64,000 bases of DNA from contig JAPPIK010000006.1 in assembly GCA_028820655.1 (NCBI GenBank), positions 46,841 through 110,840 on the forward strand, read 5' to 3'. Positions 1-64,000 of the stretch are shown here, one piece after another. The first letter of the stretch is position 1. Each line of letters begins with the position of its first letter. This DNA is from Candidatus Poribacteria bacterium (GTDB taxonomy: Bacteria; Poribacteria; WGA-4E; JAJDTR01). Under the pieces are notes generated by a model that was not told the DNA's origin, did not search any database, and saw nothing but the letters and a program-made list of their open reading frames with translations. A program made the position numbers and the translations under genes.

Positions 1-246
1 ACGAAGTATAACCTGACCGAGTTCGATCGCTACCAATTGGTCGCGTATGCCGTCGCAATCCCCGTACTCAATCCCTATTTTGTGGAAAGCCGGTGCGGTT
101 GGAAACCGCACCTACCGTGGGGTACGAAGTATAACCTGACCGAGTTCGATCGCTACCAATTGGTCGCGTATGCCGTCGTAAAACCCTTACTCACTCCCTA
201 TTTTGTGGATAGCCGGTGCGGTTGGAAACCGCACCTACCGTAGGGG
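1..246. repeat. Two tandem copies of a ~123 bp direct repeat, each ending in a hairpin (GGTGCGGTT-GGA-AACCGCACC at 92-112 and 215-235)
   Basis: acgaagtataacctgaccgagttcgatcgctaccaattggtcgcgtatgccgtcg starts at 1 and again at 124; the array is cut by the window edge. Confidence 0.9.
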
Positions 247-799
247 CGGTTCGATACATAAACTATGATCGAACCCTACATATATTGTCGCAGTTATTGC
301 GTCATGACTCGAAAAGGGAGTCGAAGCCCGTCGTAGCTTGGCTTCGTGCAAGATTGTTGCTGGTGATTGGAGCGTGCGATTGGGTGCGATATACTGCGAA
401 TATAATATCCCTCCCTCCTCGCGGTACTGAAAGCAACCCCCAAAATTGCGTCAAACGCTATGGCCGGATGCCGACCAGATTTGCTTGACGGCGGACAAAG
501 CGGGCGCCGAACCGGGGCAAGAACGGTTGAGCAGTACGGACTACGTAGAATCAGATTTGACATTTTACCCTGTGGATTTATTAATTTTTGCGTCAATAAA
601 CGGCGCGCAAGGGTGACCAGACTGTCCCCTCAGCGTGACGCTTTGAAGGCGTTTCGACTTCCCCAACGGCGGAAGCCCTTAGTGGCGCCGGCGCGAAAAG
701 GATGCCCTGAGAACAGAGTGCGTACGACACACATTGGATTTTCGTGCGGCGGCATTTCGCCCCACAGGAGTATGGTCGCGACCAACACTAACCGGCTAT

Positions 800-828
800 A
801 TTATACTATACATGTGTATAGTTGTCAA
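800..828 (-). promoter_or_regulatory. Consensus sigma70-type promoter with palindrome in the spacer
   Basis: Minus strand reads TTGACA-actatacacatgtatag(17 nt)-TATAAT; inverted repeat ACTATACA-TG-TGTATAGT at 805-822. Confidence 0.7.
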
Positions 829-1002
829 TCTTAGAAACCTGGAGATATTGCGATAAATTTGTACTCGTGGGGCAAACGCGGCTTCCTGTAGCAAATCTCC
901 TTCGCACACTTAACTGTGAAAAACCAAATCAGTTTAGCGGCAAACGTGTACATGCCCGGTTCTATCGGGACTAAATGCAGGGAAGCACATCGACATACTT
1001 CG

Positions 1003-3249
1003 TCAAAATTCAGCCGTTACCCCGAAATAGGGAATCAACGGAAGTTGATTGACTACATCCTGCTCGGTGTAATCGTAATTGTAATCAACCGTGAGCACGT
1101 TCTTGCGATTGTATGCATTCAGGAGTTCCACGTAAATACCCATCTCCCAGTTGTTGAAAGTGAACGATTTGTTGACACGAATATCCAAGCGATGAAATGG
1201 AGGAACCCTCTCGGAGTTTATATCACCGTAGATGGGGCGGTACGTCGGAAGTCCGGTCGTCGGGTGCCGCTCGATCGTTGCATCAATCACGGGAGTATAG
1301 GGATTTCCGGTAGAATATTGCCATTTGGCGCCCACCTCCCACGTCCGCGAGAGCATATAGCTTCCCGTGAGTGTGGTGACATGGGTCTGATCGAACGAAT
1401 ACAAACGCCAAGGATCTCCGGGGCGATCTCGACGCTCGGAACGCACATAAGCGTAGCTTACCCAGCCAAAAAAGCGTGTACCTGCATTATGACGAAGGAA
1501 CAGTTCCAACCCGCGCGCCCTGCCATCTCCCTGATTGAGGTAGATTTCTTCCCTATCGCTCGTAACGAGGTTGCTCAAATCCCTATAGTAGCCGGCGACC
1601 TTAAATTCGGTCCGACCCGTAAGTTGCCGCTCCAACTCCAAGATATAGTGGCTTGCTTCGCTTGATTTTACATCGGGGTTGCCGAAATCGGGAAAATTGA
1701 GCGGCGGTTGCGGGCTTTGTTCATACCTCCCGTAAGCGAAGCGAACTTCCGAACCACTCGGAATTCGGAACTTTAAACTAGCTCTTGGACCGAGCGAAAC
1801 CTCGTCGGTCAAGTTCAGATAGTCGATTCGAAAACCGGCTGCGATCGATAGAAACGGGGCGGGGCGATACCGGTGTTGCAGGTATGTTTCTATACGGTTG
1901 TAGCGCACTCCGATCTCGCTCCGAATCTTTTCCTCGAACGTGAAATCGAAATCCGGGTCGCCTTCGTCCGGCCTGCGCGGAAAGAAGGCGGCGCCGGTGG
2001 TAGGCGCGGTGGCTAACAACAGTCCGGACTCCAGCCGATGACCGGATGTAAAACGAAAGGTCAAATCCTGACGTACTTGATAGTTGGAGACCCCGATCTT
2101 CAAAAACAACCCCTGACCAAAATTGAGATTGAAGTGGTTAAATGAGCGCGTAAGTGACAGATAGGAGGTGAGTCGATCGGTAAACAGGGAGCGTAGGTGA
2201 ATCCCCTGACCGTCGAAGCCGTTTTCAAAAAGGAACCTGCCCGCTAAAGTCGGATCGCCGCTGACATCCTTCAGACCCAACTTGAGTTTCATGAAATCGT
2301 CCGCAGCGAATGCGTTTGCGGTAACCTCGTGTTTTTCGCTCAGATTATACGCGGCTTTAAACTGATAATCCCAAAAACGGGGAAATGCGGTGATCTGCTC
2401 GACTTCGATAGGGAGCAGTTCCACATGGCTACGCCTTCCGCCCAAATACCACGAACCTTTTGCTCTGATCGGTCCCTCCAATAGCCCCTCCGAATAGAGA
2501 AGGTTCAAATTCAGTTTGCCGCCGAGTTGCTGCTCATTGCCTCGTCGTGAATAGATGTCAATGATGGCTTGTGCATCCGTCCCATATTCTGCACCGAAAC
2601 CTCCGGCATAGACGTCGATTCTTTCAATAATCTCGGAACTCAGTGTTGAAACGAGACCACCGAAGTGATACGGATACCCGATGGGCGAACGGTCAAAGTA
2701 GAAGACATTATCTTCCGGTGCGCCGCCGCGGATGTACAGTGCCCCGTTGAAATCGTTAGCGACAGTGATTGACGGAAGTACCGGCAACGCGCGAAGGGCA
2801 TCGCCTGCCGTACCGGGTATTCGCTTAATCTCCAGCGCTTTCATGCTTTGACGGCCGACCGTAGCGGGAAAACCCTCGGTGGTAACAATCACCTCGTCAA
2901 ATAGGAATCCGACTTTTTCGAGGTGCACGACCACGCGGGCCATATTACCCGGTTCGACAGTGACGACCGGTGCCTCGGAGGCGTAGTAACCCGCTGCCGA
3001 TATGAGGATCTTATATTCGCCCGGAGGAAGATTGTTGAATTGAAATATTCCCTTAGCGTCGGTAGAAACCGCACGTTCCGCATAGTCGGCCAAACGTACC
3101 TCCGCCCCCGCTATCGGCCGCATTGTGCCTTTGTGAAGTATTGTCCCTAAAATCCCCGCGTCACTAGGGGTAGATTCCCGAGAGAAACCGGGAGGAAGGA
3201 AAAGCGGCAGAATGAGCAGGGCAATTGACATCTGACGAATCGAGCGCAT
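1003..3249 (-). CDS. TonB-dependent receptor with N-terminal carboxypeptidase-regulatory-like domain and plug
   Basis: Signal peptide MRSIRQMSIALLILPLFLPPGFS; GTILHKGTMRPIAGAEVRLADY...; plug-like ALRALPVLPSITVANDFNGALYIRGGAPEDNVFYFD; long beta-barrel. The ORF is longer; start chosen at the signal peptide. Confidence 0.9.
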   Translation of the reverse strand: MRSIRQMSIALLILPLFLPPGFSRESTPSDAGILGTILHKGTMRPIAGAEVRLADYAERAVSTDAKGIFQFNNLPPGEYKILISAAGYYASEAPVVTVEPGNMARVVVHLEKVGFLFDEVIVTTEGFPATVGRQSMKALEIKRIPGTAGDALRALPVLPSITVANDFNGALYIRGGAPEDNVFYFDRSPIGYPYHFGGLVSTLSSEIIERIDVYAGGFGAEYGTDAQAIIDIYSRRGNEQQLGGKLNLNLLYSEGLLEGPIRAKGSWYLGGRRSHVELLPIEVEQITAFPRFWDYQFKAAYNLSEKHEVTANAFAADDFMKLKLGLKDVSGDPTLAGRFLFENGFDGQGIHLRSLFTDRLTSYLSLTRSFNHFNLNFGQGLFLKIGVSNYQVRQDLTFRFTSGHRLESGLLLATAPTTGAAFFPRRPDEGDPDFDFTFEEKIRSEIGVRYNRIETYLQHRYRPAPFLSIAAGFRIDYLNLTDEVSLGPRASLKFRIPSGSEVRFAYGRYEQSPQPPLNFPDFGNPDVKSSEASHYILELERQLTGRTEFKVAGYYRDLSNLVTSDREEIYLNQGDGRARGLELFLRHNAGTRFFGWVSYAYVRSERRDRPGDPWRLYSFDQTHVTTLTGSYMLSRTWEVGAKWQYSTGNPYTPVIDATIERHPTTGLPTYRPIYGDINSERVPPFHRLDIRVNKSFTFNNWEMGIYVELLNAYNRKNVLTVDYNYDYTEQDVVNQLPLIPYFGVTAEF

Positions 3250-3750
3250 TTCGATGAAAATCAGTCGGGTGGAAACTGCGGCAAAAGTAGGCATGGAATC
3301 GGACGACATAACTAACATTTTTGAGCGCTTGGGGGCGAAAGATTCTAACACATCGTGGAAGATTCAATCAAACAAATCTGCCCCCTGATGACGCGCCGCT
3401 ACTCTACTGCGCCTCGTGCCGCATCGCTATCCCCCGCGGCGTTTTCCTTATTGGCCCGGCTCCGGCACGCAGGGTGTCGAGGAATCAACTTTACAGGACA
3501 CTCGGGATGATATAAAATAAGTAGAATCCAAGATCCGGCAATATGATCCGGTCATTCGCTACGATTGACCGGCTAGATGATTGAGGGTAAAGTCGCATCT
3601 GGGAACCCGGTATTTTAAGAGATCAGATTCCTCGTGCATCTCACGGCTACAACTCCAAAGAGCACACGGAGGTCCGTGCTTTTCTCTCAATGGCGAATTC
3701 CTTGCAGTATAAATGGATTAAGCGCTATCAGCATCAAGGAGAAGGTGGAC

Positions 3751-5064
3751 ATGGGAAACTCGTCAAAGAATCAACCGACGGTGGCTATCGACAAATGGCT
3801 CTCCGAGGGCAGAACAATACATAAACGGCACCGCTTCACCTTTTTCTTCGCCAGTATCGTAGGCACGATCACCTGCACACCTCTGTCAGTCTTCATTATT
3901 GGAATTGTGGGATCGCGATTGTGGATGCACAACTCCAATGCAGTCGGGGGATCGGGTGCATTTGCCGGGTCGTCGCAACCATGGATCTTTGCCCCTTTGG
4001 CAATTATTAGTGTGCCGTTATTGGTGTTTCTTTTTGGACCACTGTATGCCGGATTATGCTTTATGGGACTGAAGTCGATGCGCGGAGAGAAACCCCGGAT
4101 CCGTGACATCTTTATGGGGTTCGATCGATTTTGGGGAACATGCTTCTTGTGGTTAATAGTTCCGGTTGGTGTTTTCATTCTGGTCTCGACCGTGGTTGGT
4201 GTTCTCTTGGTTCCGCTGCTTTGGGCAACGGCTATGCTGGCGTTTCCACTGTTGATTGACCAACAACTGGGGGTTTTTGCCGCCATGTCCACCGCTTTCC
4301 GTACCGTGTTAACGTGGAAGAATTGGTGGAGGTTTTGGTTCTTTGGACTGGTGTTGACGTTCCTCGGCTACACCGGCATCGTCGTATTCGGGATCGGTAT
4401 TTTCGTTACGCTTCCACTTGCAATCTGCGTACAGATGATCGCCTATCGTGAAATCTTCAAACCTCAGGAGGTTTTGTTGAATGAGGTCACCAAGCCGGGC
4501 GACCAATATCCTTCCATGCTTAAAGGGAAGTACATTCAACTCATCTCACAGATACGGGAACTTCGAGATAGGATTTTCGAGGCGATCGATTCCGCCAATG
4601 AAGGAGTTCAACCGCTGCTGGAATCATCAATCGAGCACATCGGGGGCGTGGTCTCCAAAGCGGCAGAACTCATTAATCGCTTGCAACAGATTGAAGACTA
4701 TCTGCAGACGTCAAGCATACAAACTCTTTGCCGCGAGAGGGACGACATAGAAGGGAAACTCTCAACCGCAAACAACGCAGCGGTCGCTTTACAGTATGAG
4801 GAGGCACTGAAGACACTCAAGGACAGGCTTGCAAATCATGAGCACTTGACAAACTTTGCGGCTCAAATTCGTGCGCAACTGACCACGATTCGTATTTCTC
4901 TGGATAATGCGCTAGCCAAGATCGTCAGAATCAAGACCACCGAAGTTGGAAACGCTAGTTTTGAAAGCGACGATGTTTCCAAAGAGTTGCAAAGTTTGCG
5001 AATTGAGATGGATGCGTTACTGGATAGCCTGAACGAAATGGAGGGCGGCTTACCGCGCTCGTAG
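3751..5064 (+). CDS. Multi-pass membrane protein with C-terminal coiled-coil region, unknown function
   Basis: RBS-like aaggagaaggtggac before ATG 3751; hydrophobic helices then heptad-rich C-terminus. Confidence 0.7.
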   Translation: MGNSSKNQPTVAIDKWLSEGRTIHKRHRFTFFFASIVGTITCTPLSVFIIGIVGSRLWMHNSNAVGGSGAFAGSSQPWIFAPLAIISVPLLVFLFGPLYAGLCFMGLKSMRGEKPRIRDIFMGFDRFWGTCFLWLIVPVGVFILVSTVVGVLLVPLLWATAMLAFPLLIDQQLGVFAAMSTAFRTVLTWKNWWRFWFFGLVLTFLGYTGIVVFGIGIFVTLPLAICVQMIAYREIFKPQEVLLNEVTKPGDQYPSMLKGKYIQLISQIRELRDRIFEAIDSANEGVQPLLESSIEHIGGVVSKAAELINRLQQIEDYLQTSSIQTLCRERDDIEGKLSTANNAAVALQYEEALKTLKDRLANHEHLTNFAAQIRAQLTTIRISLDNALAKIVRIKTTEVGNASFESDDVSKELQSLRIEMDALLDSLNEMEGGLPRS

Positions 5065-5213
5065 GAACGACGATGAATAGCGCATCATTCTCATGATTCT
5101 TCTTTAATCCGAGGAAGCATGCCAAACTTAGAGGAGACGGAATTCGCTCACCTTGGATTCCGGAAAACGAAGGGAATTATCTTCTGCGTTGCTTTCGTCG
5201 CGAACCACAGCAA

Positions 5214-6197
5214 TTATGCTTCCGACAGCGTTTCCAGGACGTCGTTGATAAGCTCGTCAGACTTTACCCCTTCCCCCTCACCCTCATAATTTAGAAGAAT
5301 GCGGTGGCGCAGTGCGGGCAAAGCGACGGCATGGATGTCCTCGAACGCGACGTTATAGCGCTCATCGAGCAGCGCCCTGATTTTGGCAGTCAACGTAACC
5401 GCCTGCACACCGCGAATGCTCGCGCCCAACTGGACGTAGCGTTTGACTCGCTCCGGCGCATCCTGACGGTCCGGGTGCGTCAGACAGATGAGTCGGATGA
5501 TATAACGCTCGACGTGTTCGGCAATCGGGACGCGGCGCACCAATTGGCGCATCCAATTGATAGTCTCGGCATCAATGATTGCTTCAATGGCAGTTTCCAC
5601 GTCCGAGGTTGTACGCCGCAAGATTTCCAACATCTGATCCTCGTCCGGAAAATCCACATGAAGCTTGAAAAGAAATCGGTCAAGTTGAGCCTCCGGCAAA
5701 GGGTAGGTTCCCTCCATCTCCAATGGATTCTGAGTGGCAAGAACGCAGAAGGGTTCGTCAAGTATATGGCTTGTTTGGGCGACGCTTACGGTGTGCTCTT
5801 GCATCGCTTCAAGCAGTGCGGATTGGGTGCGGGGTGTCGCGCGATTGATTTCATCGGCAAGCACAATCTGCGCAAAGATTGGTCCTCGTTGAAACTCAAA
5901 CTGCTTTCTTCCCTCCGAATCCTCCACCAACAGGGTAGTACCGGTAATATCCGAAGGCATCATATCGGGCGTGAATTGAATCCGCTTGAACGATAGATGA
6001 AGCGCTTCGCTCAAAGTATGAACCAGCCGGGTCTTCCCCAAACCGGGCACCCCTTCCAGTAACACATGTCCGTTTGCCAGCAGACAGAGCAGCACACCTT
6101 CAATAACCTCGTCTTGACCGGTAATGCGTTTGTGCACTTCCGATTTTACGCTGGAGAAATTATCCCGAAACTGTCCTACCTGCTCTTCCAAATCCAT
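5214..6197 (-). CDS. MoxR-family AAA+ ATPase
   Basis: Walker A LLEGVPGLGKTRLV, Walker B VLADEINRATPRTQSALLEAMQE, sensor ATQNPLEMEGTYPLPEAQLDRF. Confidence 0.95.
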   Translation of the reverse strand: MDLEEQVGQFRDNFSSVKSEVHKRITGQDEVIEGVLLCLLANGHVLLEGVPGLGKTRLVHTLSEALHLSFKRIQFTPDMMPSDITGTTLLVEDSEGRKQFEFQRGPIFAQIVLADEINRATPRTQSALLEAMQEHTVSVAQTSHILDEPFCVLATQNPLEMEGTYPLPEAQLDRFLFKLHVDFPDEDQMLEILRRTTSDVETAIEAIIDAETINWMRQLVRRVPIAEHVERYIIRLICLTHPDRQDAPERVKRYVQLGASIRGVQAVTLTAKIRALLDERYNVAFEDIHAVALPALRHRILLNYEGEGEGVKSDELINDVLETLSEA

Positions 6198-6401
6198 GAT
6201 TGAGAACCGCTGGTTCAAGATGTAAACTGCCTTCAGTAACGTGATGTGAACTGCGGTCTCATTATACCAGAAAGGTGGGAACCATTCCAATCAAAACGGA
6301 TTGCCTACCGTGTGTGCGCAAATTAGCGCTTGACCAAACTTCGATGGATCATTATAATTCGGGCTTAGCCGAGATTACATCAATGGAAATCGCGAAGGCC
6401 C

Positions 6402-7511
6402 ATGCCTGATGTCATTGCAGGAGATATCGAACAATCGAAGAGCCTCGAACCTGTCTTCGCGGCTTTCGAGCGAGATCACGCCGGATTCAAAATTGGATGT
6501 GCACATTTTGAGGGCGATGAGGGTGAACTTACCACGGAGTATGGGGGTGTGCGTTATATCTGGATTGATAACGGCTCCGGGGAGGTTCTATTGGAATTGG
6601 GCTATCGAACACAGGAGGGCGATGGCGAGAGATTGCCAACCTGCTACGAAGCCGACGAATGCGACGACAAGACGTGGTCGACACTGGAAACATTTGCCGA
6701 CAACCTAAGCACCATTCACGAGCAAATTCGTCCGTCCGTCGAGACAATTCTGAATCGGATTTCCGATCGAACACTTTCCGGTGATGTCGCCGGCGAAATC
6801 CGATCACTGGTGGCAACCGGCATACCGCCCGTTGAGTGGGCAACCCGCCCCAAAGTACGCCGCGCTTTTGATTTGCTGCTGGAAGGCTTTTCGATTATCG
6901 GTTGGTCAACAAAACTGATTACTTCGTTCGAGAAGATTGAAGCAGGCGATCAACTCATCATTGAGCCGGACGAGCCGCTTCATGTACGCGGGAACTTCCG
7001 GTATTGGTGGATTGAGGACGCCAATAGCTTTATGACGCATCTTACCAAGACTCGCCGCTTACGCTATTTGCGAAACATTACACATGGGCGTGAATCCCAA
7101 TTGGACGAGTTTAACCGGTTACCGGCGGCTTGGCACTGCAACACTGAAATTGAGAATAATTCCGATGGAGTCAACAGCGTCAACAGCCGCGTCGCAAACA
7201 TCGCATCGGATCACTCGCAACCCCACTATCACCCAGCGGCGCCAATCGGTGGCGGCAAACCGCAGCACGAACTCTACTTTATCATGAATCCCGATGTGTT
7301 TGCTCTCGATTCGCGCGGAGGCAAGGGTCACATGCGCGCTTTTCCCGACCTCCAAAATCCCTCACGGTATGAAGAGTTCCCACTAAAACCGGGGAATGTC
7401 GTTTATGTTCCGCCAGACACCGGTCATCAAGTCAATGATGTTTTTCTGAATACTGTTGCACTTCCCGGTTTCAAACCGTTTAACACGATTCATTTAGAGC
7501 AATCCGTTTGA
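6402..7511 (+). CDS. Hypothetical protein with C-terminal cupin-like region
   Basis: C-terminal HYHPAAPIGGGKPQHELYFIMNPD...FPLKPGNVVYVPPDTGHQVND resembles the cupin fold. Confidence 0.6.
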   Translation: MPDVIAGDIEQSKSLEPVFAAFERDHAGFKIGCAHFEGDEGELTTEYGGVRYIWIDNGSGEVLLELGYRTQEGDGERLPTCYEADECDDKTWSTLETFADNLSTIHEQIRPSVETILNRISDRTLSGDVAGEIRSLVATGIPPVEWATRPKVRRAFDLLLEGFSIIGWSTKLITSFEKIEAGDQLIIEPDEPLHVRGNFRYWWIEDANSFMTHLTKTRRLRYLRNITHGRESQLDEFNRLPAAWHCNTEIENNSDGVNSVNSRVANIASDHSQPHYHPAAPIGGGKPQHELYFIMNPDVFALDSRGGKGHMRAFPDLQNPSRYEEFPLKPGNVVYVPPDTGHQVNDVFLNTVALPGFKPFNTIHLEQSV

Positions 7512-7530
7512 CGGCAGCACTCGCGGCAAG

Positions 7531-7785
7531 TTGGATTTTATCGTAAGACATGTTAATCAGCGGAGGAATTCGGTTGTGGGAACATGGTATGAGAACAAAG
7601 TCCTTTTAAACACATTCATCACCATTATGGTGGTCTCGTTTTTGATGTTCATTGTGCAACGATCCACTCCGATTGGGCGGTGGGGACTCGTCATTTTCTT
7701 GACCGCGGGAACGATGATCATGATTAGAGGGGTCGTACGGATTACAATGCGTATGCGGAAGAGCAGCGCGAATGCCAAGAAATAA
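7531..7785 (+). CDS. Small membrane protein
   Basis: Two hydrophobic segments; lies between and overlaps neighbouring same-strand genes. Confidence 0.4.
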   Translation: MDFIVRHVNQRRNSVVGTWYENKVLLNTFITIMVVSFLMFIVQRSTPIGRWGLVIFLTAGTMIMIRGVVRITMRMRKSSANAKK

Positions 7786-7804
7786 GGAGCCCAAAAGAGA
7801 GACG

Positions 7805-8800
7805 ATGAAACGCAGAAAATTTGTAAAGATTCTAGCGATCAGCGCTGCCGGGGCTGCGTTGCCGATAGGCGATTTTGAGGCGGCGGGTGTAACCGGCCCC
7901 ATACTCAAACCCGGTTCGATGATCACCAGCATCCCCGATTTCTACAAACTGCAAATAGGAAACGTTCCGGCGATTAATGCTGCTCCCACCCACTGGAAGC
8001 TGCTCGTCACGGGGCTGGTTGAGAAGAACCAACTATTCACGTATGCGGACATCACTAGTATGCCTTCGATTACCGCGATGCGGACGCTGAAGTGTATCGG
8101 AGATGATTTCGGCACCACTCAGATGAGCAATGCCGAGTGGACGGGCGTTCCGCTGCGGGTTTTCCTCGATAAAGCCGGCATCAAGCCGGAGGCTGAAGTT
8201 GTCGTCTTCCGATGCAGGGATAGCTACCATACGGCTATCCCGATAGCCGATGCCATGCGCGAGGAAACCCTGTTGGCGTACAAGATGAACGGTGTGGATC
8301 TCCCTAAAGAACACGGTTATCCCATCCGTCTGCTCAACCCCGGCCACTACGGCACCAAAAATCCGAAGTGGATCATCACTATTCAATTGGCAAAGAAGCA
8401 TGAAGGATACTGGGAGAAACGGGGATGGGATCCGGTGGCGAGTGTCAAGTTGGCGACGATGATCGGCACACCGGAGAAGGATTCGACAATTAAGGCGGGG
8501 AAAACCTATACAATTAGCGGCGCCGCATTCGACAGCGGAAACCACGGTGGAATCAGGAGTGTTGAAGTCAGCCTTGACGAAGGAAAAACTTGGAAGGCGG
8601 CTGAAATATGGGCGAGTGATTCACCGCTGGCATGGACGCTCTGGAAATGCACTTGGCGGGCGCCGGACGAGGAGGGGCCGGTTAACGTCTACGCCAGAGC
8701 CACCGCCAATGACGGCTTGATGCAAAAAGCCACGGGCTTTGACTCGGCCCCGGCCGGCGCGGTCAGCTATCATACTGTCGAAGCGAAGGTTGCCAAGTAA
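7805..8800 (+). CDS. Sulfite oxidase-like molybdopterin oxidoreductase with Tat-type signal
   Basis: MKRRKFVKILAISAAGAALPIG; TLKCIGDDFGTTQMSNAEWTGVPLRVFLDKAG; C-terminal dimerisation-like domain SVEVSLDEGKTWKAAEI. Confidence 0.85.
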   Translation: MKRRKFVKILAISAAGAALPIGDFEAAGVTGPILKPGSMITSIPDFYKLQIGNVPAINAAPTHWKLLVTGLVEKNQLFTYADITSMPSITAMRTLKCIGDDFGTTQMSNAEWTGVPLRVFLDKAGIKPEAEVVVFRCRDSYHTAIPIADAMREETLLAYKMNGVDLPKEHGYPIRLLNPGHYGTKNPKWIITIQLAKKHEGYWEKRGWDPVASVKLATMIGTPEKDSTIKAGKTYTISGAAFDSGNHGGIRSVEVSLDEGKTWKAAEIWASDSPLAWTLWKCTWRAPDEEGPVNVYARATANDGLMQKATGFDSAPAGAVSYHTVEAKVAK

Positions 8801-8995
8801 TACGACTTCAAATTCTGGATGTTACAGCCGATCCGAGACGCGCATTCAAGGGAAATCTATCGCCCGCACTATCCGTTCGGTTGATTGCTACTACGAACCC
8901 CGGGTTCTTGTAACTCAAGGATTACGAATTGGTATAAAAGTCGGTCTTGCTTTTTGAAAGACTGAACTCAATTTGAGAGGGCGGCGCAGACGCTA

Positions 8996-11590
8996 ATGAA
9001 CGAATTTACGCGGATCTTGAGGACGATCCGCCGCCCCTTTCAGCAAGAAACGCGAAATGGTTGTCTAGACAACGTCGTCATCAACGGGTTGGGCAACTAC
9101 GTAAAGTTGTGGCTTGAAAAGGCTCGCCAACTATCGCTTGATAATTCCGAAGAAAAGACGGTAGACAATCTTGCACGCCGCTTTGCGAATTATGATCGAT
9201 TGCCGCCGACGGACCGGCTCAAGATAATTGAAAGCGCTACAGCAGAGATTGATGCCTTAGTATCCGATCGATCATCGGATTCGCCACAATCAAGCGCCTG
9301 CCGGGGCCGGCAACCGCAATGGCGTGAACCAACCGAAGCGACCCACCCCTCCCCACCGGCAAGTCATGCGCCGACCACCCCCTCAGAAGAGCCCTCTGTT
9401 CCTCCTCCCAAGCCCCGGCCACCTCGCTTTCAAAACCCGTTACCGAACATAGAAGTCACAATCGCCGACACCCCGGTCGAGACGGATGTCAGAACATTAG
9501 ATTTCTTGGCAACGCCACTCCATGAAGCCAAGGGGATTGGGACACGGCGTGCGAACAAGCTGATCGCGGAACTGGAGGTGCACACGGTTGGAGATCTGCT
9601 CCAGTATTATCCTCGCGACTATATCGACCGCAGGAGTATCCGAGAGATCTACGATGTGGGGCGCAGCGGCGAGCCGGAGACAATCCAAGGCAGGGTGGTC
9701 AACCACGACAAATTCACACCGGCACGCAAAGGAGCTAAGACGGTCGGTAAGGTTATGATTTTTGACGGTACCGGGGTCGCGGTGCTCGTCAATTTCGGAC
9801 GCCGGATAGGCTATCTGAGAAGAGAGCTAACAGTGGGAACTTCTGTTGTCATCAGCGGCAAATTCGGGCGCCGGAACAACGAGATACAAACCACCGATTA
9901 TGAGTTCGAAATCCTTGAAGATGAGGTCGCGGATCTGATTCATACGGGACGAATCGTCGCCAAATACCCGCTGACGGCGAATCTCACGCAACGGATGCTG
10001 CGTCAATGGATAAACAGCGTATTGGATGAATACGGGGAACTGTGCCCTGAAATCTTGCCCCTGGATATTCGCCAACGCCAACGACTGATTGACCGGAGAA
10101 CGGCGACCGCGGAAATCCACCGTCCCGCGACCGACTCGTACCGCAAGGCGGCGCGAAAGCGACTGGCGTTCGATGAATTCTTCTTGTTAGAGCTGGGTCT
10201 TGAACTCAGAAAGAAGCGTTGGAAGACCGAGGAGAAGGGTATTTCATTCAAGGTCGAGAGCCGGCTGCTCGACCAGTTCATCGGCAGTTTGCCGTTTCGA
10301 CTCACTGAGGCGCAGAAGCGTGTCTTCAAAACAATCAGGGCGGATATGGAAGACGCGCACCCGATGAACCGTCTCTTGCAGGGGGATGTCGGATCCGGAA
10401 AGACTATTGTGGCAGCCATGTCGTTACTGTGCGCCATTCAATCCGGTTATCAAGGCGCCCTGATGGTTCCCACCGAGATCCTGGCGGAACAGCACGCTTT
10501 CAACTTCACGGAATTGCTCAAACCCATCGGATTAAATGTGGTCCTGCTGAAAGGGGATTTGACGAAGAATGAACGCGAGACTGTTCTTGGAGATATAGCC
10601 GATGGGACGGCGCATATTGTCGTCGGAACTCACGCGCTTATACAGAAGGGAGTTGAATTTCGCCGACTCGGTCTTGTAATTATCGACGAGCAGCACCGAT
10701 TTGGCGTCATGCAGCGCGCAATACTACGGGACAAGGGCATAACGCCAGATGTTCTTGTCATGACGGCGACACCGATTCCACGCACACTCGCGATGACGGT
10801 TTACGGCGACCTGAACGTCTCGGTTATCGATGAGATGCCTCCGGGCAGGCAAACGATTGGGACGAAATGGGTGAGGGAGGGGGAGCGGAATGAATTCTAC
10901 CGGGGCATCGAAAAAACAGTTCGGCGCGGTAGACAAGCCTACATCGTGTATCCGCTGGTAGAGGAATCGGAGAAACTCGAAGAGATTAAAGCGGCAACCG
11001 AGATGGCGAATCGTCTTCAGTGCGAGGTCTTTCCCGATCTTCGTCTAGGGCTATTGCACGGTCGGATGCGGTCGTCGGAGAAGCAAGAGGTGATGTCCCA
11101 ATTCAAAGCCAAGCGGATCGACATACTGGTTTCTACGACGGTGATCGAGGTCGGCATCGATGTTCCAAACGCTACGATTATGGTAATTGAGAACGCCGAG
11201 CGTTTCGGATTGGCACAACTCCACCAGTTACGGGGACGCGTAGGACGGGGAGAACACAGATCTTTCTGCTATCTTGTCGCGGCGGCAAAGTCGCAGGATA
11301 GCGTTGAACGCATGCAGGTCATGACACGTACCAACGACGGTTTTGAAATCGCCGAAGCGGACCTGCAACTACGGGGTCCCGGCGAATTTTTCGGCACCCG
11401 CCAATCGGGGCTTCCGAACCTGCGACTGGCGAATCTTATTCAAGATGCGCCGCTCCTGGAAGCCGCGAAAACCGAAGCAAACCGGCTCGCTGAAGCGGAC
11501 CCCGGCTTGCGGCAACCGGGGCATCAACTGCTGAAACGGCTACTGCGAACGCACTGGAAGGAAAATTTGGAGTTGGCAACGGTCGGTTGA
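8996..11590 (+). CDS. recG: ATP-dependent DNA helicase RecG with N-terminal extension
   Basis: LLQGDVGSGKTIVAAMSLL, IIDEQHRFGVMQR, VMTATPIPRTLAMTVYGDLNVSVIDEMPPGRQ, HQLRGRVGRGEHRSFCYL. Confidence 0.97.
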   Translation: MNEFTRILRTIRRPFQQETRNGCLDNVVINGLGNYVKLWLEKARQLSLDNSEEKTVDNLARRFANYDRLPPTDRLKIIESATAEIDALVSDRSSDSPQSSACRGRQPQWREPTEATHPSPPASHAPTTPSEEPSVPPPKPRPPRFQNPLPNIEVTIADTPVETDVRTLDFLATPLHEAKGIGTRRANKLIAELEVHTVGDLLQYYPRDYIDRRSIREIYDVGRSGEPETIQGRVVNHDKFTPARKGAKTVGKVMIFDGTGVAVLVNFGRRIGYLRRELTVGTSVVISGKFGRRNNEIQTTDYEFEILEDEVADLIHTGRIVAKYPLTANLTQRMLRQWINSVLDEYGELCPEILPLDIRQRQRLIDRRTATAEIHRPATDSYRKAARKRLAFDEFFLLELGLELRKKRWKTEEKGISFKVESRLLDQFIGSLPFRLTEAQKRVFKTIRADMEDAHPMNRLLQGDVGSGKTIVAAMSLLCAIQSGYQGALMVPTEILAEQHAFNFTELLKPIGLNVVLLKGDLTKNERETVLGDIADGTAHIVVGTHALIQKGVEFRRLGLVIIDEQHRFGVMQRAILRDKGITPDVLVMTATPIPRTLAMTVYGDLNVSVIDEMPPGRQTIGTKWVREGERNEFYRGIEKTVRRGRQAYIVYPLVEESEKLEEIKAATEMANRLQCEVFPDLRLGLLHGRMRSSEKQEVMSQFKAKRIDILVSTTVIEVGIDVPNATIMVIENAERFGLAQLHQLRGRVGRGEHRSFCYLVAAAKSQDSVERMQVMTRTNDGFEIAEADLQLRGPGEFFGTRQSGLPNLRLANLIQDAPLLEAAKTEANRLAEADPGLRQPGHQLLKRLLRTHWKENLELATVG

Positions 11591-11630
11591 CGCATGGTGC
11601 CGGTCCCACTTGGCAGTGATTGAAATCAGT

Positions 11631-11658
11631 TGACGCAGACGGGCAGATCGGTATAATG
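11631..11658 (+). promoter_or_regulatory. Predicted sigma70-type promoter upstream of the NIPSNAP gene
   Basis: TTGACG - 16 nt - TATAAT. Confidence 0.55.
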
Positions 11659-11704
11659 GCATCAGTTGCGGCATACAATTATCTCACATAAGGAGAAAGA
11701 GGAA

Positions 11705-12028
11705 ATGGCATTTTTTGAACTTCGTCAGTATCGTACCAAACCCGGCCAACGAGAGAACTGGGTCCAGTACATGGAGGAAACGGTTATCCCCTTCCAAATT
11801 TCAAAGGGGATGGTGATCGTAGGGAATTTCGTTGGCGAGGAGGAGGAAGATCTGTACGTTTGGATTCGCCGTTTCGAAAGCGAAGAGGAACGGGAGCAAC
11901 TCTACCAAGCGGTGTATGATAGCGACCAGTGGAAGAACGAGATTGCAGATCGTGTCGGTGAATTGATCGACAGAAGTCAGATCAACGTTTCTCGACTTGA
12001 GGCGACCCCCAAATCTGTCCTACAATGA
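11705..12028 (+). CDS. NIPSNAP-family protein
   Basis: MAFFELRQYRTKPGQRENWVQYMEETVIPFQISKGMVIVGNFVGEEEEDLYVWIRRFES; RBS aaggagaaagaggaa. Confidence 0.85.
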   Translation: MAFFELRQYRTKPGQRENWVQYMEETVIPFQISKGMVIVGNFVGEEEEDLYVWIRRFESEEEREQLYQAVYDSDQWKNEIADRVGELIDRSQINVSRLEATPKSVLQ

Positions 12029-12154
12029 CACGGCGCGCGGGATTTGCTCGTATCGATCACGGTATCCACGTTTTTCACAGCAGCCGTAAATGCTATCCGC
12101 ACAGTTGGTGCACTTCCTTCGTTATCCGGAATCTATGACTCCGAATACTATCCC

Positions 12155-13678
12155 ATGCAAGAAGTCCCAACCTCACAGTTACTCCAACACCTACCGGATC
12201 GTAGACTAATCAGCCAATTGAACTCCTTTGCGTGTGCACGAGGGGTAAGCCTGTATCTCGTGGGCGGTTGCGTGCGCGATCTTTTATTGAAAAGACCGGT
12301 TAACGATCTCGACTTCGCTTTGGAGGGGGACGCGCTTTCATTTGCCCGCGATTTTGCCGCCGTATTGGGAGCGGCTTTTGTCCCGTTGGAGGAGCAGTTG
12401 CCCACGGCGCGCGTTGTCATTCGGAAATCGGATTTCGCGCTCGATTTTGCTCAATTTCGCGGAGGAGCGCTCGAAGATGATTTACGTCTTCGCGATCTCA
12501 CCATCAATGCTATCGGCATTGCACTCGCATCGCTTGCGGCACAACCACTCGTGCAGCTTGTTGATCCGTGCAACGGCTTGTCAGACCTGAGATCAGGACA
12601 GTTATGCTTTCCGAGCGAGCGAGTCATACTGGACGATCCACTCCGGTTGCTGCGAGTTTACCGCTTTGCCGCACAACTGAATTTTACGATTCCTGACGAA
12701 ACTGTTCATTTGATCTCCCGGCACAGAAAACTGCTAAACCAAGTCGAATCGACCGATGCTCCACGAGCGGCCGTGGCATCGGAACGTGTCCGCGACGAGC
12801 TGATCAAAATCCTAGATACCGCCCACGCTGCCGAATGCCTCCGCCAAATGGACGAAATTGGTATTCTGCCAAAAATCTTACCAGAAATTGAGTCCAAGCG
12901 GGGCGTTCGGCACGATGATAATCATCTTGATTTGTGGGAGCAGTCGCTGCTTTCACTTGAGATGTTCGAGGAACAGTCTGCACCGGCGACATTAGCCTCA
13001 TATCAACGTGAGATCGAGGATTATCTCGACACTAATCTAGTCGCCGGGTTAAAGCGCGAGACCGTTCTCAAACTTGCGCTGATTCTACTGAACATCAAAA
13101 AGCCGGTTGCGAAAGAGGTTGATTCCCGGGGAAAAGTTCCATCCGACAACGATGAAAACGTTGGAATCGAGATTGCGCTGCATATTGTGAAGCGGTTGCG
13201 GCTAGGCGGTAAAGCGGCGAAGTTAATGGGTTGCCTCCTACGGCATCATTCTCACGTCCGGGAGATGTTGAAGACCGCCTCAAGCCGTGATCAGGTGAAT
13301 CGACTTTTGAAAGCTGCCGGCCAGGATTGGTTGGGTGTGCTGCTAGTCTCTTACGCCGGGTTGCGTGTATCACGGAGAAATCTGCGCACTCCCCCGGAAG
13401 CATCGCCGGCAGAGCGGGTGATGAGGGAGATTGCGGACCGTTATTTTCTAGAAATCCTACCGATGATGGCGCGGGAACGGTTGATTACCGGCGACGAGAT
13501 TATGGACGGGCTGAATTTGAAGCCGGGACCGCTCATCGGTGAAATTCTGGAACAGGTGGAAGCGCTTCAATTCGACCGGAAAATACACACACCGGAGGAA
13601 GCGCTGGCGGCGGCGCGTCGTGTTTTGGAGACGTCAAATCAGGGCGGAAAGTTAAAGAATATAACCGATAATCGATGA
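12155..13678 (+). CDS. CCA tRNA nucleotidyltransferase / poly(A) polymerase family
   Basis: LVGGCVRDLLLKRPVNDLDFALEGDA; LRDLTINAIGI; DDPLRLLRVYRFAAQLNF. Confidence 0.9.
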   Translation: MQEVPTSQLLQHLPDRRLISQLNSFACARGVSLYLVGGCVRDLLLKRPVNDLDFALEGDALSFARDFAAVLGAAFVPLEEQLPTARVVIRKSDFALDFAQFRGGALEDDLRLRDLTINAIGIALASLAAQPLVQLVDPCNGLSDLRSGQLCFPSERVILDDPLRLLRVYRFAAQLNFTIPDETVHLISRHRKLLNQVESTDAPRAAVASERVRDELIKILDTAHAAECLRQMDEIGILPKILPEIESKRGVRHDDNHLDLWEQSLLSLEMFEEQSAPATLASYQREIEDYLDTNLVAGLKRETVLKLALILLNIKKPVAKEVDSRGKVPSDNDENVGIEIALHIVKRLRLGGKAAKLMGCLLRHHSHVREMLKTASSRDQVNRLLKAAGQDWLGVLLVSYAGLRVSRRNLRTPPEASPAERVMREIADRYFLEILPMMARERLITGDEIMDGLNLKPGPLIGEILEQVEALQFDRKIHTPEEALAAARRVLETSNQGGKLKNITDNR

Positions 13679-13697
13679 GATTTGGGTAGGGGGCAAA

Positions 13698-14750
13698 ATG
13701 GCAATCGGATTGGGAGTAATCGGGATAAACCCTACGAACATGGGATCGACAACATCCTTGCTTAAGGATGTACCCGATCTGAAGTATGAATTGAGGGCAG
13801 TATGTGCAAAACGAAGTGATGTTTTAGAGGCATACGCAAAGGACCTTGGAGTACCGTTCTGGACCGTTGACCATGGGGAGTTGGTACGGCGCGACGACAT
13901 TGACGTGGTTGCCGTTTATTCGCCCGACCACCTGCACGCGGAGCACTGTGTCGCGGCGATAGAAGCGGGCAAGCACGTTATCTGCACAAAGCCGATGGTG
14001 ACCAACCTGCCAGACGCTAAACGCTTGGTAGAGTTGGTTCGGAATCGAGGGGTCAAGTTCCTCGTGGGTCAAACGATGCGGTTTGATCTGCAGTTTCTGA
14101 CGATGCGGCGATTCTTTGACGATGGAGATCTCGGGGAGATTATGGCGGCGGATGCTTACTACGTTCACGATATGCGGCCCGTCTACGACTTTACCCCGTG
14201 GCGGCTTCACCACCCGCAAGATTTCATGTTCGGCGGCGTGGCGCATCCGGTTGATATCCTGCGTTCTTTTCTGGGAGATGTAGAGGAGGTTCACGCTTAC
14301 GGCACCAAGGGCAAGATCACGCCTCAATATCCGATATTGAATAATTTTTTCCTTAACCTGAAGTTCAAGGAGGGGCAGATCGGGCGCGCGATGGGGCTGT
14401 ATGATATTGTGCATCCGCCCATGCCCATGATGCAGGTTTCGGTGTACGGCACGGGGGGAACGATGATCGGCGACTTTACGGACAACAAAGGTGGACAGGT
14501 CAAACTGGTGTTGGATAAAACAGCGGGGAAGGAACCGTTGGAGATGACGTGTCCTCCCGAAACCGATACGAGTGTGTACGGGCACGGCCAAACCGTGATT
14601 CGTTACATGCGACACTTTCAACAGTGTTTGGAAGAGGACCTCGAACCATCGCCGAATGTGGTAGATGGCGCCAAATCGGTTGCTGTCGGTGTTGCGGCAT
14701 GGGAATCGATTGAGACGGGACAGCCCGTAAAGGTGTTTAACGAGTTCTAG
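13698..14750 (+). CDS. Gfo/Idh/MocA-family oxidoreductase
   Basis: DVVAVYSPDHLHAEHCVAAIEAGKHVICTKPMVTNLPDAKRLVEL. Confidence 0.93.
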   Translation: MAIGLGVIGINPTNMGSTTSLLKDVPDLKYELRAVCAKRSDVLEAYAKDLGVPFWTVDHGELVRRDDIDVVAVYSPDHLHAEHCVAAIEAGKHVICTKPMVTNLPDAKRLVELVRNRGVKFLVGQTMRFDLQFLTMRRFFDDGDLGEIMAADAYYVHDMRPVYDFTPWRLHHPQDFMFGGVAHPVDILRSFLGDVEEVHAYGTKGKITPQYPILNNFFLNLKFKEGQIGRAMGLYDIVHPPMPMMQVSVYGTGGTMIGDFTDNKGGQVKLVLDKTAGKEPLEMTCPPETDTSVYGHGQTVIRYMRHFQQCLEEDLEPSPNVVDGAKSVAVGVAAWESIETGQPVKVFNEF

Positions 14751-14807
14751 CTACTCGGTGTTCGGGTATTGAGATAGTGTCCTCTGAAGGCGGAATCTGC
14801 AGGCCTA

Positions 14808-16202
14808 TCATTTCTGGAATCCGAGATCTAGACACACCAATCGATCCTTTCCTCGAATGTAGAGAAATCCGTTAGACAATACCGGCGGCGCCCAAGCCGG
14901 ATAACCTATTAGCTCCCGTCCCTGTTCATCGGTGAGCCTTACGCGCGATACTACCTCCGGCTTCTTAGGATTGGCACGAATCAGCATTAACGTACCGTAC
15001 TCGCCCAACCCCAAGAAATAGCCGTCCACGTAGAGCAAGGTGGTGCGTTCATTCGTCCTTTCCGACCACATTACCTCCCCCGACTCCAGTTTGACGCAAC
15101 GCAACTCCGAGCCCTGAGCGTGACGGCCGCTGCAACCGTAGACATAGCCATCGTAGTGAATGGCGGTGTTCCAGTGCAACATCATCGATTTGTCTCGCCG
15201 CCGCGGGGCATCTTTCCATACCACCTGATATCCGCTTGGGCGCACCTTGAGCAGCGAACTCCCAACCCCGTATGCTTCGCTAATGAACACCAAATCTCCC
15301 GCCACAACCGGATTAGAGGCATTTACCGACTCCAGCTTTTTGGACCGCCACGGATATTGAAAATCCACCTTACCCGTGTGCGGTTCAAATCCGACCAACC
15401 CACCCCGCGCAAACATGAAGCACCATCGTCTTCCGTTAATCGACGCCACAGATGGGCTGGCGTAACTCGCTAATTCGTCGGTAATTTTGTAGATTACTTC
15501 CCCAGTGAATTTGTCAAATGCAACAATACCGGTTCCGTTGCCCGAGAGTTGTCCCCGGGCTTCATACACATCCTTGGGACTACCCGGCGGCGACCCGCCA
15601 ACTTGCACGATAAGCAAATTCCGCTCAACAACCGGCGCGGATGCAACGCCGAAAAAGTTTTGGACGACATTGAATCTGTTCGCAGTATTCACTTTCCAAA
15701 TCAACTCGCCATCCAAGACGCCAACGCAATGCAACATGCCCTCCGCGCCGTAAACATACACACGATCATCGTCCACGACCGGACATGCGCGAGGACCATT
15801 GCTGTAGCCATACATGTCCCTATAGTCTGTTGGGTATTCGAACCTCCACAACTCCTCGGCGGTTTCACTTCTCATGCAGGTTAAACGGGCTTTGTTCCCG
15901 TGTCGATCAAAGGTGAACAATCGTCCTTTTGCAACCGATGGCGCCGCATAACCCGCGCCAAGCTGCTTATGCCAGACCACAGATGGGCCCGATTGACGCC
16001 AAGGAAGACGCAGCCCGGTTTCGGGAGACTTGCCGTCGCCGGTTGGACCAAGAAAGCCTGGCCAGTCGCAACCGGAATTTCGCATGTGCAGATCGTTCGG
16101 CTGTATGTCTTCAGCCGCGCCGAGGCACTGGGGATAAGCGATACAGCAGCACATACAGAAAAATGTCAGGTGTACGATTAATCCCGTTTTTCCTTTTGTC
16201 AT
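14808..16202 (-). CDS. PQQ-like beta-propeller repeat protein, secreted
   Basis: Signal peptide; DWPGFLGPTGDGKSPETGL; repeated LTCMRSETAEELWRFEYP / LHCVGVLDGELIWKVNTA blades. Confidence 0.9.
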   Translation of the reverse strand: MTKGKTGLIVHLTFFCMCCCIAYPQCLGAAEDIQPNDLHMRNSGCDWPGFLGPTGDGKSPETGLRLPWRQSGPSVVWHKQLGAGYAAPSVAKGRLFTFDRHGNKARLTCMRSETAEELWRFEYPTDYRDMYGYSNGPRACPVVDDDRVYVYGAEGMLHCVGVLDGELIWKVNTANRFNVVQNFFGVASAPVVERNLLIVQVGGSPPGSPKDVYEARGQLSGNGTGIVAFDKFTGEVIYKITDELASYASPSVASINGRRWCFMFARGGLVGFEPHTGKVDFQYPWRSKKLESVNASNPVVAGDLVFISEAYGVGSSLLKVRPSGYQVVWKDAPRRRDKSMMLHWNTAIHYDGYVYGCSGRHAQGSELRCVKLESGEVMWSERTNERTTLLYVDGYFLGLGEYGTLMLIRANPKKPEVVSRVRLTDEQGRELIGYPAWAPPVLSNGFLYIRGKDRLVCLDLGFQK

Positions 16203-16496
16203 CTGTTTTAGTTACTCTATCGCTTGCGCCCCTGTAAATGAGCGAGTGTGAAATACGTGGTTCCAAATAAATATTGACATGAATTACTCTTGATTACTAT
16301 ACTACTCATGAGGCAGGTATTACAATGCCGGTGATAATCGAACGGGGAATGGCGGCGTCAAGAGGGACAACCATCCAACCGTAAATAGAAAGCGGATTGT
16401 GAATATGACTCGCCGCCGCGGATAGGATTCCACGCTTTTCTCTTGAAAGGATTATTTGCACGTTTGCGCGTTTACCAATGAGGTTGTTAAGTCGAA

Positions 16497-17048
16497 TTGG
16501 ACCGTTCAACAATCGCCCTCGTTCTAAGTATTATAGCGATTCTGCTTGGCGTATCCCAGTTACTTATTGACTATTTCCGCCGACATCCGCGTTCAAGGTT
16601 CGCTCAACGACGACGATGGAGAACTGGGAGCCGAGTGGATTTGATTGCGGGGCAAACCAACTGTTTTATCACCCGTGGCGGAAACCTGCTGTTCCTGATT
16701 TCGTGCCGAGTGTACAATGACAACGACCAGATTCCCACTACTATTGAGGGGTATAAGTTCCAAGCGAAAATTGGACGAAAGTGGCAAACGGCCGAGAAAT
16801 ACACTGCGCCTCAGGCAGCTATTTTCCCCAGTCTTCTTCGCAACAGCCTGCCGGTAACTCTGGAACCGGAGCGGCGGCAGGATTTTTATGAAGTTTTCAT
16901 GCTAGATGAATTGATTCCCAGTCCGCAAATCAAGGTTCGCCTAATCTTGAATGTCAACACGCATCAAGCAATAAAATGTCAAGCGACATTCCGGCATCGC
17001 GTCGATGAGCGACCGGTATTTGATATGCTGTTTCGTGTACTTGAATAG
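16497..17048 (+). CDS. Hypothetical membrane-anchored protein
   Basis: Single N-terminal TM helix then soluble domain; intact 183 aa ORF. Confidence 0.6.
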   Translation: MDRSTIALVLSIIAILLGVSQLLIDYFRRHPRSRFAQRRRWRTGSRVDLIAGQTNCFITRGGNLLFLISCRVYNDNDQIPTTIEGYKFQAKIGRKWQTAEKYTAPQAAIFPSLLRNSLPVTLEPERRQDFYEVFMLDELIPSPQIKVRLILNVNTHQAIKCQATFRHRVDERPVFDMLFRVLE

Positions 17049-17335
17049 TATGGCTCAGCGGGGATTGCGCCGGATAGAGTCATCTTTCGAGTTGACCGAG
17101 TGATGCTCGATCACCGGGATGTCAGCGCGCATTACTCAAGGTTCGGGATCTGATGAATTGCGTCAGAGCCGTGGATTCCGGGTGGGGACAAAATTGTGTT
17201 TCATCCAATAAGGTTTTGTGGTATCCTATTAACAATGAGGAAATATCGACGTGGAGATCGAACCGATCCTTTGACACTCTTAAACAATAAACTTCCGCGA
17301 ATCTCCAACATATCACCTAAGGAGGAATGATTCAG

Positions 17336-18091
17336 ATGAATTTGCTTCGTCTTTTCCTAGTTCCGTCTATTCTTGTTCTGGTTGTTGGCTGCGGGGCGAG
17401 TCTTAGCGCGCCGCCTCCATTAGAGCAGGCAAATGCGGTTGCCGTGACACCATTCATTGCCGAGGAGGAAGCAGAAACCATGGGAAAATGGGTACCCATT
17501 AATCTCACCACCCGCTTTGAACTGGCACTCAGGGAAACCAATTGGGTCTATGATCAATCTGAAAAGGTGTCTCCGGTAGCGACGAAACTTAAGGAAATGG
17601 GTTTAACGCTGACCGACATATTCACCGATCCCGCACTAGCCGCGAAGGTTGGACAAGGGTTGGATGTTGATTTAATCATTGTCGGAAAAATCGACAATCC
17701 CAAATTTAAGCAATGGAACGATAACGTCGTTTACCGAAAACAGGGGAGCCAAGGCGGTATTTCAGGTACAGCGGATTACCTCCGTGCTCGCCAAAGCGCT
17801 CTTGTCACGACCCAAATAAAAATCGTCGACACAAAAACCGGGGAACTCATCTTTGACGACAAGATCGTGGATTACCTAAAATACTGGCATGCGTTTCAGG
17901 TGGAGAACCGCGGAATGGTAGGGTATAAGTCAGAAAAAGAGATGATGGCCGATCTGGGGAACCATCTTCCGCGGCGAATTGCCTACGCTTTGTATCCGAC
18001 AGGGATGCCAATAGTCAAAGAGGGGGAAGTGTTGAAAAAGCCGGAAAATCTAATTTTGCTCGGTTCCGGGGGCGAGGTCACTTGGAATTAG
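17336..18091 (+). CDS. Putative lipoprotein
   Basis: MNLLRLFLVPSILVLVVGCGASL lipobox; RBS aggaggaatgattcag. Confidence 0.8.
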   Translation: MNLLRLFLVPSILVLVVGCGASLSAPPPLEQANAVAVTPFIAEEEAETMGKWVPINLTTRFELALRETNWVYDQSEKVSPVATKLKEMGLTLTDIFTDPALAAKVGQGLDVDLIIVGKIDNPKFKQWNDNVVYRKQGSQGGISGTADYLRARQSALVTTQIKIVDTKTGELIFDDKIVDYLKYWHAFQVENRGMVGYKSEKEMMADLGNHLPRRIAYALYPTGMPIVKEGEVLKKPENLILLGSGGEVTWN

Positions 18092-18142
18092 GAACCGGGA
18101 CCCCGATGCAGTGTTTTACGACGGTTTTGGGAACCTAGCCAG

Positions 18143-18180
18143 AAACCTGAAGTCATGTACGGAAATGGCTTCAGGTTTTT
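18143..18180 (+). terminator. Terminator-like hairpin downstream of the lipoprotein gene
   Basis: AAACCTGAAG ... CTTCAGGTTTTT stem followed by a short T run. Confidence 0.55.
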
Positions 18181-18396
18181 GGGAACCCAGCGACATCTTC
18201 CGATGGCAACACTAACCGATTTGAAAATGGTTTTGGCGAATTTCAGACCGATTGGCTAAACGCAGTTTTGTGGGTGCAGCCGCGACGGGTCATGAGTACG
18301 CTAACGACCAAATGCCGAAGTGCTCGGCGTCAAAGCTACATCGGGAAACTAATGTCCGGGTGATCCGCTTCCGCGGTGGCCGACTGCACCATGATA

Positions 18397-19236
18397 TTAA
18401 TCTCGCCGGCGCCCAGAATCCCTAGCCCCATCCCTTGCTCTACCTCGTCCTCTACCTTCTCTTTCTCCCCGCTCACCGCGAGCCCGCCGTTCCCGGCCGC
18501 GACGGCGAAATTCCTCCCGCATACGTTTACGCTCTTCAGGTGAGGCGTTGCGAAATCGCTCGGCGATATTTCGCATTCTGTCCTCGTTCCATCCTTGATT
18601 TCCGCGATTTTCGGGTTTGTCCTCGCGTGCTTCCTTTTTCTCGACTGACTCATCCCCGGAAGGTCGGTTGAATCCCGGTCTAGGTTCCCCAGAGACCGCG
18701 GAGGTATCCAAAAATCTATTGGAATTTGCTCTAAGCGTCACCTTCTTACCGTATTTGTCGAGGCTAACCTCATTCGGCTTGATGCTTTCCACGGTTGCAT
18801 CACCGACTTTTTCTCCAACGGACACGGGATAGAATTGATCGGAACGGCGTTCAATCAAAAATGCTTTCGCCCTTTGATTATTTGATTCAATCAGTGTCCC
18901 AATCAAGACATATTCTGCTTCATTGTCAGGTTTTCTCCAACCTAAAGGACGGAAAAGATTGTTTTCAACGATCGGCTGATAATAATCGTCACTTGATTGG
19001 TTTATTTGCCTTTGCGGCGGTGTCCGTTCATTGGTTTTGGCCGTGTCTTGAGGTCGACCGGCGGATGTAGTTCTCCCCAACTTTGATTCAGTTTTCTTGA
19101 CCGTCGGTTGACTTTGCTCCCCACCTTGGGCTTGAAGGCCTCTGCTATATAAGCCGTACGCCGCCAATAACAGCACTAAACCCAAAATCGATAGTCCCAA
19201 TACTACCTTTGATATGCCTCTCATCGTACTTCCCAC
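18397..19236 (-). CDS. Membrane-anchored protein with PulP/GspC-like central region and Arg/Glu/Gly-rich C-terminal tail
   Basis: N-terminal TM; YYQPIVENNLFRPLGWRKPDNEAEYVLIGTLIESNNQRAKAFLIE...; tail RRRGRERRARGERGEREGRGRGRARDGARDSGRRRD. Confidence 0.65.
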   Translation of the reverse strand: MGSTMRGISKVVLGLSILGLVLLLAAYGLYSRGLQAQGGEQSQPTVKKTESKLGRTTSAGRPQDTAKTNERTPPQRQINQSSDDYYQPIVENNLFRPLGWRKPDNEAEYVLIGTLIESNNQRAKAFLIERRSDQFYPVSVGEKVGDATVESIKPNEVSLDKYGKKVTLRANSNRFLDTSAVSGEPRPGFNRPSGDESVEKKEAREDKPENRGNQGWNEDRMRNIAERFRNASPEERKRMREEFRRRGRERRARGERGEREGRGRGRARDGARDSGRRRD

Positions 19237-19309
19237 TTCACGTCAAAAATCGACAACAGCAAAGATATCAGACGATATTCTGATCGCATTGTTTAGTTAC
19301 GAGTTAAGC

Positions 19310-19338
19310 TTGACATCGTTATTGCCGCGTGCTATATA
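19310..19338 (+). promoter_or_regulatory. Predicted sigma70-type promoter upstream of purE
   Basis: TTGACA - 17 nt - TATATA. Confidence 0.5.
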
Positions 19339-19479
19339 TGTGCACTCAAAGGACGATGGTGTCGGTCCGACAGTAAAAATAACAATTCTTTCGGAACATC
19401 GACCGATCTCAATTAACACTCAAGCACAACGTATATATTCTATCTTAACACTCTTTCTATGAGGTGACTTTAAAACCGC

Positions 19480-20001
19480 ATGACTTCTAAGGAAACTCCG
19501 CTTGTCAGTATCGTGATGGGAAGTGATTCAGACCTGGACCGCATGGCAGAGGCAGCAGAGGTATTGGAGGAATTCCAGATTCCGTTTGAGATAACCATTT
19601 CATCTGCCCACCGCTCACCCGAGATGACGATGGAATATGCCACAACCGCCAGAGACAGAGGGATTCATGTGATTATTGCCGGCGCCGGGAGAGCCGCTCA
19701 TCTTGCCGGCGTCATTGCCGCACATACAACGCTTCCGGTAATTGGCGTTCCAATCGATGGAGGACCGCTCAACGGAGTAGACGCGCTTTATTCAACCGTA
19801 CAACTGCCACCTGGTGTTCCTGTTGCCACAATGGCGATTGGATCCGGCGGCGCGCGAAACGCAGGGATTTTTGCCGTCCAAATCCTTAGCCTGAAAAACC
19901 CCGATCTTCAATCAAAGTTGCAAGCGTTTAAATCAGAGCTAAGTGAAGGAGTAGCCAAAAAAGCCGCCCGTCTGGCAGAGGTGGGCTACAAGAATTATTG
20001 A
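19480..20001 (+). CDS. purE: 5-(carboxyamino)imidazole ribonucleotide mutase
   Basis: VSIVMGSDSDLDRMAEAAEVLEEFQIPFEITISSAHRSPEMT; IIAGAGRAAHLAGVIAAHTTLPVIGVPI. Confidence 0.97.
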   Translation: MTSKETPLVSIVMGSDSDLDRMAEAAEVLEEFQIPFEITISSAHRSPEMTMEYATTARDRGIHVIIAGAGRAAHLAGVIAAHTTLPVIGVPIDGGPLNGVDALYSTVQLPPGVPVATMAIGSGGARNAGIFAVQILSLKNPDLQSKLQAFKSELSEGVAKKAARLAEVGYKNY

Positions 20002-20015
20002 GGCGCCCGACCAGT

Positions 20016-20675
20016 CTATCCTTCCCTGATTCTCGAATTTTGAATCAGCGCAATAGAGAGAAGGATGAATGCCAATCCACGCATGGCAACATGCGGCTGA
20101 ATTCCGACGCCGGGAATCAGCAGACCTATCGGAAACGCAATAGCCGCAACCAGAAGCCCATATCCCGACAAGCGAGTTGGCTTCCCGGCCATTGCGCAGC
20201 CCGAGAATAAGCACATCAGAGCACATAAGAACGCTCCCGTCATCGAATGTGCTTCCCAAGTCTCTTGGGACACCTGATAGATTGCCAAGGCCATATCGCC
20301 GGAAGCGTGATTAGTGTACAACTCGCTGATTACCCGAAGTGGTGCCGTTTGCGACAGGCGCCCGACAATCTCGACAACGATCCACAGAAATGCGAAACCG
20401 ATTGCCAGGAAGCCGCGTGTGACAGCGGTTGAACGCAGTAGGTTGAACATCGCGATTGCCATGGGAACGATCAGGATTAGACTGACGACGCCTATTCCGT
20501 GCACGATACCCGAAAGCGGCTGATTCGCGATAAATCCCAACTGTTGTTCCGCGGATCCGACCATAGTTCCCTTTAGATGGAACATCACCACAAATGCCGA
20601 TGCCACCATCAAAATGCCGCTCAACAATCCGGTTATTCCTCCGACCAAACACAGCCGGGTAGTCTTGTCGTTCAT
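20016..20675 (-). CDS. DUF4386-like multi-pass membrane protein
   Basis: MNDKTTRLCLVGGITGLLSGILMVASAFVVMF; about six hydrophobic segments. Confidence 0.6.
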   Translation of the reverse strand: MNDKTTRLCLVGGITGLLSGILMVASAFVVMFHLKGTMVGSAEQQLGFIANQPLSGIVHGIGVVSLILIVPMAIAMFNLLRSTAVTRGFLAIGFAFLWIVVEIVGRLSQTAPLRVISELYTNHASGDMALAIYQVSQETWEAHSMTGAFLCALMCLFSGCAMAGKPTRLSGYGLLVAAIAFPIGLLIPGVGIQPHVAMRGLAFILLSIALIQNSRIREG

Positions 20676-21318
20676 ATTTGATTCCTTTCCTCGCTTCCCG
20701 AGTCTTACCGTATAGACATCCGATGGAATCGCCATGGTCCCGCGCTTACCAAGTGTATTATATCATTTCCCCGGTATGAATGAAAGCGATATCTCCGATG
20801 ATTATCAGAATCGGGACTTCAAAACGTATTTTCCACAGGCCGCATTTGACTTGAGGCAGAACATCCATCTGATATGCTTATCTCCGATGACGTCAATTCA
20901 CTGAACCTTGAGAACGGGTTATCTTCGTCCCAGAGAATCTCAATGGATTTCGTCAAAAGAACGCTGGCATGACATTTGCGCGTTACCCGTGCAAGTACCA
21001 TTCCGATAAGTTGACTCCAGGGGGCTTCATAGCCGAGGATGCCCTTAAGCGGCACTACGGCGGCTGTTTCGGGAATGTCGGAATTTAACCACATGCATCA
21101 TCCGTGACTCACCACTTCGGGAATAGGATCAATAGGGCTTGTACGAGTTTTCCAAACTATTGGAAACTGTCAGGGCCTAGGATTTTAGGTGATACTTAAT
21201 GCGTGATGCGTGCGTGATGCGAAAGAATAATGCACGAGAGCGTGTAAGACCTCCCGGTAAACATCATGGATTGCCACCGCAAGACGCTGGCGCGTTCAAC
21301 TTCGCACGCCGCAATTAA

Positions 21319-23865
21319 ATGACGATGACACAGACGATTCTCGGTGCCAAAAAATTTAAACGACCTCTCATATTGTTGACTTGCTTCATTGTCGTTTTAA
21401 GCGGGCTGATTTTGCTTGTAGCCAACCGGGTATTTCCGCTGCCGGTGGCAAAATTGCATCCGCCATCTTCGACGGTAGTTTTGGATCGACATGGCGAATG
21501 GCTCAGGGCTTTCACGGCGTCGAATGACTCGTGGCGAATTCCTGAACCATCTTTGAATGAGATTTCCCCGAAACTGCGGATGGCGGCGCTAACCTATGAG
21601 GACAGGTGGTTTTATTACCATTTTGGGATTAACCCGTTGTCGATCGCTCAGGCTTTGGTCACCAACATCAAGGCTAGAAGGATCGTCAGGGGCGGGTCAA
21701 CCATTACAATGCAGGTTGCACGTATGATGAAACCGAAACCTCGGACGATTCGCAACAAGATTATAGAGATGTTTCGCGCGCTTCAAATCGAGGCACGTTA
21801 TTCCAAAGATGAGATTCTGACACTCTATCTCAATATGGCACCCTACGGTGGCAACATCGTAGGTTCAAGCGCGGCATCTCGCATATACTTTAATAAACCG
21901 CAAAATCGTCTCAGTCTGGGTGAAGCTGCGCTATTGGCTGCAATCCCGAATTCGCCAACTTATTTGCGTCCCGACCTACACCATGCAAACGCCGTACGTG
22001 CCCGGGAGAAAGTGCTGAAGCGAATGGTGACATTCGGAAGGATTTCCGATGAGGAATTTCGAGAAGCCAACAGTGAACCGATTCCGGCGGCGCGGCATCC
22101 AATGCCGTTCAGCGCGCCGCATGTCACCAGGCTGCTCAAGAATTCCCATTCCGAACCGGAAACCGAGCGCTCTGAGTCCTCACACTTTTTTCCCTCGACC
22201 AGTGAAAGCACCGGTGCCGCCGGTATTAGGGTCGGTCGTATTCACTCGACGATTGACGCTCGAATTCAGGAACTCGCCGAGCGGATTCTGCAAGAGAGCC
22301 TGGCTCCGCTTCGCCGTGAAGGCATCTCTACAGGCGCGATAATCGTGATGGATACGAAGAGCCGCGAGGTTCTAGCGCTTGTTGGTTCCTACCGCTTTTT
22401 TGATCAAGACAGCGAGGGGCAGGTTGACGGAACGAATGCCCGCCGTTCGCCCGGGTCTACTCTCAAACCGTTCATATTTGGATTGGCGATTGATCGTGGA
22501 CTTATCACTCCCGAAAGTCTATTGAACGACGTACCAATCGATTACTCAGGATATAAACCCGTGAATTATGATGGAGAGTATCGCGGATACGTGACCGCGA
22601 GCGACGCTTTGGCGCACTCCCTCAATGTTCCGGCGGTGAATCTATACGCGCGGCTACGGAATGATGGTATCTACTCGTTTCTACACAATGCCGGAATCTC
22701 CACATTACCGAAGGCGAAAGAATACTACGGATTGTCGCTGACTCTCGGCGGCTGCGAATTGACACTGCTTGAATTGACAACACTCTACGCAGGGTTGGCG
22801 AATCATGGGGAGTTTTCCAGGTACCGGTTGACAATGAATCCGCTCGAGAACGGAGAACGAGACAGCGCGCGTGCAACGAGGTCCGGGCATGCAGACCCTT
22901 CTTCGTTTAACTACCCTGGCTCCACTTCTCGACATGCAGACAACTCGACGAGATTCTTAAGGGGTCACACAACGAAGAGGCGGCTTTTGAGCCGAGAAGC
23001 CTGTTACATCTTAACCGATATGCTCTCCGAAGTCCGCCGTCCCGATTTGCCTGCGGCATTTGAGGCGTCGGCGAATCTTCCAAAAATTGCGTGGAAGACA
23101 GGCACCTCTTTTGGACACAGAGATGCGTGGAGTATCGGCTACACCCCGGAATATGCAATCGGTGTTTGGGTCGGCAATTTCGATGGCACGGGTGTTGCGT
23201 CCCTTGTCGGGTCCGAAATCGCTGCGCCAATTTTGTTCAACTTGTTCACGGCGCTGACCACTCCCGCGTCTAATCGTTGGTTCGCGAGGCCGGGTCGCGT
23301 GAATATCCGCGAAGTTTGCTCGTTGAGCGGAATGTTGCCATCCTCGTATTGTACCAGGTCAAAGCATGACTATTTCATTCCGAGTGTTTCTCCCAACACC
23401 GTTTGCACAATTCATAAAGGGATCTATATCGACGAGCGGACCGGAGCGTCGTTGTGTTCACACTGTCGGGTCGGTCGGACATATCGTCGTACAGTTTTCG
23501 AGGAGTGGCCCGCGGCAATAGGAACGTGGTTGAAACGCAACGGTTCTGCCATTCCGCAGATACCGTCTCATTTGTCCACGTGCACCGGTCTGGTGGCGGG
23601 ACATAGCCCTATTGTCATTTCTCCAGCGCAAAATAGCGAATACCAAATTCGTTCCGGGATTCCGCTTGAAGATCAGAAAATTTCGCTTCAAGCGTCCGTG
23701 TCGAATCGAACAAAGCGGGTTTTCTGGTTTCTCGACGGACAGTTGATTTTCAGCGGCGACCCGGCCGAGAAAGTGTTCTTGACACCCGTAGTTGGTAAAC
23801 ACAGACTCACGTGTATCGATGACGAGGGACGGTCAACGAGCCAAACGCTCATTATCAGGGGTTAG
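21319..23865 (+). CDS. pbpC: Penicillin-binding protein 1C
   Basis: EDRWFYYHFGINPLSIAQAL, RGGSTITMQVARM (GT51); RRSPGSTLKPF, KTGTSFGHRDAWSIGY (transpeptidase); C-terminal BiPBP-like domain. Confidence 0.93.
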   Translation: MTMTQTILGAKKFKRPLILLTCFIVVLSGLILLVANRVFPLPVAKLHPPSSTVVLDRHGEWLRAFTASNDSWRIPEPSLNEISPKLRMAALTYEDRWFYYHFGINPLSIAQALVTNIKARRIVRGGSTITMQVARMMKPKPRTIRNKIIEMFRALQIEARYSKDEILTLYLNMAPYGGNIVGSSAASRIYFNKPQNRLSLGEAALLAAIPNSPTYLRPDLHHANAVRAREKVLKRMVTFGRISDEEFREANSEPIPAARHPMPFSAPHVTRLLKNSHSEPETERSESSHFFPSTSESTGAAGIRVGRIHSTIDARIQELAERILQESLAPLRREGISTGAIIVMDTKSREVLALVGSYRFFDQDSEGQVDGTNARRSPGSTLKPFIFGLAIDRGLITPESLLNDVPIDYSGYKPVNYDGEYRGYVTASDALAHSLNVPAVNLYARLRNDGIYSFLHNAGISTLPKAKEYYGLSLTLGGCELTLLELTTLYAGLANHGEFSRYRLTMNPLENGERDSARATRSGHADPSSFNYPGSTSRHADNSTRFLRGHTTKRRLLSREACYILTDMLSEVRRPDLPAAFEASANLPKIAWKTGTSFGHRDAWSIGYTPEYAIGVWVGNFDGTGVASLVGSEIAAPILFNLFTALTTPASNRWFARPGRVNIREVCSLSGMLPSSYCTRSKHDYFIPSVSPNTVCTIHKGIYIDERTGASLCSHCRVGRTYRRTVFEEWPAAIGTWLKRNGSAIPQIPSHLSTCTGLVAGHSPIVISPAQNSEYQIRSGIPLEDQKISLQASVSNRTKRVFWFLDGQLIFSGDPAEKVFLTPVVGKHRLTCIDDEGRSTSQTLIIRG

Positions 23866-23908
23866 TTCGATTTTCAAGTCGTACCGCAACTGTTGTCGGA
23901 AAGATTCT

Positions 23909-24835
23909 ATGGAATGGAAAACAGACCTGGCTAAATTAGCCGAATACTATGGCAATGCGCCTACCTCACGCCTAAGATTTGACGAACCGATGGAGAAGCA
24001 TGTTTTTTTCGGCATTGGAGGATTGGCGGCAGCCTATTTTGAGGTGACTAGCGTTCAGGAACTTGCCGCCGTTGCATCGTTAAAGAAGCGCTGGAACATG
24101 CCCGTGGCGACGCTTGGAAGGGGTTCGAACCTGCTGGTAAGCGACAACGGGTACAACGGAATCGTGCTTCGGCTGGTAAAAGAGTTGGAGGGGCTGGAAT
24201 TTGACGGAGATCGTGTTTGGGCAGGTGCGGGCGTCTCGTTGCCGAGATTGTCAAAAGTTTCGGCACGGCAGGGATTGAGTGGAATTGAGTTCGCGCTCGG
24301 TATCCCGGGATCAGTGGGAGGGGCGTTGATTATGAACGCCGGTGCGTGGGGGAGCAGTTTCGGGGATGTGGTAGAACGGGTGCAGGTAATGACCTACGAG
24401 GGCGAGGTCATCGAACTTAGCCGCGACGAAGCGCAGTTTGCCTACCGCCGCAGTCGATTAGGACGCTACTTTAGTGTAACGGGTGCGCTGCTCCGCCTCA
24501 GGCCCGGGGACGCGGGAACCATAACCGAGCGGATGAATGAATTGTACAGCAAGAAGATTGCCACGCAGCCTTTTGCCGAGGAAAATGCCGGGTGTATTTT
24601 CAAGAATCCGCCCAATGACTCAGCGGGACGGCTAATTGACAAGTGCGGTCTGAAGGGACATCGAATCGGCGGATCGGAGGTCTCTAAAGTCCACGGCAAC
24701 TTTATTCTAAACATTGACAGCGCGACCGCCGAGGACGTGTTGTGTCTGGTTCGGCATATTCAGCAACAGGTTAAACAATTAACCGGTGTGGATCTCCAGA
24801 TAGAGGTCAAAATGCTGGGATTTGACAATGAGTAG
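23909..24835 (+). CDS. murB: UDP-N-acetylmuramate dehydrogenase
   Basis: FFGIGGLAAAYFEV; LGRGSNLLVSDNGYNGIVLRL; FALGIPGSVGGALIMNAGAWG; RIGGSEVSKVHGNFILN. Confidence 0.95.
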   Translation: MEWKTDLAKLAEYYGNAPTSRLRFDEPMEKHVFFGIGGLAAAYFEVTSVQELAAVASLKKRWNMPVATLGRGSNLLVSDNGYNGIVLRLVKELEGLEFDGDRVWAGAGVSLPRLSKVSARQGLSGIEFALGIPGSVGGALIMNAGAWGSSFGDVVERVQVMTYEGEVIELSRDEAQFAYRRSRLGRYFSVTGALLRLRPGDAGTITERMNELYSKKIATQPFAEENAGCIFKNPPNDSAGRLIDKCGLKGHRIGGSEVSKVHGNFILNIDSATAEDVLCLVRHIQQQVKQLTGVDLQIEVKMLGFDNE

Positions 24836-24885
24836 ACGGGACAAACGTATTGGCGAACGAATGGATTCAGTGTTCTATTAACATT

Positions 24886-25618
24886 GCACTCCGATGGAGT
24901 GCAGGAATTAGGTTCGTCGCCATGTACAGACATCGCGCTCCTCTGGAGCGAAAAACCAGTGTTACCTTCGGAATGAATTATTCTGCCACGGATAATGGCG
25001 TGTTCTGTACCACAATCTGTTAGATTGTGATCGCAAACTAACAGTTTGCGGCACGAGAGTGTTGCCTGCTGAAAGAACTATTCCGACAGGGATAATGGCG
25101 CGCTATCAAGTATTCTATTGACATTGCACTCCGCTGGAGTGAAAACCAAACCTCGAAGTTTCACTTTTCACGGCTAGTCATTGAGCGAAAAACGAGTTGC
25201 GAAATGAGGGAATCGTATCGTGACACCTAATGGCGTGTTCTGTACCACAATCTGAAAGATTGTGATCGCAAACTAACAGTTTGCGGTACGAGAGTGTTGC
25301 CTGCCGAAAGAACTATTCCGACAGGGATAATGGCGCGCTATTAAGTATTCCATTGACATTGCCGGATTCTCTATCGCGGTCGTTATCCACTCCCTTGATC
25401 CTCTGGAGTGAAAACCAAACCTCGAAGTTTCACTTTTCACGGCTAGTCATTGAGCGAAAAACGAGTTGCGAAATGAGGGAATCGTATCGTGACGCCTAAT
25501 GGCATGTTCTGTACCACTATCTGTTAGATTGTGATCGAAAACTAACAGTTTGCGGTACGAGAGTGTTACCTGCTGAATGAATTATTTCGACAGGGATTAC
25601 GGCGCTCTCTCAAGAAAA
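24886..25618. repeat. Intergenic array of long direct repeats (~235-268 bp; starts ~24994, ~25229 and partial ~25497) with embedded 3-nt-loop hairpins
   Basis: tggcgtgttctgtaccacaatctg...gatcgcaaactaacagtttgcgg...gagagtgtt seen three times; aaccaaacctcgaagtttcacttttcacggctagtcattgagcgaaaaacgagttgcgaaatgagggaatcgtatcgtgac seen twice. Confidence 0.9.
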
Positions 25619-25631
25619 ACGGGGACATTGA

Positions 25632-26912
25632 TCATTGGGAGTCGTTATGACGGGGTTCAACCAACCTGAACGTCAACAGGCTCGATATAACAATAAGTAT
25701 ACCCCCTCCCAAGAACACCGGCTCAAACGAGACCTTAGAAATCAATAAACCGACTAGTGGTGAAATCAAGAGTGAACACGCCTCAAGTAAACTTACCACG
25801 CCCAAATATTGAGGGTGCTTTTTCTCGGTGGAAATCTCCAAGGTATAGTTCTCTATGATACGAGGAAGCACCGGCGCCATGCCCAAAGGGATGTAAATGA
25901 GCCAATAAAGTTTGGCGCCGAAGGGGATTCGACTGATGGCGATTGCCGCCAAAGGGGTACACGCACTGAGAAGCAGGAGTAATCGTAGGACAAGCCGGTT
26001 GCCTCGCCGATCCGCGATGCGACCGGTGGTCCAGGACCCCAAAGCGGTTGCGCAGTTTAGTACGACAATCCAGACAACGAAGTGAGTTGATTCCACGCCC
26101 AGCACGCGCTTGCCGAAAATGGTGTAGTGCGGAAAAAGGACCCAACTTGAAAAAGACAGCACGGCCACCACGGCAAACCGGCGCAAATTTCGATCAGACC
26201 GAAGTATCAGCAGTCCTTCTCGAAGGGATTGCAAGAAAGGTTGCGACTGTTGGGGCGGAGAAGGCGACTCTACAAAATAGAGGCTGACAATCGCCGCCAA
26301 GCCGTAACATAACGCAGCCGCGCCAAACACGGCGGAGTAACGAGGGATTTCCCCGCCTAACCATTCATACATGAAGCGGCACGCTACGGCTATCGCAAGA
26401 ACACTACCGATAGCGTTGGCGTTACCGAGTAACGAACCCCGCTTTTCCGCCCGAATTAACTTTCCCCGCAGCGTACCTGCCACAAGACGTTCGCAACCTA
26501 AAGAGAAACACTGAAACGTATACAGCGCAAGAAAGAGGAGGACGACGACGCTTGATGGTAACCAGGAGCCGGCAGCAACTATCGCCACAAGTAACCACGA
26601 CACCATGATGCCAAAAACGGCGGTGGTGAATAGCGGTTGCTTGAAGGGCGACTGGGCCACACGCTGCGCAAGAAAAAACTGAGCAAGACTCTGTACCAGT
26701 CGAAAACTGATCGGCAAGAAACCTCGAACAGCATCCGACGCGGAATAAGTGTCAAGGAAGGCTGGCACTATAACTGAATCAATCTTGAATACCCAGCCAA
26801 TCCGCATCAGTATCTGATTTGCGGTAAAGGTAGCAAAATTCTGCTTTTCGTACTGTACTAGATCTTTCACACCAAGTTTTTGGCGTTGGCAACACGGGGT
26901 CGCCTTGGTCAC
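25632..26912 (-). CDS. MFS transporter (paralog A)
   Basis: ~12 hydrophobic segments; GRIADRRGNRLVLRLLLLLSACTPL; close paralog of 28541-29803. Confidence 0.85.
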   Translation of the reverse strand: MTKATPCCQRQKLGVKDLVQYEKQNFATFTANQILMRIGWVFKIDSVIVPAFLDTYSASDAVRGFLPISFRLVQSLAQFFLAQRVAQSPFKQPLFTTAVFGIMVSWLLVAIVAAGSWLPSSVVVLLFLALYTFQCFSLGCERLVAGTLRGKLIRAEKRGSLLGNANAIGSVLAIAVACRFMYEWLGGEIPRYSAVFGAAALCYGLAAIVSLYFVESPSPPQQSQPFLQSLREGLLILRSDRNLRRFAVVAVLSFSSWVLFPHYTIFGKRVLGVESTHFVVWIVVLNCATALGSWTTGRIADRRGNRLVLRLLLLLSACTPLAAIAISRIPFGAKLYWLIYIPLGMAPVLPRIIENYTLEISTEKKHPQYLGVVSLLEACSLLISPLVGLLISKVSFEPVFLGGGILIVISSLLTFRLVEPRHNDSQ

Positions 26913-27010
26913 CCTCCTTCAAAGACTGTTGCAAAATCTGTCCAAACCTAGAGATGTCTTTGAGCACCAACTCAGTTCAAATTCCTACTGTAATGCAATC
27001 GGAACGGGCT

Positions 27011-27085
27011 TTATTGAACGCGCCGGTCGTCAAATTTAATCACCTCGCCATGTTCGTGGAGGACATACAAGCCCTCAAATGCGTT
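27011..27085 (-). pseudogene. Remnant of the 3' end of an SdiA-regulated-like gene
   Basis: Translation ...GLYVLHEHGEVIKFDDRRVQ matches the C-terminus ...GFMYIAQENGEVIKIEDRRVQ of 29895-30773. Confidence 0.75.
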
Positions 27086-27494
27086 CAGTTGATTCGAGCC
27101 AAGAATGCTGAATGAAAGGCAAGTGGAGCATACAACAATCGCTGTCGTTGCCGTCCGTTCGCAGTTATTGTACCGGGGTTCGCTCTTTCGTTTTTGCACC
27201 CGGTCCGAAGGTTAACATGGGCAACCGCAAGGAATCGCATGCGTGAACCCCCGGCCGAATAGCGATGAGGGCATTATAACAGAGAAGACTGCCGTGCAAA
27301 AGGACAAGTTGCGATGAGATTGCCATTTATCAAGTCTTGGCTACCGCTTCGGTAAGAATACTTCTCGTTTTCTTTTTTCTGTAGTATAATACGGTCAAAC
27401 CGCGATTAGAGGCGCGGTTTCTTGGATTGAAGGCGTTAGAAACCTAAACCTCGATGTTCAGCTCATCCACAACGAATTGCCATCAGGTGGGACA

Positions 27495-28349
27495 ATGGTG
27501 CATAACCTCAACGGAAAAGTTGCCGTCGTGACCGGCGCCGGCGGCGAACACGGCATAGGACGTGCTATTGCGAATCAACTTGCCCAAGAAGGTGCAGATG
27601 TGGTCGTAACCGACATTGTCAACGATCCGCATGGGCATGATCCGGGGCGTTGGGGCGGTGCGTCCGCCGTCGTGAGCGAGATTGAGGAAAAAGGGCGGAA
27701 GTCGATGTGCGTTTTCACAGATGTCACCGACGCCAATCAGATAGACAGTTTGGTGCGTCAAGCGCTTGAACGGTTCAGCCGTATCGACATTCTGGTAAAC
27801 AATGCCGCCGCAAGTCCAGGGCCGGATCGTGTTCCCGTAGTGGAGTTGGAGGAGACCGCTTGGGATGAGGTACAGAACGTAGACTTGAAGGGCACTTTTC
27901 TCTGCTGCCGCGCGGTCTCGCGTCACATGATAGAAAGGGGAAAGGGTGGTAAAATCATCAACATCTCCTCAATAATGGGTAAGCATGGCCGCGCCCGTTT
28001 TGCGGCGTATTGTGCATCAAAATTCGGCGTGATAGGCTTTACGCAGTCTCTTGCGCATGAACTAGCACCTCATAAGATAAACGTCAACGCGATCTGTCCG
28101 AGCCTTGTGGACACGGAACGTGTGGGCTACCAGCGTGAGGTTATGTCGTCCGAGAACATAACAGCCAAATCTTGGCGAGCTAGCGAACACCGCCAAGCGT
28201 ATATCCGGATGCGGGCAGAGCACATTCCTTTGGGTCGGGTGGCGCAGCCTTCAGACATTGCAATGTTGGCGGCGTTCCTCGCTTCTTCGGAGTCCGATTA
28301 CCTTACCGGACTCTCTATTAGCATCGCCGGAGGTTCGGAGATGGACTAA
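27495..28349 (+). CDS. Short-chain dehydrogenase/reductase
   Basis: GKVAVVTGAGGEHGIGRAIANQLA; NNAAASPG; YCASKFGVIGFTQSLAHELA; INVNAICPSLVDT. Confidence 0.93.
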   Translation: MVHNLNGKVAVVTGAGGEHGIGRAIANQLAQEGADVVVTDIVNDPHGHDPGRWGGASAVVSEIEEKGRKSMCVFTDVTDANQIDSLVRQALERFSRIDILVNNAAASPGPDRVPVVELEETAWDEVQNVDLKGTFLCCRAVSRHMIERGKGGKIINISSIMGKHGRARFAAYCASKFGVIGFTQSLAHELAPHKINVNAICPSLVDTERVGYQREVMSSENITAKSWRASEHRQAYIRMRAEHIPLGRVAQPSDIAMLAAFLASSESDYLTGLSISIAGGSEMD

Positions 28350-28540
28350 CGACCCGAAACGAGAAAATGCACCGTATTTTTCTCGGCGCTGCATAGCGCC
28401 TCCCGTCGTGTATTGCCCCATCGCGGGTGGGCATTCGTGTCTCATCCTCGACGCAGCGAGGGCACGGGGATATTTTCGCGAATCTTCTTGCTCCATCCTC
28501 CCGGACTTCTGCCTCCTTTCAAGTAAAACCGGAACGAAAA

Positions 28541-29803
28541 TCATCGCTCTCCGTCAAACCGGGGTTCAACTAGCCAGAACGTCAAGAGGCAGGCAATACC
28601 GATTAGCACGCCTCCTCCCAAAAATACCGGCTCAAATGAGAACTTCGAGATCAATAATCCCACAAGTGGTGAAGCCAAGAGTGAACACGCCTCTAAGAGG
28701 CTCACCACACTCAGATATTGCGGGTGTTTCTTCTCGGTCGAGATTTCCAACGTGTAGTTCTCGACGAAACGGACCATCACCGGTATCATGCCCAATAGGG
28801 CATATATGATCCAGTAAAGATTAACGCCGAAAGAGATTCGGCTCAAGCCAACAGCCGTCAGTGGGGTACACGCACCTAGAAACAGTAGTATTCGCAAAAC
28901 AAGCCGATTGCCGTGGCGATCCGCTATACCACCAATAACCCAAAAGCCCAAAGCGGCCACCAAGTTCGTAACGATAATCCAGGCGACGAAGTGACTAGTA
29001 TCCATTCCCAGCACACGCTTGCCAAAAACGGTGTAGTGCGGAAAAAGGGGCCAACTCAAAAAATACAGCACGGCGACCACGGCAAACTTTAGAAAATCCC
29101 GATCGGACCGTAGTATTTGAAGCCCTTCGCGGAGAGACCGTAAGGGAGGTTGCGACTTTTGCGGCGGTGAGGGAGACTCGACAAAATAGAAACTCACGAC
29201 TGCCGCCACGCCATAACATACTGCAGCGCCCCCAAATACGGCGGCGTAACGAGGCGTTTCGCCGCCGAGCCATTCATACATAAAGCGGCAGGCTACAGCT
29301 ATCGAAAGAACACTGCCGATAGCATTGCCATATGCAACGAACGAACCCCGCTTTTCCGCCGGGATTAGCTTGCCCTGCAACGTACCACCCGTTAGCCGAT
29401 AGTACCCATAAAAGAAACATTGCAACGAATAAACCGCTAAAAACAGCACGACAATTACGCTTGATGGCACCCGGTAAGTACCCGCTAGTATCGCTATGAC
29501 CAACCAGGACAGCATCATTCCGAAAATGGAGGTGGTGCATAGCGGCTGCTTGAAGGGCGACTGCGATACACGCCGGGCAAGAAAAAACTGGGCGAGACTT
29601 TGCACCAGTCTAAAGCTAACCGGCAAGAGACCTCGGAGAACATCCGACTTGGAAAGCGTGTCGAAGTAGGCCGGCACAATGACTGATTCGGTTTTGAAAA
29701 CCCACCCCATCCGCATCAATATTTGATTTGCGGCAAACGTGGCAAAGTTCAAATTTTCATACTGCGATATTTTTTTCACGAGGGCAGTTGTTACCCATGG
29801 CAA
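28541..29803 (-). CDS. MFS transporter (paralog B)
   Basis: GGIADRHGNRLVLRILLFLGACTPL; extensively similar to 25632-26912. Confidence 0.87.
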   Translation of the reverse strand: MPWVTTALVKKISQYENLNFATFAANQILMRMGWVFKTESVIVPAYFDTLSKSDVLRGLLPVSFRLVQSLAQFFLARRVSQSPFKQPLCTTSIFGMMLSWLVIAILAGTYRVPSSVIVVLFLAVYSLQCFFYGYYRLTGGTLQGKLIPAEKRGSFVAYGNAIGSVLSIAVACRFMYEWLGGETPRYAAVFGGAAVCYGVAAVVSFYFVESPSPPQKSQPPLRSLREGLQILRSDRDFLKFAVVAVLYFLSWPLFPHYTVFGKRVLGMDTSHFVAWIIVTNLVAALGFWVIGGIADRHGNRLVLRILLFLGACTPLTAVGLSRISFGVNLYWIIYALLGMIPVMVRFVENYTLEISTEKKHPQYLSVVSLLEACSLLASPLVGLLISKFSFEPVFLGGGVLIGIACLLTFWLVEPRFDGER

Positions 29804-29894
29804 CTCTGGTTGCTATGGTCACTCTCTTTCAAGAATAGTTGCACAGTTAGAATAGACGCCGAAATTGGCTTGAAGCGCTTCAGACGTAGGATTC

Positions 29895-30773
29895 CTATTG
29901 GACTCGCCGGTCTTCAATTTTGATCACCTCGCCATTTTCTTGAGCGATATACATGAACCCCTCCTGATCCAGCGCGATCCCTTCCTGGTCGTTCCCGGGC
30001 AGCAGATGCTGACGCAATACAGTTCCATCTCGTGTGACTTCCACGAGAAGGTTTGTCGTATCGCTGACAACAACCAAGCAGTGTCGAGAGGAATCGTAGG
30101 CAAGTCCCGAAATGTCAATTATGCTGAGTGGGAAGAAGCTGATAATCTTGCCTTCCGGCGGCGTCGGATCGGCTGATGAGAGTGGTACCGCCACTTGGCA
30201 AACGATCGATGGCTCACGGTCCGGTTTCAGGCTGAACGATTGGTTACCTACCCAAAACGTCCCGCCTTCAGGATGGGAATCATCGGGAATAAAGGCAATG
30301 GCTTCCAACCCCATACCGCCTTTTTTTAGTAGTTCGCGCCCTTCAAATCCACGATTTATCCCGAATCTTCGTTTAATCTCGAAGGTCAACGGCGAGATTT
30401 CGAGAATGGCGTCGTCGCCTTCAACAACGATATACAGCATCCCTGTTGAAGGATTCATGGTAATCCCTTCCAAGTCGGTCTGGTTCAGGGAGTTTGACCG
30501 TACCGGTCTGCCGTCCGTCCGCATTTCATGAAGCTCGCCTTCATCACTGACGACGAATATCGTCTTGCGAATGGTGTGGAACGTAATCCCCGACGGCTCC
30601 GCAATCGGTGTCTGGCAGATGTTACCCGCCCAGTCGTAGGGCAATGCGAAGGAAGGAACATCTGTCGCCGGTCTGTAGCTGTCGACTAACCGCTCCGCTT
30701 GGCTGTGAAAAAACATCAGCAAAATGCATACGACCGCTACGATGGCCAACACAGCAACTTTATAGCCCATCAC
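29895..30773 (-). CDS. SdiA-regulated-like beta-propeller protein
   Basis: EPSGITFHTIRKTIFVVSDEGELHEMRTDG...NQTDLEGITMNPSTGMLYIVVEGDDAILEI. Confidence 0.8.
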   Translation of the reverse strand: MMGYKVAVLAIVAVVCILLMFFHSQAERLVDSYRPATDVPSFALPYDWAGNICQTPIAEPSGITFHTIRKTIFVVSDEGELHEMRTDGRPVRSNSLNQTDLEGITMNPSTGMLYIVVEGDDAILEISPLTFEIKRRFGINRGFEGRELLKKGGMGLEAIAFIPDDSHPEGGTFWVGNQSFSLKPDREPSIVCQVAVPLSSADPTPPEGKIISFFPLSIIDISGLAYDSSRHCLVVVSDTTNLLVEVTRDGTVLRQHLLPGNDQEGIALDQEGFMYIAQENGEVIKIEDRRVQ

Positions 30774-31884
30774 TCTCTCCGGGAATATTCCCCGCGCGAA
30801 AACTTGGTCTCAGCTCATTGAGATTCTTCATCGCATTGTCCTGATTGAGAATCGACAACGATTCGCCGCGCTCTGTCTCTCGTTCCAACAGGTGTTCCAA
30901 AGATTTATCCGCCTTGATGGTGAACCCTGCGTCTTGAATCATCTTGAGGGTTCGTGACCGAGATGCCCCTTTGGCATTCAGATAACCGTCGATGAAGAGT
31001 GAGTTTGCGGGGTATAGAGCCATCACTTCCATGCTCCGCAAATGAAGTTCACGACCGGCTGCGACGCGAATCTCCGCGTCGGAATTTAACAGGCGAAACA
31101 GGCAAATTACCCGAAGGCAGTAGTCCGGGTTTATGTCGGGTGCGGCTGAAAACACGTTCCCTTCAAAAGGAAGAAGAAAATTGACGGGTATCGAAGAAAC
31201 GCGGAGTTCTCGCAGCGTTTTTGCCACTTCGATTAGATCTCCGCTGTTCTCTCCCATCCCCACAATTAACCCCGAACACAATTCGACACCGACTTCCCGC
31301 GCGGCCTTCAAAGTGTCCATTCGATCCGAGTATGTATGGGTCGTACAAACATTCGGATAGTGCTTTTCTGACGTATTGAGGTTATGATTTAATCGATCCA
31401 GACCCGCCTCCTTTAAAATATCCACTCCTTCGCGATTGATGAGTCCTGCGGAGAGGCAAACCTGAATTGGAAATTGGGATTTAATGGTCTTTATTAATTC
31501 GGCCAACCGCTCGATCCGCGAATTAGACGGTCCACGTCCGGCAAACACCATGCAGTATCGATAGGCTCCCGACTCATAAGCCCGTTGAGCTTCGTCCAAA
31601 ATCTCGGATTCGGCTTTAACCGGGTAGGTTTCGATGCCGGTGGTCGATGATTTCGCTTGAGTGCAGTAGTGACAATCCTCGGGGCATCCCCCGTTCTGCG
31701 CGTTATTAATGATGTGGAGTTGCACCTCGTTGCCATAATGTTTTTGTCGCACTTGATAGGCGGCATCAAGCAACCGCAGTAATTCGACGCGCGGCGAGCT
31801 CAATATCTCAAGACACAACTCGTCAGGAATTATTTCCCTCTTTACGCTCTTTTCCGCGAGTTCAGCATAGAATACATGTTCCAT
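30760..31884 (-). CDS. bioB: Biotin synthase
   Basis: Radical SAM CPEDCHYCTQ; ESGAYRYCMVFAGRGPSNSRIERL; HNLNTSEKHYPNVCTTHTYSDR. Confidence 0.92.
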   Translation of the reverse strand: MEHVFYAELAEKSVKREIIPDELCLEILSSPRVELLRLLDAAYQVRQKHYGNEVQLHIINNAQNGGCPEDCHYCTQAKSSTTGIETYPVKAESEILDEAQRAYESGAYRYCMVFAGRGPSNSRIERLAELIKTIKSQFPIQVCLSAGLINREGVDILKEAGLDRLNHNLNTSEKHYPNVCTTHTYSDRMDTLKAAREVGVELCSGLIVGMGENSGDLIEVAKTLRELRVSSIPVNFLLPFEGNVFSAAPDINPDYCLRVICLFRLLNSDAEIRVAAGRELHLRSMEVMALYPANSLFIDGYLNAKGASRSRTLKMIQDAGFTIKADKSLEHLLERETERGESLSILNQDNAMKNLNELRPSFRAGNIPGESDGL

Positions 31885-32011
31885 TTGTCCTCCGGAGCAC
31901 TGATTGAGATCGCTTACTCATGGCGACAACACTTGTTGGTGCCACTGTTCGCCTCGATGCTGTCGGGATCGTCATCTTTAACGGTTCGCACCCATCGCAT
32001 CGCAATGATTC

Positions 32012-32833
32012 TCACCAGACAATGTCCTCCGCATTAAACACCGGTCCTTCCGTACACACCCGCTGATATTCGACCCCGTCGTCGGTACGGACTTTGCAAA
32101 CACAACCGAGGCAAACACCTAGTGCGCACCCCATTCGATTTTCCATGGCGAGTTGTGTCGGAGTATGATGCAATCGTGTCACCTCTGTGACTGCGCGCAA
32201 CATCGGGTGCGGCCCGCATGCGTAGATGGTGGGACTTCGCAGCGAATTTTTTTGCGGTCGTTCCAGAATGTCGCTAAGGAGTTCAGTAACAAAACCGTGA
32301 CGCCCGACACTTCCGTCGTCGGTGGCGATGTGCGTTTCCACGTCGATTTGTTGCAGATCGGAGACGCTCAGGAGGCGTTCACCATTAGTGGCGCCGACCA
32401 AACCGACGGTTCGCACGCCCGAATTCCTTAGCTCTGAAGCCAGGAGCATCAGTGACGCAATTCCCGCACCGCCTCCCACGAGGATCGCCGCTTGAATGTC
32501 CGAAGGGATGCAGAAAGCCTTTCCGAGGGGTCCGAGGACGTGAATGGACGCCCCGGAACCCATTTGAGCCAACGCGGCGGTCCCCTCCCCGATGACTTGA
32601 TACAACATAGAGATTTGTGATCCGTGGATGCCGTAGATCGTGAACGGACGGCGAAGTAGAAGCCCCGATTCGTCCGTCATGAGTACGTGCACAAACTGAC
32701 CGGGCTGTGCGCTTGACGCAATTTCCGGGCAATTGCAGTATAACAGAAAGTGGTCTTGCGCAACCTCCATGTTGGAGATGATTTCAGTGTCAATGTCAAA
32801 TTTACACGTGCTCGGAACGCTAGAATCTGGCAT
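32012..32833 (-). CDS. pyrK: Dihydroorotate dehydrogenase electron transfer subunit
   Basis: LLRRPFTIYGI, AILVGGGAGIASLMLLASEL, YACGPHPMLRAV, ENRMGCALGVCLGCVCKV 2Fe-2S cysteines. Confidence 0.9.
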   Translation of the reverse strand: MPDSSVPSTCKFDIDTEIISNMEVAQDHFLLYCNCPEIASSAQPGQFVHVLMTDESGLLLRRPFTIYGIHGSQISMLYQVIGEGTAALAQMGSGASIHVLGPLGKAFCIPSDIQAAILVGGGAGIASLMLLASELRNSGVRTVGLVGATNGERLLSVSDLQQIDVETHIATDDGSVGRHGFVTELLSDILERPQKNSLRSPTIYACGPHPMLRAVTEVTRLHHTPTQLAMENRMGCALGVCLGCVCKVRTDDGVEYQRVCTEGPVFNAEDIVW

Positions 32834-32955
32834 AAAACTGACGGATCACCCGACAAAATATGAGGACATTATCCGAGGATATTTGAAGATATTTTAACCT
32901 GTTTTGACCCCGAACGCAACCGTTTTCCCGCGGCCTGCCGCCTCCATATCAAGCA

Positions 32956-32984
32956 TTGTCTTATTCTTTGATATTTGGTATAAT
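32956..32984 (+). promoter_or_regulatory. Predicted sigma70-type promoter upstream of the 33025 CDS
   Basis: TTGTCT - 17 nt - TATAAT. Confidence 0.55.
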
Positions 32985-33024
32985 ACGGTGATGTAGTCGA
33001 AAACACATTATTATGGAGGATTCT

Positions 33025-33489
33025 ATGAAACTGGGGTTTTTGTCAAAAATCTTTGAAGGGGCATTGAGCATCGAGAAGACCTATAACGCTTGCGACAAGG
33101 CGATTAATCAACTGCGGGAGCACAACGAAAAGATCAAGCAGATGGAAGAAAACGGCGAGGACGCACCCAGTTTGTCGGAAGCCGAGAAGTCTGCGCTTGA
33201 TGAGGTTGTCAATAACGCTATCACCAAAGCCACGCAACTGTTAAGCAAGGAATCGGAGCGCAATTGGCCTGGGGTGTTCCGAGAAATGCACAGGAATCTC
33301 GGGACAATCTACCTTGAGCAGCATGAATACGAAAAAGCCAGAGAAAAATGCGAGCTGTTGAAAAATTATGGGGAAGTAGGGCGCTTGGACGCAGAGGACC
33401 TATTGCAACGGGTTGAAGACAGGGAGTCGGGCAAAACGGACGCGGAAGGCGCGGACGCCCAATCGGATATACCCGTAACTGAGCGGTAG
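33025..33489 (+). CDS. Hypothetical helical (TPR-like) protein
   Basis: RBS ggagg before ATG 33025; FREMHRNLGTIYLEQHEYEKAREKCELLKNYGE. Confidence 0.65.
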   Translation: MKLGFLSKIFEGALSIEKTYNACDKAINQLREHNEKIKQMEENGEDAPSLSEAEKSALDEVVNNAITKATQLLSKESERNWPGVFREMHRNLGTIYLEQHEYEKAREKCELLKNYGEVGRLDAEDLLQRVEDRESGKTDAEGADAQSDIPVTER

Positions 33490-33585
33490 GTTGTGTGTAC
33501 GCATTTGCCTCCTGTCACAGTCCACTAATCGATACATCTGATTCACCCTTTTCTCTTTTTTCCGTGCGCTGAATGCCGGTAACTT

Positions 33586-35457
33586 TTGAAGATGCACTTC
33601 CTGAACGGTTCGGCACTCTACCTCTTTGCGTTTATCCCGCTCGTGGCGTCCTTGCATTTCCTAAGGTTGCGCCGCAATCGTCACGTTGTCCCCAGTGTGA
33701 TGTTTTGGCTCGAAGCCATCGAGGATATGAAAGCCAATGTGCCGTTCCAGCGTATTCGCAAATACTTCCCGCTTATCCTACAGCTTGTGTTTCTCTCCCT
33801 CGCCGTAGTCACCGTCGCCCGCCCCGCGTTTCGCAGCTACAGCCCCTTATTCGGTCAGTCGCTTCTTATCCTCGAGAATTCAGCGAGCATGCAATCGACA
33901 GAATCGGGGAAAAGCCGATTTGACATCGCCAAGAAACGAGCGTTGGAGTTAATAGACCAGCTTGATGACCGCGGACAGATGATGATCATGGACACTTCTC
34001 GCCCGCCGCACCACATTCGTCAAGGATTTACCTCGGACAAAGAAAAACTGCGCCGCACGATTCATGAGCTAACCCCACAACACACTTCACCGGAAATCAA
34101 ACTGATTCTATCATCTGCGGCGGCATACGGAAAGGGCGCGAGCACCGGCATATTCTATATTGGCGGTAACGCTCAAGAGATTCCGAATCCTCCGCCAAGG
34201 CTCCAAAAAATCGTGGTGGGGACTCCGAGAGAGAACGTGGGAATCGTACAGTTTAATGTCTCACGGAATCCGATTCAGCCGCGTCAATTTCAGATACTTG
34301 CGGGACTGCGGAATTTCGGATCGGAGGAATGGCAATTTCGGGCGAGATTGGACATTGGAGGAAGATGGTATGACGATGAAAGGGTAACTCTGCCTCCAGG
34401 GGAAAACCGGTCAATTGTTTTCACCATTGATGATGAAGGATTTGACGGATTGGTCGTCAGTTTGAATCTTGAGTTGAAAGACGATCTTGCTCTGGACAAT
34501 TCAGCCTGGGCATTTCTTCATCGCCGCGAACCGACACGCGTTCTCCTTGCAAGTGATCGCTCGCAGCCTCTGTTGTCGAAGATGCTGGAGGCGGACGCGA
34601 ACATTGAACTGGAAGAGATTGGCACGCAAGATTATCGTGGGTTGGAGAGCCAAGATATTGCGATTTTCGATGGTTATGCTCCCGAGAATCTACCGGAGGC
34701 AAACGCCGTCTTCCTTAACCCTGTCAACGGGCTACCGTTTATGCCGGTGACTGAAACGACGACAAAGCCGGTACGAGTGATATACCAAGACCGAGTTCAC
34801 GCGATAATGCGTGATGTGCCATTGATTGATTTGTCAGTTAGAGAATCGCTTGTTGTGCAATTGCCGACTTGGGGACGTTCGTTGGCTGAAACCGAAAAGG
34901 GCGCGTTAATCTGGTGGGGGGAACACGCCAATCGCAGGTACGTTGTTTTCGCATTTGATGCGTTCAATCTTGAAACCTCGAGGTTCGCCCTCTTGATTCC
35001 TTCGGGGCCGATTCTTCTATCGCACTGTCTTGAGTGGCTCACTGTCTCAAACACGACTGTTCAACCTGACGTAGTTAAAGTCGGGACCCCGGTGAAGATC
35101 ACTCTCAGCGATCAAGAGGCGGAAGAGGGCGTCACCGTTCAGTTGCCTGACGGTTCGACAACGGACATCTCGTCACAAACCTCACCCATCACGTTCGCAG
35201 GCACATCGCTTGTGGGCGTGTATACCGTCTCAATCCGCGAGCGTCAAATCGGGCGATTTGCAGTCAATCTTCTTGATTCACAGGAATCGGGCGGTTCTTC
35301 GCCTCAGAGTGGGCAAGAGCGTGTAGAATCGGATCCGGAAGGAGCCCCTCTCGGCAATCAGGCACAAGAAGTGAATCGTGAGATTTGGAAATATACGGCG
35401 TGCTTGGGGATTTTTCTGCTGTTGATAGAGTGGTGGGTGTATCATCGGAACAACTGA
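33586..35457 (+). CDS. BatA/VWA-type membrane protein
   Basis: FLNGSALYLFAFIPLVASLHFLRLRRN (BatA-like N-term); VWA-like LLILENSASMQS; C-terminal TM. Confidence 0.8.
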   Translation: MKMHFLNGSALYLFAFIPLVASLHFLRLRRNRHVVPSVMFWLEAIEDMKANVPFQRIRKYFPLILQLVFLSLAVVTVARPAFRSYSPLFGQSLLILENSASMQSTESGKSRFDIAKKRALELIDQLDDRGQMMIMDTSRPPHHIRQGFTSDKEKLRRTIHELTPQHTSPEIKLILSSAAAYGKGASTGIFYIGGNAQEIPNPPPRLQKIVVGTPRENVGIVQFNVSRNPIQPRQFQILAGLRNFGSEEWQFRARLDIGGRWYDDERVTLPPGENRSIVFTIDDEGFDGLVVSLNLELKDDLALDNSAWAFLHRREPTRVLLASDRSQPLLSKMLEADANIELEEIGTQDYRGLESQDIAIFDGYAPENLPEANAVFLNPVNGLPFMPVTETTTKPVRVIYQDRVHAIMRDVPLIDLSVRESLVVQLPTWGRSLAETEKGALIWWGEHANRRYVVFAFDAFNLETSRFALLIPSGPILLSHCLEWLTVSNTTVQPDVVKVGTPVKITLSDQEAEEGVTVQLPDGSTTDISSQTSPITFAGTSLVGVYTVSIRERQIGRFAVNLLDSQESGGSSPQSGQERVESDPEGAPLGNQAQEVNREIWKYTACLGIFLLLIEWWVYHRNN

Positions 35458-36007
35458 GGCGTACGGAGATTACTTTCACATCAACTCCAATCCTCTACCA
35501 GCAGACAAGAGATTCAATCAGGCACGAAACGTGCGCGACATCGGTCTTACCGCGAAGCAGGTGAAATCACCGCGCGTCCGACTTACCTTGACACCACCGC
35601 CGCTTGGAGATAAAGCCCTCACCATGGCAGGATCATGTTACGGTTTTGGGATCCAAATACCGGCACGGTTATCAACTCAGACACTGACTGCCGACGCCCC
35701 TCGCAACCAAATGTGCGTATCGTTCGCAGAGGGGAGTCGACAACTGTATCGATTGCTCCGACATCGAGGTGAACTCATGCAATAATGGTTAAGGACTATC
35801 ATCCGTCAATAAACTCAATGAAAATACCCGTCCAGGTTCGGTCTGATTCACTTCCGATATTGCCAAATTTCTGACTCGCGTTATTGTCAGAATCGCTTCA
35901 TCCGCCCTCCGATTCGCATGAGCCGTTTGTTGAAACCGAATGATGTGAGTTTCGTTTTTTCTTTTGCGTTTTATACGTAGTTTCAGATTCAACCGGAGGC
36001 AGGAAAC

Positions 36008-36499
36008 ATGATCACACCTTTCCGACTACTCGCTCTCCTTCAAATCTTCTTGTTTGCTTCCGCCCTATGGATAACAGGTTGCGGCGGCAGCAATATTGAA
36101 AACCCCGTCACAGACGCCGGTCCAGACGACGATTCTCTTACTTCGAGAGATTTCGGCAATCCGCAGTCCCTGAATGTAAAGGTAAATGTCAGTCAAGCCG
36201 TTGTTCAGCCGGGCGAAATCGTGCAGTTAACCGCAACGGTTGACGGTGTTCAAGGCTTTCGAATACTGCTCGACTGGGTCAACGTCACGGAACACGGTAC
36301 GCTTTCTATCACAAGTCCCAATAGCGCTACTTGGATTGCACCCGAAATCTCAAGCACGGACGGCGTCCAGTTAGAGGTGATTCAATTTGTTGTTACGGTG
36401 TTCGACCGCGTCGTCTCGGTTAAAGAATCCGGGATTGATACCGACACAATGGTTTCTACCGAAACAAAAACGGTACTCCTGACCGTGGCTGCGACGTAG
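36008..36499 (+). CDS. Putative lipoprotein with Ig-like region
   Basis: LLALLQIFLFASALWITGCGGSN lipobox; VKVNVSQAVVQPGEIVQLTATVDGVQGF. Confidence 0.65.
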   Translation: MITPFRLLALLQIFLFASALWITGCGGSNIENPVTDAGPDDDSLTSRDFGNPQSLNVKVNVSQAVVQPGEIVQLTATVDGVQGFRILLDWVNVTEHGTLSITSPNSATWIAPEISSTDGVQLEVIQFVVTVFDRVVSVKESGIDTDTMVSTETKTVLLTVAAT

Positions 36500-36643
36500 T
36501 TGCGGTTCGCCGGATCGAAACGTGCGGACCAAACCGGTCGATCCGCAATTGCGTCGAGGTTATTCGCATTCTGACGGATAAAGATCTGTTTTCTTACCGT
36601 CCCCTCTGGAATACTTCCGAATTTCCCAACGATACCGCTGTAT

Positions 36644-38158
36644 TTGTATCTAATGGTCGGCCCGCCGCTCCTCCTCATACCGAATACGGACAAAACAGAG
36701 AAAGCGTCAACCCGCAGAGATTTTTCTACTTCCCATAAACGCCGCCTGTGGACACGAATATTCTACGCATGCCTCGCCGTCTGCCTGTGCTGCCCATCCT
36801 CAGGGACACAAGCCGATTCGCGGCCAGAGATTGGGGTTCGAGCCCTCGGCTTGAGCGGCGCGTTTATCAGCAATGCCGACGGGTCGACCGGCGCGCTATG
36901 GAATCCAGCCGGGCTTGCCAATCTACAAAACGGAAGTCTGGTCTACGACCTCTCCCAAGGGGCACTCTCGTTTGCGTTGCCCCTCAGTCGATACGGCACA
37001 ATGGGGATCAGTCTCGTCGATCTTAATGGTACGGACCGTTTCTTTATAGATAAACCGAACAACCCGATCGGTACATTTGAGTTTGGAAACAACCAAGCCG
37101 TGCTTTCTTATGCCGCGAGTATTCGAAGATGGCAAATCGGAGGCAATGTTGGTTATAATCGGGCTCCATACGAAGGCAGTCTGTGGATTCCGAGTTATGA
37201 CTTGGGAATAGTCGGTAGACTAAACCCGCACTGGAGTGTCGGGGCGAGCATTCGCGACATCGCAGGCGTAGAGATTACGGATGACGACGGGAAACCTCTT
37301 CAAAGTTTCGACCAGCAGTTTGCCATAGGCGGGACATGGACGCCTTTTCGGCAGTTGCGGCTCAATAGTGCGTTCAACGTCGCGAACAGGGCTATGGCAA
37401 TGGGAGCCGAGGTTGGGACGCACGACATTGCATTCCGATTTGGATCGGTCATAGACTTTCTCGCATCGGAGCCAACGCCGCATTGGAGCCTGGGGCTTAC
37501 CATAGGTCGATGGAGCAAGCAGCTGAATTACGCCTACTTGACTCGCCCGAATCCAAATTCCAAACACATCGTTTCGGTGGGGTGGACATTCGGAGGGAAT
37601 ACGCATCGGAACAAACAACCAGCCTACCGTCCTTCTTGGACGCGACCAGCCTCGTCCAATCAGAATAAGCGAATGAGCAATGCCTCGATTCGCCAACTCG
37701 CGGCCCACTACAATGTCGAGGTCGAGTTGACACTCGCCGTGATTCGCGTGGAGTCGAATTTCAACCCGAACGCGGTATCAAGTTCGGGGGCGGTCGGGTT
37801 AATGCAGTTGATGCCGGGAACTGCGCGGGATCTCGGTCTCAAAGTGCCCAATTATCGTAACGCTCTCAAGCCAACCCACGATGATCGGATAGACGAACGT
37901 TTCAACCCGCGCAAGAATATGAGGGCGGGAATTGCGTATTTGGCAACCCAGTTACGGAGATACGATGACAGCTACGTTCATGCTCTGGCCGCGTATTTCG
38001 TGGGGCCGGCCAAGGTACGCGAGACCGGCTCGATCCCGCGCAGAGCCGATCGATATGCGGCAAAGGTCTTGAAACACTACTACGAATATAAGTCAAACTC
38101 CGCTCGGACGAACGCGGCAATTGGACGGTTGGAAAATCTGCTTGCAAGCCGGCGCTAG
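36644..38158 (+). CDS. Fusion: N-terminal PorV/UPF0164-like outer-membrane barrel + C-terminal SLT lytic transglycosylase
   Basis: GVRALGLSGAFISNADGSTGALWNPAGLANL... then VELTLAVIRVESNFNPNAVSSSGAVGLMQLMPGTARDLGL...FNPRKNMRAGIAYLATQLRRY. Confidence 0.85.
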   Translation: MYLMVGPPLLLIPNTDKTEKASTRRDFSTSHKRRLWTRIFYACLAVCLCCPSSGTQADSRPEIGVRALGLSGAFISNADGSTGALWNPAGLANLQNGSLVYDLSQGALSFALPLSRYGTMGISLVDLNGTDRFFIDKPNNPIGTFEFGNNQAVLSYAASIRRWQIGGNVGYNRAPYEGSLWIPSYDLGIVGRLNPHWSVGASIRDIAGVEITDDDGKPLQSFDQQFAIGGTWTPFRQLRLNSAFNVANRAMAMGAEVGTHDIAFRFGSVIDFLASEPTPHWSLGLTIGRWSKQLNYAYLTRPNPNSKHIVSVGWTFGGNTHRNKQPAYRPSWTRPASSNQNKRMSNASIRQLAAHYNVEVELTLAVIRVESNFNPNAVSSSGAVGLMQLMPGTARDLGLKVPNYRNALKPTHDDRIDERFNPRKNMRAGIAYLATQLRRYDDSYVHALAAYFVGPAKVRETGSIPRRADRYAAKVLKHYYEYKSNSARTNAAIGRLENLLASRR

Positions 38159-38282
38159 ATGTGGTAGATTTCAAGGACCGGTTTCAACCGGGCGGCACGC
38201 CACGGGATATCCCCACCCATAGACCATACTTCACCTTCGATTCATTTCATATGAATCGGTAATTTCAAACGTAGGCGCGTTA

Positions 38283-38890
38283 ATGCACAATCGAATAGCG
38301 GCTGCAACATCGGTTCTTTTTAATCCACTTCTCACGCCAATTGCGGCTACCTTGGTAATCTCCAACACCTACGCTGAAACCGCACGCGAGATGCTAATGT
38401 GGATGGGAATCGCTTTCACTTTTTTTCCCTATTGCCGGTCTTTTTCATCTTTATCCTCTTTCGCCTAGGGAGGGTGAGTAACCTCAACCTTGAGGTCAAA
38501 GAGCAGCGCACGTTGCCGATACTCTTTGCCATAGGCGCGGCATGCATCGGGCTAGGCATTTTCTACATCATTGGCTCCCCGCGACAGATTATATGGGCGG
38601 GGATCGCCTATATCGCAAACGGAATTATCTTCGGCGCCATCACACAAGTCTGGAAAATCAGCTTCCACACGGGGGTGTTCACCGGTTGTGTTACCGTGCT
38701 TGTGCTGATTCTTCCTGACGCCAATTTTGCTTGGCTGTTTCTCATGGTACCGCTTATCGCGTGGGCGCGAGTTCGACGGAAAAGACATACCCTCGTTCAA
38801 ACGGCTGTCGGTGCACTCATAGCGCTTGTCAACACCGTCGTGCTTCTGTGGGCGGGCGGGTTCGGCGTATTGGGAGCGGCAATTCGGTGA
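38283..38890 (+). CDS. PAP2-like membrane protein, interrupted by an apparent frameshift at a T8 run (~38420)
   Basis: ORFs 38283-38468 and 38399-38890 overlap; adding one T gives ...MLMWMGIAFTFFSLLPVFFIFILFRLGRV... Confidence 0.65.
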
Positions 38891-38957
38891 GAATGGCGCA
38901 GCGACGGACTGAGCAATCGGGTGTGGATAAGCAGTAGGCCTCGAAACCCGGCTGCCC

Positions 38958-39806
38958 TCAGTTCAGCATCGGAAGGTTGTCCCACTCGCAGTCCAAGCAA
39001 AAGTATCTTCCCACATCAATCTTCTGAACCGGTCCCGCGCATTTCGGACACACCTTCTCTTTTTCCTTTGCCTTATCCATTGCGTCAGGTGAAAACATCA
39101 GGAGCTGATTTCCTTCCGCGGGGCGTTCGGATTCCTCGGGATCGGTGCTCGCAAGGGCGTCAATAACATCCTGAGGGTGCAGATTGAACGGAGGCGGCGT
39201 GTTAGTGACCAAATCGATGAAATCGCTGCGATACACATTGATCGCATGCGACTCGATCGCTTGCCGCATGAAAAGTGTATACTTGCTCGGGGCAATCAAG
39301 TAGGCTTCTGTATCTTGAAGTTGCGTTTTGCGGCTCACGACAAACTCATAGTCGCCGAATGTCAGGCGGTTGCGGGGGTTCGTGCCACAGATTTCAAACG
39401 CTTCGCGGGTGCGATTCGGAGACATGAGAAGGCAGTATAACCGGTGAGAAAATCGATCGAGACTATTCATCGGCAGGAAAATGTCGGGTTGAGCGATACG
39501 TTGTAGAAACCCGATAAATGCTTCATAGACATAACCCATTGCCTCGTTCAATGCTTCAGATCCCACACTCGCAATTGACCTGCCCGCAAACAGAGGGAGA
39601 AACTCTCGCGAGTGCGCGTGAATGTCAACTTCGACATCAATATTCTGTTGCTCGTTGCGTTCCGAAATGCGGCACAGGCGCTCGACCGGTTGATGAGTAA
39701 CTTTTATGGTGAATGGAAGCATGAAGTCATTGATAAGATAATCGGAATAACCTACGTGCCGCCTTTGAAGGGCAAGGGATCTCTGTGGGATTGCCATCGA
39801 GGTCAC
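38958..39806 (-). CDS. Hypothetical protein with C-terminal zinc ribbon
   Basis: CPKCAGPVQKIDVGRYFCLDCEWDNLP. Confidence 0.7.
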   Translation of the reverse strand: MTSMAIPQRSLALQRRHVGYSDYLINDFMLPFTIKVTHQPVERLCRISERNEQQNIDVEVDIHAHSREFLPLFAGRSIASVGSEALNEAMGYVYEAFIGFLQRIAQPDIFLPMNSLDRFSHRLYCLLMSPNRTREAFEICGTNPRNRLTFGDYEFVVSRKTQLQDTEAYLIAPSKYTLFMRQAIESHAINVYRSDFIDLVTNTPPPFNLHPQDVIDALASTDPEESERPAEGNQLLMFSPDAMDKAKEKEKVCPKCAGPVQKIDVGRYFCLDCEWDNLPMLN

Positions 39807-40209
39807 TAGCCGCTCCGTTAATCACTTGCTTTTCGCTCGCTTGATCAGCCAGATTGTGATTGTCATTTGCAACCCGACAGTTTTCCTTATGAAATCCGCG
39901 TAATCAATGAACTATTCTCAAGCGGAAGCGGCGGCGCATACCTGAAATCTTATTTCTAGCAACTTGGGTTAGAGTAATGGTAGGAAAAAATCCATAGATG
40001 CATTTCCTTAAGCCAAAGAATTAGTCTATCATAGCGTTTCCCGCGTGTCCAGAAAAACCCTTTCTCGCGACAAAACAGCGAGTCGGCGCGGTCGCGCGAG
40101 ATTGTCCTTGACCTCGGATCTCGCGCAAACTATAATGCCCGTCCAAATAATGAAACTCATCGTTGAAGAATCGCTTTGGTGGAGTCGATAACTGACGGAG
40201 GGATTAACC

Positions 40210-41418
40210 ATGTCGAGAACGGCTTGCTTGGTGGGAACATTGGATACGAAGGGTCCGGAGTTTAAGTTCCTTCGAGAGCGCATAGAGGCGAGTAACGTCG
40301 CAACCTACGTTATCAATACCGGTATTCTGGGAGATCCGCAATTCGAACCGGATGTGTCCGCCGAGCAAGTAGCGAACGCGGGCGGAACATCGCTGACTGC
40401 GCTCAGACATGAGGGTGATCGAGGAAATAGTGTCGCCGCGATGGCGAACGGAGCCGCACAGATTGTCGAGCGACTAAACAACGATGAAGTAATCGACGGC
40501 ATTATTTCACTTGGAGGATCGGCCGGAACAACCATTGGGACGACCGCAATGCGGGCGCTGCCTGTCGGTGTTCCGAAGCTGATGGTTTCCACGTTAGCCT
40601 CCGGCGATACCAGCCCCTATGTGGACACGAAAGATATAACGATGATGTATTCTGTCGTGGACATCGCCGGCGTTAACAGCCTCTCGCGCCAAATCCTGAC
40701 GAATGCCGCGGGGGCGATTGCCGGTATGATTAACGCCGAGGTGCCCGAAGCCGATGACAAACCTTTAATTGCCGCGACAATGTTTGGAGTGACAACCCCG
40801 TGTGTGACCAAGGCCCGCGAGATTCTTGAAGCAGCCGGATATGAAGTCCTTGTTTTCCACGCGACGGGTACCGGTGGACGTGCAATGGAAGATCTGGTGC
40901 GCGGCGGATTTATCGTGGGCGTCCTTGATGCCACAACGACCGAATTGGCCGACGAGTTGGTTGGCGGAGTGTTGAGCGCGGGCCCGGACCGCCTCGAAGC
41001 CGCGGGAAATCAGCCCATTCCGCAGGTGGTCGCGCCGGGTGCGTTGGATATGGTGAACTTCGGTCCGCCCGATACAGTGCCGGAGAAATTCAAGGAGAGG
41101 AAGTTCTACCAACATAACCCCACAATCACGCTCATGCGCACAACCGTAGACGAAAATGCCGAGTTGGGGAAAATCATGGCGCAAAAACTGAGCCGGGCAA
41201 AAGGACCGACTACCGTGATGATTCCCAAGGGAGGCGTCTCCGCCATCGACGCTCACGGGCAACCGTTCGATTCGCCGGAAGCCAGGGCGGCGTGGATTGA
41301 AAACTTGAAGGCAAACGCGGCGGACAATGTGAAGGTTATAGAGATGGACAACAACATAAACGATGACACATTCGCCACGCGGCTTGCCGAGACGTTGTTG
41401 CAGAGCTTAAACCACTAA
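40210..41418 (+). CDS. Tm-1-like ATP-binding domain protein (UPF0261 family)
   Basis: CLVGTLDTKGPEFKFLRERIE; GIISLGGSAGTTIGTTAMRALPVGVPKLMVSTLASGDTSPYV; MFGVTTPCVTKAREILE. Confidence 0.92.
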   Translation: MSRTACLVGTLDTKGPEFKFLRERIEASNVATYVINTGILGDPQFEPDVSAEQVANAGGTSLTALRHEGDRGNSVAAMANGAAQIVERLNNDEVIDGIISLGGSAGTTIGTTAMRALPVGVPKLMVSTLASGDTSPYVDTKDITMMYSVVDIAGVNSLSRQILTNAAGAIAGMINAEVPEADDKPLIAATMFGVTTPCVTKAREILEAAGYEVLVFHATGTGGRAMEDLVRGGFIVGVLDATTTELADELVGGVLSAGPDRLEAAGNQPIPQVVAPGALDMVNFGPPDTVPEKFKERKFYQHNPTITLMRTTVDENAELGKIMAQKLSRAKGPTTVMIPKGGVSAIDAHGQPFDSPEARAAWIENLKANAADNVKVIEMDNNINDDTFATRLAETLLQSLNH

Positions 41419-41914
41419 GGCAGTTTTCCTTCGTGCCGGGAGAACTCTGACACCTTCGCGGACTTCCCCTGTGCCGTCCCATGGTTGCCACCTATCCCGT
41501 CCCCTTCCCGCTCATTCCGGATTGCCATATTCAGACCATGACGCGCGCGAATAACGATCAACCGACCGAAATAGGAGGGTTCAAGCGATCAAGTGGCGAG
41601 TTCGATAGAAATGACGGGATTATAAAGATGCTCCAGACGAGCGAATAAATCAACGAAACGGATCAAACGTGCAGTAGATCTCCCATAGAAAGATTGGCTC
41701 CCCTAGTACCGGATTGCAATCGCCAAATGGTCGAACTCCCCACCTCGTGGCTTCACCGGAGGCAAATTTGGCTTGAAACAGCCTTGAGAGATTTGATACA
41801 CTGTCCTTTGATGACTTCGGCTCAAGCCCCCGGATTGAAGAACCTCCAAGGGTTTTAGCGTCATTCTGTTTAGCCGGAAAACCGCACCCAAGGATTAAAT
41901 TGGAGAAAACAAGG

Positions 41915-42466
41915 ATGAAACGCAGTCTCTGCATTCCGCTGCTAGTCGTGTCTTGCTTCGTAGCAGGTTGCAATGCCGGCTTCATGAGCGCTCTCGTGGC
42001 ACCGCAGGAGTGGAGCGAAAATTACGCGCTGCTTGAGGGAGCAACCTGTACCGCTCCAGGTATGATTGACGGAGATTTGGAAACTGTAGCCGTATCCCAA
42101 GGTCGTAATATTGTGGTTAATTTACCAACGCGCAAGACAATCCACCGAATAGTCATACGTGAGACAAATATCGAAGATTTGATCGTATATCATAAGATTG
42201 GCGGAGAAGGGGAGTGGAAAAGAATCGATAAGATTAAGAAAAAGCGTCCATCGACAATCGACATGCGAGTCAGCGTTGTTACGGACGCCATTCGAATCAG
42301 GGTTGGAGGAACTTTCGACGATGAAAGGATTGCGGGACAATATTCCTACCAGATTGGCGCGGTAAGAAACCGTCAGGTCAAGCGCGGCGCCCCTGCCGCA
42401 AAAGAGATTGAACTCTACGGGTTTGTACAGAAAAAACCTCAAGCAACGAGTGAATCCTCAAATTAA
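41915..42466 (+). CDS. Putative lipoprotein, discoidin-like
   Basis: MKRSLCIPLLVVSCFVAGCNAG lipobox; beta-rich IHRIVIRETNIEDLIVYHKIGGEGEWKRI. Confidence 0.7.
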   Translation: MKRSLCIPLLVVSCFVAGCNAGFMSALVAPQEWSENYALLEGATCTAPGMIDGDLETVAVSQGRNIVVNLPTRKTIHRIVIRETNIEDLIVYHKIGGEGEWKRIDKIKKKRPSTIDMRVSVVTDAIRIRVGGTFDDERIAGQYSYQIGAVRNRQVKRGAPAAKEIELYGFVQKKPQATSESSN

Positions 42467-42502
42467 TGCGTCGACTTCGCTACGATCCCGCCGCAGCAAA
42501 AT

Positions 42503-45304
42503 TCAGCCGCCTTGTGCTCGCCGCTTAGCTCGCAACAGCCGCCCCATGTTCCCCTCGCCTTGAATCGCAGCCGAAGCGTTATTCTCCCTCGCTAATACCA
42601 TCTTTGCCAAATCCACCTTCCGAGATATTTGCGCGCTCTTTGATATTCCAGCCAATTCCGCTTTGCGGGCGCTCAGTCGGCTCATCGTTCCGGTTGACTC
42701 GCCTTTCTCGCTGCGGCGAAACGCCGCCACCTGTTCCCGAAGTTGCGTGACGTAGCCGCTAGCCACGCTGAATCGGCGAAGAATCATCTCAAGCACAAAC
42801 ATGAGAATTCCCGCCATTAGAAGTAGATGCGAAAGTGATTGGGGTGTCTCGACCGCGGTGCCGGTATGTTTCGCAATCTGCTTGGGGGTAGGTTCAAAAA
42901 TGCCGTTCGTACGCCTGGCGAGCGAGCCGAGAAGCCGAAGGTTGGTTTCAAACTCGCTGTACTCCGCGGGATATGAAAGCGCAAGATTCGCCCGCCTCGT
43001 TCCGCTAACGCGGCCGTCACGTTCCATTTGCGCCGTGACCAAATAGACTCCGGTCTCACCGATAGTGAATTCCCCGATGAACCGTGTCGGCGTTTGCCGA
43101 TGCATCTCGACGATTTTCCCCGCTCCATTAGGCGGTGCGACGCGAACATCGAACCTCTGATTACTGGTAACTGTACCGGCGTTTGCAATATCGATAACTA
43201 CTTGGCCGACACCGCCACGGTGAGAAACGTCGAGGTCGAAGTCCCCGCTGCCCTCGTGCGCGGGCGCCGCCCAATTCACCACTTGCCCCCAAAATTTGCC
43301 AAACTGTTCCCATTCTATCCACTCCGCCGCCCACCCGGGTTTCACATCCGAGGTAAACGCCGCGGTTTTTCCGAATCCGTAATGCCATGCAGCGAGAATC
43401 GGGTGTTCTTCGTGAGAACGGATATAAACCTGACTGTATTCCTTTTCCGAAGTTGCAATGTAGCCGTGCAATCTCGGCAACTGGACAATACCCGCCATGA
43501 TCCTCGACCCGGGCTCGCTAATTACCGGTTGAAAAGCCCCCTGAACCATGTATTTCTGGGTTTGTCTCACCTCATCCGCCAGTATCTTCGGCAATTGATT
43601 CACATTGGCGACGGCCACATAGTTCCCTTTTCCTCGCTCCGCAATCGCTTGCATGAGGTCCTGCGCAGCATCGCCGGTAGCAATCGTCGTCACATAAATG
43701 TCGTCACCCGCGATCCGTTCCGCCAACGTGTTAAAATCCCCGTGAGACCTGCCGTCGGACAGAAGAATTAGATGCTTCTGTTTGACTTCAAGGGCCCTGA
43801 GTTTATCGTGCGCTCGCTTGAGTGCGGGATACATCTTTGTGCCGCCCGAGGGGGTTAGTCTGCCAACTTCGCGGATAATCTTCTCATGATCCGTCGTGGG
43901 CGAGATCTCTAAGCCGATGTTGGCGGCAAAACCGATTACACCCGCCATGTCCTTCTTATCCAACTCGCGCACCCCGGCTCGAATACCTTCAATCGCCAGT
44001 TGAATCTTCTGATCCGCTCCGACGTAATTTGCCATGCTTCCGGACGTATCGATAACGAACATCAGCGCCAAGGATTCTTTCCGCTGCTTCGGTGTCATGT
44101 CAACGGGCAAAACTCGCTCAAGGGCGGTGTCGTGATAGCCGCCCATCCCGAATGCGCGCTCCCCGCCGATCACTACCAATCCCTTCCCCAGGTCGCGGAC
44201 ATAGCTCTCAATCGGATCCATCCGCGCCTTTGAAAGATCATCAGCCGATACGTTGCTCAGAATCACTACCGCAAAGTTCCGCAATTCGGCTAACTCGGTC
44301 GTGAGTTCATGCGGCAAAGCGATGTCCACCGCGAAACCGCTGGTTTCAAGGACGCCTCTTAGTGCATCGGTCTGCCCCGCGTCGCCCGCTACATACAGTA
44401 TGTGAGGTTTGCCACTCACACTGACATAACCGTATGCTTCGTTGTTCTCTAGAATGGCATCCCGCTCCGTAATCTTGAATTGATAGGTGTAACTCCCCTG
44501 CTCCGGGATCCGTTGCTCCGGTAATTTGACTTCTTGTTTCCCCGGTTTCAGCGTAATAGACTGTGCATCAGAAACCGGTTTGCCGTCACGGTGCAGTTGA
44601 ATCTCCACCGGCTTGGTCCCCGTGCTTTCGACAATCGCGCGCACGGAGAACGTTTGACCGGATATCACCTGCGAAGGAAGATGAAGCTCCCGCACCCAGA
44701 CCTCGTCGGCTCTGGCGGAATTCAGCGGGATCGTAAAGATTTCAATCCCGCTCGCTTGAGCGAGGTCCACGAGTGGATTCAAATCGCCGGCGTTCTGCAA
44801 TCCATCGCTCAGGAGCACGATTCGCTTCTGCCCATCGTCGGGTAGAATGCGCATCGCTAGATGAAGCGCCTCCGAGATGTCCGTCGCATCATAATCCAGC
44901 GCCGCTTCCGACAGGATAGCGGGTGTGAAATCCGGTTGCACCGTCTTCGAGTGCATGGGAGTGGAAGCTGTCGACTGCGCGGCGAACGAGATGACACTGT
45001 ACAGATCGGTCGGCTCCAACTCGTCAATCGCGGCATTGATTAGATCGATTCCCTTCTGCCGTTCTCCCGTTGGGACACTCTCCGAAACATCCATGAGGAA
45101 GGCAACAGCGAGCACATCGTCGCGGTGGTTGCGGTGCAGACCCGCCAGCGCCAGGACAAAACACAGTACGGCAATCGTTCGCAGGAGGAGCGTGGTCGAC
45201 TTCCTCCATTGCGAGGCTTCGACGCGCGTGCCGCGATGGATGATCAGCAGCAGTGGAATGCTAATGAATAACAACAAGAAAAGGGGAGTGTCAAGGTGAA
45301 CCAT
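42503..45304 (-). CDS. Large VWA-domain membrane protein (BatA-like N-term, VWA regions, glutamine-amidotransferase-like fold)
   Basis: AFLMDVSESVPTGERQKGIDLI; MFVIDTSGSMANYVGADQKIQLAIEGIRAG; VVIGGERAFGMGGYHDTALERVLPVDM. Confidence 0.9.
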   Translation of the reverse strand: MVHLDTPLFLLLFISIPLLLIIHRGTRVEASQWRKSTTLLLRTIAVLCFVLALAGLHRNHRDDVLAVAFLMDVSESVPTGERQKGIDLINAAIDELEPTDLYSVISFAAQSTASTPMHSKTVQPDFTPAILSEAALDYDATDISEALHLAMRILPDDGQKRIVLLSDGLQNAGDLNPLVDLAQASGIEIFTIPLNSARADEVWVRELHLPSQVISGQTFSVRAIVESTGTKPVEIQLHRDGKPVSDAQSITLKPGKQEVKLPEQRIPEQGSYTYQFKITERDAILENNEAYGYVSVSGKPHILYVAGDAGQTDALRGVLETSGFAVDIALPHELTTELAELRNFAVVILSNVSADDLSKARMDPIESYVRDLGKGLVVIGGERAFGMGGYHDTALERVLPVDMTPKQRKESLALMFVIDTSGSMANYVGADQKIQLAIEGIRAGVRELDKKDMAGVIGFAANIGLEISPTTDHEKIIREVGRLTPSGGTKMYPALKRAHDKLRALEVKQKHLILLSDGRSHGDFNTLAERIAGDDIYVTTIATGDAAQDLMQAIAERGKGNYVAVANVNQLPKILADEVRQTQKYMVQGAFQPVISEPGSRIMAGIVQLPRLHGYIATSEKEYSQVYIRSHEEHPILAAWHYGFGKTAAFTSDVKPGWAAEWIEWEQFGKFWGQVVNWAAPAHEGSGDFDLDVSHRGGVGQVVIDIANAGTVTSNQRFDVRVAPPNGAGKIVEMHRQTPTRFIGEFTIGETGVYLVTAQMERDGRVSGTRRANLALSYPAEYSEFETNLRLLGSLARRTNGIFEPTPKQIAKHTGTAVETPQSLSHLLLMAGILMFVLEMILRRFSVASGYVTQLREQVAAFRRSEKGESTGTMSRLSARKAELAGISKSAQISRKVDLAKMVLARENNASAAIQGEGNMGRLLRAKRRAQGG

Positions 45305-45664
45305 GGCAAAAGGGATCAACCGAACGGATAGTGAGGGCGATAGCAAATCCCTCAACCGAATGGATAGTGAAGTGAGGGAGCGACTGATCGGCTAGGGACG
45401 GCGCTGGAACTCCCATAGCAAATCTCTCAACAATAGACTGGACAAGGAATTAACCACCTCGCACCGGCAAAAGTGAGAGGTGCGAATGGACCTAATGGGA
45501 CACGATGCCGTGGACTCATACGAGCGAGGGCCGCGCTCTAGCATCCGAACTACTACCCATGAAAGAGGCGTGCGCTCGACTCAAATGCAATCTCATTGTG
45601 AATGCACCGGCTGAAACCCTCGCGACCGCTTAGATTTTCCGACCACGAACACCTTCAGGAATAC

Positions 45665-46084
45665 TCAAAACAGGTCTTCTCCTGGCAGTTCCGATGCCTG
45701 CCGAATCCAATTCGCCATTTGCTCTTCGTCGTACGGAGTATCCTCGTGGATGTGAAAATAGCGCACCGCCTCATGCTTGGATTTGACGGGAGGGACAGGA
45801 CACAGCGACGCGCCGTTAAGGAAAGTCACCTTGATATACTTCGTGAAGCAATGGAACGAGAGGAACCAGCCCCGACCCTCAACGCCGTAGAAGGGAGAGT
45901 TCCACCTCACCGCCTTGCGAACTTGGGGCACGGTGCGGGCGATGAGCGCGTCCAGGCTGCGTCCGGCGCCGTGTTTCCAGCCCGGCATGGCCGCGATGTA
46001 TGCCCGTACGGGGGCGTCGCCGTCACCCTTTGGAATTTGCGGGTTGCCGCCGGACAGAAGTTTCGGTTTATCTGCGTTTTTCAT
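45665..46084 (-). CDS. DUF1801-family protein
   Basis: LDALIARTVPQVRKAVRWNSPFYGVEGRGWFLSFHCFTKYIKVTFLNGASL. Confidence 0.8.
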   Translation of the reverse strand: MKNADKPKLLSGGNPQIPKGDGDAPVRAYIAAMPGWKHGAGRSLDALIARTVPQVRKAVRWNSPFYGVEGRGWFLSFHCFTKYIKVTFLNGASLCPVPPVKSKHEAVRYFHIHEDTPYDEEQMANWIRQASELPGEDLF

Positions 46085-46507
46085 ATAGATGATTATACCT
46101 TATCACAATTGGACAACCAATGGTGCTAGTTCGAAATCTCGAGGATAACGAGGACAATAGGCGGGACATTCTGTCCCAACACTGGTGAAGAATCTACCGC
46201 AGAGGCTAGTGAAGTCACCTTGGCTTTGCGCGAAAGTGCAATTCTGAATTGCCATATTGTAGGGTGCAATCAAGCGAGTGGATAGCGAGTGATCAAGGGA
46301 GTGGCTAGCGACCGCGATAGAAATCCCATAGAAATCCCTGCGCACCAGCCTTTGAAAGCACCTGTGGCACGACAAGTGTATAGTACCGGACAGTAACTCA
46401 CATCGGAGTCTCGCGCGTGCCCAAGCGAGAAAATATCGACCAACCGACTAAACCGGATTGTACTGAAGGGGAGTGTTATGTAAATGGGCGAGAAACTGGG
46501 GATGGGA

Positions 46508-46870
46508 TTATGAGGAAACGTCTTGCAGCGCTTCGACCATTTCGCGCAGTTGCTGAATTTCGGTTCTGATTTCCTTCCAGTCTCTTTCCTTATAGGCAAT
46601 AACGATTTGAGGGATTGCTACGGCGGCGGCTATTAACCCAACGAGTGCGATCACCATAAGCCGCATATCCCCGAGTCTTTTGTCTACGGCGTCAATTCTG
46701 GCACTCAAGCTTCTATCTAAGCCATCAATTTTAAGATCTATGTACTCCCGCGTGCGCTTTTCGGACACCGCAATTTCTTCTCGGATGACAGCGCGCAACT
46801 CCTCCTTCGTCAATTCGGCAATGGCAGGTGATGCCACAAGTAGCGAATATAGAACTGTTATGAACTTCAT
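46508..46870 (-). CDS. Small membrane protein with signal peptide, coiled coil and C-terminal TM
   Basis: MKFITVLYSLLVASPAIAELTKEELRAVIREEIAVSEKRTREYIDLKIDGLDRSL. Confidence 0.65.
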   Translation of the reverse strand: MKFITVLYSLLVASPAIAELTKEELRAVIREEIAVSEKRTREYIDLKIDGLDRSLSARIDAVDKRLGDMRLMVIALVGLIAAAVAIPQIVIAYKERDWKEIRTEIQQLREMVEALQDVSS

Positions 46871-47039
46871 GAGTGGCCAATCAAGCGAAAAGCGATCAAG
46901 TGACCGGATAGGGAACGCGATAGAAAACCCCGCGCGAAAGTATCTACCGAAAATACGACAACCTGTAGGAGCGATCTCCGAATCGCGACTCCGAACCATC
47001 GTCGTGACACGCGTGCCCCGCTTTCAGGAAGGATGTGAA

Positions 47040-47112
47040 TGGAGCAGACGGGATTCGAACCCGTGACCTCATCCGTGCGAGGGATGCGCTCTCCCATCTG
47101 AGCTACTGCCCC
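47040..47112 (-). tRNA. tRNA-Ala (CGC)
   Basis: RC ggggcagtagctcagatgggagagcgcatccctcgcacggatgaggtcacgggttcgaatcccgtctgctcc; anticodon loop CTCGCAC. Confidence 0.95.
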
Positions 47113-47212
47113 GTATGGCGTTGAATTATTGAATTGTGTTATGACGGCAAATTATTTTCCCGCTAGGCGTAACGCCGCGTATTAAAAGTATGTATGTCTT
47201 CATGACGATGTT

Positions 47213-47512
47213 TTATTCGAATCTCCCAATTTCTTCCAAATTCGTACTTTCTATTGAACCGTCCTTGTAACATTCATACCACTCGTTAGCATTGGGAATA
47301 TTCGTCATCTCCTTCTCCGCCCGCTTGGCATCTTCTTTGGATTTCCAGTACACGATGTCCGTGTAGCCGCCGGTATTATCTTTGTGAATTTCCCATTTTA
47401 TAAAACCGGGCCGCTTCGTCATCCAACTCTCAACCACTTGATTGGCAATTTCAAGCAAATGCTCTTCGGTAACCTCGTCTGCCAGTTGATAGGTGATGAT
47501 GTCTTTGTACAT
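47213..47512 (-). CDS. Small ABM-like (ferredoxin-like fold) hypothetical protein
   Basis: MTKRPGFIKWEIHKDNTGGYTDIVYWKSKEDAKRAEKEM. Confidence 0.6.
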   Translation of the reverse strand: MYKDIITYQLADEVTEEHLLEIANQVVESWMTKRPGFIKWEIHKDNTGGYTDIVYWKSKEDAKRAEKEMTNIPNANEWYECYKDGSIESTNLEEIGRFE

Positions 47513-47822
47513 GTCGTTCGCGTGGCCTGCTCGGCGATCTCGCGATTCGCTCTGCGGCTTCGGTAGAGATTAGTGACAAATCATTTAAAGCGGATTGTGA
47601 CAAACTTACAATTGGCACAAGCACATCTATATGCGCTTGCCCTAGCCCCGCCATGCTTTATGTCTTGGTCATTTCCTCAGGAACGTTACTTAGTTCAGCT
47701 TACAGTTTATGATATGACGATCCGAATTCTTCTACTCATTCGTGTTTGTTCTTTGGAATCGCCATAACCTATATTGTACAAAAAACTGAGATTAAGCTTC
47801 GCAAGTAAGAAGATATCAAATA

Positions 47823-48689
47823 CTAAATGTTCGCGAGAACAAAATCTCTTGGAAATACCATTACTTCTCGTACTATTTTTGATTTGTAGGCATTGTGTTG
47901 GATTGAGAATCCTCTTGTCTGCATTTTTGCATATAGATTATTGATGAACGGCACATCGTCATATGTCATAATCCATTTTTTGAACGATGATTTTTCTAAA
48001 AATTCCGACAGTTCCTCGTGGTCTTTCTTGTTGTAATGGTTGAGATATAAAGATTGACCCTTTTGAAAATATGGTGGATCAAGAAAAATAAAATGTTGGT
48101 TTGCATTTTTTCGTCGCTCAAGTTTTCGCAACAACTCTATCCCGTCCAGGTTACAAACCTCAATTTTATTTTGAAATTCTTTTATTTTTTCCAATCGTTC
48201 AATAATTGTATTTTTACTAAAGCGTGCGTCAACTTTCCATTGTCCAGATTGATTCATTCCGCCAATTGGCCCACCACTCATAATCCCAGAACGATTTGTT
48301 CTATTTAAAAACAAAGTGGCAAATGCGAGTTTCTTCTCATTTGTAGGAGAAGAAAAAACTGCTTTTTGCTTTTTCCATTCCTCAATTGTGACTTTCGTTC
48401 GCTTCAATTTTCTTATGAGATAATCCGTGTCCGAAACTGCCACTCTCCAAAAAGTATAAATTGCGTTGTCTAAGTCATTAATAGTGATTTTTTCGACATG
48501 ACCAGCAATGAGCAGAGCGAGAGAAGCACCTGCTCCACCTGCATATGGCTCCACTAAAATAATCTTTTCATTTTGCTCAAAGTTTTTCTCTATTGCGTCA
48601 AGTAATCTTGAGGCAAGACGGGTTTTGCCGCCTGGATACCGGAACGGACTAGGGAAACCCGAAAGTTTTTGGTCAGCTTTATTTTTCAT
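47823..48689 (-). CDS. DNA adenine methylase, D12 class
   Basis: PFRYPGGKTRLASRLL; FIFLDPPYFQKGQSLYLNHYNKKDHEELSEFL. Confidence 0.92.
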   Translation of the reverse strand: MKNKADQKLSGFPSPFRYPGGKTRLASRLLDAIEKNFEQNEKIILVEPYAGGAGASLALLIAGHVEKITINDLDNAIYTFWRVAVSDTDYLIRKLKRTKVTIEEWKKQKAVFSSPTNEKKLAFATLFLNRTNRSGIMSGGPIGGMNQSGQWKVDARFSKNTIIERLEKIKEFQNKIEVCNLDGIELLRKLERRKNANQHFIFLDPPYFQKGQSLYLNHYNKKDHEELSEFLEKSSFKKWIMTYDDVPFINNLYAKMQTRGFSIQHNAYKSKIVREVMVFPRDFVLANI

Positions 48690-49965
48690 TGTTTTTTGAG
48701 TGTGTGAGATCTAACATCGCACCAATGATTACTGACATGGCAACGGTTTGTTCAAAGTTAGCAGTGTTTGTATACTCATGTGCCCCAGACTGTAGTAGTT
48801 GAGTTAAACTCTTGGCATTGCCGATACTATTGTTTGCCAATGTTGTTTTTTGGTCCTTCGAAAGGGTTGTTTTTGCGTCTGTAAAATTACAGTTCACATA
48901 TTCTGCAAGTTTACCCATTTCAGAAGCTGCAGACTCAACAAGTAAACGTAAAGACGTTCTGATAATTGCGGGAAATTTCTTGGACAGCTTGGCAGATTTA
49001 CTGATATAGAAATCATGTAATTCTAGTATGTCCCTATAGAAGTCATTTGTATCGCCTTTGTTTAAAATCAAATCTCTACCAAAGAACTTCTGTTTCTCAC
49101 CTTTCTCTCTCTGCGTTTTTCTTGCCCCTCCTTCCTCGTTTGATTTTTCTACTTCATTTTCATGAAAAGGAAGTGTTGGCTGAATAGCGTCTTTTGGCTT
49201 GTCGCCAAAAAGCTCGCTCATAAATCTAATAGTCTCAGGCTTGTGATAAACATTTGCGACAGTTACATTGTCTTTAATAACTTTATCAAACAGTTTGTCA
49301 AGTCGAGCGTAAGACTCTTTTTCATCTGCCGTGAAAATCAACTTGCCACCGCAAACATCTACTCCCAAGTATGAACGGGATTCTGGATTGGACATGATAC
49401 GATTGATTGTAGATACTTTTAGTTTCTTTGTGTTAATCTTTTTATCTAACTCCTTCTGAACAACGAAAACGGCCTGCATTGCGGGAGAAAGTTTTCCCTC
49501 AAATTTATATGCAAACCTATCCTGTTCTGCAGTTCCCCAGGAATCTTGCCCGACACCGTCGTTTTTGCCTGTATGGTCCAACTTAATCCACTCCGCTGCA
49601 GACTTTTCATCATCGTAAACAAAAGACTGAATGTACGTAGGCGCGCTCTTTTTTGTTTTGCGTAGAATTTGAAATGCCTTTTTTGTTTTTTTATCTTTAA
49701 TCCAAGACTGGTCGTGTAAACACTTGATTGCAACTGTTCGTCTGTTGCCATCTAGCACACGATATTCTCCTGAATCTATCTCTACAACCCTAAAGTCTTT
49801 GGCTTCGTCTAGTCCATAATCTAAAATATGCTTCGCTAAATTTACAATTTCTGATCCCTTTTCTCCTAGCATCAAATCAATCGCTTCCTGTTGATTCTCC
49901 ACAGGATCAAAGCGGTAGTTTTCTGGGTTTACTATAAGCTTGCTGAAATGAATTGTTTTTTTCAT
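48679..49965 (-). CDS. ParB/Srx-fold N-terminal domain protein
   Basis: SKLIVNPENYRFDPVENQQEAIDLML; YRVLDGNRRTVAIKCLHD (ParB-like GNRR); overlaps the methylase start by 11 bp. Confidence 0.8.
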   Translation of the reverse strand: MKKTIHFSKLIVNPENYRFDPVENQQEAIDLMLGEKGSEIVNLAKHILDYGLDEAKDFRVVEIDSGEYRVLDGNRRTVAIKCLHDQSWIKDKKTKKAFQILRKTKKSAPTYIQSFVYDDEKSAAEWIKLDHTGKNDGVGQDSWGTAEQDRFAYKFEGKLSPAMQAVFVVQKELDKKINTKKLKVSTINRIMSNPESRSYLGVDVCGGKLIFTADEKESYARLDKLFDKVIKDNVTVANVYHKPETIRFMSELFGDKPKDAIQPTLPFHENEVEKSNEEGGARKTQREKGEKQKFFGRDLILNKGDTNDFYRDILELHDFYISKSAKLSKKFPAIIRTSLRLLVESAASEMGKLAEYVNCNFTDAKTTLSKDQKTTLANNSIGNAKSLTQLLQSGAHEYTNTANFEQTVAMSVIIGAMLDLTHSKNNEK

Positions 49966-50176
49966 AAATTATTTGCTGTCAACCAAACCGAAAAAATCGT
50001 TGCAAAAGGATAATCCGAAGGGATTCGGGATTTCCTCAAAGAGATTGGTTCGAACTTCCACATCAAGGAGCGGGCACTGGGGTGCGTACTGAAATCCTTG
50101 GCGGGTAAGGCAAAAAATGGGATTCCGCTTTCCACAGCGGCGTGCACATTCCCACCCTTAGCGCGAAACTGAAAAA

Positions 50177-50266
50177 TGGCGGAGAGAGTGGGATTCGAAC
50201 CCACGGTGCAGTTGCCCGCACAACAGTTTTCGAGACTGTCCAGTTCAACCACTCCTGCATCTCTCC
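50177..50266 (-). tRNA. tRNA-Ser (CGA), CCA encoded
   Basis: RC ggagagatgcaggagtggttgaactggacagtctcgaaaactgttgtgcgggcaactgcaccgtgggttcgaatcccactctctccgcca; long variable arm. Confidence 0.95.
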
Positions 50267-50272
50267 GCGGGT

Positions 50273-50725
50273 TCAACGGCGTTCATCGAAAAAGGATCGA
50301 AGTAAAGCGCGGCTTTCCTCGCCCAAGACGCCTTTGACGACGTTCACTCTATGATTTAATCGTGCCTCTTGCAATATGTCAAACACGCTGCCCGCCGCTC
50401 CAAACTTCGGTTCCGAAGCGGCGAAAACCACCCGCGGGATACGCGCCAAAACAATCGCGCCGGCACACATGGGACACGGTTCCAAGGTGACGTATAGCGT
50501 CGTATCCGTTAGCCGCCAATCCCCGACGCACCGCGACGCGGATCGAATGGCGAGCACTTCCGCGTGCGCCGTGGCATCCTTCGTCGATTCGCGTCCGTTA
50601 TGTGAACGGGAGAGTACCGCCCCCTCTCTGACGATCAACGCGCCGACGGGAACTTCGCCCCGTTTGGCTGCCTGCCTCGCAAGTTCAAGTGCGTCGCGCA
50701 TCCAAAACTCGTCTGACATATTCAA
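50273..50725 (-). CDS. tadA: tRNA-specific adenosine deaminase
   Basis: DATAHAEVLAIRSA (HAE) and LEPCPMCAGAIVLARI (PCxxC). Confidence 0.93.
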   Translation of the reverse strand: MNMSDEFWMRDALELARQAAKRGEVPVGALIVREGAVLSRSHNGRESTKDATAHAEVLAIRSASRCVGDWRLTDTTLYVTLEPCPMCAGAIVLARIPRVVFAASEPKFGAAGSVFDILQEARLNHRVNVVKGVLGEESRALLRSFFDERR

Positions 50726-50920
50726 ACGTAACTTGGGATTTACGCGGGCTACCCCAATCCATAGAAAAAAGGTGGGGTGTAAAGAAGTGTATACTACGTA
50801 TGATTAATCAAATTATGTATTACGTATTACGCATCACGCAATACTGTGTCGTTATGCGGCGTAAGTCCTAAAACGTCAAGTTAAATGTTATCAACTTCTC
50901 CCATGATACCTATTGCGATA

Positions 50921-50994
50921 AGCGCCTGAGAGGATTCGAACCCCCGGCCTTCTGATCCGTAGTCAGATGCTCTAATCCGCTGAGCTACAGGCGC
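50921..50994 (-). tRNA. tRNA-Arg (ACG)
   Basis: RC gcgcctgtagctcagcggattagagcatctgactacggatcagaaggccgggggttcgaatcctctcaggcgc; loop CTACGGA. Confidence 0.95.
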
Positions 50995-51000
50995 AAAAAA

Positions 51001-51089
51001 TGGCGGAGAGGATGGGATTCGAACCCATGGTACCACTAAGGCACAACTGCTTAGCAGGCAGCCCGATTCAACCGCTCTCGCACCTCTCC
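51001..51089 (-). tRNA. tRNA-Ser (GCU), CCA encoded
   Basis: RC ggagaggtgcgagagcggttgaatcgggctgcctgctaagcagttgtgccttagtggtaccatgggttcgaatcccatcctctccgcca; loop CTGCTAA. Confidence 0.94.
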
Positions 51090-51106
51090 ACACGTGGTTA
51101 CAATAA

Positions 51107-51194
51107 TGGCGGTGGGAGTAGGATTCGAACCCACGGTACCTTGCGGTACAACGGTTTTCAAGACCGCCGCTTTCGACCACTCAGCCATCCCACC
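51107..51194 (-). tRNA. tRNA-Ser (UGA), CCA encoded
   Basis: RC ggtgggatggctgagtggtcgaaagcggcggtcttgaaaaccgttgtaccgcaaggtaccgtgggttcgaatcctactcccaccgcca; loop CTTGAAA. Confidence 0.95.
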
Positions 51195-51502
51195 AAAATT
51201 GTCTCGTTATTTTATCAGAAATCTCTTAAGATTGTCAAGAAAATCCCAGTCCCCATACAGGACAGCCACGCCTATGTCCAGACTCTCGATCTCAGGGCTT
51301 TGCGTTCGCTGCTTTTCAATTGGCAACTTCATGGGGCTGCTTGTATAATACGGTAAATTCAGGGTTATGGCAAAGCCGTAATCACGATATGTGTGTGCCT
51401 TGGGATTCTGTTTACACCGGAAGACGTTGCTCTTGAATGGGTATGGCGAGAGAATTGAAATAGGAGGGGATAGTTACCTTTTCTTTCAGAACCGTTTGCA
51501 TT

Positions 51503-52246
51503 CTAACAAGGTGCGGCGAGAACCAGCGTAACATTGTCTTTTCCGCCGTATTCAAGCACCTTGTCGATCAGTCCGCGGCTTGCCGCGTCAAGGTCCGATG
51601 CGTCCGTGATTATTCTGGCGATCTCCGCATCGTCGACAATCATGTCGTGCAAACCGTCCGTGCATGCTAGAACAATGTCGTCGGAGGTGAGAGGATAAAT
51701 CTCGTAATCGACCTCTACAGACGACTCAAACCCGATCGCCCGATCTATGATATTTCGATGGCGGTGAACACGTGCTTCGCGCGGGGTTAATTGCCCTATA
51801 TCCACCAGTTTTTGGACCAAGGAGTGGTCTTTCGTTACCTGCTCGAGAACGCCGTCTCGCAAGACGTAAAGCCTGCTGTCTCCGACATGCGCGTAGATTA
51901 GTTCGGATGGCGTAATGATACCCCCGATTAGGGTTGTACCCATCCCGTTGCTGAAATCTCTGGTTAACGATCGCTCGTAGACCCGGTGGTTCGCCTCGTC
52001 GACAAGCGCTTTCAACGTCTCTAGTTTTTCGGAGGAGCTGGTATCAGTGCTTTCCGCCGGCAGTTTGCGGATTTCATCTGCCCATTCCTGGAAAACGGCT
52101 ACAGCGATACTGCTTGCCACATCGCCCGCATCGTGGCCCCCCACCCCGTCCGCGAGAACAAACAAGCCGATATCTTCGTCAATGAAATATAAATCTTCGT
52201 TGAGCGTGCGATATTTTCCAATATCTGTCCGGGCGGCGAATTTCAT
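51503..52246 (-). CDS. PP2C-family protein phosphatase
   Basis: RTLNEDLYFIDEDIGLFVLADGVGGHDAGDVAS; GMGTTLIGGII; HVGDSRLYVLRDG; LACTDGLHDMI; GGKDNVTLVL. Confidence 0.95.
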   Translation of the reverse strand: MKFAARTDIGKYRTLNEDLYFIDEDIGLFVLADGVGGHDAGDVASSIAVAVFQEWADEIRKLPAESTDTSSSEKLETLKALVDEANHRVYERSLTRDFSNGMGTTLIGGIITPSELIYAHVGDSRLYVLRDGVLEQVTKDHSLVQKLVDIGQLTPREARVHRHRNIIDRAIGFESSVEVDYEIYPLTSDDIVLACTDGLHDMIVDDAEIARIITDASDLDAASRGLIDKVLEYGGKDNVTLVLAAPC

Positions 52247-52647
52247 TGTTGCGGTTCCACTATCGGCGAGTCATGTATTCGGGCGGGAATCCTAAGTTAC
52301 AAGTAACGACACAAACGACAAAAACCACATCCGGTTTCATTGCCTTCAACGGAATCCGGGCTTCATCAGGTGACTAACGGAACGTCCGGCTGTAAGTTGG
52401 GTTGAACTCGGTGAAATCCAACTCACGGGCTACATTTTTTTGCTCCTGAAACAATCCTTGACCGCCAAATGGAAGGCGTGTTTCTAAGTGTGTATAGAAA
52501 CACCGCAGCGCTTCACGGGTTCCAGATCATAAAGATTAGCGTGGAAATGATATCTTCCATACTTCCAATCTGTTTTTTTTTTGCTGCTGGCGGCACCAAA
52601 AGACATACGTCAACACTGAATCTTGCTTCACGAATTTTAGATCAAAC

Positions 52648-53817
52648 ATGCAAAAGGTTTTCATCGTTCACTACGGCGAGGTCGGACTGAAAGGCAAAAA
52701 CAGATCTTTCTTTGAGAACCGGCTCGTCCGCAACATTAGGCAGGCGCTGGATGGTACGGAATGTGCCGATGTCCAACGCATTCACGGCAGGATTCTGGTG
52801 AAGTTGGGCGTTGACTCGGATATCCCCGAGATTCAGCGGCGCTTGGGAACTGTCATGGGCATCGCGCATTTCGAGTTGTGCCGCGTCACAGAGCAGAATA
52901 TGGAGGCAATCAAGAACGGGGCGCTCGAATGGATTCGGGGGCGAGAATTTCAAACACTGAAGGTAGAGACGAGGCGGGCGAACAAACATTTTCCGCTGAC
53001 CTCCCCCGAAATCAGCGCCGAGGTCGGAGCGCACCTGCTCAAACACACCGGCGCTAGGGCGGACATGCACCATCCCGATTTGCTGTGTTGGATTGAGATT
53101 GTCGAGAAATCAGCCTACATCTACACCGACAAGATTCGAGGAGTCGGCGGACTGCCCGTCGGTGTCAGCGGCAAAGTACTCGTGATGCTATCCGGCGGCA
53201 TCGACTCGCCCGTGGCGGCATGGCGCATGATGAAACGCGGCGCGAAGGCGGTCTTTATTCACTTCCACAGCTATCCGTACACAGACAAAGCGTCGCTCGA
53301 AAAGGCGGCGGAACTCGTGGGAATATTGGCGAAGTCCAATCATCGTACGCAGGTCTACTATGTTCCGTTCGCGGAGATTCAGCGCGAGATTGTGACCAAA
53401 ACCCCGGCGCCGTTTCGCGTCATTCTCTACAGACGAATGATGGTGAGAATTGCCGCGCGGATTGCGGAGAGGGAAGGCGCGTTAGCGCTCATTACGGGCG
53501 AGAGTCTGGGTCAAGTCGCCTCCCAAACCCTTGCAAATCTCAAGGTGATTGAAGACGTGGCGCGGCTGCCGGTGCTCCGTCCGCTCATCGGCGATGATAA
53601 AGAGGAGATTGTCAATCTCGCCCAGAAGATTGGCACCTTTGAGGTATCGACACTGCCGCACCAAGACTGCTGCTCGCTATTTGTGCCCGACCACCCCGCA
53701 ACCAACGCGGCGATTGAAGACGCTCAAGCCGCAGAAGACGCCCTGGAAGTCGACGCCCTCGTAGAGCAAGCCTTGCAAGCCGTCGAGAAACAGACCGTCA
53801 ACCCCTCATTTTCCTGA
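52648..53817 (+). CDS. thiI: tRNA 4-thiouridine sulfurtransferase
   Basis: FIVHYGEVGLKGKNRSFFE; VLVMLSGGIDSPVAAWRMMKRG; ITGESLGQVASQTLANL; PHQDCCSLFVPDHP. Confidence 0.95.
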   Translation: MQKVFIVHYGEVGLKGKNRSFFENRLVRNIRQALDGTECADVQRIHGRILVKLGVDSDIPEIQRRLGTVMGIAHFELCRVTEQNMEAIKNGALEWIRGREFQTLKVETRRANKHFPLTSPEISAEVGAHLLKHTGARADMHHPDLLCWIEIVEKSAYIYTDKIRGVGGLPVGVSGKVLVMLSGGIDSPVAAWRMMKRGAKAVFIHFHSYPYTDKASLEKAAELVGILAKSNHRTQVYYVPFAEIQREIVTKTPAPFRVILYRRMMVRIAARIAEREGALALITGESLGQVASQTLANLKVIEDVARLPVLRPLIGDDKEEIVNLAQKIGTFEVSTLPHQDCCSLFVPDHPATNAAIEDAQAAEDALEVDALVEQALQAVEKQTVNPSFS

Positions 53818-54115
53818 ACTCTGTTGACGTATCAATGTAGTGTAATTACGCCAAAAATGACGTTTGAACAGAATTATTTCCCGCTGGAAATTCGCCGTCA
53901 TTTTCGCTATAATTTCATTACGGAACAATTTTTGGACCTTATCGAAATTACTAATGTTTTTGAGCCTGAATCTCCTCAGCACTGCCTCAAGCCGAATAAA
54001 AGATTTGACAGATTGAGTTTTGTCTGTGCCCAAACCAGAAGAACGGGGTATAAGTGAAATATTCTGGTTAACGTATACGATTTCAACCTTAAGAATTGTT
54101 GGATGGAAGCAAAGT

Positions 54116-54972
54116 ATGGCAGAAGAAAAACCACCTCGTGTCAGGAGCCTGACCAGATTCTTGAAATGGGCAGCACAATTCGAAAATGGAGAATATCTGT
54201 TTCGTGGTGTCTCAAACGACACTTACGAAATTCAGGCATCTGCAAGTCGTCGCTTAGACAAGGAGGACAGGAATCCTGTGCAACTTCTCAAAGTTAATCA
54301 AGATTTGATAGACAAAGCACGGCTTCTGGGACACGATCGGCAAGATGGACATCAATTATCCGCTTTAGAGTTGCTCGCGCAGTTGCAGCACTACGGCGCA
54401 GCTACTTGCCTCATAGATTTTATGCGAAACGCATTGGTCGCACTTTGGATGGCGTGTCAGCAGAGCACAAGACGAAAAAACGCCAACGGCAAAGTGTTCG
54501 CGGTACGGAGCGACAATCGTTCCCAGTTCAGAAATGTTACGCCCCAGCGGCTAAAAGACGAAGAGATTGAATTTTTCTTTAGAAAAGAGAACGGTAGATT
54601 TCCTCTCTATCAATGGCAACCCAAATACCAGAACAACCGCATTATTGCCCAACAGTCAGTATTTGTTTTTGGCGGTGCAGATGTTCCGGTAGAAGCGGAG
54701 TGTATCATCCTGGCGGGCGGTAAAGACGGCATCTTAACATCTCTAGATAAAATTTGGGTATCACTGAAGCGAGCATTTATCCCGACTTTGACGGGTTCGC
54801 GCGCTTGCACGCCTGGAATAAGCCATACATTGCGCCAGAAACTCCTGACATCGTGCAACGCGGAGTTGTAGCACTACAAGAAGAGAAGTTGACTGATACT
54901 TCTTCCTCCGCAGATGAATCTCTGTTGTCTAAGACTCCGACGCCGCCAAGCCAAGGAGGAGATGCGGAATGA
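54116..54972 (+). CDS. FRG-domain protein with an apparent one-base frameshift near 54752-54757
   Basis: EYLFRGVSNDTYEIQASASRRL; LLAQLQHYGAATCLIDFMRNALVALWMAC; NNRIIAQQSVFVFG; alternate frame restores GITEASIYPDFDGFARLHAWNKPY. Confidence 0.85.
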
Positions 54973-56513
54973 ATTCACGAAGCATAGAATATTTTGATGA
55001 AGCCATTGCACTGAAACCAGATAAGTCCACGCTCTTCACGGCACATTATAACCGTGGTGTTGCTTATTTCCGCCAAGGCGATTATGATCGTGCTCTTGAA
55101 GACTACACCAAAGCGCTTGAACTTAGTCTCAATAAGGCGGATGAGGCGGAAGTTTACTTTGACCGTGGCATTGCTCATTTCCATAGTGGCAAGTGTAACC
55201 TTGCGATTGACGACTACACCGAAGCGCTAAAACAAAAGCCCAATTGTGCAGAGGTCTATCATAACCGCGGAGTTGCTTATCGTATAATGGGCGATCTCGA
55301 TAAAGCCCTTACGAATTTTAACAAGACTATTGAATTGAAACCGTATTATTCCACACCTTATAACAGTCGCGGCCTGGTGTTTTATAAACAGGGTGATTTG
55401 GACCGTGCAATCAAGGACTTTACCGAAGCCGTTCGGCTAGATCCGAATTACTTCGAGGCCTTTTGCAATCGCGGGGTTGCTTATGATTATAAAAGTGAGA
55501 CCGATTGCGCTGTTAGAGATTACTCAAGAGCAATACAACTAAACCCCAATTATACCGAGGCATACTACAATCGTGGACTCGCCTATTGCTCATTGCCGGA
55601 TTATCGTTTAGCTGTCAGTGACTTTACCAAAGCGATAGAATTGAGATCTGATTTTGCTCAGCCATACAATAGTCTCGGAGTCGTTTACTCTAATAAAGGC
55701 GAGTTTGATAAAGCCATTGAGGTTTATTCTAAAGCGATAGAACTTAAACCAAACTTCGCCGAAGCGTATACCAACCACGGTATCGCATTCAGAGAGCAAC
55801 GCGAGTTTGAAAAGGCAATGGAAGGTCATGAAAAGGCGATAGAACTTCAACCGGATTACGCTCCCGCATATGTCAATCGCGGATTAGTGTATTACGATTT
55901 AACCGAGTACGATAAGGCGATAGAAGACTATGATAAAGCGATAGAACTAGATCCAAATCTCTCTCAAGCCTATAACAATCGTGGTAATGCGTACCGTAGA
56001 AAACGGAATCCTGACCATGCCATTTGTAACTATGAAAAGGCAATTGAGTTGAAACCGGATTATGCAGAACCTTATAACAATCGCGGTAGTGTCCACAGTG
56101 ACAAAGGCGAATATGACCGCGCTATTAAAGACTATTCAAAAGCGATAGAACTTAATCCAAAACTAGCCAAGCCGTATAGCAACCTTGGTACTGCGTACTT
56201 CCATACTAAACAACCCGATCTTGCAATGAAATACTATAACAAAGCAATAAAGCGTGACCCCAATGATGGAGATACATACTATAATCACGCCGAGGTTTGG
56301 TTAAGTTTGGGCAAATGGGACAAAGCCAGAAAGGATTTGGAGACTGCCAGAGACAAGGAGGTAGACATCATCGTTGCGTTTCGCAATGACTTTGAATGCG
56401 TCAAGGACTTTGAGGAGAAATTCGGTGTAAACCTGCCCCCAGACATTGCCTCAATGCTGACGAAGGAACCACCTGGGACTGCGATTAGATCAGAAAACCA
56501 ACTAGCCGAATAA
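54969..56513 (+). CDS. TPR-repeat protein
   Basis: ~12+ tandem 34-aa units such as AYNNRGNAYRRKRNPDHAICNYEKAIELKPDYAEP; ATGA overlap with the restored FRG stop. Confidence 0.93.
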   Translation: MNSRSIEYFDEAIALKPDKSTLFTAHYNRGVAYFRQGDYDRALEDYTKALELSLNKADEAEVYFDRGIAHFHSGKCNLAIDDYTEALKQKPNCAEVYHNRGVAYRIMGDLDKALTNFNKTIELKPYYSTPYNSRGLVFYKQGDLDRAIKDFTEAVRLDPNYFEAFCNRGVAYDYKSETDCAVRDYSRAIQLNPNYTEAYYNRGLAYCSLPDYRLAVSDFTKAIELRSDFAQPYNSLGVVYSNKGEFDKAIEVYSKAIELKPNFAEAYTNHGIAFREQREFEKAMEGHEKAIELQPDYAPAYVNRGLVYYDLTEYDKAIEDYDKAIELDPNLSQAYNNRGNAYRRKRNPDHAICNYEKAIELKPDYAEPYNNRGSVHSDKGEYDRAIKDYSKAIELNPKLAKPYSNLGTAYFHTKQPDLAMKYYNKAIKRDPNDGDTYYNHAEVWLSLGKWDKARKDLETARDKEVDIIVAFRNDFECVKDFEEKFGVNLPPDIASMLTKEPPGTAIRSENQLAE

Positions 56514-56553
56514 ACCGTGTCATCAGCTACCAAATCTGCATTTGTCATCCATC

Positions 56554-56985
56554 TTAACTGTTCTCCTCTTGATGCGGGCGCAACTTCTCGTCAAGGCTGA
56601 ACCTTCCCGCGCCAATCAAGATTAAACTCAAGAAAACGATTCCGAGTTCAATGGCATGAGAGGCGCCGCCCAAACCGTCGCCGCGGCTCAGATGGCTGAT
56701 CGCGGCAACCAGCATGGTGATTGTCAAAAGGATACAAGCCGGTCGAAAAACGACGCCGAGGATGAGACAGATGCCGCCGAAGAACTCCGAAACCGCCGCC
56801 ATGAATCCCCAGAACGCAGGCGCGAACCCGATGCCCAGACTTGCCATCGCGCCGCCGATCTTCTCCCATTTCTCCGGACCGTCAAACAGTTTCGGCGCTC
56901 CGTGAAGGATGAACATCAACCCGATCCCGATGCGCAGCACCAAGAGACCAATGTGCCTATGCTTATTCAAAAATGTCAACACCAT
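56554..56985 (-). CDS. DoxX-family membrane protein
   Basis: LVLRIGIGLMFILHGAPKLFDGPEKWEKIGGAMASLGIGFAPAFWGFMAAVSEFFGGICLILG. Confidence 0.93.
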   Translation of the reverse strand: MVLTFLNKHRHIGLLVLRIGIGLMFILHGAPKLFDGPEKWEKIGGAMASLGIGFAPAFWGFMAAVSEFFGGICLILGVVFRPACILLTITMLVAAISHLSRGDGLGGASHAIELGIVFLSLILIGAGRFSLDEKLRPHQEENS

Positions 56986-57045
56986 GTCACATTATCCTCC
57001 ATGTTTTGAATTAGTGATATCGAATCTCATCATAACTGCACACAC

Positions 57046-58221
57046 CTACTCTAACACCTCAAACTCCTCATTCCGCACAATCAACATGACGGGATTGTAC
57101 ACGGCATCCCCCGCGTCGTCAAATGAAAACCTGCCGAGCACCGCGTCAAAATCCTTTGTACCCGCCAGTGTGTTCCGAATCGCGTGCGAATCCGTTGACT
57201 TCGCACGCAAAATCGCATTCATCAGAATGTGCACCGACGTGTAAGCCAAAGCGCTGAAAACATTCGGCTCTCCGTTGTACTTCTTTCGATAATCGCGAAC
57301 GAACTCCCGATTTCCCGTAGTGTTCGCCGTGCTTGTCCAAGCCGTGAACGTAATCGCTCCCTCCGCCGCCGCGCCCGCCGCTTGCACCTCGGTTAGGGTC
57401 AGCAGCGGCGCAATAAACGGCACCTCATTCGGAATCCCGACTTCACGCCCCTGAACCAACACCCTCGGCAAATTCAGCGGATGCGCCGAGACGATGACGC
57501 CATCCGGATTCAAATCCTTGGTTCGAGTCAACTGTTCGGTGTAGTCCGTATCGGCGAGCTTGACCGTTTCCGTCGCCAAAACCTGAATACCCCTCGCAGC
57601 TAGTGCCTCCGAAAAGATAGCATCCGCGCTCCGGCAATAAGCGTCATCGCTGGTGGCTAACTTTACCACTCGCTGGTAACCCAACTTCTCATGCGTCAGC
57701 CTGACGCCCTCGGGAATGAGCTTGTCCACAGCCAGGTTAACGCGAAAAGCAAAATTTCCGATCGCGCCGAGTCCCTGCGCCGCCGCCGAGGGGCTAATCG
57801 CCACAATCTCGTTTTCCTGCGCGACGGGAAGCGCGGTCGGCGCCTGAACCGAACCCAAGGGACCGAGGATAGCAATCACCCTATCCTCATGAATCAACTT
57901 ATCGAAAGCTTCAGCCGATCCCTCTCCCGTCCCTCCATCGTCCTCCACGATGAATCGAATTTGCGCCCCTCCGCGCCGCGCGCTGTTAATCTCATCCCGC
58001 GCCAAATTGAACCCGTTGAGAAACCTCACCAAATTCGGATCATCAGGTCCTTGAGAATACTTGCCCGAAAGCGGCATAACCACGCCGATGAGAAACTCGT
58101 CCGGGAGTTGCGCCGGTGCTTGTCCGCTAGAAGTATTCGAAGATAATTTAGCGCAGCCGCAAAACCCCGCCGTCAGAACAGCTATGCCAAGCGATAACGC
58201 GATTTTCATGACCTGACGCAC
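57046..58221 (-). CDS. ABC transporter periplasmic (branched-chain amino-acid-type) binding lipoprotein
   Basis: LTAGFCGCAKL lipobox; IGVVMPLSGKYSQGPDDPNLVRFLNGFNLARDEINSARRGGAQIRFIVEDDGG. Confidence 0.9.
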   Translation of the reverse strand: MRQVMKIALSLGIAVLTAGFCGCAKLSSNTSSGQAPAQLPDEFLIGVVMPLSGKYSQGPDDPNLVRFLNGFNLARDEINSARRGGAQIRFIVEDDGGTGEGSAEAFDKLIHEDRVIAILGPLGSVQAPTALPVAQENEIVAISPSAAAQGLGAIGNFAFRVNLAVDKLIPEGVRLTHEKLGYQRVVKLATSDDAYCRSADAIFSEALAARGIQVLATETVKLADTDYTEQLTRTKDLNPDGVIVSAHPLNLPRVLVQGREVGIPNEVPFIAPLLTLTEVQAAGAAAEGAITFTAWTSTANTTGNREFVRDYRKKYNGEPNVFSALAYTSVHILMNAILRAKSTDSHAIRNTLAGTKDFDAVLGRFSFDDAGDAVYNPVMLIVRNEEFEVLE

Positions 58222-58508
58222 AGCGCCCTTCAGTCTTCTTGATGTTTAGAATCTTCTTCTAACATACGCTCAAGTTTGGTGCAATTATACCATACTATGT
58301 GATTGGTGTTTGTCGCGATTTTCTCGCATAAAATCCAGCAAACGAATGGATCAAGCAAGCGGCTAGCCTGTCTTGCTGACAAATTAATGCAATCTCACGA
58401 ATATCCACTTAGCCGACCCAACTCTATTTCTCACTACCATATCTTCCGTCCGTGTGCAATAATATTCATCGGCAATGCCCCAAAAAAAATTGAGGATGCG
58501 AGAACCAA

Positions 58509-60746
58509 ATGGACAACAATACAGATGAGACGAAAAAACGCCAAGAAGACCTGGAAGCTGCCCAAAGGTGGCTCGGCGATGCCCGCGAATGGATCAAATT
58601 GGCGGAACAGTTTAATAGCGAACGTGCAGAACGCCAGAATAGCAACTCCGTCGACGACCACAAGTTAAACGTCGCATATGCGTGCGTAGGAATGGCATTT
58701 CAGTTGGCGTACAATTCGCTGCTAGTTGCACTAGCGAAATGGCCGAGGGAAAAGGATGGGGCAGAAAAATCACATCGGAGGCTACCAAAAGAGACCCAAA
58801 TAAAAATAGAGAGGTGGATTGGGAAGGCAGGAACCGACAGCAGTAAACTACTGAAAAATCTCGACAACTACAAGAAAAAATACGAGACGAAAAGTGCGAC
58901 AGAGAACGAGAACCACAAGTTTAACATTTCAGCGTTGGCAGGAGTATTCGGTAAATTGATGAAGTTAGCCGAAAAAAATGTCATTGAGGCTAAAAACGCC
59001 ATCCATCAGAATCAACCCACTCCCAATCTTGATACCGTCCTTGAGAAAATTGGCGAGATAGTAAGAGCCTCTGAAGGTAACGACTATATCTATCGCGGTG
59101 AACCTGAATGCTTTGACAAAGTATCATCAAACCTATACCGACACTATGAAGGTGATATTGAGGCAGAACATTTTCGGATAGAAATTGCCCAAGATAACAT
59201 GCTGGAAGATGCCAAACGCTATGCCGATGAAGGGACTAACTTCGAAATCCTAACCCAACTGCAGCACTTCGGCGGAAAAACCAATCTCATAGATTTTTCT
59301 ACAGATTACCTAGTTGCCCTCTTTTTTGCTTGCGATGGGACTCATGACGAAGACGGTAGGATTCTCCTTTTGAAGGAAACTGAAGAGCTCAGAAAAAAAT
59401 ACTGCGTCACGCCACCACGGATTCCACAAAACCGTGTCATAGCTCAGAAAAGTAAGTTTGTTCAACCCCCTGAGGGCTTCATTCATCCAAGCAATGAAAT
59501 TGATGTTCCCAAGGGCCTCAAAAAGCCGATATTAGACTACCTGAGAAAGCACCATGGCATTTCCACTGAAACCATCTATAACGATCTTCATGGATTCATT
59601 TTAAATCAGAATCGTCATCAAAGCGCCTACACGGAGTTCTTCAAAGGTTTTACATGCCACGATCAAAAACAATATGACAAAGCTATTGAACATTATACTG
59701 AGGCATTACGGCGGAACCCTCAATTGTCAGAAGTTTATAACAATCGCGGAAACATCCACAAAATCATGAATAGGCATGACCGAGCCATCAACGACTATGA
59801 CAAAGCAATAGAATTGAATCCGGTTGATGCTCAGGCGCATTACAATCGCGGGTTGGCATACTACGAGAAAGGCGAATATGGTCGTGCTATTCAGGATTAT
59901 ACCAAATCAATAGAACTGAATCCACAATATGCCGCCGCCTATAACAATCGCGGGAAGGCTTATAGCCAAAAAGACGACCATGACCATGCCTTAAGAGACT
60001 TTGGCGCCGCAATAAGCATCAACCCAAAAATTCCCGAGCCCTATTTCAATCGCGGGTTGGCGCTTTACGCCAAAGGCGAATATGGTCGTGCTATTCAAGA
60101 TTATACCATTGCGATAGAGTTGAAACCCAACTGGGCAGAGCCATATTACGACCGGGGATTGGCGTACCAGGTCGTAGGTGAGGTCAATCGTGCCATTGAA
60201 GACTCTACCAAAGCGATAGAACTTAAATCTGAGTATGCTGAAGCCTATAACAATCGCGGTTTAGCACACTACCGTAAGTGCGACTATGACTTTGCGATCA
60301 GAGACTACGAAACGGCAATTAGTATCAACCCTAGCGATGCCGTAACCCATAACAATCGTGGAGTCGTTTATAATGAGGTAGGCGCGTATGACTGCGCCGT
60401 CATTGACTTTGACAGAGCAATAGAACTAAAATCAGATTATGCCGAAGCTCACAACAATCGCGGAATCTCCTACAATAAACTCGGCAAGCATGACTGCGCT
60501 ATCAAGGACTTTGACAGAGCAATTGAACTCAAGTCTGATTATGCCAACGCTCATTTCAATCGCGGATTGGAGTTTCTACACACGCAAAACTGGGAGAAAG
60601 CCGAATCTGACTTGGCGGTAGCCAAGAATAAGGGCATGGATGTCGTCGCAGTATTTCATCGACGCTATGTAAATATCGCTGACTTCGAACAAAAAAGCGG
60701 CGTGAAGTTACCGGAGGACATCGTCACGCTACTGCAACCAACCTGA
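58509..60746 (+). CDS. Fused protein: unknown helical N-terminal domain + FRG domain + TPR array
   Basis: YIYRGEPECFDKVSSNLYRHY; LTQLQHFGGKTNLIDFSTDYLVALFFAC; QNRVIAQKSKFV; HHGISTETIYNDLHGFI; then TPR units from FKGFTCHDQKQYDKAIEHYTEAL. Confidence 0.92.
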   Translation: MDNNTDETKKRQEDLEAAQRWLGDAREWIKLAEQFNSERAERQNSNSVDDHKLNVAYACVGMAFQLAYNSLLVALAKWPREKDGAEKSHRRLPKETQIKIERWIGKAGTDSSKLLKNLDNYKKKYETKSATENENHKFNISALAGVFGKLMKLAEKNVIEAKNAIHQNQPTPNLDTVLEKIGEIVRASEGNDYIYRGEPECFDKVSSNLYRHYEGDIEAEHFRIEIAQDNMLEDAKRYADEGTNFEILTQLQHFGGKTNLIDFSTDYLVALFFACDGTHDEDGRILLLKETEELRKKYCVTPPRIPQNRVIAQKSKFVQPPEGFIHPSNEIDVPKGLKKPILDYLRKHHGISTETIYNDLHGFILNQNRHQSAYTEFFKGFTCHDQKQYDKAIEHYTEALRRNPQLSEVYNNRGNIHKIMNRHDRAINDYDKAIELNPVDAQAHYNRGLAYYEKGEYGRAIQDYTKSIELNPQYAAAYNNRGKAYSQKDDHDHALRDFGAAISINPKIPEPYFNRGLALYAKGEYGRAIQDYTIAIELKPNWAEPYYDRGLAYQVVGEVNRAIEDSTKAIELKSEYAEAYNNRGLAHYRKCDYDFAIRDYETAISINPSDAVTHNNRGVVYNEVGAYDCAVIDFDRAIELKSDYAEAHNNRGISYNKLGKHDCAIKDFDRAIELKSDYANAHFNRGLEFLHTQNWEKAESDLAVAKNKGMDVVAVFHRRYVNIADFEQKSGVKLPEDIVTLLQPT

Positions 60747-61774
60747 TTGTCATACGAAAAACGCCGTTAAAACAGTGTGATGTGACGCGATAACTTTAAG
60801 AACGAGACAAAAGATAAGGACTCCTTAACCATCAAACTCCACCACAAAATCTTCCACGGAACCAATGGCGGGATATTCGCGATCGCGAGAAACCTTATAC
60901 CCCCCGGATTAGACGAGCATATCCGCGAAAAGACAGCGGAATGCAGAACACGCATCTGCGTGATCCCCAATTACGGACGCCACCCGTTTACGCATGATCG
61001 CGCTTCCAAGTATCGTGCGCATCTTTTACGCGCAAGGGCTTATGGGCCACTATCTTACGGGAATCCAAGACACGGGCGAACATAGGTTAAGACACTCCTT
61101 TGCATACAACGTGGCTCCCACCCTGTCAAGATGGATCGACAAGTTAGATAGAGATAAGCTTTCTGTGCTACCGCTTTATTTGTGGAATGATGGCGGGCGT
61201 AGGCTTGAAGCCAATTACATTCCGCCCCCGTGAATCGGTTGGAACTTGCCAAGCAAAAACTTCTCGCTGCATAAAAAGCCAAAATCTTCCATGCAAGTTC
61301 CGCGCAATCTGCGTGGCAAGGAAAACTGAAATCCCATAGGACTACTGAAGCACTAAAGTGGTCGAAGCATTATGGCACAATGGCGAATGCCTTACAAAAC
61401 GCGCCTGAACCTAAAATCTGGAACCCCGCTCCCCATTAGATTGTAAAACCGCACACCGAATGGGACCGTGCTTCCAACGTTCCACATTCAATGTGTGGTC
61501 GTAGGCTGCGTTTGGCGATAAGGTGACCGTAGAGGGGTCGGGATTGAGCCCCGCTTGCCGCCACCTCCACGAGGAAATGACGTGTGCGATTGAAAATCAT
61601 TAATCCTAGGATTATCCATCATGCCACCCACCCCAATTTTGACTTAAAAGTACCCCTTCTATAGGTTATAATTGCGCATCGCAAGCCGTCTCCACCTAAC
61701 CCATTCGTCAAGCCACTCGATTTCGATCAAGGTACTTATTACCCACCGCGCGACAAATTCCCAGGAAATCTGAT

Positions 61775-62428
61775 ATGCCTACAGATAGACAACTCGAAGT
61801 TTACAGACAGTTAAGTGAGTCATTCCGCTTTCAATACAGACAAGAATGGCAACTGCTACAAGTTGGCACCGTCACAGGATTAGTGATACTCGGCGTTGCA
61901 GAAAAAGACCCAGAGCCCGTTTGGTGGCGATTCCTCATTAGTGGTGCGGTGTTTCTCGGTTTTTCCTACGCCATGTACCGCATGTCAAAAGGAAACAAGG
62001 AAAATCGTCCTATTTGGATGAGTTACGCTCGTGTCATTGGAGACCCAACAGTTAATGAGTTAGGTAATTGGTGGACGAGCGCCGCTGTTTGGGGGCGAGT
62101 GATTCTGTTTTCTGCTGGCGTTGCGTCACTTCTTTACGGTGCTTGGAAAGACTCTTCGATGCCTTATTGGTCTCAATGTACCATAACTGGTATCGTAGCA
62201 TTCGTGTTCTGTTACGCCTTTGCCCCATCGGGAGCTGCACCCAAAGGCACCAACCTAACATTTACATATTGGGCAAGTCGGGTGTGGGAGTATATTGTTC
62301 GTAAGATTGGACGTCCGTGGAAGAGGTTTTCTGTTTGGACGCCATGGCTTGTGTTTATTTTCAGAGTAATACTTTTCTTGGCTGGAATTTCCTTCATAAT
62401 AGTCGCACTTCGTGACTGCTGGCTGTAG
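61775..62428 (+). CDS. Multi-pass membrane protein, unknown function
   Basis: Intact 217 aa ORF with ~6 hydrophobic segments. Confidence 0.65.
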   Translation: MPTDRQLEVYRQLSESFRFQYRQEWQLLQVGTVTGLVILGVAEKDPEPVWWRFLISGAVFLGFSYAMYRMSKGNKENRPIWMSYARVIGDPTVNELGNWWTSAAVWGRVILFSAGVASLLYGAWKDSSMPYWSQCTITGIVAFVFCYAFAPSGAAPKGTNLTFTYWASRVWEYIVRKIGRPWKRFSVWTPWLVFIFRVILFLAGISFIIVALRDCWL

Positions 62429-62464
62429 TGTGTGATCGCAAATCGTCTTATTCCCGATTTCGTC

Positions 62465-63373
62465 TCATTCTCCCTTATACCTCTTTACCGGACTCCCCTC
62501 CTCAGGCGCCTCCCTCACATACCGCGCAGGCATCGCAGGATCCCGCCACCGCCCCGCCCGTTGCACCTCCCGCACCGATGCCCCCGCCTCCGCAAGCGAC
62601 AACGCGGACCCGGCACGCAGCGAATGTCCGCTGATAGAGCCTTCCACTCCCGCTTCTGCCGCCCGCCGGCGTATCGCTTCACGTGCCCCCTTAACACCCA
62701 GCCGGTCCTCGCTCACATGATTCTGAAAACGAATCCGCCGGAACAGAGCGCCCGAATCAACCCCCGTTCGCCTTCGATAGCGTTTGATTAACCGCCGAGT
62801 CGAGTCGCAAATATACAGAGCGGCGCCCCGTTCCTCCTGCTCGCTCTCCCCACTGGTCATTCGAAGCCCCTCCTCTCCGACATCCTCCACATCCACGGCA
62901 ACCACCTCCGAGATGCGCAACAGGCAATCGCTCATTAGGCTAATCATGGCGGCATCGCGCAAACCCGCCGCCGTGTCAGCCGATTCCGCTACGGCGCAAA
63001 CTCGCTCCACATCGTCCCATGTCAGTCCATCCACCCGACGGCGTTCTCGCCGCTTTCCCGCCTGACGAACATCGGACAACGCGCCCTCGGTCGATGCGCC
63101 AGCCACAGAATCAATCCCACGGTGCTCCGCCATCCACTTCACCGCAGACAGCGCCAGATTAATCGTCGCCGGCGATTTTCCCTGTTCATGCAGAAAACGA
63201 ACGTATTCCGCCAGCACCGCATCGGACAGCGCCCGCCCCTCAAGCCACGATTCCAGCTTGCGGGTCGCGTGCTCATACGCCTTCAGCGTGTTGTCGGATA
63301 CATCTGCGCGAATCTCCTCGCCCGTGCCCGATGCAATACGTAGACCTGTTTCCGACTCCTTTCCCTGTTTCAT
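62465..63373 (-). CDS. Tyrosine recombinase / phage-type integrase
   Basis: SAM-like N-term VLAEYVRFLHEQGKSPATINLALSAVKWM; LLRISEVVAVDVEDV; SGHSLRAGSALSLAEAGASVREVQRAGRWRDPAMPARYV. Confidence 0.92.
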   Translation of the reverse strand: MKQGKESETGLRIASGTGEEIRADVSDNTLKAYEHATRKLESWLEGRALSDAVLAEYVRFLHEQGKSPATINLALSAVKWMAEHRGIDSVAGASTEGALSDVRQAGKRRERRRVDGLTWDDVERVCAVAESADTAAGLRDAAMISLMSDCLLRISEVVAVDVEDVGEEGLRMTSGESEQEERGAALYICDSTRRLIKRYRRRTGVDSGALFRRIRFQNHVSEDRLGVKGAREAIRRRAAEAGVEGSISGHSLRAGSALSLAEAGASVREVQRAGRWRDPAMPARYVREAPEEGSPVKRYKGE

Positions 63374-63417
63374 GACGAGCCCTGCATTCGCGGCGGCATC
63401 CCGCCGCTTTTAATCGG

Positions 63418-64000
63418 CTAGAAAACACCCTCCCGCACCATCGACCGGTTCAATTTCTTAACGACCGCCGGCGTCACCGGATCGTTGTCCGGGAGGAAAC
63501 CCTCCCCTTTTTTCAACTTGACCGCAGCAACGCTGTCCAACCCAGCCAACTTTTTTGTGCCTTTTAAAGCCTTCAAATCACCCCCGTAGTAATTAAACCA
63601 AGGGAGACCGGCGGCGGTGTAATCTTGCGCGGTCTGAGGTTTCCCCGGTGGCTGGCATCCCGTCAAATGAAAAAGCTGAACGCTATTGACGATATGAACG
63701 AAGCAGCGCGAGACGGATGACGTGTCCCACGCATCAATGCCGTGTTCGTCCTCGTATATCTGCTGGCGCATGAGTCCACCCGGTGCCAGGCCCATCTCCA
63801 CAGGTGCCGGGGCGCGCATGGCAGGTATATCTCGTAGTATCCCCTCAGAGATTCGATGCATTTCTTCGTATTTCGATCGCTTCATGGGGTAGACAGCAAT
63901 CTGCAGCCCGCCGTGCTCCGCCTCTCCGGTCAACTGTTCCTCCGGCGTGTATCCCTCGCCCAACGGCATCGCCACAAACTGCCGTATCAACCCCTTCTCC
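63418..64000 (-). CDS. Hypothetical protein, 5' end outside the window
   Basis: Reading frame stays open to the window edge (...EKGLIRQFVAMPLGEGYTPEEQLTGEAEHGGLQIAVYPMK). Confidence 0.6.
   Translation of the reverse strand, partial: EKGLIRQFVAMPLGEGYTPEEQLTGEAEHGGLQIAVYPMKRSKYEEMHRISEGILRDIPAMRAPAPVEMGLAPGGLMRQQIYEDEHGIDAWDTSSVSRCFVHIVNSVQLFHLTGCQPPGKPQTAQDYTAAGLPWFNYYGGDLKALKGTKKLAGLDSVAAVKLKKGEGFLPDNDPVTPAVVKKLNRSMVREGVF

What the first reader, a model, noticed from the sequence alone, without database searches (positions are those of the whole stretch)
54116..60746. Two FRG-domain + TPR modules within 7 kb, one split into two genes and one fused with an extra N-terminal domain
Seen: an FRG-type protein (YLFRG..., LQHYGAATCLIDF, NNRIIAQQS) overlaps a long TPR gene by ATGA, and 2 kb downstream one 745-aa protein has FRG (YIYRGE, LQHFGGKTNLIDF, QNRVIAQKS) followed directly by TPRs. 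Both TPR arrays end in the same cap (DIIVAFRNDFECVKDFEEKFGVNLPPDIASML vs DVVAVFHRRYVNIADFEQKSGVKLPEDIVTLL). Established: FRG is a widespread domain with poorly defined function, often in accessory regions. Inference: the same effector-sensor module in operonic and fused form, possibly a defence or stress-response system with TPRs as the sensing scaffold.
Basis: partly seen in the sequence, partly recalled or inferred. Interest (0 to 1): 0.82.

Follow-up and report, generated by a model that had tools for sequence, protein, structure and literature searches.

The report
FRG-TPR genes, likely phage defence
A sponge-symbiont bacterium (Poribacteria) carries two neighbouring genes or gene pairs that join a probable NAD+-using enzyme domain (FRG) to a long TPR repeat arm with a shared end-cap; in related genomes the same arm carries either FRG or the known immune NADase domain TIR and often sits beside restriction enzymes, so this is probably an anti-phage sensor-effector family, although one of the two copies here is frameshifted.

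Summary
The anatomy is real, with one correction. Both FRG domains pass Pfam (2.5e-14, 5.7e-13) and match PADLOC candidate PDC-S15. Both TPR arrays end in the same cap. However, the FRG gene of the "split" pair is frameshifted near 54,750: the ORF carrying its motifs stops at 54,871, and the ATGA overlap with the TPR gene belongs to another frame. Orthologues with the same ATGA pair are intact. The host is Candidatus Poribacteria. FRG-TPR modules are common in its order, mostly fused. Subtypes A and B, as in this window, lie side by side more often than chance (8 pairs vs 0.6 expected). In relatives, TPR-cap proteins carry FRG or TIR. Of 117 type IIG restriction enzymes, 44 lie within 6 kb of an FRG or TIR-TPR module; other neighbours include Pycsar, AbiE and a type ISP RM. 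Some FRG- and TIR-TPR proteins also carry a TaqI_C DNA-specificity domain. Most likely function: an anti-phage abortive module, with an ART-like NAD+-using FRG effector and a TPR-cap sensor. Activity and phage phenotype are untested. The fused protein's N-terminal helical domain occurs only in this genus within the phylum and is only weakly HEPN-like. New variant of a known kind.

The parts
54116..54871 (+). FRG gene of the split module (FRG subtype A) as it stands: motifs intact (LFRGV, LQHYGAATCLIDF, NNRIIAQQS), reading frame shifted near 54,750, ORF ends 54871
   Evidence: PDC-S15
54752..54972 (+). C-terminal third of the FRG protein (NLGITEASIYPDFDGFAR...GGDAE*) encoded in another frame; its TGA overlaps the TPR start (ATGA 54969-54972)
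   Evidence: same ATGA arrangement with intact FRG in L036, L037, L055
54969..56513 (+). TPR gene, 514 aa, about 12 TPRs
56361..56465 (+). C-terminal cap of the first TPR protein (DIIVAFRNDFECVKDFEEKFGVNLPPDIASML)
   Evidence: E 8.3e-19
58509..60746 (+). fused protein, 745 aa: N-terminal helical domain + FRG subtype B + TPR + cap
58509..59012 (+). N-terminal helical domain (residues 1-168; conserved KWPR..DG...[ST]H.RL loop), found within the phylum only in this genome and its congener G001; weakly HEPN-like
59067..59603 (+). FRG domain subtype B (YIYRGE, QLQHFGGKTNLIDF, QNRVIAQKS)
59616..60635 (+). about nine TPRs
60636..60740 (+). C-terminal cap of the fused protein (DVVAVFHRRYVNIADFEQKSGVKLPEDIVTLL)
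   Evidence: E 2.6e-18
48679..49965 (-). PD-Lambda-5 protein A; nearest known defence system, 4.15 kb upstream, with housekeeping and tRNA genes between
   Evidence: E 1.8e-69
47823..48689 (-). PD-Lambda-5 protein B (D12-class adenine methyltransferase)
   Evidence: E 2.3e-101
62465..63373 (-). tyrosine recombinase/integrase 1.7 kb downstream of the fused gene
   Evidence: PF00589 4.5e-18

Best explanation
Both units belong to one family of intracellular anti-phage (abortive-type) proteins. FRG is an ART-superfamily domain that uses NAD+, and the TPR superhelix with its conserved cap is the sensing and holding arm that keeps it quiet until a trigger binds. Effector and arm may be one protein or two translationally coupled ones. 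The arm is a common chassis: in related genomes it carries a TIR domain instead of FRG. It is often placed next to a type IIG restriction-modification gene, which suggests a second line of defence behind restriction. Shown here: architecture, recurrent A+B pairing, FRG/TIR exchange on the same TPR-cap (and TPR-cap-TaqI_C) chassis, and clustering with defence genes. Inferred: NAD+ consumption or ADP-ribosylation, the nature of the trigger, and growth arrest. The split copy in this window is probably inactive as sequenced.
For: FRG recognised by Pfam and by PADLOC PDC-S15, a phage-defence candidate family (candidate status discussed in PMC12482510). A published prediction places FRG in the ART superfamily as an immune NADase (PMC9503650). 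The FRG model has pLDDT 90 and its 18 best PDB matches are all ADP-ribosyltransferases, though weak. The FRG arginine, QH, T.L[IL]D and R..[SA]Q motifs are kept from Poribacteria to phage and plasmid FRGs. FRG-A/FRG-B pairs within 8 kb: 8 vs 0.56 expected; FRG-A/TIR-TPR: 6 vs 0.31. Type IIG RM within 6 kb of an FRG or TIR-TPR: 44 of 117, with expected pairs of 0.83 or less per class. PycC: five of six copies beside FRG. Type ISP RM and AbiE next to FRG. Of 62 cap-TPR genes in nine genomes, 33 are FRG-linked and 10 TIR-fused. FRG-TPR-TaqI_C and TIR-TPR-TaqI_C share one specificity domain, up to 75% identical. An FRG gene sits in the P2 cos-proximal region, described as an anti-phage hotspot in PMC9122126.
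Against: No enzyme or phage data. Fold matches are not significant (best E 0.09; no hit at E <= 0.001). Thirty-two of 42 FRG-A loci with full flanks lack the modelled neighbours. The window's own modules have no RM or TIR neighbour within the window; PD-Lambda-5 is 4.15 kb away with housekeeping genes between. The FRG of the split pair is frameshifted. Clustering in defence islands does not by itself prove function.
Confidence: 0.6

Rival explanations
1. Toxin-antitoxin-like module: FRG is a toxin held off mainly by the TPR protein as antitoxin (in cis when fused). The role is plasmid/island addiction or stress arrest rather than phage sensing.
For: ATGA-coupled two-gene form in several genomes. 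Two of three FRG genes in this genome carry lesions while the TPR genes are open, as expected if the toxin can be lost freely.
Against: The fused form is the norm, which is unusual for a toxin and labile antitoxin. The same arm carries TIR and TaqI_C domains and sits by RM and Pycsar genes, which points to immunity.
Confidence: 0.17
2. Eukaryote-like TPR symbiosis factors: secreted or delivered proteins that act on the sponge host, as proposed for TPR proteins of sponge symbionts.
For: The organism is a sponge symbiont lineage. TPR proteins are enriched in sponge symbionts and discussed as host-association factors (PMC8163846). The family is shared among sponge-symbiont phyla.
Against: No hydrophobic signal-like N-terminus in either protein (sequence). 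Neighbours are RM, Pycsar, AbiE and TIR genes, not secretion systems. FRG relatives occur in phages, a P2 cos-proximal region and plasmids.
Confidence: 0.1
3. Non-defence intracellular regulator or decaying genes: FRG-TPR regulates a cellular process by ADP-ribosylation, or is an accumulating selfish repeat family that clusters with islands only because both are mobile.
For: Many solitary copies. Third pair embedded among metabolic genes. Lesions in two of three FRG genes here.
Against: FRG/TIR swapping on one chassis and adjacency far above chance.
Confidence: 0.13

Closest known systems
FRG domain proteins / PADLOC PDC-S15 (single-gene phage-defence candidates)
   Same: both proteins match PF08867 and 13 PDC-S15 models
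   Different: PDC-S15 matches cover the FRG part only; the capped TPR arm, the ATGA-coupled pair and the extra N-terminal domain are not part of them
TIR-TPR proteins next to type IIG RM in Poribacteria (found here), comparable with the TIR-STAND-TPR protein described in PMC9122126
   Same: NAD+-using effector domain at the N-terminus, TPR arm at the C-terminus; the Poribacteria TIR-TPRs share the same cap
   Different: FRG replaces TIR, and no STAND/NTPase domain lies between effector and repeats
Pycsar (PycC + PycTIR)
   Same: found beside FRG-TPR in several genomes
   Different: no cyclase or cyclic-nucleotide sensor in the FRG-TPR proteins themselves
Type IIG restriction-modification (Eco57I/TaqI_C)
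   Same: recurrent neighbour; TaqI_C specificity domain shared with some FRG/TIR-TPR proteins
   Different: the window proteins have no methyltransferase, nuclease or specificity domain

Membership tests
FRG domain family (PF08867) | Pfam profile match above the gathering score, with (F/Y)RG motif | tested here: met
   54.4 and 50.0 bits vs cut-off 25
ART superfamily | ART fold | tested here: inconclusive
   18 best PDB matches are ARTs, but E >= 0.09
ART superfamily | NAD+ binding and transferase/NADase activity | not testable with these tools
   prediction only, PMC9503650
PADLOC PDC-S15 | match to the PDC-S15 models | tested here: met
   E 3.8e-24 and 1.5e-20
Anti-phage defence system | genomic association with defence genes above chance | tested here: met
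   for the family in 73 genomes; weaker for this locus itself
Anti-phage defence system | protects against phage | not testable with these tools
   needs experiment
STAND/Avs NLR-like immune ATPases | NTPase domain between effector and repeats | tested here: not met
   no NTPase domain in either protein
HEPN superfamily (N-terminal domain of the 745-aa protein) | sequence profile match | tested here: not met
   no HEPN hit in Pfam or NCBIfam
HEPN superfamily (N-terminal domain of the 745-aa protein) | HEPN helical-bundle fold | tested here: inconclusive
   helical bundle predicted, HEPN protein 4nqf at ranks 2-3 but E about 0.5
HEPN superfamily (N-terminal domain of the 745-aa protein) | R-x4-6-H catalytic motif | tested here: not met
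   the conserved R80 and H89 have eight residues between them
Toxin-antitoxin pair | two small co-transcribed genes, toxin neutralised by partner | not tested
   the ATGA coupling fits; neutralisation needs experiment

The most novel reading that the evidence does not exclude
The capped TPR arm is a standard chassis on which NAD+-using effectors (FRG, TIR) are swapped. The chassis works with type IIG restriction as a second line of defence, and in its full form (effector-TPR-cap-TaqI_C plus an AAA/SMC-like ATPase) it reads specific DNA sites, so cell suicide is triggered by unmodified or restriction-resistant phage DNA. The window's two modules would be shorter members without the DNA reader, one of them carrying a genus-specific second domain.
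Probability: 0.35. Interest if true: 0.82.

Novelty: new variant of a known kind. Interest (0 to 1): 0.6.

Why it matters
FRG proteins are widespread and listed only as defence candidates. Finding FRG and the established immune NADase domain TIR as interchangeable heads on one capped TPR arm, next to restriction enzymes and sometimes fused to a DNA-specificity domain, gives FRG a concrete and testable role. It also suggests that part of the abundant TPR proteins of sponge symbionts, usually read as host-interaction factors, are anti-phage sensors.

Tried and rejected
HEPN identity of the N-terminal domain: no Pfam or NCBIfam hit and only weak Foldseek hits, so not claimed. Homologues of that domain in 85 genomes of the phylum: only the congener; the plasmid and phage matches of the N-terminal+FRG query (residues 1-370) lie almost entirely in the FRG part. 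Programmed frameshift in the split FRG: the local sequence lacks a fitting slippery heptamer in the zero frame and orthologues read through without a shift, so rejected. Matched DNA specificity between RM and effector-TPR: the effector TaqI_C domains resemble each other (46-84%) far more than the RM enzymes' own (about 21-42%), so not supported. BFVD fold search: no informative match. The paper in which FRG was first predicted as an immune effector (J Bacteriol 2020) is not held. A literature search for TIR, TPR and type IIG/target-recognition combinations returned three papers, not read further; none describes the combination in its title or abstract.
Full report
OBSERVATION. The region was re-read with ORF lists and profiles. 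The 745-aa ORF (58509-60746) and the 514-aa TPR ORF (54969-56513) are as described. Pfam finds FRG in both units (2.5e-14, 5.7e-13) and many TPRs. PADLOC matches both FRGs to 13 models of PDC-S15, a phage-defence candidate family. The first FRG gene is not intact: its motifs lie in an ORF that ends at 54871, while the conserved C-terminal part (GITEASIYPDFDGFARLHAWNKPYI) continues in another frame from about 54,750 and ends at the TGA of ATGA 54969-54972. Intact orthologues with exactly this ATGA pair exist in three other genomes (L036, L037, L055). The lesion may be natural or an assembly error; the other window genes I looked at read as full-length ORFs.

WHERE IT IS. Named relatives at 56-67% identity are mostly Candidatus Poribacteria, with further members in Latescibacteria, Caldilineaceae, Dadabacteria, Gammaproteobacteria, Nitrospirales and Gemmatimonadota, many of them apparently sponge-associated MAGs judging by their isolate series (the sponge origin is from my own knowledge of Poribacteria and of these series). 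Of 73 genomes of the order, 66 hold a relative of the first FRG.

ARCHITECTURE IN THE FAMILY. In most loci FRG and TPR are one ORF; in a minority they are two overlapping ORFs. In a tree of 73 FRG-A domains the window copy falls with three other split copies (100/97), and the split label needs three changes on the tree. FRG occurs in at least two subtypes, A (first unit) and B (second unit). Subtype B also occurs as a short FRG gene followed by a separate TPR-cap gene. Some subtype-A proteins carry a ~100-aa N-terminal domain with a weak Mrr_N-like match. The ~180-aa N-terminal domain of the window's B protein occurs, among 85 genomes of the phylum, only in this genome and its congener, 44% identical there. 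It is predicted as a helical bundle with weak similarity to HEPN proteins, and its conserved R and H do not fit R-x4-6-H.

FRG AS AN ENZYME. An intact orthologue modelled with 59 sequences gave pLDDT 90. Its 18 best PDB matches are all ADP-ribosyltransferases (ExoA domain III, Arr, PltA, ParT, cholix, TreTu), but the best E is 0.09 and none passes 0.001. This fits the published placement of FRG in the ART superfamily (PMC9503650) without proving it. Arginine of (F/Y)RG, the QH pair, T.L[IL]D and R..[SA]Q are shared with phage and plasmid FRGs.

GENOMIC COMPANY. Over 73 genomes, A and B modules lie within 8 kb of each other 8 times (0.56 expected), A and TIR-TPR 6 times (0.31), and B and TIR-TPR 5 times (0.63). 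A type IIG RM enzyme lies within 6 kb of an FRG or TIR-TPR module in 44 of 117 cases; by class the pairs are 21 FRG-B (0.83 expected), 21 TIR-TPR (0.43), 6 FRG-A (0.37) and 8 further FRG (0.11). The Pycsar cyclase is found in six genomes, five times beside FRG. Type ISP RM, AbiEi/AbiEii, an AriAB-like gene and TIR proteins are direct neighbours elsewhere. Expected values assume random placement in a 5.4-Mb genome and the hit lists were cut at about 150 rows, so these are estimates. Only 10 of 42 FRG-A loci with full flanks contain the modelled neighbours, so many copies are solitary. In this window the nearest known system is PD-Lambda-5 (47823-49965), 4.15 kb upstream beyond tRNA and housekeeping genes, and an integrase lies 1.7 kb downstream of the fused gene.

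THE SHARED ARM. In nine genomes 62 cap-bearing TPR genes were classified: 23 fused to FRG, 10 downstream of FRG, 10 fused to TIR, 7 near such modules and 12 unassigned. In this genome the six caps belong to three FRG units, two TIR-TPR genes and one TPR gene beside a type IIG enzyme. TIR identity is firm (TIR_2 2.5e-16). Several FRG-B-TPR and TIR-TPR proteins continue after the cap into a TaqI_C DNA-specificity domain (about 1e-10 to 2e-16), usually followed by an overlapping AAA/SMC-like ATPase gene. These specificity domains are 46-84% identical to one another whichever effector is attached, and only about 21-42% identical to those of the RM enzymes, so the effector head appears to have been exchanged on one chassis. 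The window proteins lack this extension.

MECHANISM. The best-supported reading is an abortive anti-phage module: an NAD+-using FRG effector controlled by a capped TPR sensor. Domain content, exchange with TIR, and clustering are shown; catalysis, trigger and phenotype are inferred. An FRG gene also sits in the cos-proximal region of a P2-like phage, which PMC9122126 describes as an anti-phage hotspot. Rivals are a toxin-antitoxin role, a sponge-interaction role (TPR proteins are enriched in sponge symbionts, PMC8163846) and a non-defence regulatory or selfish role. In this genome two of three FRG genes are broken (frameshift here, in-frame TAG in the C61 pair) while their TPR genes are open. 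That fits a costly effector, but the numbers are too small to weigh.

VERDICT. The anatomy is confirmed with a correction, and the defence inference is strengthened but not proven. New variant of a known kind.

Noticed in passing
47823-49965, minus strand: Complete PD-Lambda-5 A+B pair between tRNA-Ala and tRNA-Ser genes (tRNAs).
   Followed up: partly
L145 8444-10485 (G000:C61): Third FRG/TPR pair of this genome, again with an ATGA overlap; its FRG carries an in-frame TAG.
   Followed up: partly
L297, L298, L299, L300, L301, L302, L307: FRG-TPR-cap-TaqI_C or TIR-TPR-cap-TaqI_C proteins, followed by an overlapping AAA/SMC-like ATPase gene and in some loci preceded by a type IIG RM gene.
   Followed up: partly
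L209 1057-8759: Island TIR-TPR, FRG-B-TPR, PycTIR, PycC, TIR, FRG-A-TPR in direct succession.
   Followed up: partly
L069, L208, L212, L216, L219: FRG-B or FRG/TIR islands sit beside the same oxidoreductase gene cluster (MPLNRKVRYGMVGGGPDAFIGAVH...) in at least five genomes, suggesting a shared insertion site.
   Followed up: no
L091, L093, L102, L103, L105, L107, L109, L112, L116: A clade of FRG-TPR proteins has a ~100-aa N-terminal domain with a weak Mrr_N winged-helix match, and its C-termini do not show the cap.
   Followed up: partly
L098: Latescibacteria locus with AbiEi/AbiEii immediately upstream of a split FRG/TPR pair 63% identical to the window's FRG, pointing to transfer between phyla.
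   Followed up: partly
61775-62428, plus strand: 217-aa probable membrane protein of no known family between the fused gene and the integrase.
   Followed up: no
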